NCBI RefSeq assembly: GCF_002933345.1 | Contig: NZ_PDKR01000001.1 | Coordinates: 243,986-307,985 of the forward strand | From: Candidatus Pantoea edessiphila | GTDB taxonomy: Bacteria > Pseudomonadota > Gammaproteobacteria > Enterobacterales > Enterobacteriaceae | Direction of reading: 5' to 3' | Length of the DNA stretch: 64,000 bases | Shown here: one piece after another, positions 1 through 64,000 of the stretch | Layout of the letters: each line of letters starts with the position of its first letter | Position numbering within the stretch: position 1 is the stretch's first letter | Notes under the pieces: generated by a model | Told to the model about the DNA's origin: nothing | Seen by the model: only the letters and a program-made list of their open reading frames with translations | The model's database searches: none | Made by a program: the position numbers and the translations under genes

Positions 1-404
1 TTATTATCACTCATCTTTTCTATTTCCATAAATAATCTTAAAAGATGTACAGAAGATATAGCGACAATTGACGACGCTACCTTATTTTTAATGGAATTAA
101 CATCCATTTTACCCATCCAGCTTAGTTTTTGATGCTGATCATCAACAGTCATTTTGATAATGAAATTATCATAACCTGAGAACATTACCATTACTAAAAG
201 CCCACCTACTAATGCAATATCTACTAAAGATAAAACAGTTAATATTAATCCTGATTCAGATATAGTAAATAGCATGGGAATAACGTAAATTATATTTTGA
301 AAAAATTTTAAGGTAAGCAAAACAAATCCAAAAGATAATCCTATATAAACAGGAAACAATAACCATCTTGATGCATATATAATTTTTTCAATAGACCATT
401 CCAT
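1..404 (-). CDS. yqhA: YqhA family (UPF0114) inner-membrane protein, partial
   Basis: This gene is open to the left window edge, so only the first 134 codons are visible; E. coli YqhA has about 164 residues. The ATG at 404 begins [20 protein letters not shown], which is characteristic of the family. Long hydrophobic stretches near residues 14-38 and 45-75 are consistent with several membrane helices, and a conserved [18 protein letters not shown]-type segment follows. The molecular function of the family is not known. The gene is transcribed away from queH with a 533-bp spacer between them. In E. coli yqhA lies far from gyrA, so this edge is outside the synteny seen in the rest of the window. 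The family call is from memory of E. coli YqhA and is fairly secure. Confidence 0.8.
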
Positions 405-820
405 TTTTTATTATGTTTTCCTTAGTTAACTTTTCAACTATGAATTACTAATGAAACTTTGTGCTAATTATGAAAAATAAATTCAATGTTATTTATGTAA
501 GCATAAGATATTATGTAATAATTTAATAGAATATCTTATTTAAAATATTATTTTAATATTCTTTTAAATATCCATTTTATAATAAAATTATAAATATCTT
601 AAGTTATTGATCTTTTAAAAATAAATAAAATCATTAAAAATAGACTAAAATATAAATAAATTATATACTGTAAATTAAGGATAAAATCCTTTTTAACTTA
701 ATATTATAATATTAAAATATATTAAGTTTAAATAGCTTGTCACGCATTGATAATATCAGATTTAAATTTTTATTAAAATAATTAAAAAAAAACAAAACAT
801 ATTATACAAAATAAATTATA

Positions 821-864
821 TATAGGAAAATAAATTATATAATTATATAATTTATTTTCCTATA
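821..864. repeat. Perfect 44-bp palindrome in queH leader
   Basis: Positions 821-842 are the exact reverse complement of 843-864, with TATAGG at the left end and CCTATA at the right end. The arms can form an uninterrupted stem in DNA (cruciform) or RNA. It sits 73 bp upstream of the queH start, with no gene end beside it on either strand, so a simple terminator role is not obvious. It could be a decayed terminator of a lost gene, a protein binding site or an RNA-stability hairpin. Confidence 0.7.
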
Positions 865-886
865 GTTGTAAAATATAAATTCTTAA

Positions 887-911
887 AAGATGTTTTTTTA
901 AAAAGCATCTT
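887..911 (+). promoter_or_regulatory. Hairpin just upstream of queH
   Basis: AAGATG at 887-892 pairs with CATCTT at 906-911, and T-rich/A-rich flanks extend the stem (one G-T wobble). The element ends 26 bases before the queH ATG. It could form in the queH 5' leader RNA. I compared it by eye with the preQ1-I riboswitch and did not find the expected C-rich loop and A-rich tail, so no riboswitch is claimed. Confidence 0.35.
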
Positions 912-937
912 AATATAAGATTTAAGTATTAAAAATA

Positions 938-1594
938 ATGAATAATAAATATATCCGTTCTAAATTAACATTACCTAATGATACTAAAAGGTTACTACTT
1001 CATTCCTGTTGTGCTCCTTGTTCAGGAGAAGTTATGGAGGCAATTACTGCCTCTAATATTAATTATACTATTTTTTTTTATAATCCAAATATACATCCAC
1101 AACGTGAATATTTAATTCGTAAAAAAGAAAATATTAAGTTTGCTCTTAAATATAATATACCTTTTATTGATTCTGATTACGATAAAGATAATTGGTTTAT
1201 TCGTGCAAAGGGTTTAGAACAACAGCCTGAGCGTGGTATACGCTGCACAATGTGTTTTGATATGCGTTTTGAAAGAACTGCATTATACGCTTTTGAGAAT
1301 AATTTTGACGTTATATCTAGTTCTCTTGGAATTTCACGATGGAAAGATATGAAACAGATAAACGATTGTGGTCAACGTGCAGTAAATAATTACAAAAATA
1401 TAACCTATTGGACATATAATTGGCGTAAAAAAGGAGGATCATCAAGAATGATAGAAATAAGTAAACGTGAAAATTTTTATCAACAAGAATATTGTGGTTG
1501 TATTTATTCACTACGTGATACAAATAAGCATCGACTTGATAAAGGTAGAGATATTATTCGTATAGGAACTAAATTTTATAAAAATTTGGATTAA
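938..1594 (+). CDS. queH: Epoxyqueuosine reductase QueH
   Basis: QueH performs the last step of queuosine synthesis, reducing epoxyqueuosine to queuosine in the wobble position of GUN-anticodon tRNAs. The 218-residue protein shows the family signature: the N-terminal [14 protein letters not shown] motif with Cys24, Cys25 and Cys28, the RCTMCFDMR motif with Cys103 and Cys106, and the C-terminal [11 protein letters not shown] motif with Cys186 and Cys188. These cysteines hold the iron-sulfur cluster and an extra iron in characterised QueH proteins. E. coli uses the unrelated cobalamin-dependent QueG for this step, so QueH is a notable replacement that needs no B12. The gene is convergent with gyrA and stands alone. 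The ATG at 938 gives the usual family length. Assignment is confident from the motifs. Confidence 0.9.
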
Positions 1595-1681
1595 TTAATA
1601 AGTTATATTTATAAAATGAAAAAGACGTAACAAAAAACCGTTAAAAAATAATATTGTTTTAAATAAATTAACTTATTAACT

Positions 1682-4234
1682 TTAATTTATATTAATTTCA
1701 TTATCTATTGGTTCTGCAACGCGTTGAATATCAACAACTTTTTCTTTTTCTGAAGTACGGAGCAGAATCACTCCTTGAGTATTACGACTTATAATATTTA
1801 CTTCAGATACTCTTGTTCGTACCAATGTACCAGCATCAGTTATTATCATAATTTGATCATTATCTACTACTTGAAGAGCTCCTACCACTGAACCGTTTCT
1901 TTTTGTTACTTTAATAGATATTATACCTTTTATTGCACGTGATTTAATTGGATATTCATTATTTGCAGTTCTTTTACCATAACCATTCTTTGTTACTGTT
2001 AGAATAGAACCTTCTTTATTAGGTATTATTAAAGAAACAACACGATCACTTTTAGCTAATTTAATTCCACGAACTCCTGACGCAGTTCTACCCATATTAC
2101 GTACAGAAATTTCTGAAAATCTAACCACCTTGCCTAATGCAGAAAATAACATTACTTGATTATTACCGTTGGTAAGAGCAACTCCAATTAATTCATCTTC
2201 ATCTTGTAAATTGATTGCAATAATACCTGTACCACGCGGACGACTAAATTCTTTTAATAATGTTTTTTTTACAATTCCATTAGCTGTTGCCATAAAAACA
2301 TTAAAACCTTGAGTATATTCACGCATTGGGAGAATAGCTGTGATACGCTCATTAGATTGTAAAGGAAGTAAGTTAACTATTGGTCGGCCTCGTGATATAC
2401 GACTAGCTTCAGGTAATTGATATACTTTCATCCAATATAATCTTCCTCTACTAGAGAAACATAATATAATATCGTGAGTGTTAGCTACTAGTAACCGACA
2501 TATAAAATCTTCCTCCTTAATACGAGCGGCTGATTTTCCCCTACCACCACGGCGTTGAGCTTCGTAATCACTTAATGGTTGATACTTAACATAACCATGA
2601 TGTGATAAAGTAACTACAACATTTTCTGAATTAATTAGATCTTCTGTATTAATATCAATACTATTAGTTATAATTTCAGTACGACGTTCATCACTAAATT
2701 GATCACGAATGGATTCTAATTCTTCACGAAGAACATTTGTTAATATTCTTGAATTTTGTAAAATACAATTTAAATTAGAAACTTGATTAAGTAAAAATTT
2801 ATATTCATGTATTAATTTATTACATTCAAGACTAGTAAGCTTATGTAGTCGTAAATCTAAAATAGCTTGAATTTGTTTTTCTGAAAGGTTGCATATTTTT
2901 GTAACTTTATTAAATTTTTCTTCAAATGAATCCAATAAAATAAAATTATTATTAATATTTTTGAAAAGCAATTTAATACTACTAAAATTCCAAGCTTGAG
3001 AAATTAAATTAGATTTTGCTTCTAGAGGTGTATTTGCATTCCTAATTAAAGCAATCACCGAATCTAAACTAGCTAATGCAATAAGTAATCCTTCTAAAAT
3101 ATGGATGCGATCTAGAGCCTTACTAAGTTCAAACATAGAGCGACGAGTTATAATTTCTTTTCTATGACATATGAAAGCTCCTAAAATATCTTTTAAGGAC
3201 ATTATTTTTGGCTGTCCATTATGTAAAGCAACCATATTTATACTAAAAGAAATTTGTAACTGTGTTAATGAATAAAGATTATTTAAAACTATTTCAGCTA
3301 CTGAATTACGTTTTATTTCAATAATAATACGCAAACCATCTTTATCTGATTCATCACGTAATAAGCTGATTCCCTCAACACGTTTTTCTTTTATTAACTC
3401 AGCTATTTTTTCTAATAAGTGTGCTTTATTTACTTGATAAGGAAGTTCATAAATTATAATGATTTCACGACCATTTTTTATGTCTACTTCAATTTTACTA
3501 CGAGCTCTAATGTATATTTTCCCCCTTCCAGTAATATAAGCCTGTTCAATTCCTTGCTGACCATTAATAATAGCTGCTGTTGGAAAATCTGGTCCTGGTA
3601 TATAATTCATTAGTTCTTTAACAGAAATATTTTCATTATCTATATAAACTAAACAACCATTTATGATTTCGTTAAGATTATGAGGAGGTATATTAGTTGC
3701 CATACCAACAGCAATACCAGATGAACCATTAATTAATAAATTAGGAATTTTAGTTGGAAGAACTTCCGGAATGGTATTAGTACCATCGTAATTTTGAGTA
3801 AAATTAACAGTTGATTTTTCCAAATCTACTAACATTTCATGGGAAATTTTTGACATTCTTATTTCGGTATAACGCATTGCAGCAGCTGAATCACCATCTA
3901 TTGAACCAAAATTACCTTGACCGTCTATTAGCATATAACGTAAAGAAAAAGATTGTGCCATTCTTACTATAGCATCATAAACAGCTGAATCACCATGTGG
4001 ATGATATTTTCCTATAACATCACCAACTACACGAGCTGATTTTTTATAAGGTTTATTCCAGTCATTACCGAGTTCTTTCATAGCAAAAAGTATTCGACGG
4101 TGAACAGGCTTAAAACCATCACGTACGTCTGGTAAAGCTCTTCCAATGATTACTGACATAGCATAATCAAGATAAGAATTTTTTAATTCTTCCTCAATAC
4201 TAACCGGTATAATTTCTTTTAGAGGATTACTCAT
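1682..4234 (-). CDS. gyrA: DNA gyrase subunit A
   Basis: GyrA is the DNA cleavage and rejoining subunit of gyrase (A2B2), which introduces negative supercoils using ATP. At 850 residues it is slightly shorter than E. coli GyrA (875). The catalytic Tyr122 is present in AAMRYTEIR, and the quinolone-determining region is wild type with Ser83 and Asp87 ([13 protein letters not shown]). The C-terminal DNA-wrapping beta-pinwheel is present and carries the GyrA box as QRRGGRG. The acidic C-terminal tail of E. coli GyrA is missing; the protein ends soon after the last pinwheel repeat. The ATG at 4234 begins [10 protein letters not shown], matching the family start. The gene heads the block that is collinear with E. 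coli. Confidence 0.98.
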
Positions 4235-4556
4235 TGAATTAAGATTCCTTAACTATTTGTTCCGGTTTGAAGATTTTTTTCTGATTAAATCAGAATTTAT
4301 TTGTTTTGAAATTTTAAACATTTCTGTTTTAAATAAAAATTTTATTTTATACGATTAATTAAAGTATAAAGACCATATTTTAAATAAAACTACAATAAAT
4401 AACAATAAAAATTGTTATTTTGATCTAAAATATTTAAATATATTATTAATATACTTCTAAGGTTTTGATATAAATATTAAAAATAAATAACTTCCAATTT
4501 TATAAAAATAAAAACGGCGAGTTTATACTCACCGTTTATTTTTCGTAAACAACAAC
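4235..4556. other. Intergenic spacer gyrA/elaB
   Basis: This 322-bp AT-rich spacer lies upstream of gyrA and downstream of elaB. It holds the elaB terminator at 4512-4537. In E. coli many genes (including nrdAB, ubiG and the men cluster) lie between gyrA and elaB; I see no recognisable remnant of them here. Confidence 0.6.
4512..4537 (-). terminator. Rho-independent terminator after elaB
   Basis: An 11-bp stem (4512-4522 with 4527-4537, one wobble pair) closes a 4-base loop and is followed, reading on the minus strand, by a T-rich run. It contains GGCG/CGCC-type pairs that stand out in this AT-rich spacer. It begins about 20 bases after the elaB stop codon and would end that transcript before gyrA. 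Confidence 0.8.
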
Positions 4557-4868
4557 TTATTTATTCATTAATAAAAAACCAGTTAATAATCCTACGATAG
4601 CTCCAATTCCTACACCGTACCATGGTTTTTCATGTAAATAATCATCCATATGGAAAGCAGTTTTTTTCATTCTAGAATAATAATCACTTGAAGTTTCATT
4701 GATACGAGATGTTACATCACTTAAAATTTTTTCTGCCTTTTTTTTTAATTCAATATATTTTTGATCAGACAAATCACCAGATGATTTCAAGACTTCTTCT
4801 AATGTATCAGTCATTAGAGCTAAATCGTCAATTACACTATCATTAGATGATATAGTTCGTTTTAACAT
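4557..4868 (-). CDS. elaB: ElaB/YqjD family ribosome-associated membrane protein
   Basis: This small protein (103 residues) belongs to the ElaB/YqjD/YgaM (DUF883) family, whose members are tail-anchored inner-membrane proteins reported to bind ribosomes in stationary phase. The N-terminal two thirds are charged and helical, with the conserved TLEEVLKSSGD segment and a YIELKKKAEKIL stretch. The C-terminus carries HEKPWYGVGIG followed by a single hydrophobic segment at about residues 85-101. E. coli ElaB is 101 residues and closely similar. The neighbourhood (upstream of nuoN, downstream towards gyrA) matches E. coli. A good terminator follows. It is unusual for a non-essential stress protein to persist in a reduced genome. 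Confidence 0.9.
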   Translation of the reverse strand: MLKRTISSNDSVIDDLALMTDTLEEVLKSSGDLSDQKYIELKKKAEKILSDVTSRINETSSDYYSRMKKTAFHMDDYLHEKPWYGVGIGAIVGLLTGFLLMNK

Positions 4869-4991
4869 TTTTCACTCCAGTTCCGGTAAAATTTTAAGTA
4901 CTTTTAACTAAAAATAAAAATCTAATTTAGTATTTTTGATAATTTATTTATTTTTAAAATATTTTAATATATAAAAATATTTATTAATAAA

Positions 4992-5011
4992 GTCTATTAA
5001 AAAAATAGATC
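4992..5011 (-). terminator. Possible terminator of the nuo operon
   Basis: A short stem (GTCTATT at 4992-4998 against AATAGA-C at 5004-5011, with one bulged base) lies 5 bases after the nuoN stop. On the minus strand the loop is T-rich and the flank is AT-rich, but there is no clean T tract after the stem. It is only a candidate end signal for the 15-kb nuo transcript. Confidence 0.35.
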
Positions 5012-5016
5012 TAATA

Positions 5017-6501
5017 TTAAGCATACATCATAGGATGAATAAGTTGTATTAAATTGATTAAAGGTTGAGGATAAATACCCATAATTAAAATCAAGGTGGT
5101 TGATATTAGCAATATTATTTTCCCTAAGATTAAATTATTTGTTAACGTACAATTATTATTACTTATAATGGAATTATTATTGATTATTGTAGAAGTATTA
5201 ATATAAAAACTTAATATTATTCTTAGATAATAATAAATACCAATTCCGCTACTTATAATAATTGCACCAATTAACCACCATAGATGTGATTTTATACTTA
5301 GTATAATAACATACATTTTTCCAATAAAACCCAAAGTTATTGGAATACCAGCTAATGATAATAACATCACGGTCATTACTATAGTTAAAAAAGGATTATA
5401 TCGAAATAAACCACGATAGGAATAAACTGACTCAAAATCTATTTCTTTATAAATATTAGATATTAATATAATTACTCCAAATATTGCTAAATTGCTAACT
5501 ATATAACTAATAATATAAATTCCAGAAGTTTCCAAAGATAATTTTTGTTCTTTTATAGCAACTAGTGATATCAGTAAATAGCCTATATGAGAAATTGATG
5601 AATAACCTAATAGTCTCTTTATATTTTTTTGAAAAACTGCCATAAGATTACCAAAAATAATAGACATAAAAGCCATAATAATTAATATGTTTTTAATAGC
5701 TACTATATTTATAATAGGAATGTAAATAAATAGTCTTGTAATTGCACTAAATATAGATACTTTACTTACTGTAGATAAAAAAGAAGAAATTGGTGTAGGA
5801 GCTCCTTGGTAAACATCTGGTGTCCAAAGGTGAAATGGTACTAAAGATAATTTAAAACCAGTACTTACAACTATCATGATTAAACCAACTAAGAATAGCG
5901 GTTCTTCTATAAAATTCAAAGGTATTTTTTTACTTGGTATGAAAAAATTTAAACCACCACACTTACTATAAATCAAAGCAATACCAAAAAGTAAAAAAGA
6001 AGATGCTATTATTGATAAAATAGTATATTTTATACAAGCTTCAAGAGATAATTTTTTATAAAAATCATAACCAATTAAACCAAATAAAGGTAAAGATAAT
6101 AATTCTATACCTAAAAGTAAAACAGCAAAATTATTTGCGCTTGACAAAATCAAACCGCCTAGAGTTGAAATTAATAATAAAATATAAAATTCTTCTTTAT
6201 AACCTATAAAATTATTTAACCAAATATAAGAAAAAATACAAGTTGATAAACTTGATATAATTATTAATGACATATAAAAAATAGAATAATTGTCAATAGA
6301 TAACAATGACATTATATCTATTTCATTAATTTGTTTTACAAAATAAAGAGATAATAAAGATAGTGCCAAACCGATCAATGCTAATGAGGCATTAAAAAAA
6401 TTGTTTCTATAACATGTAATGGAAATTAATAAAATAACTACTGTAAATCCAATAATTATCAATGGTAAAGATGCTATAAATTGCTTAGGAATAGTTATCA
6501 T
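5017..6501 (-). CDS. nuoN: NADH-quinone oxidoreductase subunit N
   Basis: NuoN is one of three antiporter-like proton-pumping subunits in the membrane arm of NADH dehydrogenase I. The 494-residue protein is almost wholly hydrophobic, with about 14 predicted membrane helices. It carries family motifs such as FKLSLVPFHLWTPDVYQGAP (about residues 220-240) and the GYSSISHIGYLL segment with conserved charged or polar residues. E. coli NuoN is about 485 residues. It is the last gene of the operon and starts 6 bases after the nuoM stop. Codon composition is very AT-rich, with a run of Asn codons near residues 430-450 that looks like AT-driven expansion. Confidence 0.97.
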   Translation of the reverse strand: MITIPKQFIASLPLIIIGFTVVILLISITCYRNNFFNASLALIGLALSLLSLYFVKQINEIDIMSLLSIDNYSIFYMSLIIISSLSTCIFSYIWLNNFIGYKEEFYILLLISTLGGLILSSANNFAVLLLGIELLSLPLFGLIGYDFYKKLSLEACIKYTILSIIASSFLLFGIALIYSKCGGLNFFIPSKKIPLNFIEEPLFLVGLIMIVVSTGFKLSLVPFHLWTPDVYQGAPTPISSFLSTVSKVSIFSAITRLFIYIPIINIVAIKNILIIMAFMSIIFGNLMAVFQKNIKRLLGYSSISHIGYLLISLVAIKEQKLSLETSGIYIISYIVSNLAIFGVIILISNIYKEIDFESVYSYRGLFRYNPFLTIVMTVMLLSLAGIPITLGFIGKMYVIILSIKSHLWWLIGAIIISSGIGIYYYLRIILSFYINTSTIINNNSIISNNNCTLTNNLILGKIILLISTTLILIMGIYPQPLINLIQLIHPMMYA

Positions 6502-6507
6502 GATAAA

Positions 6508-8028
6508 TTATAGCCCTGTTGTTGGAATTGAGACATTTAACCATTTATGAATATTAATTATTGGAGTAGATGAAATATCTAAAATTGGTTGAGGATAAGT
6601 GCCTAATAATAATAAAAAAATCATTAATATTCCTATAATTAGTAGTTCACGTGATGACATTCCTGATATATCTATGTTAATTACTGATTTACCATAATAA
6701 ATACGATACATCATGACTAATGAATATACGGAAGAAAAAATCAAGCTAAATGTTGCTATGATAACGATCATCGGCATGGTTTTGAAACAACCAATTAAAA
6801 TCAAAAATTCTCCTATGAAATTACCAGTACCAGGTAAACCCAAATTAGATGCTATAAAAAATATTGATAAACCGGGAATTAATTTAATTTTAGACCATAG
6901 GCCACCCATTTTTTTTATATCACGTGTATTAAGACGTTCATAAAGTTGACCACATAAAATAAAAAGTGCTGCTGCTGAAATACTATGAGATAATAGTTGA
7001 ATAACTATCCCTTGAAATGCTAATTCACTATTAGTACCAGTAGCTATTAGTATAAAACCCATATGAGAAATTGAAGTATAGGAAATCAGACGTTTCATGT
7101 CTGTTTGTGAAAAAGCCATCCAAGCTCCATAGAAAATAGTAATAATACCAAGCCACATTCTAATTGATGCGAATTCAATTGAAGCATGTGGAAATAATGG
7201 TAAATTAAAACGCACTAAACCATAAATAGCTGTCTTTATCAGTATTCCTATTAGATCTACAGATCCAGAAGTTGGTGTCTGGCTTTGTGCATCTAGTAAC
7301 CAACCATGAAATGGAACTATTGGTATTTTAATAGCAAATGATATAAAAAATCCTAACATTAATACATATTCAAGATCATGAGACATCGTAGTTTTCAATA
7401 ATTTTTCATAACTAAACGTCCAAATCCCAGTTGATTTATAATATACCAAAGATAATCCAATGATTGATACTAACAAAATTAAACTAGAAATTTGAGCATA
7501 TATAAAAAATTTAGTAGCTGCATTTACCCTAGTTTCAATATCCGATGATTTATAACCCCATAATGAAATGAGAAAATACATTGGAACTAACATGATTTCC
7601 CAAAATAAGAAAAACAAAAACATGTCAACAGAAAGAAAAACTCCAATAACACTACCAACAATGAACATTAAATTTAAATAAAAAAATCCTTGGTTTTTTT
7701 CAATTTCATTCCAAGAACAAAGTACAGCTATAGTACCTAGAAAACCAGTCAAAACTAACATAAGAAAAGATAATCCATCTAATGCTAGATCAAAATTAAT
7801 ACCAAACCTTGAAATCCATGGTATACAATAAGTTAATTGCCATTGAGGAATGCCAATTACTTCTATATTAGCAAAATATCCATTTATCCATATTCGCAAT
7901 AAAATAAGTAAAATCAATCCAACAGTAGTTATAGCAACAAAACGAGGTGTTTTGATACTAAAATATCCAGTTAATCCACATAACAACCCACCAATAAAAG
8001 GAATCATAATAAGCCAAGGTAGTAACAC
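6508..8028 (-). CDS. nuoM: NADH-quinone oxidoreductase subunit M
   Basis: NuoM is an antiporter-like membrane subunit of complex I that carries part of the proton pumping. The 506-residue protein (E. coli 509) is a many-helix membrane protein with the conserved LFFLFWEIMLVPMYFLI helix (Glu near residue 144) and KIPIVPFHGWLLDAQSQTPT (Lys near 234, His near 241), the residues used for proton transfer. It starts with MLLPWLIMIPFIGG, as in the family. It lies between nuoL (78-bp gap) and nuoN (6-bp gap) in the standard order. Confidence 0.97.
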   Translation of the reverse strand: MLLPWLIMIPFIGGLLCGLTGYFSIKTPRFVAITTVGLILLILLRIWINGYFANIEVIGIPQWQLTYCIPWISRFGINFDLALDGLSFLMLVLTGFLGTIAVLCSWNEIEKNQGFFYLNLMFIVGSVIGVFLSVDMFLFFLFWEIMLVPMYFLISLWGYKSSDIETRVNAATKFFIYAQISSLILLVSIIGLSLVYYKSTGIWTFSYEKLLKTTMSHDLEYVLMLGFFISFAIKIPIVPFHGWLLDAQSQTPTSGSVDLIGILIKTAIYGLVRFNLPLFPHASIEFASIRMWLGIITIFYGAWMAFSQTDMKRLISYTSISHMGFILIATGTNSELAFQGIVIQLLSHSISAAALFILCGQLYERLNTRDIKKMGGLWSKIKLIPGLSIFFIASNLGLPGTGNFIGEFLILIGCFKTMPMIVIIATFSLIFSSVYSLVMMYRIYYGKSVINIDISGMSSRELLIIGILMIFLLLLGTYPQPILDISSTPIINIHKWLNVSIPTTGL

Positions 8029-8106
8029 AGCGTATATTCCTTTCTCAATTATCTATAAATTATTTCATTTATGATATTTATAAAAAAAATAATATTAATA
8101 AATATG

Positions 8107-9948
8107 TTAGATTAAAATCAAAATCATTAATACCAAAGTACCAATACTAATTGATAAGATATACCATCTTAAGTATCCGTTTTCACTAATTAATAAACCT
8201 TTGTTAATAAAATTAAATAGAAATGATAAAGAGTTAACTAATTTGTTTAAAGGATCCTTCTTAAGGAAGGATGCAATTAAAATATATGGTTTAATAAACA
8301 AGTTATAATAAATAAAATCAAAACCCCACCCTCTATAACACAAAACAAAAATAAAATTGTTTGATAAATTATTAATAATATTATTTACTAGTTTATATTT
8401 TTTTATATATAAAGCTCTAGATATCAAAATACCAATAATAATTAATATACTGGAAATAATTTCTAATGTCCATTTACTAGTTGAATGAACATTATTAATG
8501 GGAAATACATTTTTTAATGGTAGTGTTACTAATGAACCAATAAAAGTTGATAGAAGTAAAAGTAAAATTAAAGGCGCATAGTAGTTAAAACCTTTATATT
8601 GGTTTATTTTGTGATTTATGATAATATTCTCTTTGCCATGAAACACAGTAAAAATCATCCTAAATGTATAGATAGAGGTTAATAATGTACCAAATAAACC
8701 AGCTAACATTAAAACATTATTACCGTTAACTAAAGCACTGAAAATAATTTTTTCTTTACTATAAAAGCCTGAAGTAACTAAAGGAAAGGCAGCCAAGGAA
8801 GAACCACTTACTAGAAAACAAGCATAAATGAAAGGAATTTTTTTTCTTAAACCACCCATTTTGAAAATGTTTTGTTCGTGATTACACGATAAAATAAGAG
8901 ATCCTGCAGATAAAAACATTAATGCTTTAAAAAATGCATGAGTTAATAGATGTAAAATAGCAGAATCCCAAGCTTTAACGCCTAATGCTAAAAACATATA
9001 TCCAATTTGACTTATAGTAGAATATGCTAAGATACGTTTAATATCTGTTTGAACCAAGGCAGAAAAACTTGCTATTATTAATGTAATAGCACCTATAATA
9101 CCAGCTAAATTAAGTATTTGAGGTGCTAATAAAAATAAATAATGAGTACGTGCAATCAAATAAACTCCTGCTGTAACCATGGTTGCAGCGTGAATCAAAG
9201 CCGAAGCAGGAGTAGGCCCCACCATGGCATCAGGTAACCATGTTTGTAAAGGAAATTGAGCAGATTTTCCAATCGCACCTGCTAGAAGCAAAAATGTAAT
9301 CCATTTAAATATGTGATCATTATTTGAATAATTTATTATTAATTTTGATATCTCATCTAAATTTAAAGTACCCAACTTATTATATATAAGAAACAATGCA
9401 ATAATAAGAAAAACATCTCCAATTCTAGTTGTAATAAATGCTTTTATAGCTGCTTTACAATTATTTAAATTAGTATAATAAAAACCTATTAATAAATAAG
9501 AACAAAATCCTACACATTCCCAACCAAGGAAAATTAACATCAAGTTGTTAGCTAATACTAACATAATCATGCTAGCAATAAATAAATTAGTATATGCAAA
9601 AAAACGCGAATGACCTTCTTGTCCTTTCATATACCAAGTTGAAAACAAATGAACTAAAAACCCTATTCCAGTAACTATACATAACATTGTTAATGATAAA
9701 CCATCAAGCATCAATTTAATATTAATACTAAAATTATTTATATTTACCCAATTCCATAATACTTGAGAAAACGAAGCTTGATTATGTACAAAAAAATCAT
9801 ATCCTATGAATATCGTTAATATACCCGATAATCCCACAGAACACATACCAATAATAGCTGATATCTTATCTGACCAATAACCACAAGAAAAAGACAATAA
9901 TAAAAAACCTAAAAGAGGAAATAATATAGTTAAATATATAAGATTCAT
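8107..9948 (-). CDS. nuoL: NADH-quinone oxidoreductase subunit L
   Basis: NuoL is the distal antiporter-like subunit of complex I, with a long lateral helix running along the membrane arm. The 613-residue length equals the E. coli protein. Conserved segments include the [16 protein letters not shown] motif (about residues 143-158), [20 protein letters not shown] (about 228-247) and the [17 protein letters not shown] region with functional His and Lys. The C-terminal amphipathic helix and last transmembrane segment are present, so the protein is complete. Its ATG overlaps the nuoK stop by 4 bases (ATGA), which indicates translational coupling. Confidence 0.97.
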
Positions 9949-10247
9949 CCTTGCATCTCATTTATAGAATCAATATTTAATGATCCATAGCGACGATAAA
10001 GTTGGATTAATAGAGCTAAACCAATACCAGCTTCAGAAGCAGCAAGACTAATTGCTATTATGTACATTATCTGACCATCAACCTGTCCCCAATAGCTTCC
10101 TGCAAACACCAAAGCTAATGCTGCAGCATTAATCATAATTTCAAGTCCAACCAAAATAAAAAATAAATTACGACGTATTATTAAAGAAGTAAATCCTATC
10201 ATAAAAAGTACTATTGCAAGGATTAATCCATGTTGTAGATTGATCAT
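9945..10247 (-). CDS. nuoK: NADH-quinone oxidoreductase subunit K
   Basis: NuoK is a small three-helix membrane subunit of complex I. The 100-residue protein equals the E. coli length and begins [19 protein letters not shown]. The conserved membrane glutamates are present in [12 protein letters not shown] (Glu36) and [13 protein letters not shown] (Glu72). The protein ends in [10 protein letters not shown], close to the E. coli end. It lies 34 bases after nuoJ and overlaps nuoL by 4 bases. Confidence 0.97.
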
Positions 10248-10281
10248 GAAGACTCCTTGTTTATTTTTTATTATCTAATAA

Positions 10282-10794
10282 TTATTTAACTAATTTACCT
10301 TGATTATTTTTGCGACCAATGTGTAGTGTAACTAGTAAGCTCGCTAGTAACAGCATTGATATAAATTCTACTAATAATCCATAATGGCCGAATAAACTAA
10401 TACCGATATCTTTTGCGTCAAAAATTTTGTTATTTATACTTTTATGGTTAGTAGTTATAATTGAAGCTATTATAAAAATGAGTAATAAGATGGATATGAT
10501 AGTTGGAATAACCCACATAGAAGACTTTAACCATTTACGTTCTTTTTGTTCAGTGATTTTGCCAAGATTTAACATCATTACTACAAAAACAAACAAAACC
10601 ATAATTGCACCAGTGTAAATAATGACTTGTAATGCACCAACAAAATAAGCACCTATTATAAAATAAATAGATGAAATTGATAATAAAGAAATAATTAAAT
10701 ATAATAGCATATGTATCGGATTAGTATGAATGATAGCACATAAAGTAGTTATAATTGCTAATGAGCAAAAAAAATAAAACATTAATTCCTTCAC
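10282..10794 (-). CDS. nuoJ: NADH-quinone oxidoreductase subunit J
   Basis: NuoJ is a five-helix membrane subunit that links the quinone site to the antiporter subunits of complex I. The protein has 170 residues against 184 in E. coli; the loss is in the hydrophilic C-terminal tail. It keeps the helix carrying GALQVIIYTGAIMVLFVFVVMML, which contains the pi-bulge and tyrosine important for coupling. It lies 11 bases after nuoI. Confidence 0.96.
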   Translation of the reverse strand: MKELMFYFFCSLAIITTLCAIIHTNPIHMLLYLIISLLSISSIYFIIGAYFVGALQVIIYTGAIMVLFVFVVMMLNLGKITEQKERKWLKSSMWVIPTIISILLLIFIIASIITTNHKSINNKIFDAKDIGISLFGHYGLLVEFISMLLLASLLVTLHIGRKNNQGKLVK

Positions 10795-10805
10795 TTATTA
10801 CTCCT

Positions 10806-11348
10806 TTAAGGCAACAAATCTTTAACATCAATAGGTATTTCTTCTTTTTCAGCTTGACCTTTATTTTTTCCTTTAACTTCCATTCCAGTTATATGATAAA
10901 AATTATAGTTTGGATATTTACCAGGACCTGAAATTAAAAGATCATGTTTTTCATAAACTAAATCTTGACGTTTAAATTCACCCAATTCAAAATCTGGTAT
11001 TAACTGAATTGCGGTTGTTGGACATGCTTCCTCGCATAAACCACAAAAAATACATCTTGAAAAATTGATTCTAAAAAATTCTGGATACCAACGACCATCC
11101 TTAGTTTCATTTTTTTTTAAAGAAATACAACCAACAGGACATGCAACTGCACAAAGATTACATGCGACACAACGTTCTTTTCCATTAGGATCACGTGTTA
11201 GTACTATTCTTCCTCTGTATCTTGGTGATAAATATACTTTTTCTTCAGGATACATTCGTGTTTCCCTCTTTGAAAAAGCATGTAAACTTGTTAAAAACAT
11301 GCTACGTATTATCGTTCCTATACCAAAGATAATATCTTTTAAATTCAT
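10806..11348 (-). CDS. nuoI: NADH-quinone oxidoreductase subunit I (2x 4Fe-4S)
   Basis: NuoI carries the two 4Fe-4S clusters N6a and N6b that pass electrons from NuoG towards NuoB in complex I. The 180-residue protein matches E. coli in length. Two ferredoxin-type motifs are visible: [15 protein letters not shown] (about residues 60-74) and [15 protein letters not shown] (about 99-113). The N-terminus carries an amphipathic helix that sits on the membrane. The gene lies between nuoH (28-bp gap) and nuoJ in the normal order. Confidence 0.97.
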
Positions 11349-11376
11349 TTTTGTTATCCTTGCTTCTTAATTATGA

Positions 11377-12357
11377 CTACATTTTATATAAAACTAATGC
11401 AGCAGTTATCAATAAATTAATCAAAGTTAAAGGTAAACAAAATTTCCAGCCAAACGATAACATTTGATCATAACGTGGTCGTGGTAACGATGCACGAACT
11501 AATATAATCATTGTAATACAACATATTGTTTTAATAAAAAACCAAACAAAAGGTGGTAAAAATGGACCGTACCAACCTCCTAAAAACAAAGTAACTATTA
11601 ATGCAGAAACAGTTGTAATTGCTATATATTCACCAATAAAAAATAGACCAAATTTCATTCCAGAGTATTCAATATGATAACCAGAAGCTAATTCCTGTTC
11701 AGATTCTGGTTGATCAAAAGGATGACGATGACAAACGGCAGTACTAGCAATGCAAAAATTAAAAAAACCAAAAAATTGTGGGATAATATTCCAAATATGT
11801 TCTTGACTTTTTACAATATCATTTACATTAAATGAACCAGATTGAATAATTACACCCATAATAGATAAACCCAGAAAAACTTCATAACTTAAAGTTTGAG
11901 CTGCAGCTCTTACTGATCCTAATAGAGAGTATTTATTATTGCTTGACCAACCTGCAAATAATACTCCATATATTGATAATCCTGACATCATTAAAAAAAA
12001 CAATACACCAATATGCAAATCAATAATTACGCATTTGGGTGAAATAGGTATTATAACAAAAACTAACAACATAGACATGAAAGAAATGATTGGTGCTAAT
12101 ATGAAAAAGAGACTATCAGAAAATGGTGGAGTCCAATCTTCCTTAAAAAAAATTTTAATCATATCAGCTAGTAATTGCAACGATCCACCCCAACCAACGC
12201 GATTAGGTCCATAACGATTTTGAAATAAACCTAAGACACGTCGTTCATAAAAGCTCATAAATGAACTAAAAATCAATAGAAATAATAAAATTATTATAGA
12301 CTTAAAAACAGATATTGATACAATACTAAAATTGTTAATTGAAAAACAATTTATCAT
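11377..12357 (-). CDS. nuoH: NADH-quinone oxidoreductase subunit H
   Basis: NuoH forms the quinone-binding chamber at the junction of the two arms of complex I. I chose the ATG at 12357, giving 326 residues (E. coli 325). An in-frame start further upstream would add 41 residues with no resemblance to the family and would run deep into nuoG. The chosen ATG overlaps the nuoG stop as ATGA (12354-12357), a coupled arrangement. Conserved segments are [20 protein letters not shown] near the N-terminus, the acidic loop with [20 protein letters not shown], and [18 protein letters not shown] near the C-terminus. Confidence 0.96.
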
Positions 12358-15086
12358 ACTACTTCCTTTAGATTGTAAATTTGCTTGTTTATTAATAACA
12401 ATGGAATTCCAGTCATTCCCACAGGCAAACCTACTAAACCTGACCGTAAAGTAGAAGAAATTTTTATTGGAAAGCGCCATTTTTCATTTATACAAGTAAA
12501 TTCAACAATAATATCTTTACTCAAACCTAATTTAGCCGCATCCTTAACATTAAGCGTAAGCATAGGTTGCAATTTTAATTTTTGAAAGATTGGAGAACGC
12601 TGAAACATTTCTTCACATGAAAAAAGTTGATAGATGGGTGTTATACGCAATATATCACTGTCACTATTATTAATTAATATAGATATTGGTTTAAACCAAG
12701 GAAGTTTTTTAGTACTAGTTTTTAAAATACGTATACCGGGGTCGCCATTAAATAAATTTCCTCCTATTCTATTTTGAAACTTATTCCAAGCTTGAGTAGA
12801 ATTCCAACCTGGTGCCCAAGCAAAAGGAATCTGAGAACATGATGATTTTAATTGATTATTGCCTTCCATAGAAAAAGCAAAAATAGTATCCAAATCTTGA
12901 GGTTGACGAGGTTCATGTATATCAATATTAGCTAGCATAGATGTTCGTCCACTAGCACGACATGGCATTCTTGCTAATTTTTGATCACTGATCCTGAATT
13001 TAGAATTTGGTGCTGCATTTTTGATTTCTTTTAAATATGGCAATTCTGTAATTATTGAATCAATTACATTATCTAAATTTATCCAGCTTAATTTTTTATT
13101 TTCTATTTTGCTATGTATATAATGTAACAAACGCCAACTTGTTGGTATTATAATTTTTTTATTATAATATGATGGATCATATACTTGAAAAAAACGTTGA
13201 GCTCGACCTTCATTGTTAATAAGTGTACCGCTACTTTCAACGTAACTAGCACTTGAAAGTACTAATCCAGCTTTTTTTAATGTAGAAGTATTTTGATGAT
13301 CTAGTACAATAACTTTCCTAGGATTAGAGAAAATGATATCATCAAGCAGCGGTTTAGATACATGACGATAAAGATCATTTTCCATTATTAATAAGACATC
13401 AGCTTCATTTTTAGAGAATTGTTCTAAAGCAAATTCTAAAGTATTTCCACCTATTAAAACAAGACCAATGCTATTTACATTGCTAACTAATAATGTAATA
13501 CCAACATCACTACCTCTATACTTCAAAGCTTTTGCTATGTTAGCTGCGGCTTCAATAATTGCAATACTACCAGAATTAGTACCTGAAATAATTAGCGGTT
13601 TTTTTGCACTAATTAATGCTTGTACTATTTCTTGCATTTTATTTTTCAAATTATTATCTAAACTACCATCAATTGATGGTGCTTTTGAATTTAATGCATT
13701 AGCAATAGCAAAACCAAAAAGTGCTTGATCTTCAATAGATCCGTAGTAACTCCAATTTGCAATATCATCAAGCTTTGTTTCATGTACATTAGTTATAAAC
13801 AATAGATTTTTATTATTTTGTCTAATATTAGAGATTGCTTCTGCATGCCAATAAGGTATGTTACTGTTTTCTGCTATCTTATAAGACTTATTTTTAACTG
13901 CTTGACGTACAGAAAGAGCAATCCTTGCACCCACTTGAGTAATATCTTCACCTAATATTAGTATAGTGTCATAATTTTCAATCTCACGTACAGAAGGACT
14001 ATAAATACCTCCATCACTTAATATTTTTATTACCATTTCAATACAAGCTTGTTCATCATTTAGAATACCAGTGGAAAAATTTTCAACACCTACAAGCTTT
14101 CTCAGTGCGAAGTTATTTTCAATACTAGAACGTGCAGAACCAATTCCGATTACTCTTTTTGCTTGTTTTATGATGTCTACACTTAAATTAATTGCTTGTT
14201 CTAAACTAATTTTTAGTCTATCCTGACCTATTAAATGCATAGGTTGATTTGGTCGATCTTGACGATTAATATATTCATATCCAAAACGTCCGAGATCACA
14301 AATAAAATAATGATTTATAGAGCCATGATAACGATTATCAACTCTACATACTTCACCATAACGTTCCCCAATATTAATATTACAACCAATGCTACAATGC
14401 TGACATATACTTGGTGCAAATTGTATATCCCATTTACGATTATATTTTTTTAAACTAGTTTTGTCAGTAAATACACCAGTTGGACAAATTTCGATTAAAT
14501 TCCCAGAAAATTCATTTTTAAGTTTTTCCCCTTCGAAACAACCAAAATAAATATTACTATTTACTCCGTATACTCCTAAACAATCAGCGTCAAGATAATC
14601 TCTATAATAACGAACACAACGATAACAAGTTATACAACGATTCATTTCATGAGAAATAAATGTGCTTAAATTTTGATTTTGATGAGTTCGTTTATTAAAA
14701 CGATAACGTCGCGACTTATGTCCAGTCATTACTGTCATATCTTGTAAATGACAATTACCACCTTCTTCACATACTGGACAATCGTGTGGATGGTTGATCA
14801 TTAATAATTCAATTATTGTTTTTCGAAATTGTTTTGCTTCATTATCATTAACTGAAATAATGCTTCCATTATCTGCTGGAGTCATACAAGACATTACAAT
14901 TTTACCTATTTGGTCTTCAGTATTTTGAAATTTTTTTACTGCACATTGGCGACAAGCACCAATGCTTCCTAGAATAGGATGCCAACAAAAATAAGGAATA
15001 TCAATACCAATAGACAAACAAGCTTGTAGCAGATTGTCTTTTTCATTTACTTTATATTGGTTACCGTCCACATGGATTATAGCCAT
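12354..15086 (-). CDS. nuoG: NADH-quinone oxidoreductase subunit G
   Basis: NuoG is the large iron-sulfur subunit of the NADH-oxidising arm of complex I. The 910-residue length is practically that of E. coli (about 908). The N-terminal 2Fe-2S domain shows [15 protein letters not shown] (about residues 34-48), followed by the HxxxC-type 4Fe-4S ligands in [14 protein letters not shown], the N5/N4 region [16 protein letters not shown], and the fourth cluster in CQHCSIGCN (cluster N7 type). A molybdopterin-oxidoreductase-like fold fills the rest. Its stop overlaps the nuoH start; nuoF lies 67 bases upstream. Confidence 0.97.
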
Positions 15087-15153
15087 AGTGACTTTCTTCC
15101 ATAAAGATATAAGAAAATTATTCTTAATATTTTACTATAAATAAATAAATTGT

Positions 15154-16497
15154 TTAATTCATATTTGGAATATATGATTGAATACCAGTAATAGGTTTAA
15201 TATTACTAAATATTTTTAATGCAATTCCTGCTTCAAATTCTTCTCTAAAATATTTTATCGCACTTTGCAATGGTTCTATAGCACCGGGGGCATGTGCACA
15301 GAAAGTTTTTCCTGAGCCAAGCTCATAGCAAATTTGTTGTAATATTTCTATATCTCCTAATCTGCCTTGTTTTTTTTCCATATCACGTAAAATTTTTACA
15401 CTCCACGGTAAACCTTCTCTACAAGGAGTACACCAACCACATGATTCCCTAGCAAAGAATTCTTCAATATTAAGCAATAAAGAAATCATATTAATTTTAT
15501 TATCTACCGCCATGGCTAAAGCGGTTCCTAACCGACTACCAGCCTTACTTATACTAGAAAATTCCATTGGTAAATTTAAATGCTTATCAATCAAAAAATC
15601 TGTGCTAGCACCACCAGGTTGCCAAGCTTTTAAGCGTAAACCATCTTGCATCCCTCCCGCATAATCTTCCAGTATTTCCAAAGCTGTAATACCGAAAGGT
15701 AACTCCCAAAGGCCAGGATTGTTAACACGCCCAGAAAAACCCATAATTTTAGTACCGGCATCTTCACTTTTAGAAACACTCTTATACCATTTAATACCGT
15801 TTAGCAAAATAGCTGGTAGATTGGATATCGTTTCAACATTATTGATACAAGTTGGCTTACCCCAAACTCCTACGTTTGCTGGAAATGGTGGTTTAGCTCT
15901 AGGATTAGCACGTCGTCCTTCTAATGAATTGATTAATGCTGTTTCTTCTCCGCAAATATAACGACCTGCACCTGTATGGATAATTAGTTCAAAATTAAAA
16001 TCACTATCAAAAATATTTTTACCTAAAAAATTTGCTCTATTAGCTTCAATAATTGCACGACGTAAATTAGCTGCTGCTTCAATGTATTCGCAACGTAGAA
16101 AAATATAACCTCTATAAGTCCTTAATGCGAAAGCAGCAATTAACATACCCTCTATCAACTGATGAGGGTTTTGTTCCATTAGTAATCTATCTTTATAAGT
16201 TCCTGGCTCCATTTCATCAGCATTACATATTAAATAACGAGGACTCATTGATTCATCTTGAGGCATTAAACTCCATTTTAAACCAGTAGGAAAACCTGCT
16301 CCTCCTCGTCCTTTTAAACCAGATTCTTTTATTAAAGATATAATTTCATTAGGTTTCATGTTTTTAAAAGCTTTTTTAGCGCCTAAGTACCCATTTTTAT
16401 TACAATATTCATCAATCCAAACCGGTTTTTTATCATTACGTAAACGCCAAGTTAAAGGATGAGTTTCAGGTTTACAAATAATTTTTTTTATTTTCAT
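15154..16497 (-). CDS. nuoF: NADH-quinone oxidoreductase subunit F (NADH/FMN)
   Basis: NuoF binds NADH and FMN and starts electron flow in complex I. The protein has 447 residues (E. coli 445). The nucleotide-binding glycine-rich segment [16 protein letters not shown] is present near residues 61-76, the FMN region follows, and the 4Fe-4S N3 ligands appear as [12 protein letters not shown] with the later Cys in [12 protein letters not shown]. Its start overlaps the nuoE stop by 4 bases, so the NADH module nuoE-nuoF is translationally coupled. Confidence 0.98.
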
Positions 16498-17009
16498 TGA
16501 TATTGCTCCAATATATTAACAATATCATTCGGTTTTAACTTGATATATGTTTTTTCATTTACCATGATGATTGGACCTTTATCGCAATTACCTAAACAAC
16601 AAATAGGCAATAAAGTGAAACGACTGTCTATTGTAGTTTGACCAGGCTTAATATTTAGATTTTGTTCTAATTTTTTCTGAATATCTTTATAACCATTAAT
16701 ATAACAAACTACACTATCACAATAACGAATTATATGACGACCAACTTGTTTTCTAAAAATTTGACTATAAAATGTTGCTACGCCTTCTATATCACTAGGG
16801 GGGATATTCAATATTTCAGAAATAGCATTAATTGCTCCATCACATACCCAACCTCTTTTGTTTTGAACTATCTTTAAAGCTTCAATACATACAGAACGAG
16901 TATTTTCATAATATTTTTTTTCATTTTCAATTGCGCAGTATTCTTCTTCACTAAATACAAACACTTCATTTGAGTAAATTGTCTTAATAGGTATTTTTTT
17001 ATCATACAT
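16494..17009 (-). CDS. nuoE: NADH-quinone oxidoreductase subunit E (2Fe-2S)
   Basis: NuoE carries the 2Fe-2S cluster N1a next to the flavin subunit NuoF. The protein has 171 residues (E. coli 166). It shows the thioredoxin-like cluster ligands as [13 protein letters not shown] and later [12 protein letters not shown], and the family segment [17 protein letters not shown]. It begins 2 bases after the nuoCD stop and overlaps nuoF by 4 bases. Confidence 0.97.
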
Positions 17010-17011
17010 AA

Positions 17012-18811
17012 TTATCTATCCACATCTGACATAACAAAATCAATACTACCTAAATAAACAATTAAATCGGATATTAAACTACCGCGAATTACTGAAGGTA
17101 TTTGTTGAAGATGAGGAAAACTAGGAGTACGTATACGTGTACGATAACTCATTGTACCACCATCGCTAATTAAATAATAACTATTTATACCTTTGGTAGC
17201 TTCAATCATTTGAAATGATTCATTTGCTGGCATAACAGGTCCCCATGACACATGAAGAAAGTGTGTAATGAGAGTTTCTATATGTTGCAATGTATGTTCT
17301 TTAGGCGGAGGAGTAGTAAGTGGATGATCTGCTTTAAATGGTCCTTGAGGCATGTTCTTTAAACATTGTTCTAAAATAGATAATGACTGCCATATCTCTT
17401 CTACTTTTAAACAAACTCTATTATAAGCATCGCTAATACCATTACCAATTGGAATTTCAAAATCAAAATGTTCATAACCTGAATAAGGACGCCATTTTCT
17501 TATATCAAAGTCTAGTCCAGTTGCTCTTAATCCTGCTCCAGTAGTTCCCCAAGCTAACGCTTCTTTTTTTGTATAAGCAGCTATACCTCTAGATCTTTCT
17601 ATTAATATTTTATTATTTAATGCAACTAAACTATATTCTTTAATCCTTTTAGGTATCCATTTAAGAAAATTACTTAACAGATATTGCCAACCTTTAGGTA
17701 GATCATGTGCTACACCACCTATCCTAAACCAGGCTGGATGCATACGAAAGCCAGTAATAGCTTCGATTATATCATAAATTTTTTGACGATCTGTAAATGC
17801 TAAAAAAATTGGAGTCATAGCACCTGTATCATTAATAAATGTAGAAATATATAATAAGTGACTATTAATACGAAATAGTTCTGAAATCATTATACGAATT
17901 ACATTTACCCTATCAGGAACAATTATTCCAGCTAATTTTTCTACTGCAAGTATATAAGGCATTTCATTAATACAACCGCCTAAATATTCAATACGGTCTG
18001 TATAAGGAATATAACTATGCCAGGATTGTCTTTCTCCCATTTTTTCCGCTCCACGATGGTGATAACCTATATCAGGAACGCAATCAACAATCTCTTCTCC
18101 ATCCAGCTGAAGAAAAATGCGAAATGCACCATGCACGGAAGGATGATTAGGACCAAGGTTCAAAAACATAAAATCTTCATTATCAGTTCTGCTTTTCATA
18201 CCCCAATCTTCAGGATTAAGAGTAAGAGCTTCCATTTCTAAATCTTCTTTTTGCTTTGTAAGAAAAAAAGGATCGAACTCAGTAGCGCGTGCAGGGTAAT
18301 CTTTGCGTAAAGGATAACCCTCCCAGTTTTGTGGCATAATAATTCTGACAAGGTGAGGATGTCCATCAAAAATAATTCCAAACATTTCCCATGTTTCTCT
18401 TTCATACCAATTAGCATTTACAAAAATATTTGTAATAGTAGGTACATGTAAATCTTTTTCTAACAAAGCTACCTTTATAATTATATCTTTATTTCGTTGA
18501 ATAGATAACAAATGATAAAAAACACAGAAATCAGCTAAAGGTAAATTTTTACGTTGAATACGTACTCTCTCATCAATGCCATGCAGATCGTAAAGCATCA
18601 CATACCTACCAGGTAGGTTATTTAAAAATTTGATTATTTTTAATAAATTTTCTCTTTGAATCCATAATACTAAAGATCCAATACTAGTAGATTGAACAGT
18701 GAAGCAATTATCTCCAAAATTATTATATAGATCATTAATTATAGGATCATCTAGATGATCATTGTTTTGTAATATCGGTTTAACTAAACTAGTTGTAGAT
18801 AAGTTTGTCAT
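17012..18811 (-). CDS. nuoCD: NADH-quinone oxidoreductase fused subunit C/D
   Basis: This is the fused NuoC-NuoD subunit of the connecting arm of complex I, 599 residues long (E. coli about 600). The fusion is typical of E. coli and its relatives; many other bacteria have two genes. The N-terminal NuoC part (about 1-190) includes [18 protein letters not shown] and ends with [16 protein letters not shown]. The NuoD part begins with [22 protein letters not shown] and keeps the quinone-site His and Tyr region ([19 protein letters not shown]). The fusion is the best single clue for an enterobacterial origin of the window. Confidence 0.98.
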
Positions 18812-18905
18812 AAACTCATCACCATTATTAACCTATAGTAAAATAATTTAATAAGACTATAGTTATATAAAAAATAAATTATTTATTTTAAGTTTTAATT
18901 TATTA

Positions 18906-19583
18906 TCAAACTGTATCAGGTGATCTTAAATTAACAACCGAAATATTTTCTTTTTGTTTTCTTGTCCTTTCAGATTGCATATTAGCACGATAAATTCCTT
19001 GATCTCCTATTTTCCATGATAGTGGACGACGTTCTTTTTCAATTGATTGTTGTAATAACCTTAACGCTTGTATGTAAGCTTCAGGACGTGGTGGACAACC
19101 AGGGATATAAATATCAACAGGTAGAAATTTATCAACACCTTGGACTACTGAATAAATATCATACATTCCACCAGAGTTAGCACATGAACCCATAGAAATA
19201 ACCCACTTTGGTTCTAACATTTGATCATATAACCGCTGAATCACTGGAACCATTTTTATGAAAGGTGTCCCAGCGATAACCATAAAGTCAGATTGACGTG
19301 GAGATGAACGTATAACTTCAGAACCAAACCTTGCCACATCATGAATTGCAGTAAATGATGTGGTCATTTCAACATAGCAACAAGAAAGACCAAAATTATA
19401 TGGCCAAAGCGAATGTTTACGTCCCCAATTAACTAAATTATTTAAAGCAAATTTAAGTTTTCCCATATAAACATTACGTTTAATATTATGATCTAAAGGA
19501 TCATTAACAATTTGTTTTTTTTGTAAGGGGTAATGATCATTGTTTTTGTTATTTCTGTTTATTTTGGTTAATGTATAATCCAT
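18906..19583 (-). CDS. nuoB: NADH-quinone oxidoreductase subunit B (cluster N2)
   Basis: NuoB carries cluster N2, the last iron-sulfur centre before quinone in complex I. The 225-residue protein (E. coli 220) has the tandem cysteines in [10 protein letters not shown], a third ligand in [13 protein letters not shown] and the fourth in [10 protein letters not shown]. The segment that reads AGTCFTKMAP in E. coli is [10 protein letters not shown] here; that cysteine is not a cluster ligand, so function should not be affected. A 94-bp spacer separates it from nuoCD and 68 bp from nuoA. Confidence 0.97.
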
Positions 19584-19651
19584 TAATGTTTTACCTATAT
19601 TTAATATTGTTTATTTTTATTAGCAATCATTAATTTTAAATTATTGATAAT

Positions 19652-20038
19652 TTAGTGATATTTAGGATTCCAATTGAATACTCCCAATCTTATAAGATAT
19701 ATTAAACTTAATAAAATTGTTATAATGAAAAAAGTTGCCTCTGTAAAACCTATCCAACCATTTTCTCGTACTGAGACAGCCCATATATATAAGAAAAGAG
19801 CTTCAACATCAAAAATTACGAATAGCATAGCAATTAGATAGAATTTAATTGACAATCTAATCCTTGCATTACCAACTGATTTAATACCAGATTCAAATGG
19901 TATATTTTTGTAGCGTCCATGTGATTTACCACCTAAAAACCAACCTCCAAATAGCATAAAAAAACAAAAACAAAATGCAATAATTACAAAAGATGTAAAA
20001 GCCCAGTATTGAGCTGTTATTTCAGTATTTGTTATCAT
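19652..20038 (-). CDS. nuoA: NADH-quinone oxidoreductase subunit A
   Basis: NuoA is a three-helix membrane subunit at the heel of complex I and the first gene of the operon. It has 128 residues against 147 in E. coli, the difference being a shorter C-terminal tail. Conserved features are FESGIKSVGNARIRLSIKFY and the acidic helix FVIFDVEALFLYIWA. A clear Shine-Dalgarno sequence (AAGGAG) lies 11 bases before the ATG at 20038. The whole operon nuoA to nuoN is complete and in canonical order, which implies a working respiratory complex I. Confidence 0.96.
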   Translation of the reverse strand: MITNTEITAQYWAFTSFVIIAFCFCFFMLFGGWFLGGKSHGRYKNIPFESGIKSVGNARIRLSIKFYLIAMLFVIFDVEALFLYIWAVSVRENGWIGFTEATFFIITILLSLIYLIRLGVFNWNPKYH

Positions 20039-21233
20039 ACCATTAACAACTCCTTATAATTTAACGTATTAATTGGAATTCTATAAATTGAATCTTAAAA
20101 GCAAATCCATGTTAAGCAATGAATAATTTCAGATTTATTAATTAATTAAATCTTATTATAAATATAGCTAACTTAATATATTATTTGAACTTTTTATTTT
20201 AAATTATTTTTGGAATTTAATTTTATTGTAATAATTTTAATAAAATATTACTTAATTATAAGTTTTAAATCTCAAATTTTTAAAATTAAATGAAATAAAT
20301 TTAGTAAACTATAAAAAATTATTTAACTAAAAATATTGTTATCTTAAATTAAGATATAATAATTGTCGTTAATTACGAAAGATAATAATCATTGTAAGTT
20401 AATAAATCTGATAAGTTAAAAATACATTTTACATAAATAAATTGATTTTAAATAATTTTGCTTCTTATTAAAGAAAGTAATGAAATTATATTAAGTATAA
20501 AGGAATGATACCTTTAAAGAATATGAATTTCTAGTAAAATAATAAAAGATTTTACTTTGAATATATAAAGCGAAATCTCTGAAATAATTATTCAATCAAT
20601 TTTAAGTTCTTTTAAATACTAGTAATGAAAAACATTAATTTCATCTTCCATGATTATCATTCTTGAATAACTATGGATAATTGTATTTGTTTTATTTATT
20701 ATTCTTAAATAAGATGCTTATATATTATTTAATATTATTTATATAATGAAAATAAAATTTATTTTGATATCAATCATATTATAAAAAATTATTTTAGTTA
20801 TTTATTTTGATCACTGTAATAGAAATTTTTTCTAATTAAATTTATAGTAATATAGTTTATGATGAAGTAAAACTTCATTTAATTGTTGTTTTAGTACTCA
20901 ATATGATTAATGTAATATTCAACAGATTATTTTTAAAAATCATTTATATTGTTGGATTAAGTAAATAAATTTAGTTTTTATTGGAAATAATTTTATTTAT
21001 AAAATAATAGATTTATATTTATTGGAAATAGTTTGCATTAACTTTTTTATTTTTAGAACATATTTATAATCTTTTCTAAATATAGAAATTTTTTAGAATT
21101 TTTTTTGTTAAATGTTTAATTTAATCTAAAATACTTCTATGATATACAATTAATAATTAAATTTTAAGAAATAGTTTAACTAATTGTTATTGTTTCTATT
21201 TTATTTAATTAAATTTTTATAAAAGGCAATTAT
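20039..21233. other. 1.2-kb non-coding region between nuoA and ackA
   Basis: This is the longest gene-free stretch in the window and lies between the divergent nuo operon and ackA. In E. coli the same interval holds lrhA, alaA and the yfbR-yfbV genes. I see no open reading frame of useful length and no recognisable remnant; the sequence is extremely AT-rich. It must contain the promoter of the nuo operon (right of 20038) and that of ackA (left of 21234), but I cannot place them with confidence. Confidence 0.6.
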
Positions 21234-22433
21234 ATGCTAAATAAATTAATATTAGTTTTAAACTGTGGTAGTTCTTCAATTAAATTTACTATAATAAATT
21301 CATCAGGTAATAGATATCTTTCAGGTTTAGCTGAGTGTTTCTATCTTTCAGAAACAAGAATTAAATGGCAATTCGAATATCAAAAACAAGAAAAAATATT
21401 AAATAAAGGTACTACATATCAAGAAACATTAAAATTTATTATGTCAGAAATACTACAACAAAAACCTAAACTTTTAAGTAAAATAAATGCAATTGGACAT
21501 CGTATAGTGCATGGTGGTAGATATATAAATAGTTCTTTAATAATAAATAAAGATGTAATTAAAATGATTAAAAATGCTACGTTATTTGCACCATTACACA
21601 TTCCAGCACATTTGATTGGTATTAGTGAATCGATGAAAAAATTTCCACATCTTTCAAAGAGAAATGTTGCAGTATTTGATACTACTTTTCATAAAACAAT
21701 TCCAGAATCTTCATATCTATATGCTTTGCCTTATAGATTTTATAAAGATCATGGAATACGTCGCTATGGAGCACATGGCATTAGTCATTTATATGTTATG
21801 CAACAGACTGCAAAGATATTACAAAAAAAACAAAAAGAATTAAATATTATTACTTGTCATTTAGGAAATGGTTGTTCGATATCTGCTATACGTAATGGTA
21901 TATGTGTTGACACATCAATGGGTTTAACCCCATTAGAAGGATTAGTAATGGGTACAAGAAGCGGTGATATTGACCCTTCTATTATATTTTTTATGCATAA
22001 TTCATTAGGAATGACAACAGAAAAAATTCATGAATTACTAACAAAGGAATCTGGTCTATTAGGTTTAACTGGGATTACAAGTGATTGTCGATACATTGAA
22101 GATAATTATAAAATAAAAGAGGAAGCTAAGCGCGCTATGGATGTATTTTGTCATCGAGTAGCAAAGTATATTGGTAGTTATACTACATTAATGAATAGTA
22201 GACTTGATGCGTTAGTTTTTACTGGTGGTATTGGAGAAAATTCTGCAATGGTACGTAATTTTGTGTTAAAAAAACTAAAAATACTTAATTTTAAATTAAA
22301 TCATAATTTAAACCTAAATAATAGATTTGGTAAAGCTGGCTTTATAAATATTAAAAACTATCGTCCAATATTAGTGATTCCAACAAATGAAGAACTAATA
22401 ATTGCTAAAGAGACTGTAAATTTAACGAAATAG
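21234..22433 (+). CDS. ackA: Acetate kinase
   Basis: AckA interconverts acetyl phosphate plus ADP with acetate plus ATP, and with Pta connects acetyl-CoA to acetate. The 399-residue protein (E. coli 400) begins with the ASKHA-fold signature [11 protein letters not shown] and has the family motifs [41 protein letters not shown] and [13 protein letters not shown]. The pathway gives ATP from substrate-level phosphorylation and sets the acetyl phosphate level. pta follows 63 bases later, as in E. coli. Confidence 0.98.
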
Positions 22434-22496
22434 CATTTATTAGACTAATTGTAATAATAAAAATATTCAAAATTTATAAATTTTAAGGATTAAATC

Positions 22497-24635
22497 TTGT
22501 CACGTGCAATTATAATTATTCCTACTTGTAATAATGTAGGTCTTAATAGTGTTTGTCTTGGAGTAATTAGAGTTATAGAACAAAAAAACATCAACATTAA
22601 ATTTTTTAGACCTATCATACAAGATGATATATTAAATCAATCTAATGATATTTTTAGTAAATATTCTTTAATTCCTCTAGAAAAGTCATTAAAAATAACA
22701 ATTGTTGAATCACTGTTAAGTGCTAATAGAAAAGATATTTTAATAGAAGAAATTATAGACAGATATCATTTTACTTCAAACACTGCAGAAATGGTATTGA
22801 TTCAAGGTATATCAACAAAATATCAATTTTCTATTGCATTAAATTACGAAATTGCTAAAGCATTAAATGCTGAAATTATTTTCGTTATGTCAACAGAAAA
22901 TATTTCTGTATCAAAAATAAAAGATCATATCAAATTAACTCAAAATAATTTTGGTGGAATAAAAAACAAAAATATAATTGGAGTTATAATTAACAAAATA
23001 AATATTCCTACAAATAAGAGTAACTATATATATTATTATACTTCAGAAGTTTTAAATAATACTTTTCAGATAAATAAAAAAAATCACGTTAATTTTAAAA
23101 AATTATTTCTCGATAATTCATTGCCAGTGCTCGGATTAATACCATGGAGCCGTGATTTAATCACAATCAGAGCAGTAGACATATATCATCACCTTAGTGC
23201 TAAAATTATTAACGAAGGTGATATGAAAATTAGACGTATTAAACATATAACTTTCTGTATTTATAGTCTATCAGATATAGTGAAGAATTTACATTCAGAA
23301 ACATTAGTAATTACTTCTGCTGATCGTCCAGAAGTGATTATTGCTATTTGTTTGGCAGTAATGAATGGAGTAAAAATTTCTGCAATTTTATTAACCGGAA
23401 ACTATAAAATTAACAATCATATAAGTAAATTGTGTGAGAATGCTTTTAAAACTGGATTACCAGTATTTCTGGTTACTACTAATATTTGGCAAACTTATCA
23501 TAAGTTGCAAGTATTTGATATTAAAATACCATTTGATGATACATATCGTATAAAAAAAACACAAGAATATATTGCTAGTTTTATACATTCCAATTGGATT
23601 AAATCATTAACCTTATCTCCTAAATATATTGATTATTTATCGCCACCTGCATTTAGGTATAAATTAACTTCACTAGCACGCAAAGCAAAAAAATGTATTG
23701 TTCTTCCAGAAGGGAATGAACTGCGTATTATTAAAGCAGCAGTAATTTGTACTGAACGTAAAATAGCTAGTTGTATCCTATTAGGATGTCCTTATGAAAT
23801 AAGAAAAATCGCTTTAACACAAAATATTAATTTAAATATTGGTATCAAGATTATTAATCCAGTTACAATTAGAGAAAAATATATATCAAGACTAGTTGAA
23901 TTAAGAAAAAATAAAGGCATGACTATGTTAATAGCAAAAAAACAACTTGAAGATAATATAGTATTAGGTACTATGATGTTAGAAAATAATGAGGTGGATG
24001 GTCTAGTTTCTGGTGCTATCCACACAACAGCTGATACGATTAAACCATCATTGCAAATAATCAAAACTACATCTAATAATTCATTAGTTTCTTCAATTTT
24101 TTTTATGTTATTGCCTGAACAAGTTGTTATATATGGAGATTGTGCAATAAACCCTAATCCAACTCCTATTCAATTAGCTGAAATAGCAATTCAATCTGCT
24201 GATTCTGCTAAAGCTTTTGGTATTGATCCACGTGTTGCGATGATATCTTATTCTACCGGTAACTCTGGTAAGGGTAATGATGTTGATAAAGTACGCGAAG
24301 CAACACTTATTGCTCAAAAAAAACGTCCTGATTTAGTAATTGATGGTCCATTACAATATGATGCAGCAATAACTGAAGATGTAGCTAAATCTAAAGCACC
24401 AAATTCTAAAGTAGCTGGTCGAGCAACCGTATTTATTTTTCCCGATCTTAATACAGGAAATACTACATATAAAGCTGTACAGCGTTCAGCTAATTTAATG
24501 TCTATTGGCCCAATGTTACAAGGGATAAGTAAACCAGTGAATGATTTATCGCGTGGTGCTTCTGTAGATGATATAATATATACTATCGCATTAACTGTAA
24601 TTCAATCATTACAAAAACAAAAAAATAAATATTAG
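22497..24635 (+). CDS. pta: Phosphate acetyltransferase (TTG start)
   Basis: Pta converts acetyl-CoA and phosphate into acetyl phosphate and CoA. The protein has 712 residues (E. coli 714), so it is the long enterobacterial form: an N-terminal BioD-like P-loop-derived domain with weak conservation, a central DRTGG-type domain and the C-terminal catalytic PTA_PTB domain (from about residue 390) with [21 protein letters not shown] and [19 protein letters not shown]. The start is a TTG at 22497, preceded by AAGGA at suitable distance; E. coli pta also uses a non-ATG start (GTG, from memory). It is convergent with ubiX. Confidence 0.97.
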
Positions 24636-24685
24636 ATATTATAAAATAATTAATTATTTTAATAATGGATAAATGACCAATATCA

Positions 24686-24701
24686 TAGCATTATTATGCT
24701 A
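24686..24701. terminator. Small hairpin between convergent pta and ubiX
   Basis: TAGCA (24686-24690) and TGCTA (24697-24701) form a 5-bp stem around a 6-base loop in the 137-bp space between the convergent genes pta and ubiX. It is short and has no strong T tract, so it is only a weak bidirectional terminator candidate. Confidence 0.25.
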
Positions 24702-24772
24702 AATAACAATATTATAAATAAATTTTAGAAAAAACACATTATATAAATATTAATTTTAAATAATTAAAAATT

Positions 24773-25345
24773 CTATATACCTTTCCAACGTGTAAATAAA
24801 TCTTTTGACAAAACAATATCAAATTGATCAATAATGCGGTTAACTGTTTGATCTATTATTTGGTCAATCGTTTTCGGACAATGATAAAATGCTGGAGTTG
24901 TTGGCATGATAATAGCACCTAATTCAGAAGCAGCAATCATCATGCGCAAATGTCCAATATGTAACGGTGTTTCTCTTAAACATAATACTAATTTTCGTTT
25001 TTCTTTTAATACAACATCAGCAGCACGGATTAATAGTGAATTACTGTAACTGTGAACAATACATGATAACGTTTTAATTGAACATGGTAAAATAATCATA
25101 CCAATAGTTTTAAAAGAACCTGATGAAACACTAGCGGCTAAATTTTGAACATTATGTACTACAGTTGCTAATTTTTGGATATCATGTAAACTACAATCAT
25201 TTTCTATTTTTAGTGTATGGTAGGATGATTGGCTCATTATAAGATGGGTCTCTAGTTCTTTTACTTTTTTTAATACTTGAAGCATACGTAAGCCATAAAT
25301 AATACCACTAGCTCCTGTAATACCAATAATAAGTCTTTTCATCAC
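24773..25345 (-). CDS. ubiX: Flavin prenyltransferase UbiX
   Basis: UbiX attaches a dimethylallyl group to FMN to make prenylated FMN, the cofactor of the decarboxylase UbiD in ubiquinone synthesis. The 190-residue protein (E. coli 189) begins RLIIGITGASGIIYGLRML, the FMN-binding loop, and has SSGSFKTIGMIILPCSIKTL and LVLCLRETPLHIGHLRMM. These motifs are typical of UbiX. Retention fits an aerobic quinone-dependent respiratory chain together with the nuo operon. It sits between pta and purF, as in E. coli (with argT/hisJQMP lost from the neighbourhood). Confidence 0.95.
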   Translation of the reverse strand: MMKRLIIGITGASGIIYGLRMLQVLKKVKELETHLIMSQSSYHTLKIENDCSLHDIQKLATVVHNVQNLAASVSSGSFKTIGMIILPCSIKTLSCIVHSYSNSLLIRAADVVLKEKRKLVLCLRETPLHIGHLRMMIAASELGAIIMPTTPAFYHCPKTIDQIIDQTVNRIIDQFDIVLSKDLFTRWKGI

Positions 25346-25436
25346 TCGACCTTATCATAGTATCTATGATATTAATTTTATCTATATAAAATAGAAATAA
25401 CTGATTTATCTTTATGATGTATATTATAAAAATATT

Positions 25437-26888
25437 TTAGTCAGTTTTATATTTACTTAAATATTCTTTATCGATATCCTTAGTTATATAGATACCGTCA
25501 AAAACTGAACATTCAAATTTAACAATATCTTTATTTTCTTCACGTACTGCTTCAATTAAATCATTCAGATCTTGAAAAATTAATTCATCTGCCTTTAATA
25601 TTTTACGAATTTCTTCTAATTTACGACCATATGCAATAAGCTCTGTTGAGCTTGGCATATTAATACCATAAAAATTTGGAAATCTAATTTCTGGTGAAGC
25701 AGAAGCAAAATAAATATTTTTTGCTCCAGCTTTACGTGCCATTTCTATGATTTTTATTGAAGTAGTACCACTAATGATAGAATCATCTACCAGTAATATA
25801 TTTTTATTAATAAACTCAGTTCTATTAACATTAAGTTTATGTTTCAATGCTATATTACGTAAATTTTTCCCTTTCATTATAAACGTACGACCAATATACC
25901 TATTTTTTACAAAACCATGACGATATGGTTTATTAATAACATGTGCTATTTCTAATGCAATCTCATTAGAGGTTTCTGGAATTGGAATTACAACATCTAT
26001 ATTGAGATGTTTCCATTTACAAGAAATTTTTTTGCCAAGTTTAGTACCCATTCTAATTCTTGCACTATAAACAGATATTTTATCCAAAAAAGAATCAGGT
26101 CTAGCGAAATAAACATATTCGAATAGACATGGATTTTTTTTTGGATTTTTAGCACATTGATTAGCAAACAATTGACCTTTCTGATTAATGAAAACAGCTT
26201 CTCCTGGTTCAATATCTCTAATAAATTCAAAACCAACTGTATCTAAAGCTACGCTTTCTGAGGCAACCATATATTCAATGCGTCCATCTATAAGAATACG
26301 TTTTCCCAATACAATTGGACGTATTCCATTAGGATCCCTAAATGCTACTATTCCATGGCCAATTATCATAGAAACTACTGCATAACCACCTCTTATTCGT
26401 TGATGAACACTATTGACTGCTTTGAATATATCGTTAGATTGAAGTAAAGCATTATCTTTAAAAAGACTTAATTCTTGAGCAAATATATTTAACAAAACCT
26501 CCGAATCTGAAGTTGTGTCAATATAACGACGATTGTTTTTAAATAAACTATTTCTTAATTCACTAGCATTAGTTAAATTACCATTATGTGCTAGAGTAAT
26601 CCCATAAGGAAAATTAACATACAGTGGTTGTGCTTCAAAAGAACTTGAGCTACCTGCCGTCAAATACCTAACATGACCAATTCCTATATTACCTTTTAAA
26701 TATTTCAAATGTTTTTTTTTAAAAACATCTTTTACTAAACCATTGGCTTTCCTTAAACGAAAACAATTTAATTTATCTATAGAACAAATACCTGCAGCAT
26801 CTTGTCCTCGATGTTGCAGCACTGTTAAAGCATCATATAGAGATTGGTTTATTGGCACAAAACCAACAATACCAACGATACCACACAT
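25437..26888 (-). CDS. purF: Amidophosphoribosyltransferase
   Basis: PurF makes 5-phosphoribosylamine from PRPP and glutamine, the first step of purine synthesis and of the branch to thiamine through AIR. I chose the ATG at 26888 because the protein must begin [10 protein letters not shown], so that Cys2 becomes the N-terminal nucleophile of the glutaminase. It has AAGGAA nearby as ribosome binding site, and an in-frame upstream start adds 15 residues inside cvpA. The protein has 483 residues (E. coli 505). The C-terminal phosphoribosyltransferase domain shows the PRPP loop [14 protein letters not shown]. The gene follows cvpA after 4 bases, the classical cvpA-purF operon. Confidence 0.97.
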
Positions 26889-26892
26889 GTTA

Positions 26893-27426
26893 TTATTTCC
26901 TTGTCGAAAATGATTTTTCAGCATTTTCATCAAAACGAAAGATTCTATATGTTTTTAAATAATCAAATAAAATTCTAACAACATAATTAATATGAGGAAT
27001 TAAATGGGATCTTTTCCAATCTTCATCTTTTGGAATATCAGTAAAAACGTTCATGCAAAAAATAATTAAAGCCATTACTAAAATACCTCTGATTGCTCCA
27101 AAACACATTCCTAATATTCTATCAGTGCTTGATAAGCCCCTTTTTTTTATTAAAAATCTAATAATATTACTTAATATTGTCCCTGTAATCATAGTCATGA
27201 TAAAAGGTATCACCAAGGATATAATTTTACTAATTAAATTATTTCCGTAAAAATCTGAAATCCATTTCATAACATATTGATGAGACTGATGAGATACATA
27301 AAATGCACATATCCAAGTGGTTAGAGATAAAGCCTCATGTATAAATCCACGAAATAGACTAATAACAATTGAAATGCTAATAACTATAATTATAAGATAG
27401 TCAATCCAAATCATTTTATTATCCAT
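26893..27426 (-). CDS. cvpA: Colicin V production protein homologue CvpA
   Basis: CvpA is an inner-membrane protein with four predicted helices, encoded upstream of purF in enterobacteria. It was first found through colicin V secretion; its normal role is related to envelope homeostasis and is not fully known. The 177-residue protein (E. coli 162) shows [32 protein letters not shown], the central [18 protein letters not shown] motif and a final amphipathic segment. A start four codons further in (MIWIDY) is equally possible. It is followed 4 bases later by purF. Confidence 0.93.
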
Positions 27427-27784
27427 CCGTATATTTTAAAGTTTATTATCAATAATAATTAATATTTAAACAGTAAAATCTAAATATAATGTATGTTATT
27501 TGATTAAACATTTAAATAAATTTAATTGTATATTAATAAAAGAATAAATTAATATTTTAAGTATTTAAAATCATTAGAACCAAAAAATAATATTTTACTG
27601 TTTTAAAAAGTTAAATTTTACTAATTTTTTAATATTTAAAATAATTTAATTACGTGATTAAATTTAAAATCAGATTACATTTAACTAATATATATTTACA
27701 CTATTTCTTTACTAAGATAAATATATTTATTTATAATAACTTGTACTAATTATCTAATAATATATTATTTAACAAATTGAAATT
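27427..27784. other. Spacer between folC and cvpA (site of dedD in E. coli)
   Basis: This 358-bp stretch is AT-rich and non-coding. In E. coli dedD, which encodes a SPOR-domain division protein, lies between folC and cvpA. I looked for a SPOR-like remnant on the minus strand and saw none. Confidence 0.55.
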
Positions 27785-29056
27785 TTAGTGTTTATCAAAA
27801 AGTTTATTTATTGAAGTTATTTTCATAATTTCAGTTACAGTTATAAATGAACCGAATACTAAAATGATATCTTTAGGTTCTGCATTTTCAAGTGCTTTTT
27901 GCCATGCACTTTTAATATCTGAAAAAATATATGAATTCTGTAGGTATAATGCAAGTTGATCAGCTTTAGCTCCTCGTGGACAATTTAAAGTAGCACAATA
28001 CCAGTAATCTATTTGATTAATTAAAGCAATTAAAGTTCCCTTAATATCTTTATCTTTTAACATACCTACTACTGCATGTGTTTTACCTCTTTTTAGTAAT
28101 TTATTTAAACGATGAGATAAATAATTTGCTGCATGTGGATTATGAGCTACATCAAGAATAATATGTGGTGATTTACATATAGTTTGAAATCTACCTGGTA
28201 AATTTATTAATGGTAATTGTTCATAAATAATTTTTGTAGGTATTTTAAATCCTGAAGTACGCAAAGCTATTAGAGCAACAGCGACATTAGATAATGGAAT
28301 TTGCGTAAAAGGTAAATTATTTAATAATCCATATCTATCAAATAAAGACCAACTGTTCTTTTTTTTATAATAAAACCAATCTTTATTAACTTTTAATAAT
28401 GTTGTTCTTTTTTCTTTTGCGATTATTTTAAATTTATAAGGTATATCAGGTTCACCTATTATTGCTAATTTCCCTGAACGAAATATTCCAGCTTTTTCGA
28501 TACTAATTTTTTCTCTATCTGAACCTAGTAGATCCATATGATCAAGAGCTATGTTAGTAATAATTGCAACATCTGCGTCAATTATATTAGTAGCATCAAG
28601 TCTACCACCAACACCTACTTCTAAAATAATTACATCGAGGTTTGATTGTTTAAATAGTATTAGTGCTGAAAGTGTACTAAATTCGAAATAAGTTAATAAA
28701 TTATTAATACGTTTTTTTTCAATTTCTATAAAGCTATAAATATGTTGTTTCTCATCTAATAAATTACCTTGAATACGAATCCTCTCAGTATAATTTAAAA
28801 AATGTGGTGAACTATACACGCCAACACGGTAGCCAGCTTGTATTAATAACATTTCTATAACACGACAAGTAGTACCCTTACCATTAGTCCCAGATACAAT
28901 AAAAACAAATTCTTTAGGTTGTAATAATTTTAAACTTTTTGCTACTAATTTTATGCTTTTTGTGTCTAAACAAGTTTGTTTATTAATAAATTCTAAATAA
29001 TTGAGCCATGATGCTAATGAATCTGTCTGTTTTGGTAGTTTTATATTATTTTTTAT
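27785..29056 (-). CDS. folC: Folylpolyglutamate/dihydrofolate synthase without a canonical start
   Basis: FolC adds glutamate to dihydropteroate and to folates. Homology runs in frame from 27785 up to about 29062, but the first ATG in frame is at 28852. Starting there would remove the P-loop GTNGKGTTCR (codons ending at 28889-28862) and the LASWLNYLEF segment, which match E. coli FolC closely. Between the stop at 29072-29074 and 28852 there is no in-frame ATG, GTG or TTG. The best start is AUA at 29054-29056, 8 bases after AAGGA, giving 423 residues (E. coli 422) and aligning within a residue or so of the E. coli start. The rest is intact, with GVGGRLDATNIIDAD, HNPHAANYL and GMLKDKDIKG. Either AUA is used or the gene has just lost its start. 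Confidence 0.8.
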   Translation of the reverse strand: MKNNIKLPKQTDSLASWLNYLEFINKQTCLDTKSIKLVAKSLKLLQPKEFVFIVSGTNGKGTTCRVIEMLLIQAGYRVGVYSSPHFLNYTERIRIQGNLLDEKQHIYSFIEIEKKRINNLLTYFEFSTLSALILFKQSNLDVIILEVGVGGRLDATNIIDADVAIITNIALDHMDLLGSDREKISIEKAGIFRSGKLAIIGEPDIPYKFKIIAKEKRTTLLKVNKDWFYYKKKNSWSLFDRYGLLNNLPFTQIPLSNVAVALIALRTSGFKIPTKIIYEQLPLINLPGRFQTICKSPHIILDVAHNPHAANYLSHRLNKLLKRGKTHAVVGMLKDKDIKGTLIALINQIDYWYCATLNCPRGAKADQLALYLQNSYIFSDIKSAWQKALENAEPKDIILVFGSFITVTEIMKITSINKLFDKH

Positions 29057-29064
29057 ATCTATTT

Positions 29065-29069
29065 TCCTT
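29065..29069 (-). promoter_or_regulatory. Ribosome binding site deciding the folC start
   Basis: AAGGA on the minus strand lies 8 bases upstream of the AUA codon at 29054-29056. It is the only good Shine-Dalgarno match near the 5' end of the conserved folC reading frame, and its spacing points to that AUA rather than the AUA at 29060-29062, which is only 2 bases away. Confidence 0.5.
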
Positions 29070-29082
29070 TTTTATAATTGGT

Positions 29083-29099
29083 GTCTTATTAAATAAGAC
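29083..29099. repeat. Inverted repeat between accD and folC
   Basis: GTCTTATT (29083-29090) and AATAAGAC (29092-29099) are exact inverted copies around one base. It lies between the accD stop (29125) and the folC reading frame. As RNA it can form a 6-bp stem. No T tract follows on the minus strand, so it is not a typical terminator. Confidence 0.4.
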
Positions 29100-29124
29100 T
29101 TGATATGTAAATTAATTTTAATAA

Positions 29125-30027
29125 TTATTGTTGTTTATTTATAAAAACAAATTTTTCATTATTATCAATCGCTGGTGCAGGTAAATTCATTAATTTTGAT
29201 AATATGTTTGCTAATTTATAACGCATTTGAGGTCTCCTAATTATCATATCAATAGCACCTTTTTCTATGAGAAATTCACTACGTTGAAAACCTAAAGGAA
29301 GTTTTTCTCTTACTGTTTGTTCAATAATTCTAGGCCCAGCAAATCCTATTAAAGCTTTTGGCTCCGCTATATTGAGATCACCTAACATAGCAAAACTAGC
29401 AGAAACACCTCCCATAGTTGGATCGGTAAGCACAGAAATATAAGGTATACCTAAATTCTTCATTTTAGCTAATGCTGCACTAGTCTTAGCCATTTGCATT
29501 AAAGATATTAAAGCTTCCTGCATTCGTGCACCACCACTAGAAGAGAAACAAATTAATGGACAATTATCTTTAATAACTTGTTCTACTGCACGCACAAAAC
29601 GAGAACCAACTACTGATCCCATCGATCCACCCATAAAATTAAATTCAAATGCTGCAGCTACAATTGGAATATTGTATAATCGTCCTTTCATAACTACTAA
29701 TGCATCCTTTTCACCAGTTTCTTTTTGAGCATTTAGCAAGCGATCTATATATTTTTTTGAATCACGAAATTTAAGTAAATCTTTAGGTTTAAATTCTTTG
29801 CCTAATTCTAATGTAGTGTTTTGATCTAATAAACTGTTTAAACGATCTCTGGCTTTTATTCTCATGTGGTGATCACATTTTGGACATACTTTAAAATTAC
29901 GTTCTAGTTCAATACGGTATAATATTTGACAACATTTATCACATTTAGTCCATATACCATCTGGTATATTACGACGTATAATAGGAACAATTTTTTTTTT
30001 ATTAGGTATTCGTTCTATCCAACTCAT
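29125..30027 (-). CDS. accD: Acetyl-CoA carboxylase carboxyltransferase subunit beta
   Basis: AccD is the beta part of the carboxyltransferase that makes malonyl-CoA for fatty acid synthesis. The 300-residue protein (E. coli 304) has the N-terminal zinc ribbon with Cys29, Cys32, Cys48 and Cys51 (KCDKC and KVCPKC), followed by the crotonase-like core with [29 protein letters not shown] and [18 protein letters not shown]. The start MSWIERI matches the family. It stands between folC and truA as in E. coli (dedA lost). Confidence 0.97.
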
Positions 30028-30233
30028 TTATGACTTATCCATGTATAATGTATTAATATTCTAATTGATATTAATTTTAAATTAATCAACATTATCTTTA
30101 CATAAAGATATTTAATGTATAATCTTATTTAATTAATATTATATTAGTAATAAAGTAAAAATACATTTAAAGTAAATTTAATAAATTTTAATAAACTATT
30201 GTTTATTAAAAAATGATTAATTCTATTTATATT

Positions 30234-31025
30234 TTAGAAAAATAGTGGTCCTATCGGTGATTTAGGTAAGCAAAAACATAAAGGATAATCTACTTCGACT
30301 AAATACAACCCTTTTGCTTTTGCTGTTGCTAATCCAAGTATTCTATTTTTTGCTAGTAAAAGTGTTTTCATCCAAGATGATGATTTTTTTCCGCATCCAA
30401 TATCAATTAAATTTCCGACAATATTACGAACCATATGATATAAAAAAGCATTTGCTTTAACATCAATTACTACATATTTTCCTTGACGTATTACATTAAG
30501 ATGAATTAAATTACGTCTATGGTTACTTAATTGACTAGAAGAATCACAAAAAGACGTAAAATCATGTTCTCCTATCAAAAAACTACCAGCATGTTCCATC
30601 TTTTTTTCATCCAAAGGGTAATGAATATGAGCTAAGCCATTGATAAAAATGGATGGACGAAGGTGATTATTATAAATAATATAACGATATCTACGTGCTG
30701 TAGCGCTAAATCTAGCATGAAATTTATCAGAAACTACTTTAGCCCAAATAATAGAAATACTATCTGGCAAATTAGTATTAACACCTGATGTCCAAGCTTC
30801 AATACTACGCTGAGTATTTGTTTTAAAATGTACTATCTGCCCAGTACTGTGTACGCCTGCATCTGTACGTCCAGCACAAAAAACATTTATTGAATGATTA
30901 GCTATTTGTGATAAAGCATGTTCTAATTCTTCTTGTATACTAAGCGCATCTGCTTGACGTTGCCATCCATGATATTTAGTGCCATCGTATTCAACACAAA
31001 GCGCTATTTTTTTTGAAATTTTAAT
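30234..31025 (-). CDS. truA: tRNA pseudouridine(38-40) synthase with apparent AUU start
   Basis: TruA makes pseudouridine at positions 38-40 of the tRNA anticodon arm. Homology to E. coli TruA covers the whole frame from 30234 to about 31010, including KKIALCVEYDG, YHGWQRQ and the catalytic aspartate in CAGRTDAGVHSTGQ. The first canonical start in frame is a TTG at 30770, which would delete all of these and half of the active site. No ATG, GTG or TTG lies in frame between the stop at 31050-31052 and that TTG. An AUU at 31023-31025 stands 7 bases after GAGG and would give 263 residues (E. coli 270). AUU initiation is established for E. coli infC, so this is plausible; recent loss of the start is the alternative. 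Confidence 0.82.
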   Translation of the reverse strand: MKISKKIALCVEYDGTKYHGWQRQADALSIQEELEHALSQIANHSINVFCAGRTDAGVHSTGQIVHFKTNTQRSIEAWTSGVNTNLPDSISIIWAKVVSDKFHARFSATARRYRYIIYNNHLRPSIFINGLAHIHYPLDEKKMEHAGSFLIGEHDFTSFCDSSSQLSNHRRNLIHLNVIRQGKYVVIDVKANAFLYHMVRNIVGNLIDIGCGKKSSSWMKTLLLAKNRILGLATAKAKGLYLVEVDYPLCFCLPKSPIGPLFF

Positions 31026-31032
31026 AAAAATA

Positions 31033-31036
31033 CCTC
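31033..31036 (-). promoter_or_regulatory. Ribosome binding site deciding the truA start
   Basis: GAGG (within AAGAGG) on the minus strand lies 7 bases before the AUU at 31023-31025. Immediately upstream is an out-of-frame AUG-UAA (31044-31039), a one-codon reading frame that may be chance. The spacing supports initiation at AUU. Confidence 0.5.
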
Positions 31037-31050
31037 TTTTACATTTTATT

Positions 31051-31834
31051 TATTTAATAATTTATTATTTAAAATAACATCATTATTTTTATTTGAAATT
31101 AAGACTATTAGTCTGAAATAAATATTTCATAAATAGATTAATTAAAGAAAACATTATTAATATTTAAAGTTATTTTCAGTTATATTTAATAAAATATACA
31201 TAAAATTAACATAAAATAATAAACCTAATTATTATTTTAGATAATAAATATATTTGTTAAAAATTTTTAAATTTTAAATAATAAATAAGATCAATTTTAT
31301 ACATATATTGCAAGTAAAATGTATTATAAATAAAATTATTTTATAAACAAAAACCTTAATTTAGGGATTATTTTATATAATATCAATAAATAATCATCAG
31401 TATATAATTTAGATTATCAGATAAGTTTTTGTTTTTTAAATAAACAGTAATATGTTAAGCACTAATATTCATTTTTCAGTAAATAGACTGATAAACTATA
31501 TTATCCTTACCACATATCTGTTAAAATTTTATACTATTTATATTTGTTAATATTTTTAAAGTTTTTTTATTTATTATAATATTTAAATAACAAATAATTT
31601 TTAATTATTATCTAATTAAAAATAAAACATCATATTTTAGATTAGATTTAATAAAAATGATCTTTTCCAAAAATTAAATTATAACTTACAACTTACTAAG
31701 ATTTTAAGGATTAGTAAGTTAATATCTGATGTGAATGTTAATTTAAAATTATAAAAAACTAAAATATAAGATATTGATATACTAAATTATAATAATAAAA
31801 ATTTTTATTTTATAAAAGTAATTTCACAATTAAA
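31051..31834. other. Non-coding region between truA and fabB
   Basis: This 0.78-kb AT-rich region has no reading frame of useful length. In E. coli usg, pdxB, flk and yfcJ lie here. I see no clear remnant of pdxB. The truA promoter should lie within it. Confidence 0.55.
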
Positions 31835-33055
31835 CTAATATTTACGCATTATTAAAGTAGCATTAGTACCACCAAAACCAAAACTATTAGACATAACAGT
31901 TTTAAGAGCCTTTTTTTTAGTTTGGGTAATAATATTCATTCCTACAGCAGATATATCTAAAGATTCAATATTAATACTTGGTGCTATAAACCCATATTCT
32001 AACATTAATAAACAATAAATTGCTTCATGTACACCAGATGCACCTAATGAATGACCAGTTATAGATTTAGTAGAAGATATACTAGGTATATTATTACCAA
32101 AAACTTTGCGAATTGCTTCTAACTCTATTTTATCTCCAATTATTGTTGAAGTTCCATGACTATTCAAGTAATCAATATTAAGAGGACATGTGTAATTTTG
32201 CATTGCCATTTTCATACAACGCACTGCGCCATCACCAGAAGGAATAACCATATCTACACCATCTGATGTAGCTGCATAACCAATAATTTCAGCATAAATA
32301 TGAGCACCACGATTCAAAGCATGTTTTAATTCTTCTACTACAATTATCCCACCACCACCTGCAATGACAAAACCATCACGTTTTTCATCATAAGCTCGAG
32401 AAGATTGTTTAGGATTGTTATTATAACCTATTGATAATGCACCCATAGCATCGAATTCACAAGCCATTTCCCAACTTAATTCTTCACCTCCACCTGCAAA
32501 TATAATATCTTGCTTGCCTAGTTGAATTTGTTCTACTGCATTACCAATACAATGTGCAGAAGTAGCACATGCAGAACTAATTGAATAATTTACACCATGA
32601 ATTTTAAAAGCTGTAGCGAGACAAGCAGAAATTGATGAAGCCATAGCTTTAGTTACTATATAAGGACCTACTGCTTTTAAACCACGTGGACTTCGCATTG
32701 CATCAGCACCAAATACTTGAAAACGTGGAGATCCTCCTCCTGAGCCAGCGATTAAACCAACACGAGGATTATTTTGATACATCTGAACTTTTAATCCTGC
32801 ATCTCTAATGGCTTCTTTCATCGAAAGATAAGAATAAATAGACGCATCACTCATAAATCTTAAAATCTTCCTATCAATTAAACCAGTAGTATCTAATTTA
32901 ATATCACCCCAAACTTGACTACGCATTCCAGAATTTTTCATTTCTTCAGAAAAATTTATACCAGAGCGACCTTCAATAAGGGAATCCAATACTTCTTTCT
33001 GAGTGTTTCCAATACTAGAAATTATTCCTAAACCAGTAATTACAGCAGATTTCAT
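31835..33055 (-). CDS. fabB: 3-oxoacyl-ACP synthase I
   Basis: FabB condenses malonyl-ACP with acyl-ACP in fatty acid elongation and is needed for unsaturated fatty acids. The 406-residue length equals E. coli FabB. The active-site Cys163 is in [11 protein letters not shown]. The two histidines are in [11 protein letters not shown] and [12 protein letters not shown], and the C-terminal [11 protein letters not shown] is conserved. All catalytic residues are present. With accD this supports endogenous fatty acid synthesis. Confidence 0.98.
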
Positions 33056-33305
33056 TAAAACCTCATCCGAGATAACTTAAAATTAGAGTAAAACTTATTA
33101 TTTATTTTTAGAATCTTAAAAATTTAATTTTTTAATTTTTAAGCATAATATAAGACTTTTATAATTTTATATAAATTATTTTAGTAGTTATCATTAAATA
33201 ATGTTTAATATTATTAAAAATAAATTATAGTACAATTATTGTTGTATCAATTAAATCAACTTTAAACAATATAAATTATTGTATTATTTAAGAAAATTAA
33301 ATTAA

Positions 33306-34394
33306 TTATCGTTGATAAGATTGAATAGAAATTATATCAGAACATTGAGCATTATTTCTTAATAAATGATCCATTAATATAATAGCCATCATTGCTTCAG
33401 CGATAGGGACAGCACGAATGCCTACACATGGATCATGACGCCCTTTAGTTACTATCTTTGTTGTTTCGCCATTTTTATTAATTGTATTTCCTGGTTTTGT
33501 GATACTAGAAGTAGGTTTTATTGCTATATTAGCAATAATAATTTGACCACTGCTAATACCTCCTAAAACTCCTCCAGCATGATTACTTTGAAAGCCATTA
33601 TTGCCAATTTCATCTCTATGTTGACTACCTTTTTGATTTACTACTGCAAAACCATCACCAATTTCTACTCCTTTTACTGCATTGATGCTCATTAGAGCAT
33701 GAGCTAAATCTGCATCCAATCTATCAAAAACTGGTTCACCTAGTCCAGGAGGTACATTTTCAGCAGTTACTGTAATTTTAGCTCCAATAGAATCACCTTC
33801 TTTTTTTAAAGAACGTATTAATTTAGCTAATAAATCTAATTTATTTGGATCAGGACAGAAAAAAGGATTTGTTTCAATAACATTCCAATTTTTAAAATCG
33901 CAATTAATATTTCCAATTTGTGATAAATATCCTCTGATTAATATTCCGTGTTTCATCTTTAAATAATTTTTTGCAATTGCACCTGCTGCTACGCGCATAG
34001 CAGTCTCGCGAGCTGAAGAACGACCACCACCTCTATAGTCACGTATCCCATATTTCTTTTCATAAGTATAATCAGCATGTCCTGGGCGAAATAAATCTTT
34101 TATATTATTGTAATCCTGTGAACGACAATCATTATTTGCAATGAATAAACCTATTGGAGTTCCTGTTGTAATACCTTTAAATAAACCTGATAGTATTATT
34201 ACTTGATCTAATTCTTTGCGTTGTGTAGTATAATTGGAAAAACCTGGACGCCGACGATTAAGGTCACTTTGTATTAAGGATTCATTTAATGGAATTCCAG
34301 GTGGCACTCCATCAATAATACAACCTAATGCTATTCCATGCGATTCGCCAAATGTTGTTACTCTAAAAATTTGTCCAATACTATTCCCAGCCAT
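33306..34394 (-). CDS. aroC: Chorismate synthase
   Basis: AroC converts EPSP to chorismate, using reduced FMN, in the last step of the shikimate pathway. The 362-residue protein (E. coli 361) begins [20 protein letters not shown] and has conserved segments [32 protein letters not shown] and [20 protein letters not shown]. Its retention indicates that aromatic amino acids, folate and ubiquinone precursors can be made. It lies downstream of prmB, as in E. coli. Confidence 0.98.
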
Positions 34395-34445
34395 ATATTT
34401 TCCTTTTTGATTATTATTTAATCTACCTAAAAAGAAAATTGTACA

Positions 34446-35345
34446 TTAATTAAGTTGTTTACGTGTTATCATAAAAACTCCATCACCACCATTATCTAAT
34501 TTTAACCAAGTAAAAGGTATATTTGGATATTGCTCAATCATTTTTGTTTTATTATTACCTACTTCACAAATAAGAATACCGTCATCACTAAGATAATTTG
34601 GAGCTCCATCTAAAATAAGATTTATAATTTTTAAACCGTCACTACCAGATAATAACCCTATTTTAGGTTCATGATGATACTCATCAGGTAACATATCTAG
34701 CTCTTTCATACTAACATATGGTGGATTAGTAATAATAAGATCATACTTTATATTAGGTAATTTACAAAATAAATTAGATTTAACTAAATTAACATTTTTT
34801 ATTAAATGATGCTTTCTAAGATTTTTTTTAGCAACATCTAAAGCCTCTTTAGAAATGTCAACTGCATCAATTGTAGATTCTGGAAAATTATAACCACAGG
34901 CTATTGCAATACAACCACTGCCAGTACACATATCTAAAATGTAATTAGGTGGATGTTTAATTAAGCCTATGAAATTACTTTTTATTAATTCACCAATTGG
35001 AGAACGTGGTATAATTACTCTTTTATCAACATAGAATTCATAACCACAAAACCAAGATTTATTAGTTAAGTAAGCAGACGGAATATATTCATTAACACGA
35101 CGTGCTACAAATTTTATAATGCGATTACGTTCACTTGTAGTTAAACGTGCACTACTAATTTCTTCATGAATATCTATTGGTAAAAAAATGGCAGGAAGAA
35201 TTAATTGGACTGCTTCATCCCAAGGATTATCTGTACCATGTCCATAGCAGATTTTAGCATCTACAAAACTGCTTACTGCCCAGCGAAGCATATCTTGAAT
35301 AGTACTAAGTTCATTTAATGCTTCTTCAATAAGAATTTGATCCAT
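34446..35345 (-). CDS. prmB: Ribosomal protein uL3 glutamine methyltransferase
   Basis: PrmB methylates a glutamine of ribosomal protein L3 during 50S assembly. I chose the ATG at 35345 (299 residues; E. coli 310). AAAAGG lies 8 bases upstream, whereas a GTG three codons earlier overlaps that site. The methyltransferase motif I is [17 protein letters not shown], and the catalytic NPPY motif appears as [10 protein letters not shown]. The N-terminal PrmB-specific domain is present ([26 protein letters not shown]), which separates it from PrmC. It lies directly upstream of aroC. Confidence 0.96.
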
Positions 35346-35610
35346 ATTAAACACCTTTTAATATAGTAATTTTAATTTAACTTATAAAAAAAAGAAATAA
35401 AATAATAAGATATAAGACAATATCAAAGAAAATGATAAATAAATTTTAATACATGCTTTTTAAATTAATAAAATATAAACTAGTTTGCTTTTAAAATCTT
35501 TTTTAATTAATATGAAGAATTGTTTAATAAACTTTTGGCAGTAAATTAATAAAGTAAAATAAATTAAATACGTTATAAGTAATCTATATAATAAATGTGG
35601 TTTATTTTTC

Positions 35611-36084
35611 TTATTTTATAATATCAGATGGATTGATTAACCATACTATCTTATGCTTTTTTGTAATAAAGCAAAAATTTATAAAAACAATAGAAGAGGT
35701 TGCAAATTCAATTAATTTTTCTTCAGGACACAGAACATTAATTAAATTAATTATTAATGGTAAATGTGATATTAATAACACCGATTTTATTCCTTGACTT
35801 TGCATTCTTTTTATATATTGAATAACTGATAAAGACTTTCCGTCTGGTGTTAAATCTAAATTGATGTCTTGACTTGTAAATTTCAAAATATCTTTTATTG
35901 TCAAAAAGGTTTGTATTGTTCTTTTATAAGGGCTAATTAGCACTGATTCAATATAAACATCATTATCTTTAAGCCAATTTGCAATAAGACATGATTCATT
36001 AATACCACGCAGCGTTAAAGACCTATTTTTATCGCTTTTTGCTCCTAATAAAGCATCACCATGTCTCATGATAAAAATTTGCAT
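35611..36084 (-). CDS. sixA: Phosphohistidine phosphatase SixA
   Basis: SixA is a small histidine phosphatase that removes phosphate from phosphohistidine proteins; in E. coli it acts on the HPt domain of ArcB and on the nitrogen PTS protein NPr. The 157-residue protein (E. coli 161) begins MQIFIMRHGDA with the RHG motif and catalytic His8, and has SPYKRTIQTF and LISHLPLI with the second histidine. It is a regulator seldom kept in small genomes. The neighbours prmB and aroC are as in E. coli, with smrB and others lost. Confidence 0.93.
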   Translation of the reverse strand: MQIFIMRHGDALLGAKSDKNRSLTLRGINESCLIANWLKDNDVYIESVLISPYKRTIQTFLTIKDILKFTSQDINLDLTPDGKSLSVIQYIKRMQSQGIKSVLLISHLPLIINLINVLCPEEKLIEFATSSIVFINFCFITKKHKIVWLINPSDIIK

Positions 36085-36458
36085 AAAAACTCCAAGTTTA
36101 TAATAATAATTATCTTTAATTGAAATTATTTTATAATAATTATATGTTTAATTATATGTTCGAAACCGAAGTAAAATTATATTAATGATATAGCTGTATC
36201 ATATCCATGTAATAAAATTATAATTTTTAGTTTAAAATTAATTTTAGATAATTATTTTTAGACTACTACTTAAAGGATTAATTATTTTAGTTAACAAAAA
36301 CCTTCTCTCAATAAAACTGATTTTTAACTGTATAAAATTTATGACTTAAAATTATTAAATAATATAGATTAAAATCTTAATATAACTAGACTTAATATAA
36401 CTAGATGTTAACATACTATTATTAACAACAATTTTAATTAAAAAATTTAAATTTATAA
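36085..36458. other. Spacer between sixA and tRNA-Arg
   Basis: This AT-rich 374-bp spacer has no reading frame. In E. coli a long interval (fad genes, prophage region and others) separates sixA from argW and mntH; all of it is missing here and I see no remnant. Confidence 0.5.
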
Positions 36459-36530
36459 GTCCTCTTAGTTAAATGGACATAACGAACCCCTCCTAAGGGT
36501 TAATTACAGGTTCGATTCCTGTAGGGGACA
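36459..36530 (+). tRNA. argW: tRNA-Arg (CCU)
   Basis: The 72-base sequence folds as a cloverleaf. The acceptor GTCCTCT pairs with AGGGGAC, the anticodon arm is ACCC-CTCCTAA-GGGT with anticodon CCT, and the T arm has ACAGG-TTCGATT-CCTGT. The discriminator is A and CCA is not encoded (TAT follows). It corresponds to E. coli argW, which decodes AGG. Confidence 0.95.
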
Positions 36531-36727
36531 TATTAACTAGCAAAAAAACACTTAATTTTTTAAAAAAATCAAATTATTATTAAAATAATAAGACTTAATT
36601 GGTCAAGCATACATAATTACATTTTTTTAGATTAATTTATAATGAATGTCATAGGTATTAAATTATAAATCGCATAGCTAACTTTAACTCCAATATTAAT
36701 CTAAAATATATAATTTAAAAATTAATT

Positions 36728-37984
36728 TTAAAATGGTGTTATATTACCCATAAGTTCTCCTACTATAAGATAAACATTTAATACAACTACAATTAATGTG
36801 ATCAATATGGCTATATTATGTAATAGGTATGAATTAGCCATTTTATCACCCATTATTTCATGATTGCTTGTAAAAGAAATTAAAGGAACCAGTGCTAATG
36901 CTATGCCAAAGCTTAAAAATACTTGGCTTAAAATTAAAATATGTGCTATATCCCAACCTACCCAAATCACAATAAAAGATGGTATCATGGTTATAGTTCT
37001 TCTAAACCATAAAGGTATTTTAAAATGTACAAAACCCTGCATTACAACTTGACCTGCCATTGTACCAACTACTGTAGATGATAGACCTGCTACTACTAAG
37101 CTTAAGCTAAAAATAGTTGCTGCAGCTTGTCCTAAAATTGGTTTTAAAGTTAAGTAGGCTTGATCTAATTTATTAATGCTAGTAAATCCGCTAAAATGAA
37201 AAACCGCAGCGGCAGTTGCCATGATAGCTAAATTTACAAAACCAGCAATAGTCATAGCAATTATTACGTCTAATTTAGCAGATGTATAACGTTCTTTTAT
37301 GCTACTATTACCATCACTAGATTGAGTTAGAGCCGAATGCAAATATATCACATGCGGCATAATAGTTGCTCCTAATATGGCGGCTGAAAAAAATACTGTC
37401 TCGAGATTTGGTAATACAGGCAAAGCAATACCCATAAATAATTCATTAATTTTTGGTTTTGAAAAAAATAACTCAACAGCATATGCACCAGCTACAAAAA
37501 TCAATAAAGAACCAACTACTATTTCAATGTATTTTTGACCATAATTTTGAAGAAATAAAATTAAAAAAGTAGCTATTCCAGTTAAAATTGCTCCCTGAAA
37601 AAGAGTAATATCTAATAATAATTTAAAACCAAGTGAAGCTCCAAGAAACTCTGCTAAATCAGTTGCTATAGCAATAATTTCAGCTTGAATCCAATAAAAC
37701 CAAACTAATGGAGGCGAAAATCTATCTCTAATATGTTCAGCTAGATTTTTACCAGTAACAATTCCTAATTTAGCAGACATTAATTGTATTACCATGCCCA
37801 TAATATTTGCCCATACTATTACCCATAATAATTTATATCCATAAGCAGTACCAGCTTGAATATTAGTTACAAAATTACCAGGATCAATATAACCTATTGC
37901 AGCAACAAATGCTGGTCCTAATAATACTAATTTAACTCTTTTTATTCCCTTAATAAGGTTTCCAATAATACTTGTTCCAAACAT
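36728..37984 (-). CDS. mntH: Mn2+/H+ symporter MntH (NRAMP family)
   Basis: MntH imports manganese (and less well iron) with protons across the inner membrane. The 418-residue protein (E. coli 412) has 11 predicted helices. The metal site is complete: DPGNFVTN in helix 1 and the [13 protein letters not shown] motif in helix 6. The transport signature with [20 protein letters not shown] is present. A candidate MntR operator lies about 85 bp upstream. Manganese import would support oxidative stress tolerance in a respiring symbiont. Neighbours are two tRNA genes. Confidence 0.97.
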
Positions 37985-38308
37985 ATTCAGTATCCTATCT
38001 GAACATTTATTAAATTTTATAGTAATAAAAATTTATAGTAAATTTAATTTTATACCGAAAATTATAATTATTAGCAATTGCTATAAACATTTAAAAAAAC
38101 TGATCATGGCAATTGTATAATCAAAACGATATATAGAGAAGTATCGAAGCATTCTTTAATAAAAATTAAAAAAAATAAATTAAACTACAGAGCTAAAATT
38201 TAACCAATGTTAATATTTAAATGTTATCCCAACTAAAGATTATACTCAATGGAATATAGTATAAAACATTATATGTGAAAAACAAAAATTAAATTTAATT
38301 AACATTAT
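37985..38308. other. Region upstream of mntH
   Basis: This 324-bp AT-rich spacer contains the mntH promoter region, with the palindrome at 38071-38084, and reaches the 3' end of tRNA-Ala. No coding remnant was seen. Confidence 0.5.
38071..38084. promoter_or_regulatory. Candidate MntR operator upstream of mntH
   Basis: The sequence TTAGCAATTGCTAT contains the palindrome TAGC-AATT-GCTA. The E. coli MntR box in front of mntH has the same core, TAGC and GCTA separated by four bases (from memory). It sits 87-100 bases before the mntH ATG, a sensible place for a repressor site. It is an inference from one palindrome; mntR itself is not in the window. Confidence 0.4.
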
Positions 38309-38381
38309 TGGAGCTAGGCGGAGTTGAACCGCCGACTCGTTACATGCCATGCAACTGCTCTACCAACTGAGCTATAGCCCC
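38309..38381 (-). tRNA. alaW: tRNA-Ala (GGC)
   Basis: The 73-base minus-strand sequence folds as a cloverleaf with acceptor GGGGCTA/TAGCTCC (one G-U pair), D arm with GCTCAGTTGGTAGAGC, anticodon loop ATGGCAT (anticodon GGC) and T arm CGGCG-GTTCAACT-CCGCC. CCA is not encoded. The place between mntH and gltX matches the E. coli alaXW locus, reduced to one copy. Confidence 0.95.
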
Positions 38382-38542
38382 TTAATTAAAATAAATATAA
38401 TTTAACAGTAGTTCACTTAAATAATAATTTTTCAATAAATAAAGAGGAAAGTAATTTATGTTTATATGATATATATTGGATTAAATCGTAATAATTAAAC
38501 TTGTTTATCTAACAATAATAAAAATTAACTTCTGCAAATAAG

Positions 38543-39946
38543 TCAGCTATTAGTAATAAAAGTTAGTGCTTTGTCGATACGCGATATAGTCTTATTTAAA
38601 CCAATTGCTTCAATAATATAATTGATAGCTGGCGAATAATTCACACCTGTAATAGCCACACGTAAAGCCATACATGCAGTGTTAGTATTGATTTTAAATT
38701 CATTCGCCGCATTTAAAATTGTACTATAAATGTTTTCAATATTCCAATCACAAATTGTGATTAATTTATTACGAATAGATTTTAGTAATTCATAGTTTTT
38801 ATAATGTAAATATTTTCTAGCGTAGTTATGATCAAATTCAGTAAAATCTTCAAAGCAATAACGACAAGAAATTGCCATTTCTTGTAAAGTCTTGCAATTT
38901 TTGCTGAATAATGCAACTATTTTTGTTAATTTAGGACCATCACTAATATTAATATCTTGATTTTTAATATGTTCATGTAACTGGTTTGCTATATAATCTA
39001 AAGGCAATGTATTGATATGCCTATGATTAACCCATCTAAGTTTATCAATGCTAAATATACTAGCAGATTTATTTATTTTATTTATTGTAAACAAATTTAT
39101 CATTTCAGATATAGTAAAAATTTCTTTATCATTATGAGACCAACCAAGTCTTACTAAATAATTAAGCAATGCTTCCGGTAAGTAGCCTTTTTCTCTATAG
39201 TCTGATATTTTTAATATACTACTATTACGTTTAGATAGTTTTTTACCATCAGAACCAAAAATCATAGAAACATGTCCATAAACTGGTATATTTGCTCCTA
39301 TAGCTCTTAATATATTGATCTGTCTTGGTGTATTATTAATATGATCTTCACCGCGGATAACATGTGTAATGCCCATATCCCAATCATCTATTGCTACACA
39401 AAAATTATATGTAGGAGATCCATCAGTACGACGAATAATTAAATCATCTAATTCTTCATTATTAAATCTAATCATACCCCTAATTTGATCATTAAAAATG
39501 ATATGTCCTTCTTGTGGATTACGAAAACGTACTACATATTGCATGTTATCTGGTATTTTTTGATTGTTTCTACAAAATCCATCATATCTTGGTTTTTCCC
39601 CTTTTTTCATTTGTATTCCACGTATATATTCTAAACGTTCTTTTGAACAAAAGCATTTATATGCAAGACCAGTTTTTAACATATTGTTAATAACATTATT
39701 ATAGCGATGAAATCTTTTAGTTTGGTAATATGGTCCTTCATTAAAATTTAATTTTAACCAATTCATACTGTCTATAATATCTTTAACGAATTCTTGTTTA
39801 GAACGATCTATATCAGTATCTTCTATTCTTAAGATAAATGTACCATTATGATGACGTGCAAATAGCCAGGAATAAAGCGCTGTACGAACATTACCAATAT
39901 GTAGATAACCAGTAGGACTTGGTGCAAAACGAGTTTTTACGTTCAT
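38543..39946 (-). CDS. gltX: Glutamate--tRNA ligase
   Basis: GltX charges tRNA-Glu, and glutamyl-tRNA also feeds heme synthesis through the C5 route. The 467-residue class I synthetase (E. coli 471) has the HIGH motif as HIGN at residues 16-19 in [17 protein letters not shown], and the KMSKS motif as KLSKR at 236-240. The zinc-binding cysteines Cys98, Cys100 and Cys125 seen in E. coli GltX are present. The start [13 protein letters not shown] matches the family. Flanking tRNA genes are as in E. coli. Confidence 0.98.
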
Positions 39947-40184
39947 TTAGGTAATCCCTTCAATTTGCCAAAAATTAATTTTTGTTATTAACAATTTACA
40001 TTATATTTTATAATGTTACTATTTAATAAATAAAAATTAAATTTTAATATAAAACTTGTATTTCTAAAAAAAACATTATACTATGAATAAATAGGAAATA
40101 TATCCTATTGTATATAGATTTATAATCTAGTATATTTAAATATGATTCAAGATTAACTACATATCAAAAATATAAAATTAGTTC

Positions 40185-40260
40185 GGGTGATTAGCTCAAT
40201 TGGTAGAGCACCTCCCTTACAAGGAGGGGGTCGGCGGTTCGAATCCGTCATTACCCACCA
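40185..40260 (+). tRNA. valU: tRNA-Val (UAC)
   Basis: The 76-base sequence includes an encoded CCA end. Acceptor GGGTGAT pairs with ATTACCC (one G-U type pair), the D arm is GCTC-AATTGGTA-GAGC, the anticodon loop is CTTACAA (anticodon TAC), and the T arm is CGGCG-GTTCGAAT-CCGTC. In E. coli three valine copies (valU, valX, valY) stand here; only one remains. Confidence 0.95.
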
Positions 40261-40343
40261 TCATTAAGATCGTTTTTTAGAAAAATAATTTATGAAGAAT
40301 GTGAAGATAAATGCTATAATTCTAGTTTATCTTTAGTAAAATT

Positions 40344-40416
40344 GGGTCGTTAGCTCAGTTGGTAGAGCAGTTGACTTTTAATCAATTGGTCGCAGGTTCA
40401 AATCCTGCACGACCCA
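40344..40416 (+). tRNA. lysV: tRNA-Lys (UUU)
   Basis: The 73-base sequence has acceptor GGGTCGT/ACGACCC, D arm GCTC-AGTTGGTA-GAGC, anticodon loop CTTTTAA (anticodon TTT) and T arm GCAGG-TTCAAAT-CCTGC. CCA is not encoded. It follows tRNA-Val as lysV does in E. coli. Confidence 0.95.
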
Positions 40417-40611
40417 AAAAATTGATCTAACATATTTTATTTATTTTCTTAATTATTATCTAAATCATATCAACTTTTAAAATTATATAAATATCACTAT
40501 TAAGTTCTTATTCTTAATGTTAGTAACATTTAAACATCACAATTTATTTTCAATTTATATTTATTATCTATTAATCATTTTACTATTTAATTCTATAGCT
40601 AAATCATAACA

Positions 40612-41562
40612 ATGATAATCAAAATAATAATTACTGTATTATTAGCTTCTTTTATACCGTTAAAAGGTAGTTTTATATACTTATTTAAGTATCTAACTAT
40701 CATAGCTATTTCTGTACTATTTTATATGCATGGTGCTAAATTATCACATGAAAAAATTATTTCAGGAAGTAGAAATTGGAAACTTCATTTATGGATAACA
40801 TTTAGTACTTTTATACTATTTCCTATTTTAGGATTAATTTTAGTTCGATGGAATCCAATAAATATTAATAGAGAAATTGATTCTGGTTTTTTATACTTAT
40901 GCAGTATGCCTGCTACAGTACAATCAGCGATTGCTCTTACCTCTATAGCTGGAGGTAATGTAGCAGCTTCTATATGCAGTGCTTCTGTTTCAAGCTTGCT
41001 AGGAATATTTATTTCTCCATTGATTGTTGATTTGTTGTTAAGTTTGCATAATACAAATATAAATATAGGAAATGAAATAAAACAGATTATAAAAATAATA
41101 TTACAGATATTGATTCCGTTTTTATTAGGTCATATATCACGCCGTTGGATAAATTTATGGATTGATAAAAATCATAATTTAATCAATAAAATTGATCAAA
41201 TATCAATTTTGCTAGTGGTGTATTCTGCCTTTAGTGATGCTGTAAATAATGGAATATGGCATCAAGTGAGTTGTTATGATCTTTTCTACATTATTATAGA
41301 ATGTGTCTTACTATTATTTTTTGTATTAATTATTAACTATTTCTTTTCACGTTTGCTTAAATTTAATCGTCATGATGAAATTGTAGTATTATTTTGTGGA
41401 TCCAAAAAAAGTTTAGCAAATGGGATCCCCTTAGCAAATATTTTATTTCCTGTTGGTTCGATAGGAATGATTATATTACCTTTAATGGTATTTCATCAAA
41501 TTCAATTGATGGTGTGTTCATATATTGCTCAATATTATAAAGAAAATAATAGGAGCGATTAA
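40612..41562 (+). CDS. yfeH: YfeH-type bile acid:Na+ symporter family (SBF-like) membrane protein
   Basis: This is a putative sodium-dependent organic anion transporter of the bile acid:Na+ symporter superfamily; the physiological substrate of YfeH is unknown. The 316-residue protein (E. coli 332) has about 9-10 hydrophobic helices. It keeps segments shared with E. coli YfeH: FYMHGAKLS, MPATVQSAIALTSIAGGNVAASICSAS and CGSKKSLANGIPLANILFP, the last two being crossover motifs that bind sodium and substrate in the fold. The N-terminus is about 10 residues shorter, and no clear ribosome binding site precedes the ATG. It is convergent with ligA, as in E. coli. Confidence 0.9.
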   Translation: MIIKIIITVLLASFIPLKGSFIYLFKYLTIIAISVLFYMHGAKLSHEKIISGSRNWKLHLWITFSTFILFPILGLILVRWNPININREIDSGFLYLCSMPATVQSAIALTSIAGGNVAASICSASVSSLLGIFISPLIVDLLLSLHNTNINIGNEIKQIIKIILQILIPFLLGHISRRWINLWIDKNHNLINKIDQISILLVVYSAFSDAVNNGIWHQVSCYDLFYIIIECVLLLFFVLIINYFFSRLLKFNRHDEIVVLFCGSKKSLANGIPLANILFPVGSIGMIILPLMVFHQIQLMVCSYIAQYYKENNRSD

Positions 41563-41595
41563 AATACTGTATGACAATTTCATTCAAAATGATAA

Positions 41596-44175
<2,580 letters not shown>

Positions 44176-45129
44176 ATGAATAAAATCTACGAAGACAACT
44201 CTTTTACAATTGGTAATACACCACTAGTTAGATTAAATCGCATAGGAAATAGTTCGATACTTGTAAAAATAGAATCTCGTAATCCCAGCTTTAGCGTAAA
44301 ATGCAGAATAGGAGCTAATATGGTTTGGGATGCAGAAAAACGAGGAATATTAAAACTTAATACAGAATTAGTAGAACCTACAAGTGGTAATACTGGTATA
44401 GCTTTAGCTTATGTTTCTGCTGCTCGTGGTTACAAATTAACCTTAACTATGCCTGATACTATGTCAATTGAACGTCGTAAATTACTTAAAGCATTAGGCG
44501 CTAATCTTGTACTAACAGAAGGTAAAACAGGTATGAAAGGTGCTATTAATAAAGCTGAAGAGATAGTTGCTAGCAATCCAAATAAATACTTGTTATTACA
44601 GCAATTTAGCAATCCAGCTAATCCAGAAATTCATGAACAAACTACTGGTCCTGAAATTTGGAAAGATACTAATGGAGAAGTGGATGTTTTTATTGCAGGT
44701 GTGGGTACTGGTGGGACTATAACTGGTGTCACTAGATATATAAAAAATACCAAAGGAAAAAAAGATTTAATTTCTATTGCAGTTGAGCCAATTACTTCAG
44801 CTGTAATAACCCAATTTTTATCTGGAAAATCTATGAACCCTGGTGTACATAAAATCCAAGGTATTGGTGCAGGATTTATTCCAGAAAATCTTGATTTAAC
44901 TATCATTGATCGTGTTATCGCTGTTTCAAATGAAGAATCTATCATAATGGCACGAAAATTAATGGAAGAAGAAGGTATTTTATGTGGAATTTCTTCAGGA
45001 GCTGCTTTATCTGCTGCAATTAAATTGCAAGAAGAAAAAAAATTTGCTAATAAAAATATTGTTGTGGTATTACCATCTTCTGGAGAAAGATACTTAAGCA
45101 CTAATTTATTTTCTGGAGTTTTTACTTAA
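44176..45129 (+). CDS. cysK: Cysteine synthase A
   Basis: CysK makes cysteine from O-acetylserine and sulfide with PLP. I chose the ATG at 44176 ([20 protein letters not shown]), which aligns with E. coli CysK; a TTG nine codons earlier has no homology. The protein has 317 residues (E. coli 323) with the PLP lysine Lys42 in SFSVKCRIG, the substrate loop [12 protein letters not shown], and GTGGTITG for phosphate binding. It is nearly identical in many blocks to E. coli and leads the conserved cysK-ptsH-ptsI-crr cluster. Confidence 0.97.
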
Positions 45130-45293
45130 AAAGCATTAAAAGCATTTATTCAATTAAATACATTAACAAAATATATAAACATTAAAAACAAGATTTTACT
45201 TATAATTAACCATTTTATGATATTTTAAATATTTAATCCATATGTCATAAATTACATTGAAATACACTAAATGTGATAAACTAGGAAATTGCG

Positions 45294-45551
45294 ATGTTTC
45301 AGAAAGAAATTACTATTAATTTATTAAATGGATTACACACTAGACCTGCTGCTCAATTTGTAAAACAAGCAAAATCTTTTCAATCTGAAATAAAGGTCAT
45401 ATCTCAAGGTAAATCAGCAAATGCAAAAAGTTTATTTAAATTACAAACTCTGGGTTTAACTTATGGTTCTGTAATTACTATAAATGCAGAAGGTATAGAT
45501 GAAGAAGAAGCAGTTAAACATTTAGCTAAATTAGTGAATGAACTGAAATAA
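45294..45551 (+). CDS. ptsH: Phosphocarrier protein HPr
   Basis: HPr carries phosphate from enzyme I to the sugar-specific EIIA proteins in the phosphotransferase system. The 85-residue length equals E. coli HPr. The phosphorylated His15 is in [15 protein letters not shown], and the region around Ser46 ([17 protein letters not shown]) is conserved. AGGA lies before the ATG. ptsI follows 145 bp later. Confidence 0.98.
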
Positions 45552-45696
45552 ATTATATAAAATTTAGATATTATTTTTTCTTAAAATTAAATAACTAGTA
45601 AGTTATTATCACTGATATTTGCTTTTAAATGTTCTTGCGATGGTGCGACACTACATATAACACAGTTAATCAACTTCGTAAAAGAAAGGTAATATT

Positions 45697-47424
45697 ATGA
45701 TTTCAGGTATTGTAGTTTCACCAGGTATCGCTTTTGGTAAGGCTATACTCTTAAAAGAAAACAAAACAGTTATTAACCAAAAAAAAATTTCCAAAAATCA
45801 AGTCAAGTACGAAATTCAAAAATTTTTAGATAGCCGCAACAAAACAGAAAAACAATTAGAATTAATTATGATCAAAACTAATGAGTCTTTCGGTAAAGAA
45901 CAAGCAGCAATATTCGAGGGACATATTATGTTATTGAAAGATGAAGAACTAGAAAAAGAAATAATCAATCTTATTAAGGAAGATTATTTAACTGCAGATG
46001 CTGCCACAAAATTGGTTTTAGATAATCAAATAGAAATTTTAGAAAAATTAAATGATGAATACCTTAGAGAACGTATACTTGATATACGTGATATAAGCAA
46101 ACGTTTGTTAAAAAATATACTAGGAATAAATATTATTGGTATGGATTTAATACAAGATAAGTCAATATTAGTAGCAGAAGATTTAACTCCTTCAGAAACC
46201 GCACAATTAGACCTAAATATGGTAGTAGGATTTATTACTGATTTAGGGGGATTAACTTCTCACACTTCAATAATGGCACGTTCTCTTGAAATTCCAGCTA
46301 TCGTTTGTGCTAAAATTGCTACTTCATGCATAAAAAACGGAGATTTGTTAATTTTAGATGGATTGAATAACTATATCTATATTAATCCATCAGAACAAAT
46401 TAATAAAAAAATAAAAGAAATTAAAACAGAATATACTAGAAAAAAAAATGAATTAAACAAACTAAAAAATTTACCTGCTATAACAGTAGATGGTCATAAA
46501 GTTAAAATATGTGCTAACATAAGTAAATTTAGTGATTTAACTAACGTTAAATTGAACGGTGCAGCAGGTATTGGATTGTATAGAACTGAATTTCTATTTA
46601 TGGATCGCAAATCATTACCAACTGAAGAAGAACAGTTTCAGGCATATAAAGCTGTTACAGAAGTTCTAGGAACACAATCAATTATAGTACGTACTATGGA
46701 TATTGGAGGAGATAAGGATTTGCCTTACATGAAATTACCAAAAGAAGAAAATCCTTTTCTTGGATGGCGTGCGATTCGTATTACAATGGATCGCAAAGAA
46801 ATTTTGCATACGCAATTACGTGCTATTTTACGTGCTTCTGCTTTTGGGAAAATACGTATTATGTTTCCAATGATTATATCAGTTGAAGAAATAAGAATTT
46901 TAAAATTAGAAATTGAAGATTTAAAATTACAATTACGAAAAGAGAGAAAAATTTTTGATGAATCAATCGAAATTGGTATAATGATTGAAACTCCTGCTTC
47001 TACAGTTATTGCAAATCATTTAGCAAAAGAAGTTGATTTTTTTAGTATAGGTACGAACGATCTAACACAGTATACATTAGCTGTTGATCGTGGTAATAGT
47101 TTAATTTCACATTTATATAACCCAATGGCTCCATCTGTATTGAGCTTAATAAAACAAGTTATTGATGCATCTCATGCTGAAGGTAAATGGACCGGAATGT
47201 GTGGTGAACTTGCAGCAGATGAAAGAGCTACTTTACTATTATTAGGTATGGGATTAGATGAATTTAGCATGAGTTCAATTTCTATTCCCAAAATTAAAAG
47301 AATTATTCGCAGTGCTAATTTTAAAGATGTACAATCACTAGCAGAAACAGCTCTGCTTCAACCTACAACTGAAGATTTAATAAACTTAATTAATAAATTT
47401 AATAAAGAAAAAATATTGTATTAA
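45697..47424 (+). CDS. ptsI: PTS enzyme I (phosphoenolpyruvate-protein phosphotransferase)
   Basis: Enzyme I takes phosphate from PEP and gives it to HPr, the first step of PTS sugar uptake. The 575-residue length equals E. coli. The phosphorylated His189 stands in [13 protein letters not shown], and the PEP-binding TIM barrel shows [27 protein letters not shown] and [18 protein letters not shown] with active-site [16 protein letters not shown] precedes the ATG. The gene is intact, so at least one PTS permease must be encoded elsewhere. Confidence 0.98.
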
Positions 47425-47467
47425 TGATATAAGATAATAGCCTGAAATTTTCATTTAGGAGAAGATT

Positions 47468-47974
47468 ATGAGTTTATTTTCTAAACTTTTTGGAGAAACA
47501 AAAAGTAAGGATAAAGTAATTAATATTATTGCTCCTTTATCTGGTAAAATCACTGATATTGAAGATGTTCCAGATGTAGTATTTTCTGAAAAAATCATTG
47601 GAGATGGTATTGCAATACAACCTAGTGGCAATAAAATGGTTGCTCCAGTCAATGGAAAAATAGGAAAGATCTTTGAAACTAATCATGCTTTTTCAATTAT
47701 ATCTAATGATGGGATTGAACTATTTGTTCATTTTGGTATCGATACAGTTGAATTAAAGGGAGATGGTTTTAAACGAATTGCTAAAGAAGGCCAAGAAATC
47801 AAAATCGGACAAACCATTATTGAATTTGATTTACCATTCTTAGAAAGAAAAGTAAAATCTACAATTACTCCCGTAGTTATATCTAATATGGATAATATAA
47901 AAGAACTAATTAAATTATCTGGACGAGTTATTGTAGGAGAAACTAAAATAATTAGTATGACTATAAGTCAATAA
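47468..47974 (+). CDS. crr: PTS glucose-specific EIIA component
   Basis: EIIA(Glc) passes phosphate from HPr to EIIBC of glucose-type permeases and, in E. coli, regulates adenylate cyclase and several transporters. The 168-residue protein (E. coli 169) has the two active-site histidines, His73 in TNHAFSI and the phosphorylated His88 in [12 protein letters not shown]. The N-terminal MSLFSKLFG amphipathic segment for membrane association is kept. AGGAG lies upstream of the ATG. It ends the cysK-ptsHI-crr cluster. Confidence 0.98.
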
Positions 47975-48038
47975 AATATATTCATAACATATTTTATTTG
48001 ATAAAAAATTAATATACAACTATATAAAATAAAAATTT

Positions 48039-48120
48039 TTTATAGAAAAGAGCAAATTATCACTTTTACTTCTTCTCTAAAATTTTCTTTTATGAAAGTT
48101 ATAAGGTTCTTTTCTATAAA
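48039..48120. repeat. 13-bp inverted repeat between crr and hemF
   Basis: TTTATAGAAAAGA (48039-48051) and TCTTTTCTATAAA (48108-48120) are exact inverted copies 56 bases apart. The element fills most of the crr/hemF spacer and ends 63 bases before the hemF ATG. It could be an extended crr terminator or a leader structure of hemF. Confidence 0.4.
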
Positions 48121-48183
48121 TATTTAATATATTGTGGATATTATTAATGATATTTATATATTATAATAGCCTTAATTTTAGAT

Positions 48184-49116
48184 ATGTTTAATACTATAAA
48201 TAAAATGGATCATATATCAAATATATATATAATAGAAAAATTTTTACTAAAACTGCAAAATAAAATATGCAATGTCCTAACTAAAGAAGATAATAACAAA
48301 GAATTCAAAATAGATAAATGGAGTTCTATAAATTCTAACGGTCAAAGTTGTGTATTGAATAATGGAAAAGTATTTGAGCAAGCTGCTGTTAACTATTCTT
48401 ATATTCATAATTATATACTACCTCAATCGGCAACTTCATATCATATAAAGTTATTAGGTTATAGCTTTAAAGCATTAGGACTGTCTGTAATAGTACATCC
48501 ATTTAATCCATACGTACCAACTAGTCATGCCAATATAAGGTTTTTTCTTGCAGAAAAACCAGATGATAAACCAGTTTGGTGGTTTGGTGGAGGGTTCGAT
48601 ATGACACCTTTTTATGGTTTTAAAGAAGATGTAGTTCATTGGCATAAAACAGCCTTTGATATTTGCTTACCATTTGGTAAATTTGTTTATCATAAGTATA
48701 AAAAATGGTGTGATGAATATTTTTATATTAAACATCGAAAGGAACAACGTGGCATAGGAGGTTTATTTTTTGATGATCTCAATAAACCAAGTTTTGAATA
48801 TTGTTTTAAATTTTCAAAAGCGGTAGGAAATGGTTTCTTGGCTGCTTATCAGCCAATTGTTGCACGTCGTAAAAATCATCCTTGGGGTGAAAGAGAGCGT
48901 CAGTTTCAACTTTATAGACGTGGTAGATATGTTGAATTTAATTTAATCTACGATCGTGGCACTATATTTGGTTTGCAAACTAATGGTAGAATAGAGTCAA
49001 TTTTACTTTCTATTCCTCCCTTAGTACGTTGGGAATATAATTACAAACCTGATAAAAATTCGGCAGAAGCCTCTCTGTACAGAGACTTTCTACCTATTAA
49101 AAATTGGTTAGCATGA
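48184..49116 (+). CDS. hemF: Oxygen-dependent coproporphyrinogen III oxidase
   Basis: HemF converts coproporphyrinogen III to protoporphyrinogen IX using oxygen in heme synthesis. The 310-residue protein (E. coli 299) shows the signature [14 protein letters not shown] with the catalytic histidine, [15 protein letters not shown], and the C-terminal [24 protein letters not shown] start at the second ATG (48205) would be closer to the E. coli length. Retention of the aerobic enzyme fits a respiring cell. The gene is convergent with maeB, as in E. coli. Confidence 0.97.
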
Positions 49117-49137
49117 TTTCATTAAAATAATAGATAA

Positions 49138-49168
49138 CTTAATTATTACTGAATAATAAATAATTAAG
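49138..49168. terminator. Possible bidirectional terminator hemF/maeB
   Basis: CTTAATTATT (49138-49147) and AATAATTAAG (49159-49168) form a 10-bp inverted repeat with an 11-base loop between two convergent genes. The right arm covers the maeB stop codon at 49164. The stem is AT-only and there is no clear T tract, so it is a modest candidate. Confidence 0.35.
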
Positions 49169-51443
49169 AAGGTTTACTTTGAGCTTCAACTACAGAGAAA
49201 GCAACCATATTTACAATTCTTCTTACAGAAGATATACTAGTTAGTATATGAACTGGTTTTTTCATACCCATTAGAACAGGACCGATTGTTACACCTTCAG
49301 AACATGATACACGTAGTAAATTATAGCTAATTCTAGCTGCTTCTACATTAGGCATAATGAGTAAATTAGCGCTACCTTTAAGGAAGCTATCTGGCATTAA
49401 TTTGCGGCGTATACTTTCCACCAGTGCAGCATCTCCATGCATTTCTCCATCAATTTCTAATTGTGGAGCAATTTTTTTTATAATTTTTAAAGCATTTCTC
49501 ATTTTTTGAGCACTGGGTGCATTAGAAGTTCCGAAACTGGAATGAGATAATAAGGCTACACGCGGTTCTATTCCAAAACGTCTTACTGTTTCCGCTGCCA
49601 TCAAAGTAATTTCTGCCAATTGTTCTGATGTAGGATTTTCATTGACATATGTATCTGCAATAAAAGTATTACCACTAGGTAATAATAAAGCATTTATAGT
49701 TCCTGATACCTTAACATCATTACGTAAGCCTAATATATTTTTTACTATATCATAATGCTCATTATAATTGCCAACAGTACCACAAATCAATGCATCCGCT
49801 TCGCCACGATGTAGCATGATACTTCCAATTAAAGTTGGATTGCTCATTATAGTACGTTTTGCTTGTTCTGCAGTTACGCCTCGTCGTTTCATAATTTGAT
49901 AATATTCATTCCAGTATTCATTAAAACGAGGATCAGATTCATTATTTACCAACTCAAAATCTTTTCCTATTTCAATTTTTAAACTCTGTTTCTGTAAACG
50001 CATTCTAATAACATTGGGACGACCAATTAAAATTATTTTAGCTAGACCAAGAGTTACTAATTCTTGTGTAGCATGTAGGACTCTTACATCCTCTCCCTCA
50101 GCTAATATAACATGTTTTTGCGATTTACGTGCTTGAAAAAATATTGGTTTCATGAATAAATTGGTTTTATAAACAAATTGAGTAAGCTTTTCACGATAGA
50201 CTTCAAAATCTTGAATAGGACGGGTAGCCACACCAGATTTAATTGCTGCTTTAGCAACAGCAGGTGCTATCTTAACAATCAATCTCGGATCAAATGGTTT
50301 AGGAATTAAATATTCAGGGCCAAAGCTAAGATTTTGATCTTCGTAAGCCGATGCAACTATATCATTTTGTTCAGCTTGAGCAATAGCTGCAATAGCATTG
50401 ACTGCAGCAATTTTCATTTCTTCATTAATAGTTGTTGCACCTACATCCAAAGCTCCGCGAAAAATAAAAGGGAAACAAAGTACATTATTAACCTGATTAG
50501 GAAAATCAGATCTTCCTGTACAAATAATTGCATCAGGTCTCACTGATTTAGCTATTGTAGGTAAAATTTCTGGTTCTGGATTTGCTAAAGCCAAAATTAA
50601 CGGGTTTTTTGCCATTTTTTGAACCATTTTTGGTGTTAATACTTTTGGACCAGAACAACCAAGAAATATATCTGCTCCATCAATAATTTCATCTAATGTT
50701 CTTTTACCATCATCTTTTACAGCATATTCGGCTTTAGTTAAAGCCATATTATCTTCTCGACCTTTATAAATTAATCCTTTAGAATCACAAACTTGTATGT
50801 TATATTTGGGTAAACCTATTGCCACTAATAAATTCATGCAAGCAATAGCTGACGCACCTGCTCCAGATACAACTAATCTAACATTATCAATAGATTTATT
50901 AACTATATATAATCCATTTATAACTGCTGCAGTACAAATAATTGCAGTACCATGTTGATCATCATGAAAAACAGGAATATTCATACGACGACGTAGTTGT
51001 TGTTCTATGTAAAAACATTCTGGTGCTTTTATATCTTCTAAATTTATACCTCCAAAGGTGGGTTCTAAAGAGGCAATTATTTCTATTATTTTATCTGGAT
51101 TGGTTTCATTTATTTCAAGATCAAATACATCAATCCCTGCAAATTTTTTAAACAAAACACCTTTGCCTTCCATTACTGGTTTAGCTGCTATGGCACCAAT
51201 ATTTCCCAAACCTAAAACTGCTGTACCATTAGATATTACAGCTACTAAATTACCACGTGAAGTATACTTATATGCTTTTAGTGCATCTGAAGCTATCTCA
51301 AGACAAGGTGCTGCAACACCAGGAGAATATGCTAAAGCTAAATCACGTTGAGTTGCTAGAGGTTTAGTAGAGGATACTTGAATCTTTCCTGATATTGGAT
51401 ATTGATGGAAATCAAGTGCGCTTTGTCTTAGTTTATCATCCAT
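49164..51443 (-). CDS. maeB: NADP-dependent malic enzyme with phosphotransacetylase-like domain
   Basis: MaeB decarboxylates malate to pyruvate and makes NADPH. The 759-residue length equals the E. coli hybrid protein. The N-terminal malic enzyme domain (about 1-420) has [13 protein letters not shown], the [15 protein letters not shown] metal-site segment, the NADP-binding [16 protein letters not shown] and [10 protein letters not shown]. The C-terminal part (about 430-759) resembles phosphotransacetylase and is thought to be regulatory, sensing acetyl-CoA. Both domains are kept, with no truncation. It is convergent with hemF and divergent from talA. Confidence 0.97.
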
Positions 51444-51656
51444 TTGATATCCTTATTTTATTATTGATAATAAATTATTTTTTATTTACATATAAAAATT
51501 AACGTATATTAAAAATATAATTAATTTAATATAGAAGTTTTTACTATTTTAAAAAAAATAGCAATTATTTTTATTGTTATGAAAGTATTATTTTTATGAT
51601 TGTTTTTAATTAAATATTTTAACTTCAGAAAGTAAATTTTATATTAAGGATTTTAT

Positions 51657-52616
51657 ATGAATCAATTAGAAGCTCTAAAACAATTTACTACAGTAGTTAT
51701 AGACAGTAGTGATATGACAGCTATCCAAAATTATTGTCTTGGAGATGCAACTACTAATCCTTCAATTATACTTAAATCTATTAATTCAGATAGATATAAA
51801 CATTTAATAGATGACGCAGTTGATTATGCTAAAAAACAAGGCGGTAGTAAAGAAATAAAAATAATTAATGCAAGTGATAAAGTTGCTGTTAATATTGGGA
51901 CAGAAATACTAAATAATATCACTGGTCGTGTTTCTACGGAGATAGACGTTAGATTTTCTTTTGATAAATTTAGATGTGTTAATAGAGCAAAAAAATTAAT
52001 TAATTTATATAAAGATAACGGAATTGATCCTTCACGTGTTTTAATTAAAATAGCATCAACTTGGGAAGGAATTCGTGCTGCTGCGGAACTAGAAAAACAA
52101 AATATCAAATGTAATCTTACATTAATATTTTCTTTAGAACAAGCAATTGCCTGTGCTGAAGCAAATGTATTTTTAATTTCACCATTTGTTGGCAGAATTT
52201 ATGATTGGTATAAAACCCGTGATTTACTCGTTAATCCGTATTTAGCAACTCAAGATCCTGGTGTAAATTTTATTATTGATATTTATAATTACTACAAAAA
52301 TTATCAATATAAAACTATTATTATGGGAGCTAGTTTTAGAAGAATAGAACAAATAACTGAATTAGCCGGTTGTGATTATTTAACGATATCTCCTGATTTA
52401 TTAAAAGAACTAAAAAATACCTGTAGCCCTTTAATAAGAAAGTTAAAACCATTTTATAATCAATTTTTATATAAAAAACAAACTCCAATTTCAGAATCAG
52501 AATTCCGTTGGAGGCATAATCAGAATCCTATGGCTGTGGAAAAGTTATCTGAAGGTATTCGTCAATTCTATATTGATCAACATAAATTAGAAGTTGTTCT
52601 TACATCAAGATTTTAA
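51657..52616 (+). CDS. talA: Transaldolase A
   Basis: Transaldolase moves a dihydroxyacetone unit between sedoheptulose 7-phosphate and glyceraldehyde 3-phosphate in the pentose phosphate pathway. The 319-residue protein (E. coli TalA 316) has the family start GDATTNPSIILK, the Schiff-base Lys131 in VLIKIASTWEGIRAA and MGASFRRIEQI. I call it talA rather than talB because it is divergent from maeB, the E. coli talA position; tktB that follows talA there is missing. Confidence 0.95.
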   Translation: MNQLEALKQFTTVVIDSSDMTAIQNYCLGDATTNPSIILKSINSDRYKHLIDDAVDYAKKQGGSKEIKIINASDKVAVNIGTEILNNITGRVSTEIDVRFSFDKFRCVNRAKKLINLYKDNGIDPSRVLIKIASTWEGIRAAAELEKQNIKCNLTLIFSLEQAIACAEANVFLISPFVGRIYDWYKTRDLLVNPYLATQDPGVNFIIDIYNYYKNYQYKTIIMGASFRRIEQITELAGCDYLTISPDLLKELKNTCSPLIRKLKPFYNQFLYKKQTPISESEFRWRHNQNPMAVEKLSEGIRQFYIDQHKLEVVLTSRF

Positions 52617-52643
52617 TTTTTAATAAAGCATTATAATATAGTT

Positions 52644-52680
52644 TCTAATATCAAGGTGAATATTTTACCTTGATATTAGA
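52644..52680. terminator. Bidirectional terminator talA/ansP
   Basis: TCTAATATCAAGGT (52644-52657) and its exact reverse complement (52667-52680) form a perfect 14-bp stem around a 9-base loop. It lies midway between convergent talA (stop 52616) and ansP (stop 52743). Flanks are AT-rich without a strict T run. Position and stem quality favour a terminator for both genes. Confidence 0.6.
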
Positions 52681-52742
52681 ATTATCATATTTAATAAATA
52701 ATTAAATGTTTAAAATCTATAATATGAATAAAAATTTTAAAA

Positions 52743-54224
52743 TTAATTATCTGTTTTTTCTAAATATTGTTTAGAAATTTCATGAACTCTTTTTCTTACT
52801 TTAAACCATCCTAGTACTAATATTAATGCAATTAATGGAATAGAAGCAATAGTATAGGTGCCATTAGGATAATCAAATGCCATAAGGATTAAGACAAAAA
52901 ATAAAAAAAACAGAGTTAACCAAGAAGTAAAAGGGGCTCCTGGTAATTTAAAATTTACATCCTCTACTTTACCTTCTTTTATAGCTTTACGCAAACGTAA
53001 TTGACATATCATTATGAAACTCCAAGAAGAAATAATTCCAAGTGAAGCATAATTTAAGACAATTTCAAAAGCTTTTGAGGGTAAGGTATAGTTAAGCAAT
53101 ACACCAATTGCATAGATCCCAATAGTACTTATAATTCCAGCGTAAGGCACTTTCTGAGCGCTCATTTTTGACATAAATTTTGGTGCTGATCCCCCCATTG
53201 ACATAGACCTGAGAATACGTCCTGTAGAATACAAACCTGAATTTATGCTAGAAATAGCAGCACTTAGGACTACAAAATTCATAATACTACAAACGTAAGG
53301 TATACCTAATTTAGATAAAAAAGTAACAAATGGACTTTGGTCTTCATGATAGGCGTTCCACGGCAATAAAAGTATTAATAGTAATATTGAACCTATATAA
53401 AATATACCTATACGCCAAATTATACTATTAATTGCTTTTGGTAATATTGTTTTAGGATCTTTACATTCACATGCCGTTGTACCAACTAATTCAATTGATG
53501 CAAAGGCAAAAATCACTCCTTGTATTAAAACTAAAGGAGGTAATAATCCGTGAGGAAAAAATCCACCTTGATTTTTAATTAAATGTAAACCAGTAATATT
53601 ACCATCTACTGGTTGACCACTAATTAATACCACTAATCCGATAATTAAAAAAACAATAATAGCTAGCACCTTAATTAAAGAACACCAAAATTCCATTTCG
53701 GCAAACCACCTTACTCCAACTATATTCATAACACTAACAAGTACTAAAGCAGCAAGGGCAAATATCCATTGAGGTATACCATCAAATATTTTCCAATATT
53801 TCATATATAATGCAACAGCGGTAATATCAACAATACCAGTCATAGCCCAGTTAGTAAAATACATCCAACCTGCGACGTAAGAAGCTTTTTCACCAAGAAA
53901 TTCCCTAGCATAAGAAACAAAACTACCACTAGAAGGACGATTTAAAATTAATTCACCTAATGCGCGCAAAATAAAAAAAGAAAAAATACTACAAATAATA
54001 TAAATTAACACTAATGCTGGTCCTGCTATTTGTAAGCGACCACCAGTTCCCATAAACAAACCAGTACCTATAGCACCTCCAATTGCAATCATTTGAATAT
54101 GGCGATTATCCATAGATTTTTGATAACCAATATCGTGAGAATTCAACCAACGTCTTTTTGCATCATGAACTTCTAAATTCTTTTTTCTATGTATCATAAT
54201 TTTCTTATTTATCCTAATTATCAA
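52743..54224 (-). CDS. ansP: L-asparagine permease (amino acid permease, APC family)
   Basis: AnsP is a 12-helix amino acid permease; in E. coli and Salmonella it imports L-asparagine with protons. The 493-residue protein (E. coli 499) aligns with AnsP from its N-terminal KRRWLN through IQMIAIGGAIGTGLFMGTGG, ALGELILNRPSSGSFVSYAR and SGLYSTGRILRSMSMGGSAP to GAPFTSWLTLFF and FDYPNGTYTIASIP near the end. It is closer to AnsP than to CycA or LysP in these blocks. ansP is not at this place in E. coli K-12, so it breaks the otherwise conserved order. A start at the second ATG (MIHRKKN) is possible. It would supply asparagine or nitrogen from the host. Confidence 0.88.
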   Translation of the reverse strand: MIIRINKKIMIHRKKNLEVHDAKRRWLNSHDIGYQKSMDNRHIQMIAIGGAIGTGLFMGTGGRLQIAGPALVLIYIICSIFSFFILRALGELILNRPSSGSFVSYAREFLGEKASYVAGWMYFTNWAMTGIVDITAVALYMKYWKIFDGIPQWIFALAALVLVSVMNIVGVRWFAEMEFWCSLIKVLAIIVFLIIGLVVLISGQPVDGNITGLHLIKNQGGFFPHGLLPPLVLIQGVIFAFASIELVGTTACECKDPKTILPKAINSIIWRIGIFYIGSILLLILLLPWNAYHEDQSPFVTFLSKLGIPYVCSIMNFVVLSAAISSINSGLYSTGRILRSMSMGGSAPKFMSKMSAQKVPYAGIISTIGIYAIGVLLNYTLPSKAFEIVLNYASLGIISSWSFIMICQLRLRKAIKEGKVEDVNFKLPGAPFTSWLTLFFLFFVLILMAFDYPNGTYTIASIPLIALILVLGWFKVRKRVHEISKQYLEKTDN

Positions 54225-55024
54225 TTGTTATAACTAAAAATTTTATTAAGTTATTAGGAAGATGGTATCTTTATTGATTTATCTTATAATTTATAAAAAA
54301 TATAAAAATTATATTAACGAATCTTATATTATTTATTTAATATGTAAATTAATTGATATTTAATATTAATGCTTATTAATGAGATAATTAATAAATGCAA
54401 AATCAGAAGACTATTTCTTATTATTAAGCTTTTAACTATATTTAATATATAAATTAATATAGAATATGTGTTTATATCTTTAACTTAACATTACTGAATC
54501 AATGTAATTATTAGCAGGAAATATAAAAATTAAAATGACATTATAGACGAGATATTATCTTTGTTATTAGATAGATAAAACGCAATGAAGAAATGATTTA
54601 TTTAATCATTATCTAATTTAATGAAAATTTTAGTCACTATTAATAAAAAATATATATTTTAAAGATTTTTATAAAAATTTTTATTAATTGACCTATCATA
54701 AAATAAACTTTACTTCTAAATTCATTTAAATATGATAACATATTAAAATACCAACTACCGTAGTTTACTAAATTAAACATAATTTGATTACTAATATATT
54801 GTAATAAGATATATCTACTAATTATATTTTACACATATTATATAATATATAATTTTTCTAAATTATTTGCATTTATTCAATAAGTTATTGTTTTATATCA
54901 ACTGGTATTATATATACCCATAAATATATTATTACTTACATAAAATAATATTTTTTCTTTAAATGTATTTTTATTAAAATAAAATTTAAAACAATTTTTA
55001 TAAACTATTGAAGAGAAATTAATA
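54225..55024. other. 0.8-kb non-coding region between ansP and dapE
   Basis: The interval between divergent ansP and dapE is AT-rich with no usable reading frame. E. coli has several genes (aegA, narQ, acrD, yffB and others) between talA and dapE; no remnant is recognisable. Confidence 0.55.
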
Positions 55025-56158
55025 ATGTTATGTCCAATAATTGAACTTACAAAACAGCTGATTCGATGTCCTTCTATTAGTCCTAATGATGCGGGATGTC
55101 AAGATTTATTAATTGATCGTCTTGAAAATATTGGTTTTTATGTAGAAAAGATTAATATTAAGGATACTAAAAATTTTTGGGCAACTCGTCATAATCATCA
55201 ACAAGAAACATTAGTATTTGCTGGTCATACTGATGTAGTACCACCTGGTGATATTAATAGTTGGCATAATTTCCCTTTTGATCCTATTACTTATAAAGAT
55301 ATGCTATTTGGTCGTGGTGCTGCTGATATGAAAGGAGCATTAGCTGCAATGATAATAGCTGCTGAACGTTTCGTAGAAATGTATCCACATCATAAAGGAT
55401 GTTTAGCTTTTCTTATAACTTCAGATGAAGAATCTAATGCTAATAATGGCACAGTAAAGGTGGTTGAGAAATTAATCGCAAATAATGAACGTTTAGATTA
55501 TTGCTTAATAGGAGAGCCAACTAGTAATGTAATTATAGGAGATGTAATAAAAAATGGACGTCGAGGTTCGATGAATGCTAATTTAACATTATATGGAATA
55601 CAAGGCCATGTTGCTTATCCTCATCTAGCTGACAATCCTATACACAGTGGAATAACATTATTAAATAAATTAACAAATATTGTTTGGGATCAAGGAAACG
55701 ATTTTTTTCCTCCAACAATTATGCAAATCACCAATATAAAAGCAGGTGATGGCAACGACAATATTATTCCTGAAAAACTTATCATTAAATTTAATGTTCG
55801 TTTTGGTACAGAATTAAATGATTCAATTATTCGTAAACGTATCGAAATGATAATTTCAAATCTTCAACTAAATTATTCTATTGAATGGAAAATTGCAGCA
55901 AAACCTTTTTTAACTCAAACAGGAAAATTAATTGATATAGTAATAGATACAGTATTGCATCATAATAAAATTACACCTAAATTACTAACAACAGGCGGAA
56001 CATCTGATGGTCGTTTCATTGCCCTTACCGGTGCACAGATAATTGAGTTAGGGCTAGTAAATACTACAATCCATAAAATTAATGAATGTGTTAAAATATC
56101 TGATTTACAAAAATTAAGTAAAATGTATCAGTATATAATGGAACAAATAATTGTTTAA
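55025..56158 (+). CDS. dapE: Succinyl-diaminopimelate desuccinylase
   Basis: DapE removes succinate from N-succinyl-L,L-diaminopimelate in the lysine and peptidoglycan pathway. The 377-residue zinc peptidase-fold protein (E. coli 375) has the metal ligands His68 and Asp70 in [13 protein letters not shown], Asp101 in [10 protein letters not shown] and the Glu pair in [11 protein letters not shown], with the last histidine in [26 protein letters not shown] precede the ATG at 55025. Together with dapA downstream it supports diaminopimelate synthesis. Confidence 0.97.
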
Positions 56159-56247
56159 AAATTCATTTAATATTCCTAACAGTTATGTTTGATATCAAAA
56201 ATATTAAAATTATAATTAATAATTATGATTAATTATGTAATACCATC

Positions 56248-56576
56248 TTAGATAATAATTTCATCTATTTGTTGATAGTTTTTATTCATAATTTTTATAT
56301 CCCATAAATCCACAAACGTATAACAATTATTTTAATATTATTTAAAAAATAATGAATTGTTAATGGTGGACTTAATATAATACCTTCTTTTATACCAAAA
56401 CGTTTAATTAGAAAAACTGAACCATGGTTTATTGAAATATATTTATTGGATATTAATCTTTTAAATAAGTTAATTTTTTGGCATAACATAATATTTTAAA
56501 TATTCCTTAATACATTTCAGATTTTTTTACATTTTATAAACATCTATACAAAATAATTTTGTAATAACAAAATAAG
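56248..56576 (-). pseudogene. purC: Remnant of purC (SAICAR synthetase), frameshifted and deleted
   Basis: The space just downstream of bamC, where purC lies in E. coli, still reads as decayed purC on the minus strand. The clearest block, SVFLIKRFGIKEGIILSPPL (about 56430-56371), matches E. coli PurC GSLVKRLGIEEGIELNPPL. Just upstream, in another frame, KYYVMPK resembles NYFIMSK, and INLFKRLISN resembles IPTQMERLLSD. Downstream, in yet another frame, DLWDIKIMNKNYQQ resembles the C-terminal LWDKETLEKMDKDRFRQ. About 330 bases remain of about 714, with several frame changes and a large internal deletion. A 64-codon open frame (56295-56489) here is only part of the remnant. PurC would join aspartate to CAIR; that function is lost from this locus. 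Confidence 0.85.
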
Positions 56577-57599
56577 TTATTTATTCAATGCATTTTGGAG
56601 CAATATCATTAAGGAATCATTTAATGACTTAGTTAAAATATTGCCTTTGGGATTTATAATTTGCATAGTTACATGATCATGTAAATCACCAAGTTGTACA
56701 ATATAATCACCGTCTGGAATAATAGAACTATCTTTTTTATGATTTACTTTATTAATAAGTTTTTGCCATATTGGAGTTGAATAACTTACATTAAAACTAC
56801 CTTTTGCTTTATCACTAGAATTTATTTTCATACCTATGGTGTTCATTGCAATTTCTAACCTTTGCCATGCTACATCAAAAGATGTATCCATTTTTAAAAT
56901 TGGTATGTTTTTTTCATTAACGATACTTTTTATATTAATTTTAATATCATCAAAATTATTAGAGTGCTTTACTTGTTTATTATGGTTTTCTTTAGAAAGG
57001 CCCATAATAATATCATTTAACATTTTTATTGTATAATATTTTTTATAATATAATGATTTTATAATGTTTTCTCCACTCTTTAGTCCTATTAAAGATACAG
57101 TAAGTGCTAACTTAGAATTAAATTCTTTTAATTTTAATACATATTTACCATGATATTGAGTTTTTTCATATGATTTAGGTAATTTAACCCAATTTGTTGT
57201 TATTTTGTATATATTTTTATTATTTGATAAGATTGGAATCTTATTTAAATTTATAATATCAATAAGTTGTGACCAAATAATATCTTTATTTTTTTGATTA
57301 ATAAACAATAATCCTTTATTTCCATTAAAATATGATTTACCATCATTCATTTCCAAAATCTGAATAGGTGGATATATAGAAGGTTTTTCTTTAAATAAAT
57401 TATTATTTGTTTTATTTATAACTGGTATATCAAAATCACCATTTCTAATCGGCAAAATAATATTTTTCGGTACTTTGATATCTTGTAACTTTTCAGTATT
57501 TAAATAATCTGAAGTATAAGAACATGATGATAGTAAAAATGTGGTAATAAAAAGTTTTATTATCAAAATGAAATTTGAACGATTTAATGAATAGTTCAT
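56577..57599 (-). CDS. bamC: Outer membrane assembly lipoprotein BamC
   Basis: BamC (NlpB) is an accessory lipoprotein of the BAM complex that inserts beta-barrel proteins into the outer membrane. The 340-residue protein (E. coli 344) has a lipoprotein signal with lipobox LLSSC and the acylated Cys26. The unstructured N-terminal part that contacts BamD (YTSDYLNTEKLQDIKVP) is followed by two helix-grip domains; DTSFDVAWQRLEIAM and GMKINSSDKAKGSFNVSY are in the second. Sequence drift is greater than in its neighbours, typical of this gene. It follows dapA after 20 bases, as in the E. coli dapA-bamC-purC operon. Confidence 0.93.
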   Translation of the reverse strand: MNYSLNRSNFILIIKLFITTFLLSSCSYTSDYLNTEKLQDIKVPKNIILPIRNGDFDIPVINKTNNNLFKEKPSIYPPIQILEMNDGKSYFNGNKGLLFINQKNKDIIWSQLIDIINLNKIPILSNNKNIYKITTNWVKLPKSYEKTQYHGKYVLKLKEFNSKLALTVSLIGLKSGENIIKSLYYKKYYTIKMLNDIIMGLSKENHNKQVKHSNNFDDIKINIKSIVNEKNIPILKMDTSFDVAWQRLEIAMNTIGMKINSSDKAKGSFNVSYSTPIWQKLINKVNHKKDSSIIPDGDYIVQLGDLHDHVTMQIINPKGNILTKSLNDSLMILLQNALNK

Positions 57600-57619
57600 T
57601 CATAACACTCCTTCATTTA

Positions 57620-58498
57620 TTATTGCAAACCTGCTTTTATCAGAGCTTGTTCTACAATTGATTGTTTACTAAGGGCTAATTCAGTCATAGGTAAACGTAA
57701 ATTATCGTTTTTAATTAACCCAATTTTTTTTGCAGCCCATTTTACTGCAATAGGATTCGATTCACAAAACAATGCCTTATGTAAATACATTAAACGTTGG
57801 TTTAATTTGTAAGCTTGAGTAAATTTTTTTTGACTTGCCAATTGACAAAGTTGAACCATTTCTTTTGCAGCAATATTTGCTGTTACTGAAATAACACCTG
57901 TCCCTCCTAATCTCATAAAATCTAAAGCAGTAATATCATCTCCACTCATTAAAATAAAATCACTACTTATTAAATTGTTAATTTGGCTAATACGCGATAA
58001 ATTACCACTTGCTTCTTTAATTCCGATAATGTTTTTAATTTTTGCTAAACGTGCTATAGTTTCAGGAAGCATATCACAACCAGTACGAGATGGTACATTG
58101 TATAATATTTGTGGTAAATCTGTACTATTAGCTATGGCCTTGAAATGTCGATATAAACCTTCTTGCGTTGGTCGGTTATAGTAAGGAGTTACAGATAAAC
58201 ATCCTATAACACCAGAATCTTCAAAGCGTTTAGTAAGAGAAATAGCTTCAGCAGTATCATTTGATCCTGTACCAGCAATTACTGAAATTTTTCCATTTGC
58301 GAGCTCTAAAGTTTTCATCACTACATTTCCGTGTTCTTCGTGGCTAAGTGTTGCAGATTCACCTGTTGTACCAACAGAAACAATTGCTGAGGTTCCACTA
58401 CTAATGTGGTAATTAATTAATTTTCTTAAGCTAGAACAGCAGATACTGCCTTTAATATCCATTGGAGTAATAAGAGCAACGATGCTTCCCGCAAACAT
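57620..58498 (-). CDS. dapA: 4-hydroxy-tetrahydrodipicolinate synthase
   Basis: DapA condenses pyruvate and aspartate semialdehyde, the first step committed to lysine and diaminopimelate. The 292-residue length equals E. coli. The Schiff-base Lys161 is in [11 protein letters not shown], Tyr133 is in [11 protein letters not shown], and Tyr107 with [13 protein letters not shown] completes the active site. The gene begins the dapA-bamC operon, whose former third gene purC is now a remnant. Confidence 0.98.
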
Positions 58499-59131
58499 TA
58501 TAGATTTTCCTTAAATTCAATAAATATTTTAATAATTTGTTTTAAATTTAATTAAAATCAATCAAAATACATATATTAAATATCATATCATTAATTTTTA
58601 TTAATCACATTATTTAATAATAAATGCATATTGTTAATTTTATTCTCTATCTAATTTATATTACTATCCATTTTAGATATTAACAATGATATTAACAATA
58701 TATATGATATTTATACCAAAATAAATTATTATTAATATTAAATCAATTTAGTAAAGCTAATTATTAAAATTTGATTAAATGATAAATAAAAAATATTATA
58801 TGTGATCATATATAACTAATTTTTAAAAAATTTAATATTAATAGGCTAACATAATCAATATAAGTTTTATTATACTAAATAAATCTATCTTAATATAAAT
58901 TTATATTAATAATAATTATAATTAATATCAATTTACAATTGTGAGCTTTTATTCAATTAATAAACAACAAAATACATCTTATGTTTTAACTATCTAATTT
59001 TATTTAATAAAATAAAATAATAACAATTTTTTTAAATTTTAAAGTCTAATATTTAAATTATCAATAAAATTCACATTAATTCATGTGGTTTATTAAATAA
59101 TAAAATTATTTCTACAAAACAACTTATTTAA
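58499..59131. other. Non-coding region between dapA and upp
   Basis: This 633-bp AT-rich stretch has no usable reading frame. In E. coli gcvR, bcp, hda, uraA and others lie between dapA and upp; no remnant could be recognised. The dapA promoter should be near its left end. Confidence 0.55.
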
Positions 59132-59758
59132 TTATTTCGTACCAAATATTTTATCTCCTGCATCTCCAAGGCCTGGAATAATATATCCGTCTTCATTTAA
59201 TTTGTTATCTACTGATGCAGTGTATAACTCTATGTCTTTATGTACTTTTTCTAATTCATAAATACCTTCTGGTGCAACTATAAGAACCAAAACTTTAATA
59301 TTTTTACATCCAGCTTTTTTTAACAAATTGATAGTAGCAATCATCGATCCTCCTGTAGCTAGCAATGGATCAACGATTATTGCAATACTTTCTTTAATAT
59401 TAGAAGCCAATTTTTGGAAGTAAGGTATAGGAGTTAAAGTTTCTTTATCACGATAAATACCAACTATACTAATACATGCACTTGGTAAATAACGTAAGAC
59501 TCCTTCTATCATACCAAGACCTGCTCTTAAAATAGGTACAACTGTAATTTTTTTATACTCAATTTTATCTACTGTTACTAAACCGTTCCAACCTTTAATA
59601 ACAGTACTTTCAGTTTTTAAATCTGAAGTAGCTTCATAAGTAAGTAAACTACCTATTTCAGCTGCTAATTCTCTAAAACGTTTAGTACTGATATCATGTA
59701 CACGCATTAAACCTAATTTATGTTTAATTAGAGGATGTTTTACTTCAATAATTTTCAT
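59132..59758 (-). CDS. upp: Uracil phosphoribosyltransferase
   Basis: Upp makes UMP from uracil and PRPP, a salvage reaction. The 208-residue length equals E. coli. The PRPP-binding segment [16 protein letters not shown] and the uracil-binding C-terminus [17 protein letters not shown] are intact, as is [10 protein letters not shown]. The uracil permease gene uraA, next to upp in E. coli, is missing. upp is divergent from purM with a 201-bp spacer, as in E. coli. Confidence 0.98.
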
Positions 59759-59959
59759 TAATTTTGCCTGATGAAAAATTTATATTAAAATATTATTAAT
59801 ATCCCTTTTTTTGTATTCATTATCTGTTTAAATAATAGAACTTTTAATGACATAATCAAAGTAAATATTAATAGAAAATTATATTGCAGTATAAAATATT
59901 TTTTTACTAATTAATAAATAATAATATTTTATTACTTAATAATAATTTTAGGAAAAAAA

Positions 59960-61000
59960 ATGATTGATAAATTATCTATCAACTATAAAGATGCTGGTGT
60001 TGACATTGATAATAGCAATTCTTTAATTAACTTTATAACAAATATAACAAAAAAAACCAATAGGTCTGAAGTAATAAGTACAATAGGAAGTTTTAATGCA
60101 CTATGCGAATTTCCAAAAAAATATACTGAACCAGTAATAGTTACTACTACTGATGGGGTTGGAACAAAATTACTTCTAGCTACAGATACAAAGTGTTTTT
60201 ATAATATTGGTTTAGATTTAGTTGCTATGTGTGTAAATGACTTGATAGTATGTGGAGCAGAGCCATTATTTTTTTTAGATTATTATTCAACTGGTAAGTT
60301 AGATGTGAAAATTGCCTCTTCAATAATGCAAGGTATTGTTGATGCTTGTTATGTATCCGGATGCGCATTAATAGGTGGTGAAACTGCTGAAGTTCCAGGA
60401 ATATACGTAGATAAATATTATGATCTTGTTGGTTTTTGTATAGGTATAGTTGAAAAATCAAAAATCATCAATGGAAATGAAATTAATGATGGTGATGTAT
60501 TAATTGCTATAGGATCAAGTGGTCCTCATGCTAATGGTTATTCATTGATACGTAAAATTCTTAAAATACATAATATTAATCCTTTAATTGAAAAATTAAA
60601 TGGAAAACCTTTATTACATTATTTAATTGAACCAACTCGTATATATGTAAATAATATATTAAAATTAACAGATCAAGTTAATATAAAAGCAATGATACAT
60701 TTAACAGGTGGTAGTTTTTTAGAAAATATTCCTAGAATGATACCTAACAACACCCAAGCTGTAATAAATGAAACAAGTTGGGTATGGCCTCCTATATTTA
60801 ATTGGATTCAAAAAAAAAGTAATATTAGTCGTCAAGAAATGTATCGAACCTTCAATTGTGGTGTAGGTATGATAATAATGGTTAATAAATTAGAATTAAA
60901 AAAAACAATTTCATTTTTAAATGATGTTAATGAAAAAGCATGGCCTATAGGCGTAATTAAAATTACTGATTCTAAAGAACGTGTATTATTCATAAAATGA
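59960..61000 (+). CDS. purM: Phosphoribosylformylglycinamidine cyclo-ligase (AIR synthetase)
   Basis: PurM closes FGAM to 5-aminoimidazole ribotide (AIR), the branch point between purines and the thiamine pyrimidine moiety. The 346-residue protein (E. coli 345) begins with LSINYKDAGVDIDNSN and has TTTDGVGTKLLLA, GLDLVAMCVNDLIVCGAEPLF and GGETAEVPG, all family motifs. AGGAAAAAA lies before the ATG. Its stop overlaps the purN start by 4 bases (ATGA). Confidence 0.97.
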   Translation: MIDKLSINYKDAGVDIDNSNSLINFITNITKKTNRSEVISTIGSFNALCEFPKKYTEPVIVTTTDGVGTKLLLATDTKCFYNIGLDLVAMCVNDLIVCGAEPLFFLDYYSTGKLDVKIASSIMQGIVDACYVSGCALIGGETAEVPGIYVDKYYDLVGFCIGIVEKSKIINGNEINDGDVLIAIGSSGPHANGYSLIRKILKIHNINPLIEKLNGKPLLHYLIEPTRIYVNNILKLTDQVNIKAMIHLTGGSFLENIPRMIPNNTQAVINETSWVWPPIFNWIQKKSNISRQEMYRTFNCGVGMIIMVNKLELKKTISFLNDVNEKAWPIGVIKITDSKERVLFIK

Positions 61001-61647
61001 AAAAAATTATTGTATTAATTTCAGGCAAAGGAAGTAATCTTAAATTCATCCTTCATGCTTGTAAAAATAAAATCAAAACAGGAAAAGTAGTAGCTGTTTT
61101 AAGTAACAATCCTTTGGCTTACGGTTTGATTTATGCTAAAAAAGCATATATACCAAATAAAATAATAAGTGAAAGTAAAATTATAGATCGTATAGCATAC
61201 GATATTAAACTCATAAAAGAAATTGACATATATAATCCTGATTTAATTGTTTTAGCTGGTTATATGCGCATTCTAAGCGATGTTTTTATACAGCACTATA
61301 AAGGTATTATACTTAATATTCATCCTTCTTTATTGCCTAAATATCCTGGTTTACATACTCATCGTTTAGTTTTAGAAAATCATGATTTAGAACATGGTTC
61401 TTCAGTACATTTTGTTACTAATAAATTAGATGGTGGACCTATTATTTTACAAAGTAGAATTCCTATCCTTCCCGAGGATACTGAAAATTCTATTATCAAA
61501 CGTATTAAACAACAAGAACATATCATATATCCCATTGTTATTAAATGGTTTATTGAGAAAAGATTAAAAATGGAAGGAGGAAAAGCATGGTTAAATGGTG
61601 AAAAGTTACCATTAAATGGTTATGAAAAATATTTAAATAAATTATAA
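60997..61647 (+). CDS. purN: Phosphoribosylglycinamide formyltransferase (PurN)
   Basis: PurN transfers a formyl group from 10-formyltetrahydrofolate to GAR, making FGAR. The 216-residue protein (E. coli 212) begins IIVLISGKGSNLKFIL and carries the catalytic Asn and His in ILNIHPSLLPKYPG (about residues 107 and 109) and the aspartate in VTNKLDGGPII. It overlaps purM by 4 bases. Need for folate links it to folC in this window. Confidence 0.97.
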   Translation: MKKIIVLISGKGSNLKFILHACKNKIKTGKVVAVLSNNPLAYGLIYAKKAYIPNKIISESKIIDRIAYDIKLIKEIDIYNPDLIVLAGYMRILSDVFIQHYKGIILNIHPSLLPKYPGLHTHRLVLENHDLEHGSSVHFVTNKLDGGPIILQSRIPILPEDTENSIIKRIKQQEHIIYPIVIKWFIEKRLKMEGGKAWLNGEKLPLNGYEKYLNKL

Positions 61648-61764
61648 ATAATACATTTTATTAAATTTAATAAATTATAATTATGGTAACATAATAAAAC
61701 AATAAGATTTAAAATCTGTGACTAATCTATGAGTAATATGAAAAATTAAGTATAGGTCTTATAA

Positions 61765-63806
61765 ATGATTTATATTGATAAAGAATTGAGTTGGCTATCT
61801 TTTAATGAACGTGTCTTGCAAGAAGCGAAAGATAAAAACAATCCACTATTAGAGAGAATGCGTTTTTTAGGAATTTATTCTAGTAACTTAGATGAATTTT
61901 ATAAAGTACGTTTTGCAGATTTAAAAAGACATATCTTAATAGGTGAAAAAAAAAATTACCTACTACACACCATCTTTTTAAAAAAATCCAAAAACAAGTT
62001 GTAAAATCTGAACAACATTTTAATGCTATATATAATGACCTTATAGTTGAAATGGAACGTAATCAAATATTTTTAATTAATGAAATGCAATTATCTTTTA
62101 ACCAAAAAATTTGGTTGTGTAAATATTTTAAAAATAAAATACGTCAACATGTAACTCCTATTATTATTACTGCTGAAACTGATTTGATTAAGTTTCTTAA
62201 AGATGATTATACTTATTTAGTAATTGAAATTATTTGTAGAAATAAAGATTGTTATGCATTAGTAGAAATTCCCTCAAATAAATTGCCTCGTTTTATTAAA
62301 ATCCCCGCTGAACCACAATATAAATACAAACCTATTATTTTATTAGATAATATTTTAAGATATTATTTAGATGAAATCTTCAAAGGATTTTACAATTACG
62401 AATTATTAAACGCTTATTCAATAAAGATAACCCGAGATGCTAAATATGATTTATCTTCAGCGATGGAATCTAGTATTTTGGAGTTAATGTCATCTAGTTT
62501 AAAACAACGCTTAACCTCAGATCCAGTACGTCTATTATATCAACATGACATGCCAATAAAACTTGTGGAATTATTATGCCAAAAACTTTCTATTACAAAT
62601 TTTGATTCAGTAATGCCAAGTGGTCGTTATCATAATTTTAAAGACTTCATTAAATTCCCAAATGTTGGAAATAATAATCTAATTAATTATCATTTACAAC
62701 CAGTACGTCACATTGGTTTTGAAGGTTGTCACAATTATTTTGATGTAATTCGTAATTGTGATGTATTACTTTACTATCCTTATTATACTTTTGAACATAT
62801 ATTAGAATTATTACAACAAGCATCTTTTGATCCTAATGTTTTAGCAATAAAAATAAACATATATCGAATTGCCAAATACTCTAGAATAATGGATTCAATG
62901 ATTCATGCAGCTTATAATGGCAAAAAAGTCACAGTAGTAGTTGAATTACAAGCACGTTTTAATGAGGAAATAAATATTTACTGGTCTAAACGTTTAACTG
63001 AAGCAGGAGTAAATGTAATTTTTTCTACCCCAGGTTTTAAAATTCATGCCAAATTATTTCTTATCTCACGTCAGGAAGGTAATTTAATTATGAGATATGG
63101 ACATATAGGAACTGGAAATTTTAATGAAAAAACTGCACGTATATATACAGACTATTCATTGTTAACTGCTGATTCAAGAATAACTAATGAAGTACGTCGT
63201 GTTTTTAATTTTATTGAAAATCCATATCTTCCTGTAACCTTTCAGTATTTGATTGTATCACCACAAAATTCTAGACGTGTTCTTTACAAATTAATAGACG
63301 ATGAAATAGCCAATGCGAAGCAAAAATTACCTTCAGGAATTACTTTAAAATTAAATAATTTAGTAGATAAAGGTCTGATTAATAAACTTTATAAAGCATC
63401 TAGTTGTGGAGTTAAGATTGATTTACTAGTACGAAGTATGTGTTCATTAATTCCAAATATTCCAGGAATCAGTGACAATATTAGAATTATCAGTATTGTA
63501 GATCGATATTTAGAACATGATCGTGTGTATATGTTCGAAAATAGAGGTGATAAAAAAATTTATTTATCTTCTGCTGACTGGATGACGCGTAATATAGATT
63601 ACCGTATTGAGGTTGCAGTAACTATTCTTGATCCAGATGTGAAAAAAAGAATCATAAATATACTTTCTATTCAGCTAAATGATACAGTAAAAGCACGTAT
63701 CATTGATAAAGAGCTAAGCAATTCTTATGTCAAATGTAAAAATCAATTAAGATCACAATTAACAATATATAATTATGTAAAAAACATAGAGAAATATCAT
63801 AAATAA
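61765..63806 (+). CDS. ppk: Polyphosphate kinase with one frameshift at a poly(A) run
   Basis: Ppk makes inorganic polyphosphate from ATP. Homology to E. coli PPK1 (688 residues) covers the whole stretch, but the frame breaks once. The first frame (61765-62004) reads [20 protein letters not shown] to ILIGEKKN. The second, which leads to ATG 62052 and on to 63806, reads [20 protein letters not shown] upstream of that ATG. Both meet at a run of ten A (61946-61955). One extra A would give a continuous 680-residue protein. The catalytic core is intact, with [12 protein letters not shown] and [22 protein letters not shown] carrying the active-site histidine region. Transcriptional slippage on such runs is known in insect symbionts, so the gene may still work; otherwise it is a young pseudogene. 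ppx, next in E. coli, is absent. Confidence 0.9.
61946..61955 (+). repeat. Ten-A run at the ppk frameshift
   Basis: The run GAAAAAAAAAATT is exactly where the two ppk frames meet. A change of one A (to 11), by polymerase slippage or sequencing error, restores the reading frame and produces a protein that aligns with E. coli PPK on both sides. Confidence 0.85.
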
Positions 63807-63867
63807 AGCAATTATCTATAATTAAATAAATTAATATTACTTTATTTTACTTTATTATTTATAATAA

Positions 63868-64000
63868 TTATTCCCATTCAATAGTAGAAGGTGGTTTACT
63901 ACTAATATCATATACAACCCGAGATACACCATTAACTTCATTAATTATACGATTAGATACACAAGCAAGCACTTCATGTGGCAAATGTGCCCAATCTGCA
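63868..64000 (-). CDS. guaA: GMP synthase (glutamine-hydrolysing), C-terminal end
   Basis: Only the last 43 codons are inside the window; the gene continues past the right edge. The C-terminal dimerisation domain reads [20 protein letters not shown] and then [20 protein letters not shown], nearly the same as E. coli GuaA. GuaA makes GMP from XMP. Position next to ppk, convergent, matches E. coli with guaB presumably beyond. Confidence 0.95.

Follow-up and report, generated by a model that had tools for sequence, protein, structure and literature searches.

The truA gene of Candidatus Pantoea edessiphila is encoded by an intact open reading frame that has no canonical start codon (ATG, GTG or TTG) ahead of its conserved N-terminal block, and folC, two genes downstream, also begins without one. 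The absence in truA was noticed in a sequence-only reading of a window of 64,000 nucleotides (contig NZ_PDKR01000001.1, positions 243,986 to 307,985; all coordinates given without a contig or locus name are those of the window), and our analysis confirmed that this observation is correct. We consider it probable that both genes are retained, that their canonical starts were lost by mutation, and that weak translation continues from near-cognate codons, AUU in truA and AUA in folC.

The genome analysed (G000) comprises 12 contigs totalling 835,639 bases, and the G+C content of the window is 27%. Edessa, presumably the host genus, is a genus of stink bugs. The genus set consisted of six genomes, i.e., G000 and its sisters G001, G002, G003, G004 and G005, with G018 as the outgroup.

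An intact truA frame without a canonical start

The truA frame runs from stop to stop over 271 codons (30234–31049, minus strand), with neither stop codons nor frameshifts, and is the single match for this gene in the genome. Its product scored 230.5 bits with the profile TIGR00071 (cut-off 142.85), which places it in the TruA family, and 118.1 with a second model, NF000622, under the cut-off of 308. Residues 6 to 262 align with a solved chain of pseudouridine synthase I (1dj0_A), which we take to be of E. coli origin. The motif CAGRTDAGVH is in frame, and its aspartate (codon 30861–30863, minus strand) is presumably catalytic, as in E. coli TruA. The first canonical start codon of the frame is an intragenic TTG past this aspartate (30768–30770, minus strand, codon index 93). 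The sequence-only reading had described a frame lacking ATG, GTG and TTG up to this codon while holding both the KKIALCVEYDG block and the CAGRTDAGVH motif; this is what we found, both elements being upstream of the TTG.

We compared this frame with 109 other truA loci (102 distinct sequences), which were the best 80 of 456 and 29 further best-scoring loci, and which include other insect symbionts. The test was lenient, as a canonical start was accepted anywhere from the upstream stop to the conserved block. All 109 loci have one. The lack of a canonical start in truA therefore exceeds what is expected by chance. In the sisters, the earliest canonical codon is a TTG (G001 and G003), a GTG (G002 and G004) or an ATG (G005). 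All five also have an in-frame ATG within the conserved block (in KIAM or KLAM), where G000 has CTT. This ATG could serve the sisters as a fallback start, absent from the truA of G000.

Candidate start codons of truA and folC

The leader of truA reads AAAATG TAA AAGAGG TATTTTT ATT on the minus strand. The likeliest start codon is the final ATT (31023–31025, minus strand), in frame and 7 nt past GAGG (31033–31036, minus strand), the candidate Shine-Dalgarno. A second in-frame ATT (31017–31019, minus strand) is an alternative start that would use the same GAGG with a spacing of 13 nt. The first ATT, the GAGG and a one-codon ATG-TAA frame (31039–31044, minus strand) are located where they had been reported. 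A Shine-Dalgarno at a workable spacing had also been claimed, and we recovered it with a pairing energy of -5.3 kcal/mol, a value equalled or bettered by 78 of 238 sampled genes (median -3.9), computed with an assumed enteric anti-Shine-Dalgarno that may not be that of this symbiont. We found no match for the 16S in the genome, in which two short contigs consist of N. When the leaders were read by eye, AGG was present ahead of the truA start in all six genomes of the genus. In G005 the ATG is 7 nt past AAGG, like the ATT of G000 past GAGG.

The proposal that truA starts at AUU thus holds in part. The intact frame, the lack of a canonical start and the spaced Shine-Dalgarno all point to it, but the accelerated change of the gene described below leaves room for decay. 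The one-codon AUG-UAA frame had been suggested to influence initiation, for which we found no indication: it has no Shine-Dalgarno ahead of it, and the exact frame is absent from the leaders of the sisters (G004 has ATG-AAT-TAA). It is probably due to chance.

The truA and folC genes are separated by accD (29125–30027, minus strand; TIGR00515, 468.9 bits), which has an ordinary ATG start. The folC frame has 428 codons (27785–29071, minus strand), scored 551.8 bits with NF008101 (cut-off 360), and is the single match above the cut-off in the genome. It too had been reported to lack a canonical start, and indeed there is none until codon index 73. Such a start is present in all 29 of the other folC loci examined. 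The likeliest start codon is an ATA (29054–29056, minus strand) that follows AAGG (29066–29069), with an energy of -5.6 that 69 of the 238 genes equal or better, again with the assumed enteric anti-Shine-Dalgarno, which may not be that of this symbiont. Another ATA (29060–29062, minus strand) is a weaker candidate, with an energy of -2.8 under the same assumption. MAFFT pairs the ATG of the G002 folC with the ATA at 29062, and by eye the one at 29056 fits equally. The Shine-Dalgarno sequences of truA and folC are fair rather than exceptional, though above the median of the 238 genes. RNA structure at the start showed nothing beyond that of shuffled sequences (z of 0.08 and -0.18). The leaders are too diverged in nucleotide alignments (MAFFT) to tie the ATT and the ATA to an ATG of the sisters, so it is not secured that either codon replaces an ATG formerly at its position.

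Start codons across the genome

To cover more of the genome, we compared stop-to-stop frames between G000 and G001 over 404,363 of the 835,639 bp of the former (412,249 bp less three short contigs), which gave 272 reciprocal pairs. The scan flags starts that come more than eight codons late; a lost start that is masked by a chance in-frame codon escapes it. It passed 239 pairs and flagged 33, which were read by eye. Only truA, folC and infC have an intact frame without a canonical start in G000, whereas in G001, for the same 272 pairs and with the same reading, this is the case of infC only. The earlier suggestion that the genome might make a habit of near-cognate starts is not borne out, since besides infC only two of the 272 pairs, spanning about half of the genome, have an intact frame that lacks a canonical start in G000. 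Three frames (L148 7607–7831, L123 11042–11515 and L141 19266–19487) were set aside as truncated or doubtful. Also set aside was a pair (L123 8025–9299, plus strand) in which the G001 counterpart aligns only from residue 242; in that sister the gene may be split.

A second scan, which does not use orthologs, covered 272 frames of at least 120 amino acids (the equal number is coincidental) and flagged six: truA, folC, ppk, murI (L121 158–889), one frame in L119 and one in L144. Three genes of this genome, also among the 33 pairs read by eye, are interrupted by a frameshift at a stretch of ten A. These are ppk (frame 61947–63806, plus strand; run at 61946–61955), with its N-terminal portion encoded in a different frame, the glutamate racemase gene murI (L121 158–889, minus strand; run at 882–891), and hemW (L148 4907–5974, plus strand; run at 4919–4928). 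These tracts may be assembly errors.

The infC gene, which encodes IF3, starts with ATT behind GGAGG in all six genomes of the genus (loci L111–L116). Initiation at AUU is therefore expected to work in the G000 cell, and the infC precedent invoked for truA is found in this very genome. It had also been proposed to inspect infC for changes that relax the choice of start codons. None is visible: judged by what is generally known of the IF3 residues that matter for this choice, the IF3 of G000 is close to those of E. coli and of the sisters. Relative to E. coli it has an insertion of three residues, common to the six genomes of the genus, and it has an R-to-K change in the C-terminal domain, shared with G004. 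IF3 thus looks normal, and nothing points to a genome-wide relaxation. We found one tRNA-Met in the sampled sequence.

Constraint on truA and folC

We counted the changes in G000 at sites that are fixed in the other six genomes and compared them with the pooled changes of four of the five sisters (the pool leaves out G003 and the outgroup G018). As the pooled counts come from related genomes, they are not independent. In truA, 10 of 121 fixed sites changed, against 8 of 452 in the pool (Fisher p 0.001), and the branch ratio of 0.85 ranks 40th among the 43 genes of the window. Hence, constraint on truA is weaker than in the sisters. The intervening accD changed at 3 of 170 sites (15 of 683 in the pool). 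The outcome for folC was the opposite of that for truA, with 1 of 152 sites changed against 28 of 632, which is a difference towards more constraint (p 0.03). The folC product also deviates at none of 79 conserved columns. This is strong evidence that folC is functional, as judged from its sequence. In E. coli, folC is essential. The highest G000 branch ratio among the 43 genes (1.33) is that of another frame of the window (25437–26954, minus strand), and exceeds the one of truA.

The accelerated change of truA at otherwise fixed sites raises the alternative that it is a young pseudogene, which lost its start recently and of which the frame is not yet broken; folC might then be a separate case. 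Gene loss is frequent in reduced symbionts, and the truA product shows two changes, R-to-C and C-to-S, at columns where at least 93% of 102 relatives agree. Yet, two deviations in 77 such columns is near the median of one, and the R-to-C change is shared by G003, in which truA does have a TTG. At a G+C content of 27%, a decaying gene would have to have kept 271 codons without a stop or a frameshift, and with the catalytic motif intact. Moreover, folC is in the same start-less state and is not relaxed. We therefore regard a young pseudogene as rather unlikely, though it is the alternative that survives best. We read truA as a gene that may still be used at a low level, or that may be at the very start of decay.

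Other explanations for the missing starts

A canonical start, given by the true base, might be hidden at each site by an error in sequencing or assembly or by a minority allele. A difference of one base would be enough at each of the two sites. We scanned indels of 1–2 nt in silico over the truA leader. Four edits yielded a canonical start, each of them at the ATG-TAA junction; the simplest, the loss of one base after the ATG at 31042–31044, puts that ATG in the truA frame (ATG-T-AAA). The AUG-UAA could therefore be a former start that one inserted base disrupted, or an error. However, this ATG is not preceded by a Shine-Dalgarno, and a start there would put the AGG of all six genomes inside the gene. 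None of the indels of 1–2 nt tried in the folC leader yields a canonical start. Errors at two starts that are 2 kb apart, in about 3 kb of coding sequence (truA, accD and folC) that is otherwise intact, are also unlikely. An error or a minority allele is accordingly an improbable explanation, more so than a young pseudogene.

The remaining alternatives have very little in their favour. RNA polymerase slippage might bring a canonical start from a different frame into line with truA. A suitably located run of eight A exists between the candidate start and the conserved block (31007–31014, minus strand), in a genome where similar but longer runs disrupt the frames of ppk, murI and hemW. None of the four start-giving edits is in this run, as none of the indels of 1–2 nt tried there produced a canonical start. 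This rejects a rescue of truA by poly-A slippage, unless it leads to a non-canonical start in another frame, and makes it highly improbable. Translation could also begin only at the TTG at 30770, which is a canonical start, to make a product with some other role. Such a product would be devoid of the catalytic aspartate. The part of the frame upstream of the TTG also evolves as slowly as in the sisters (2 of 41 fixed sites changed, against 1–2 of 40–41), and the bulk of the extra change is downstream (8 of 80), so that we give this possibility hardly any weight. Finally, a deliberately weak start kept for regulation, as in infC or pcnB of E. coli or ccpN of Staphylococcus aureus, would share the class of codon and the help of a Shine-Dalgarno, but it is most implausible for a state present in G000 and absent from its five sisters, which is unlike the conserved regulated cases in the available text of the S. 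aureus study (PMC13009471).

Probable near-cognate starts in truA and folC compared with known systems

The explanation that we favour remains that of retained genes translated weakly from near-cognate codons. The canonical starts of truA and folC would have been eroded by mutation in an AT-rich symbiont lineage. The Shine-Dalgarno would then place the ribosome at the near-cognate codon, AUU at 31025 in truA and AUA at 29056 in folC, where initiation would occur at a lower rate than at a canonical start. This would use the ordinary initiator tRNA and the ordinary IF3, like the initiation of infC in G000. We infer both that initiation takes place at AUU and AUA and that the two codons named, not the neighbouring candidates, are the ones used.

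The near-cognate start itself is of a known kind; the truA case occurs in one of six genomes of the genus, with folC alongside. Like truA, infC of E. coli and of this genus has an ATT behind a Shine-Dalgarno, here even in the same genome, but this ATT is kept genus-wide while the one of truA is found in one of the six genomes. In E. coli, AUU is the sole start of pcnB, which like truA encodes an enzyme acting on RNA. One study is reportedly devoted to non-canonical starts in commensal E. coli. In S. aureus, near-cognate starts are described for ccpN (AUA), cvfC1 (AUU) and citZ (AUA); in the text available from that work, a reporter started at AUU or AUA reached, in poor medium, about 10% of its level with AUG, and ccpN up to 30% in rich medium (PMC13009471). 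The AUA of citZ is limited to one strain lineage, which resembles the case of truA and folC (PMC13009471, same text). In ccpN, cvfC1 and infC of S. aureus, the starts have an extended Shine-Dalgarno pairing and are backed by experiments, whereas the candidate pairing in truA and folC is fair (PMC13009471, in the part available).

In the symbionts of ants and aphids (Blochmannia and Buchnera), genes frameshifted at poly-A tracts are thought to be rescued by polymerase slippage, according to the accessible part of the source (PMC3017870). The ppk, murI and hemW genes, with their runs of ten A, match this pattern as it is given there (PMC3017870). As far as the portions available of these studies go, such genes are like folC, and perhaps truA, in being formally broken yet constrained in reduced genomes, but their rescue is by transcriptional slippage, whereas that of truA and folC would be by start choice (PMC3017870, PMC4389277). 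We tentatively suggest, as a possibility that falls somewhat short of even, that in this symbiont lineage mutation towards A+T erases the starts of needed genes and that the ordinary tolerance of ribosomes for AUU and AUA behind a Shine-Dalgarno rescues them, which would be the start-codon counterpart of rescue by poly-A slippage. Our search of the literature on near-cognate starts in symbionts gave no symbiont gene of this kind among the matches listed, which is not proof of absence.

If start erosion is the correct reading, five of the 272 compared genes would depend on imperfect expression, truA and folC by their starts and ppk, murI and hemW by slippage. Start codons would then erode in a shrinking genome while a gene such as folC keeps its full constraint. 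Gene finders limited to ATG, GTG and TTG would call such genes truncated or dead, and the abilities of symbionts would be miscounted. These genes would also show, as a natural test, how far a small genome can manage with inefficient initiation. As the more constrained of the two start-less genes, folC may be a better study case than truA.
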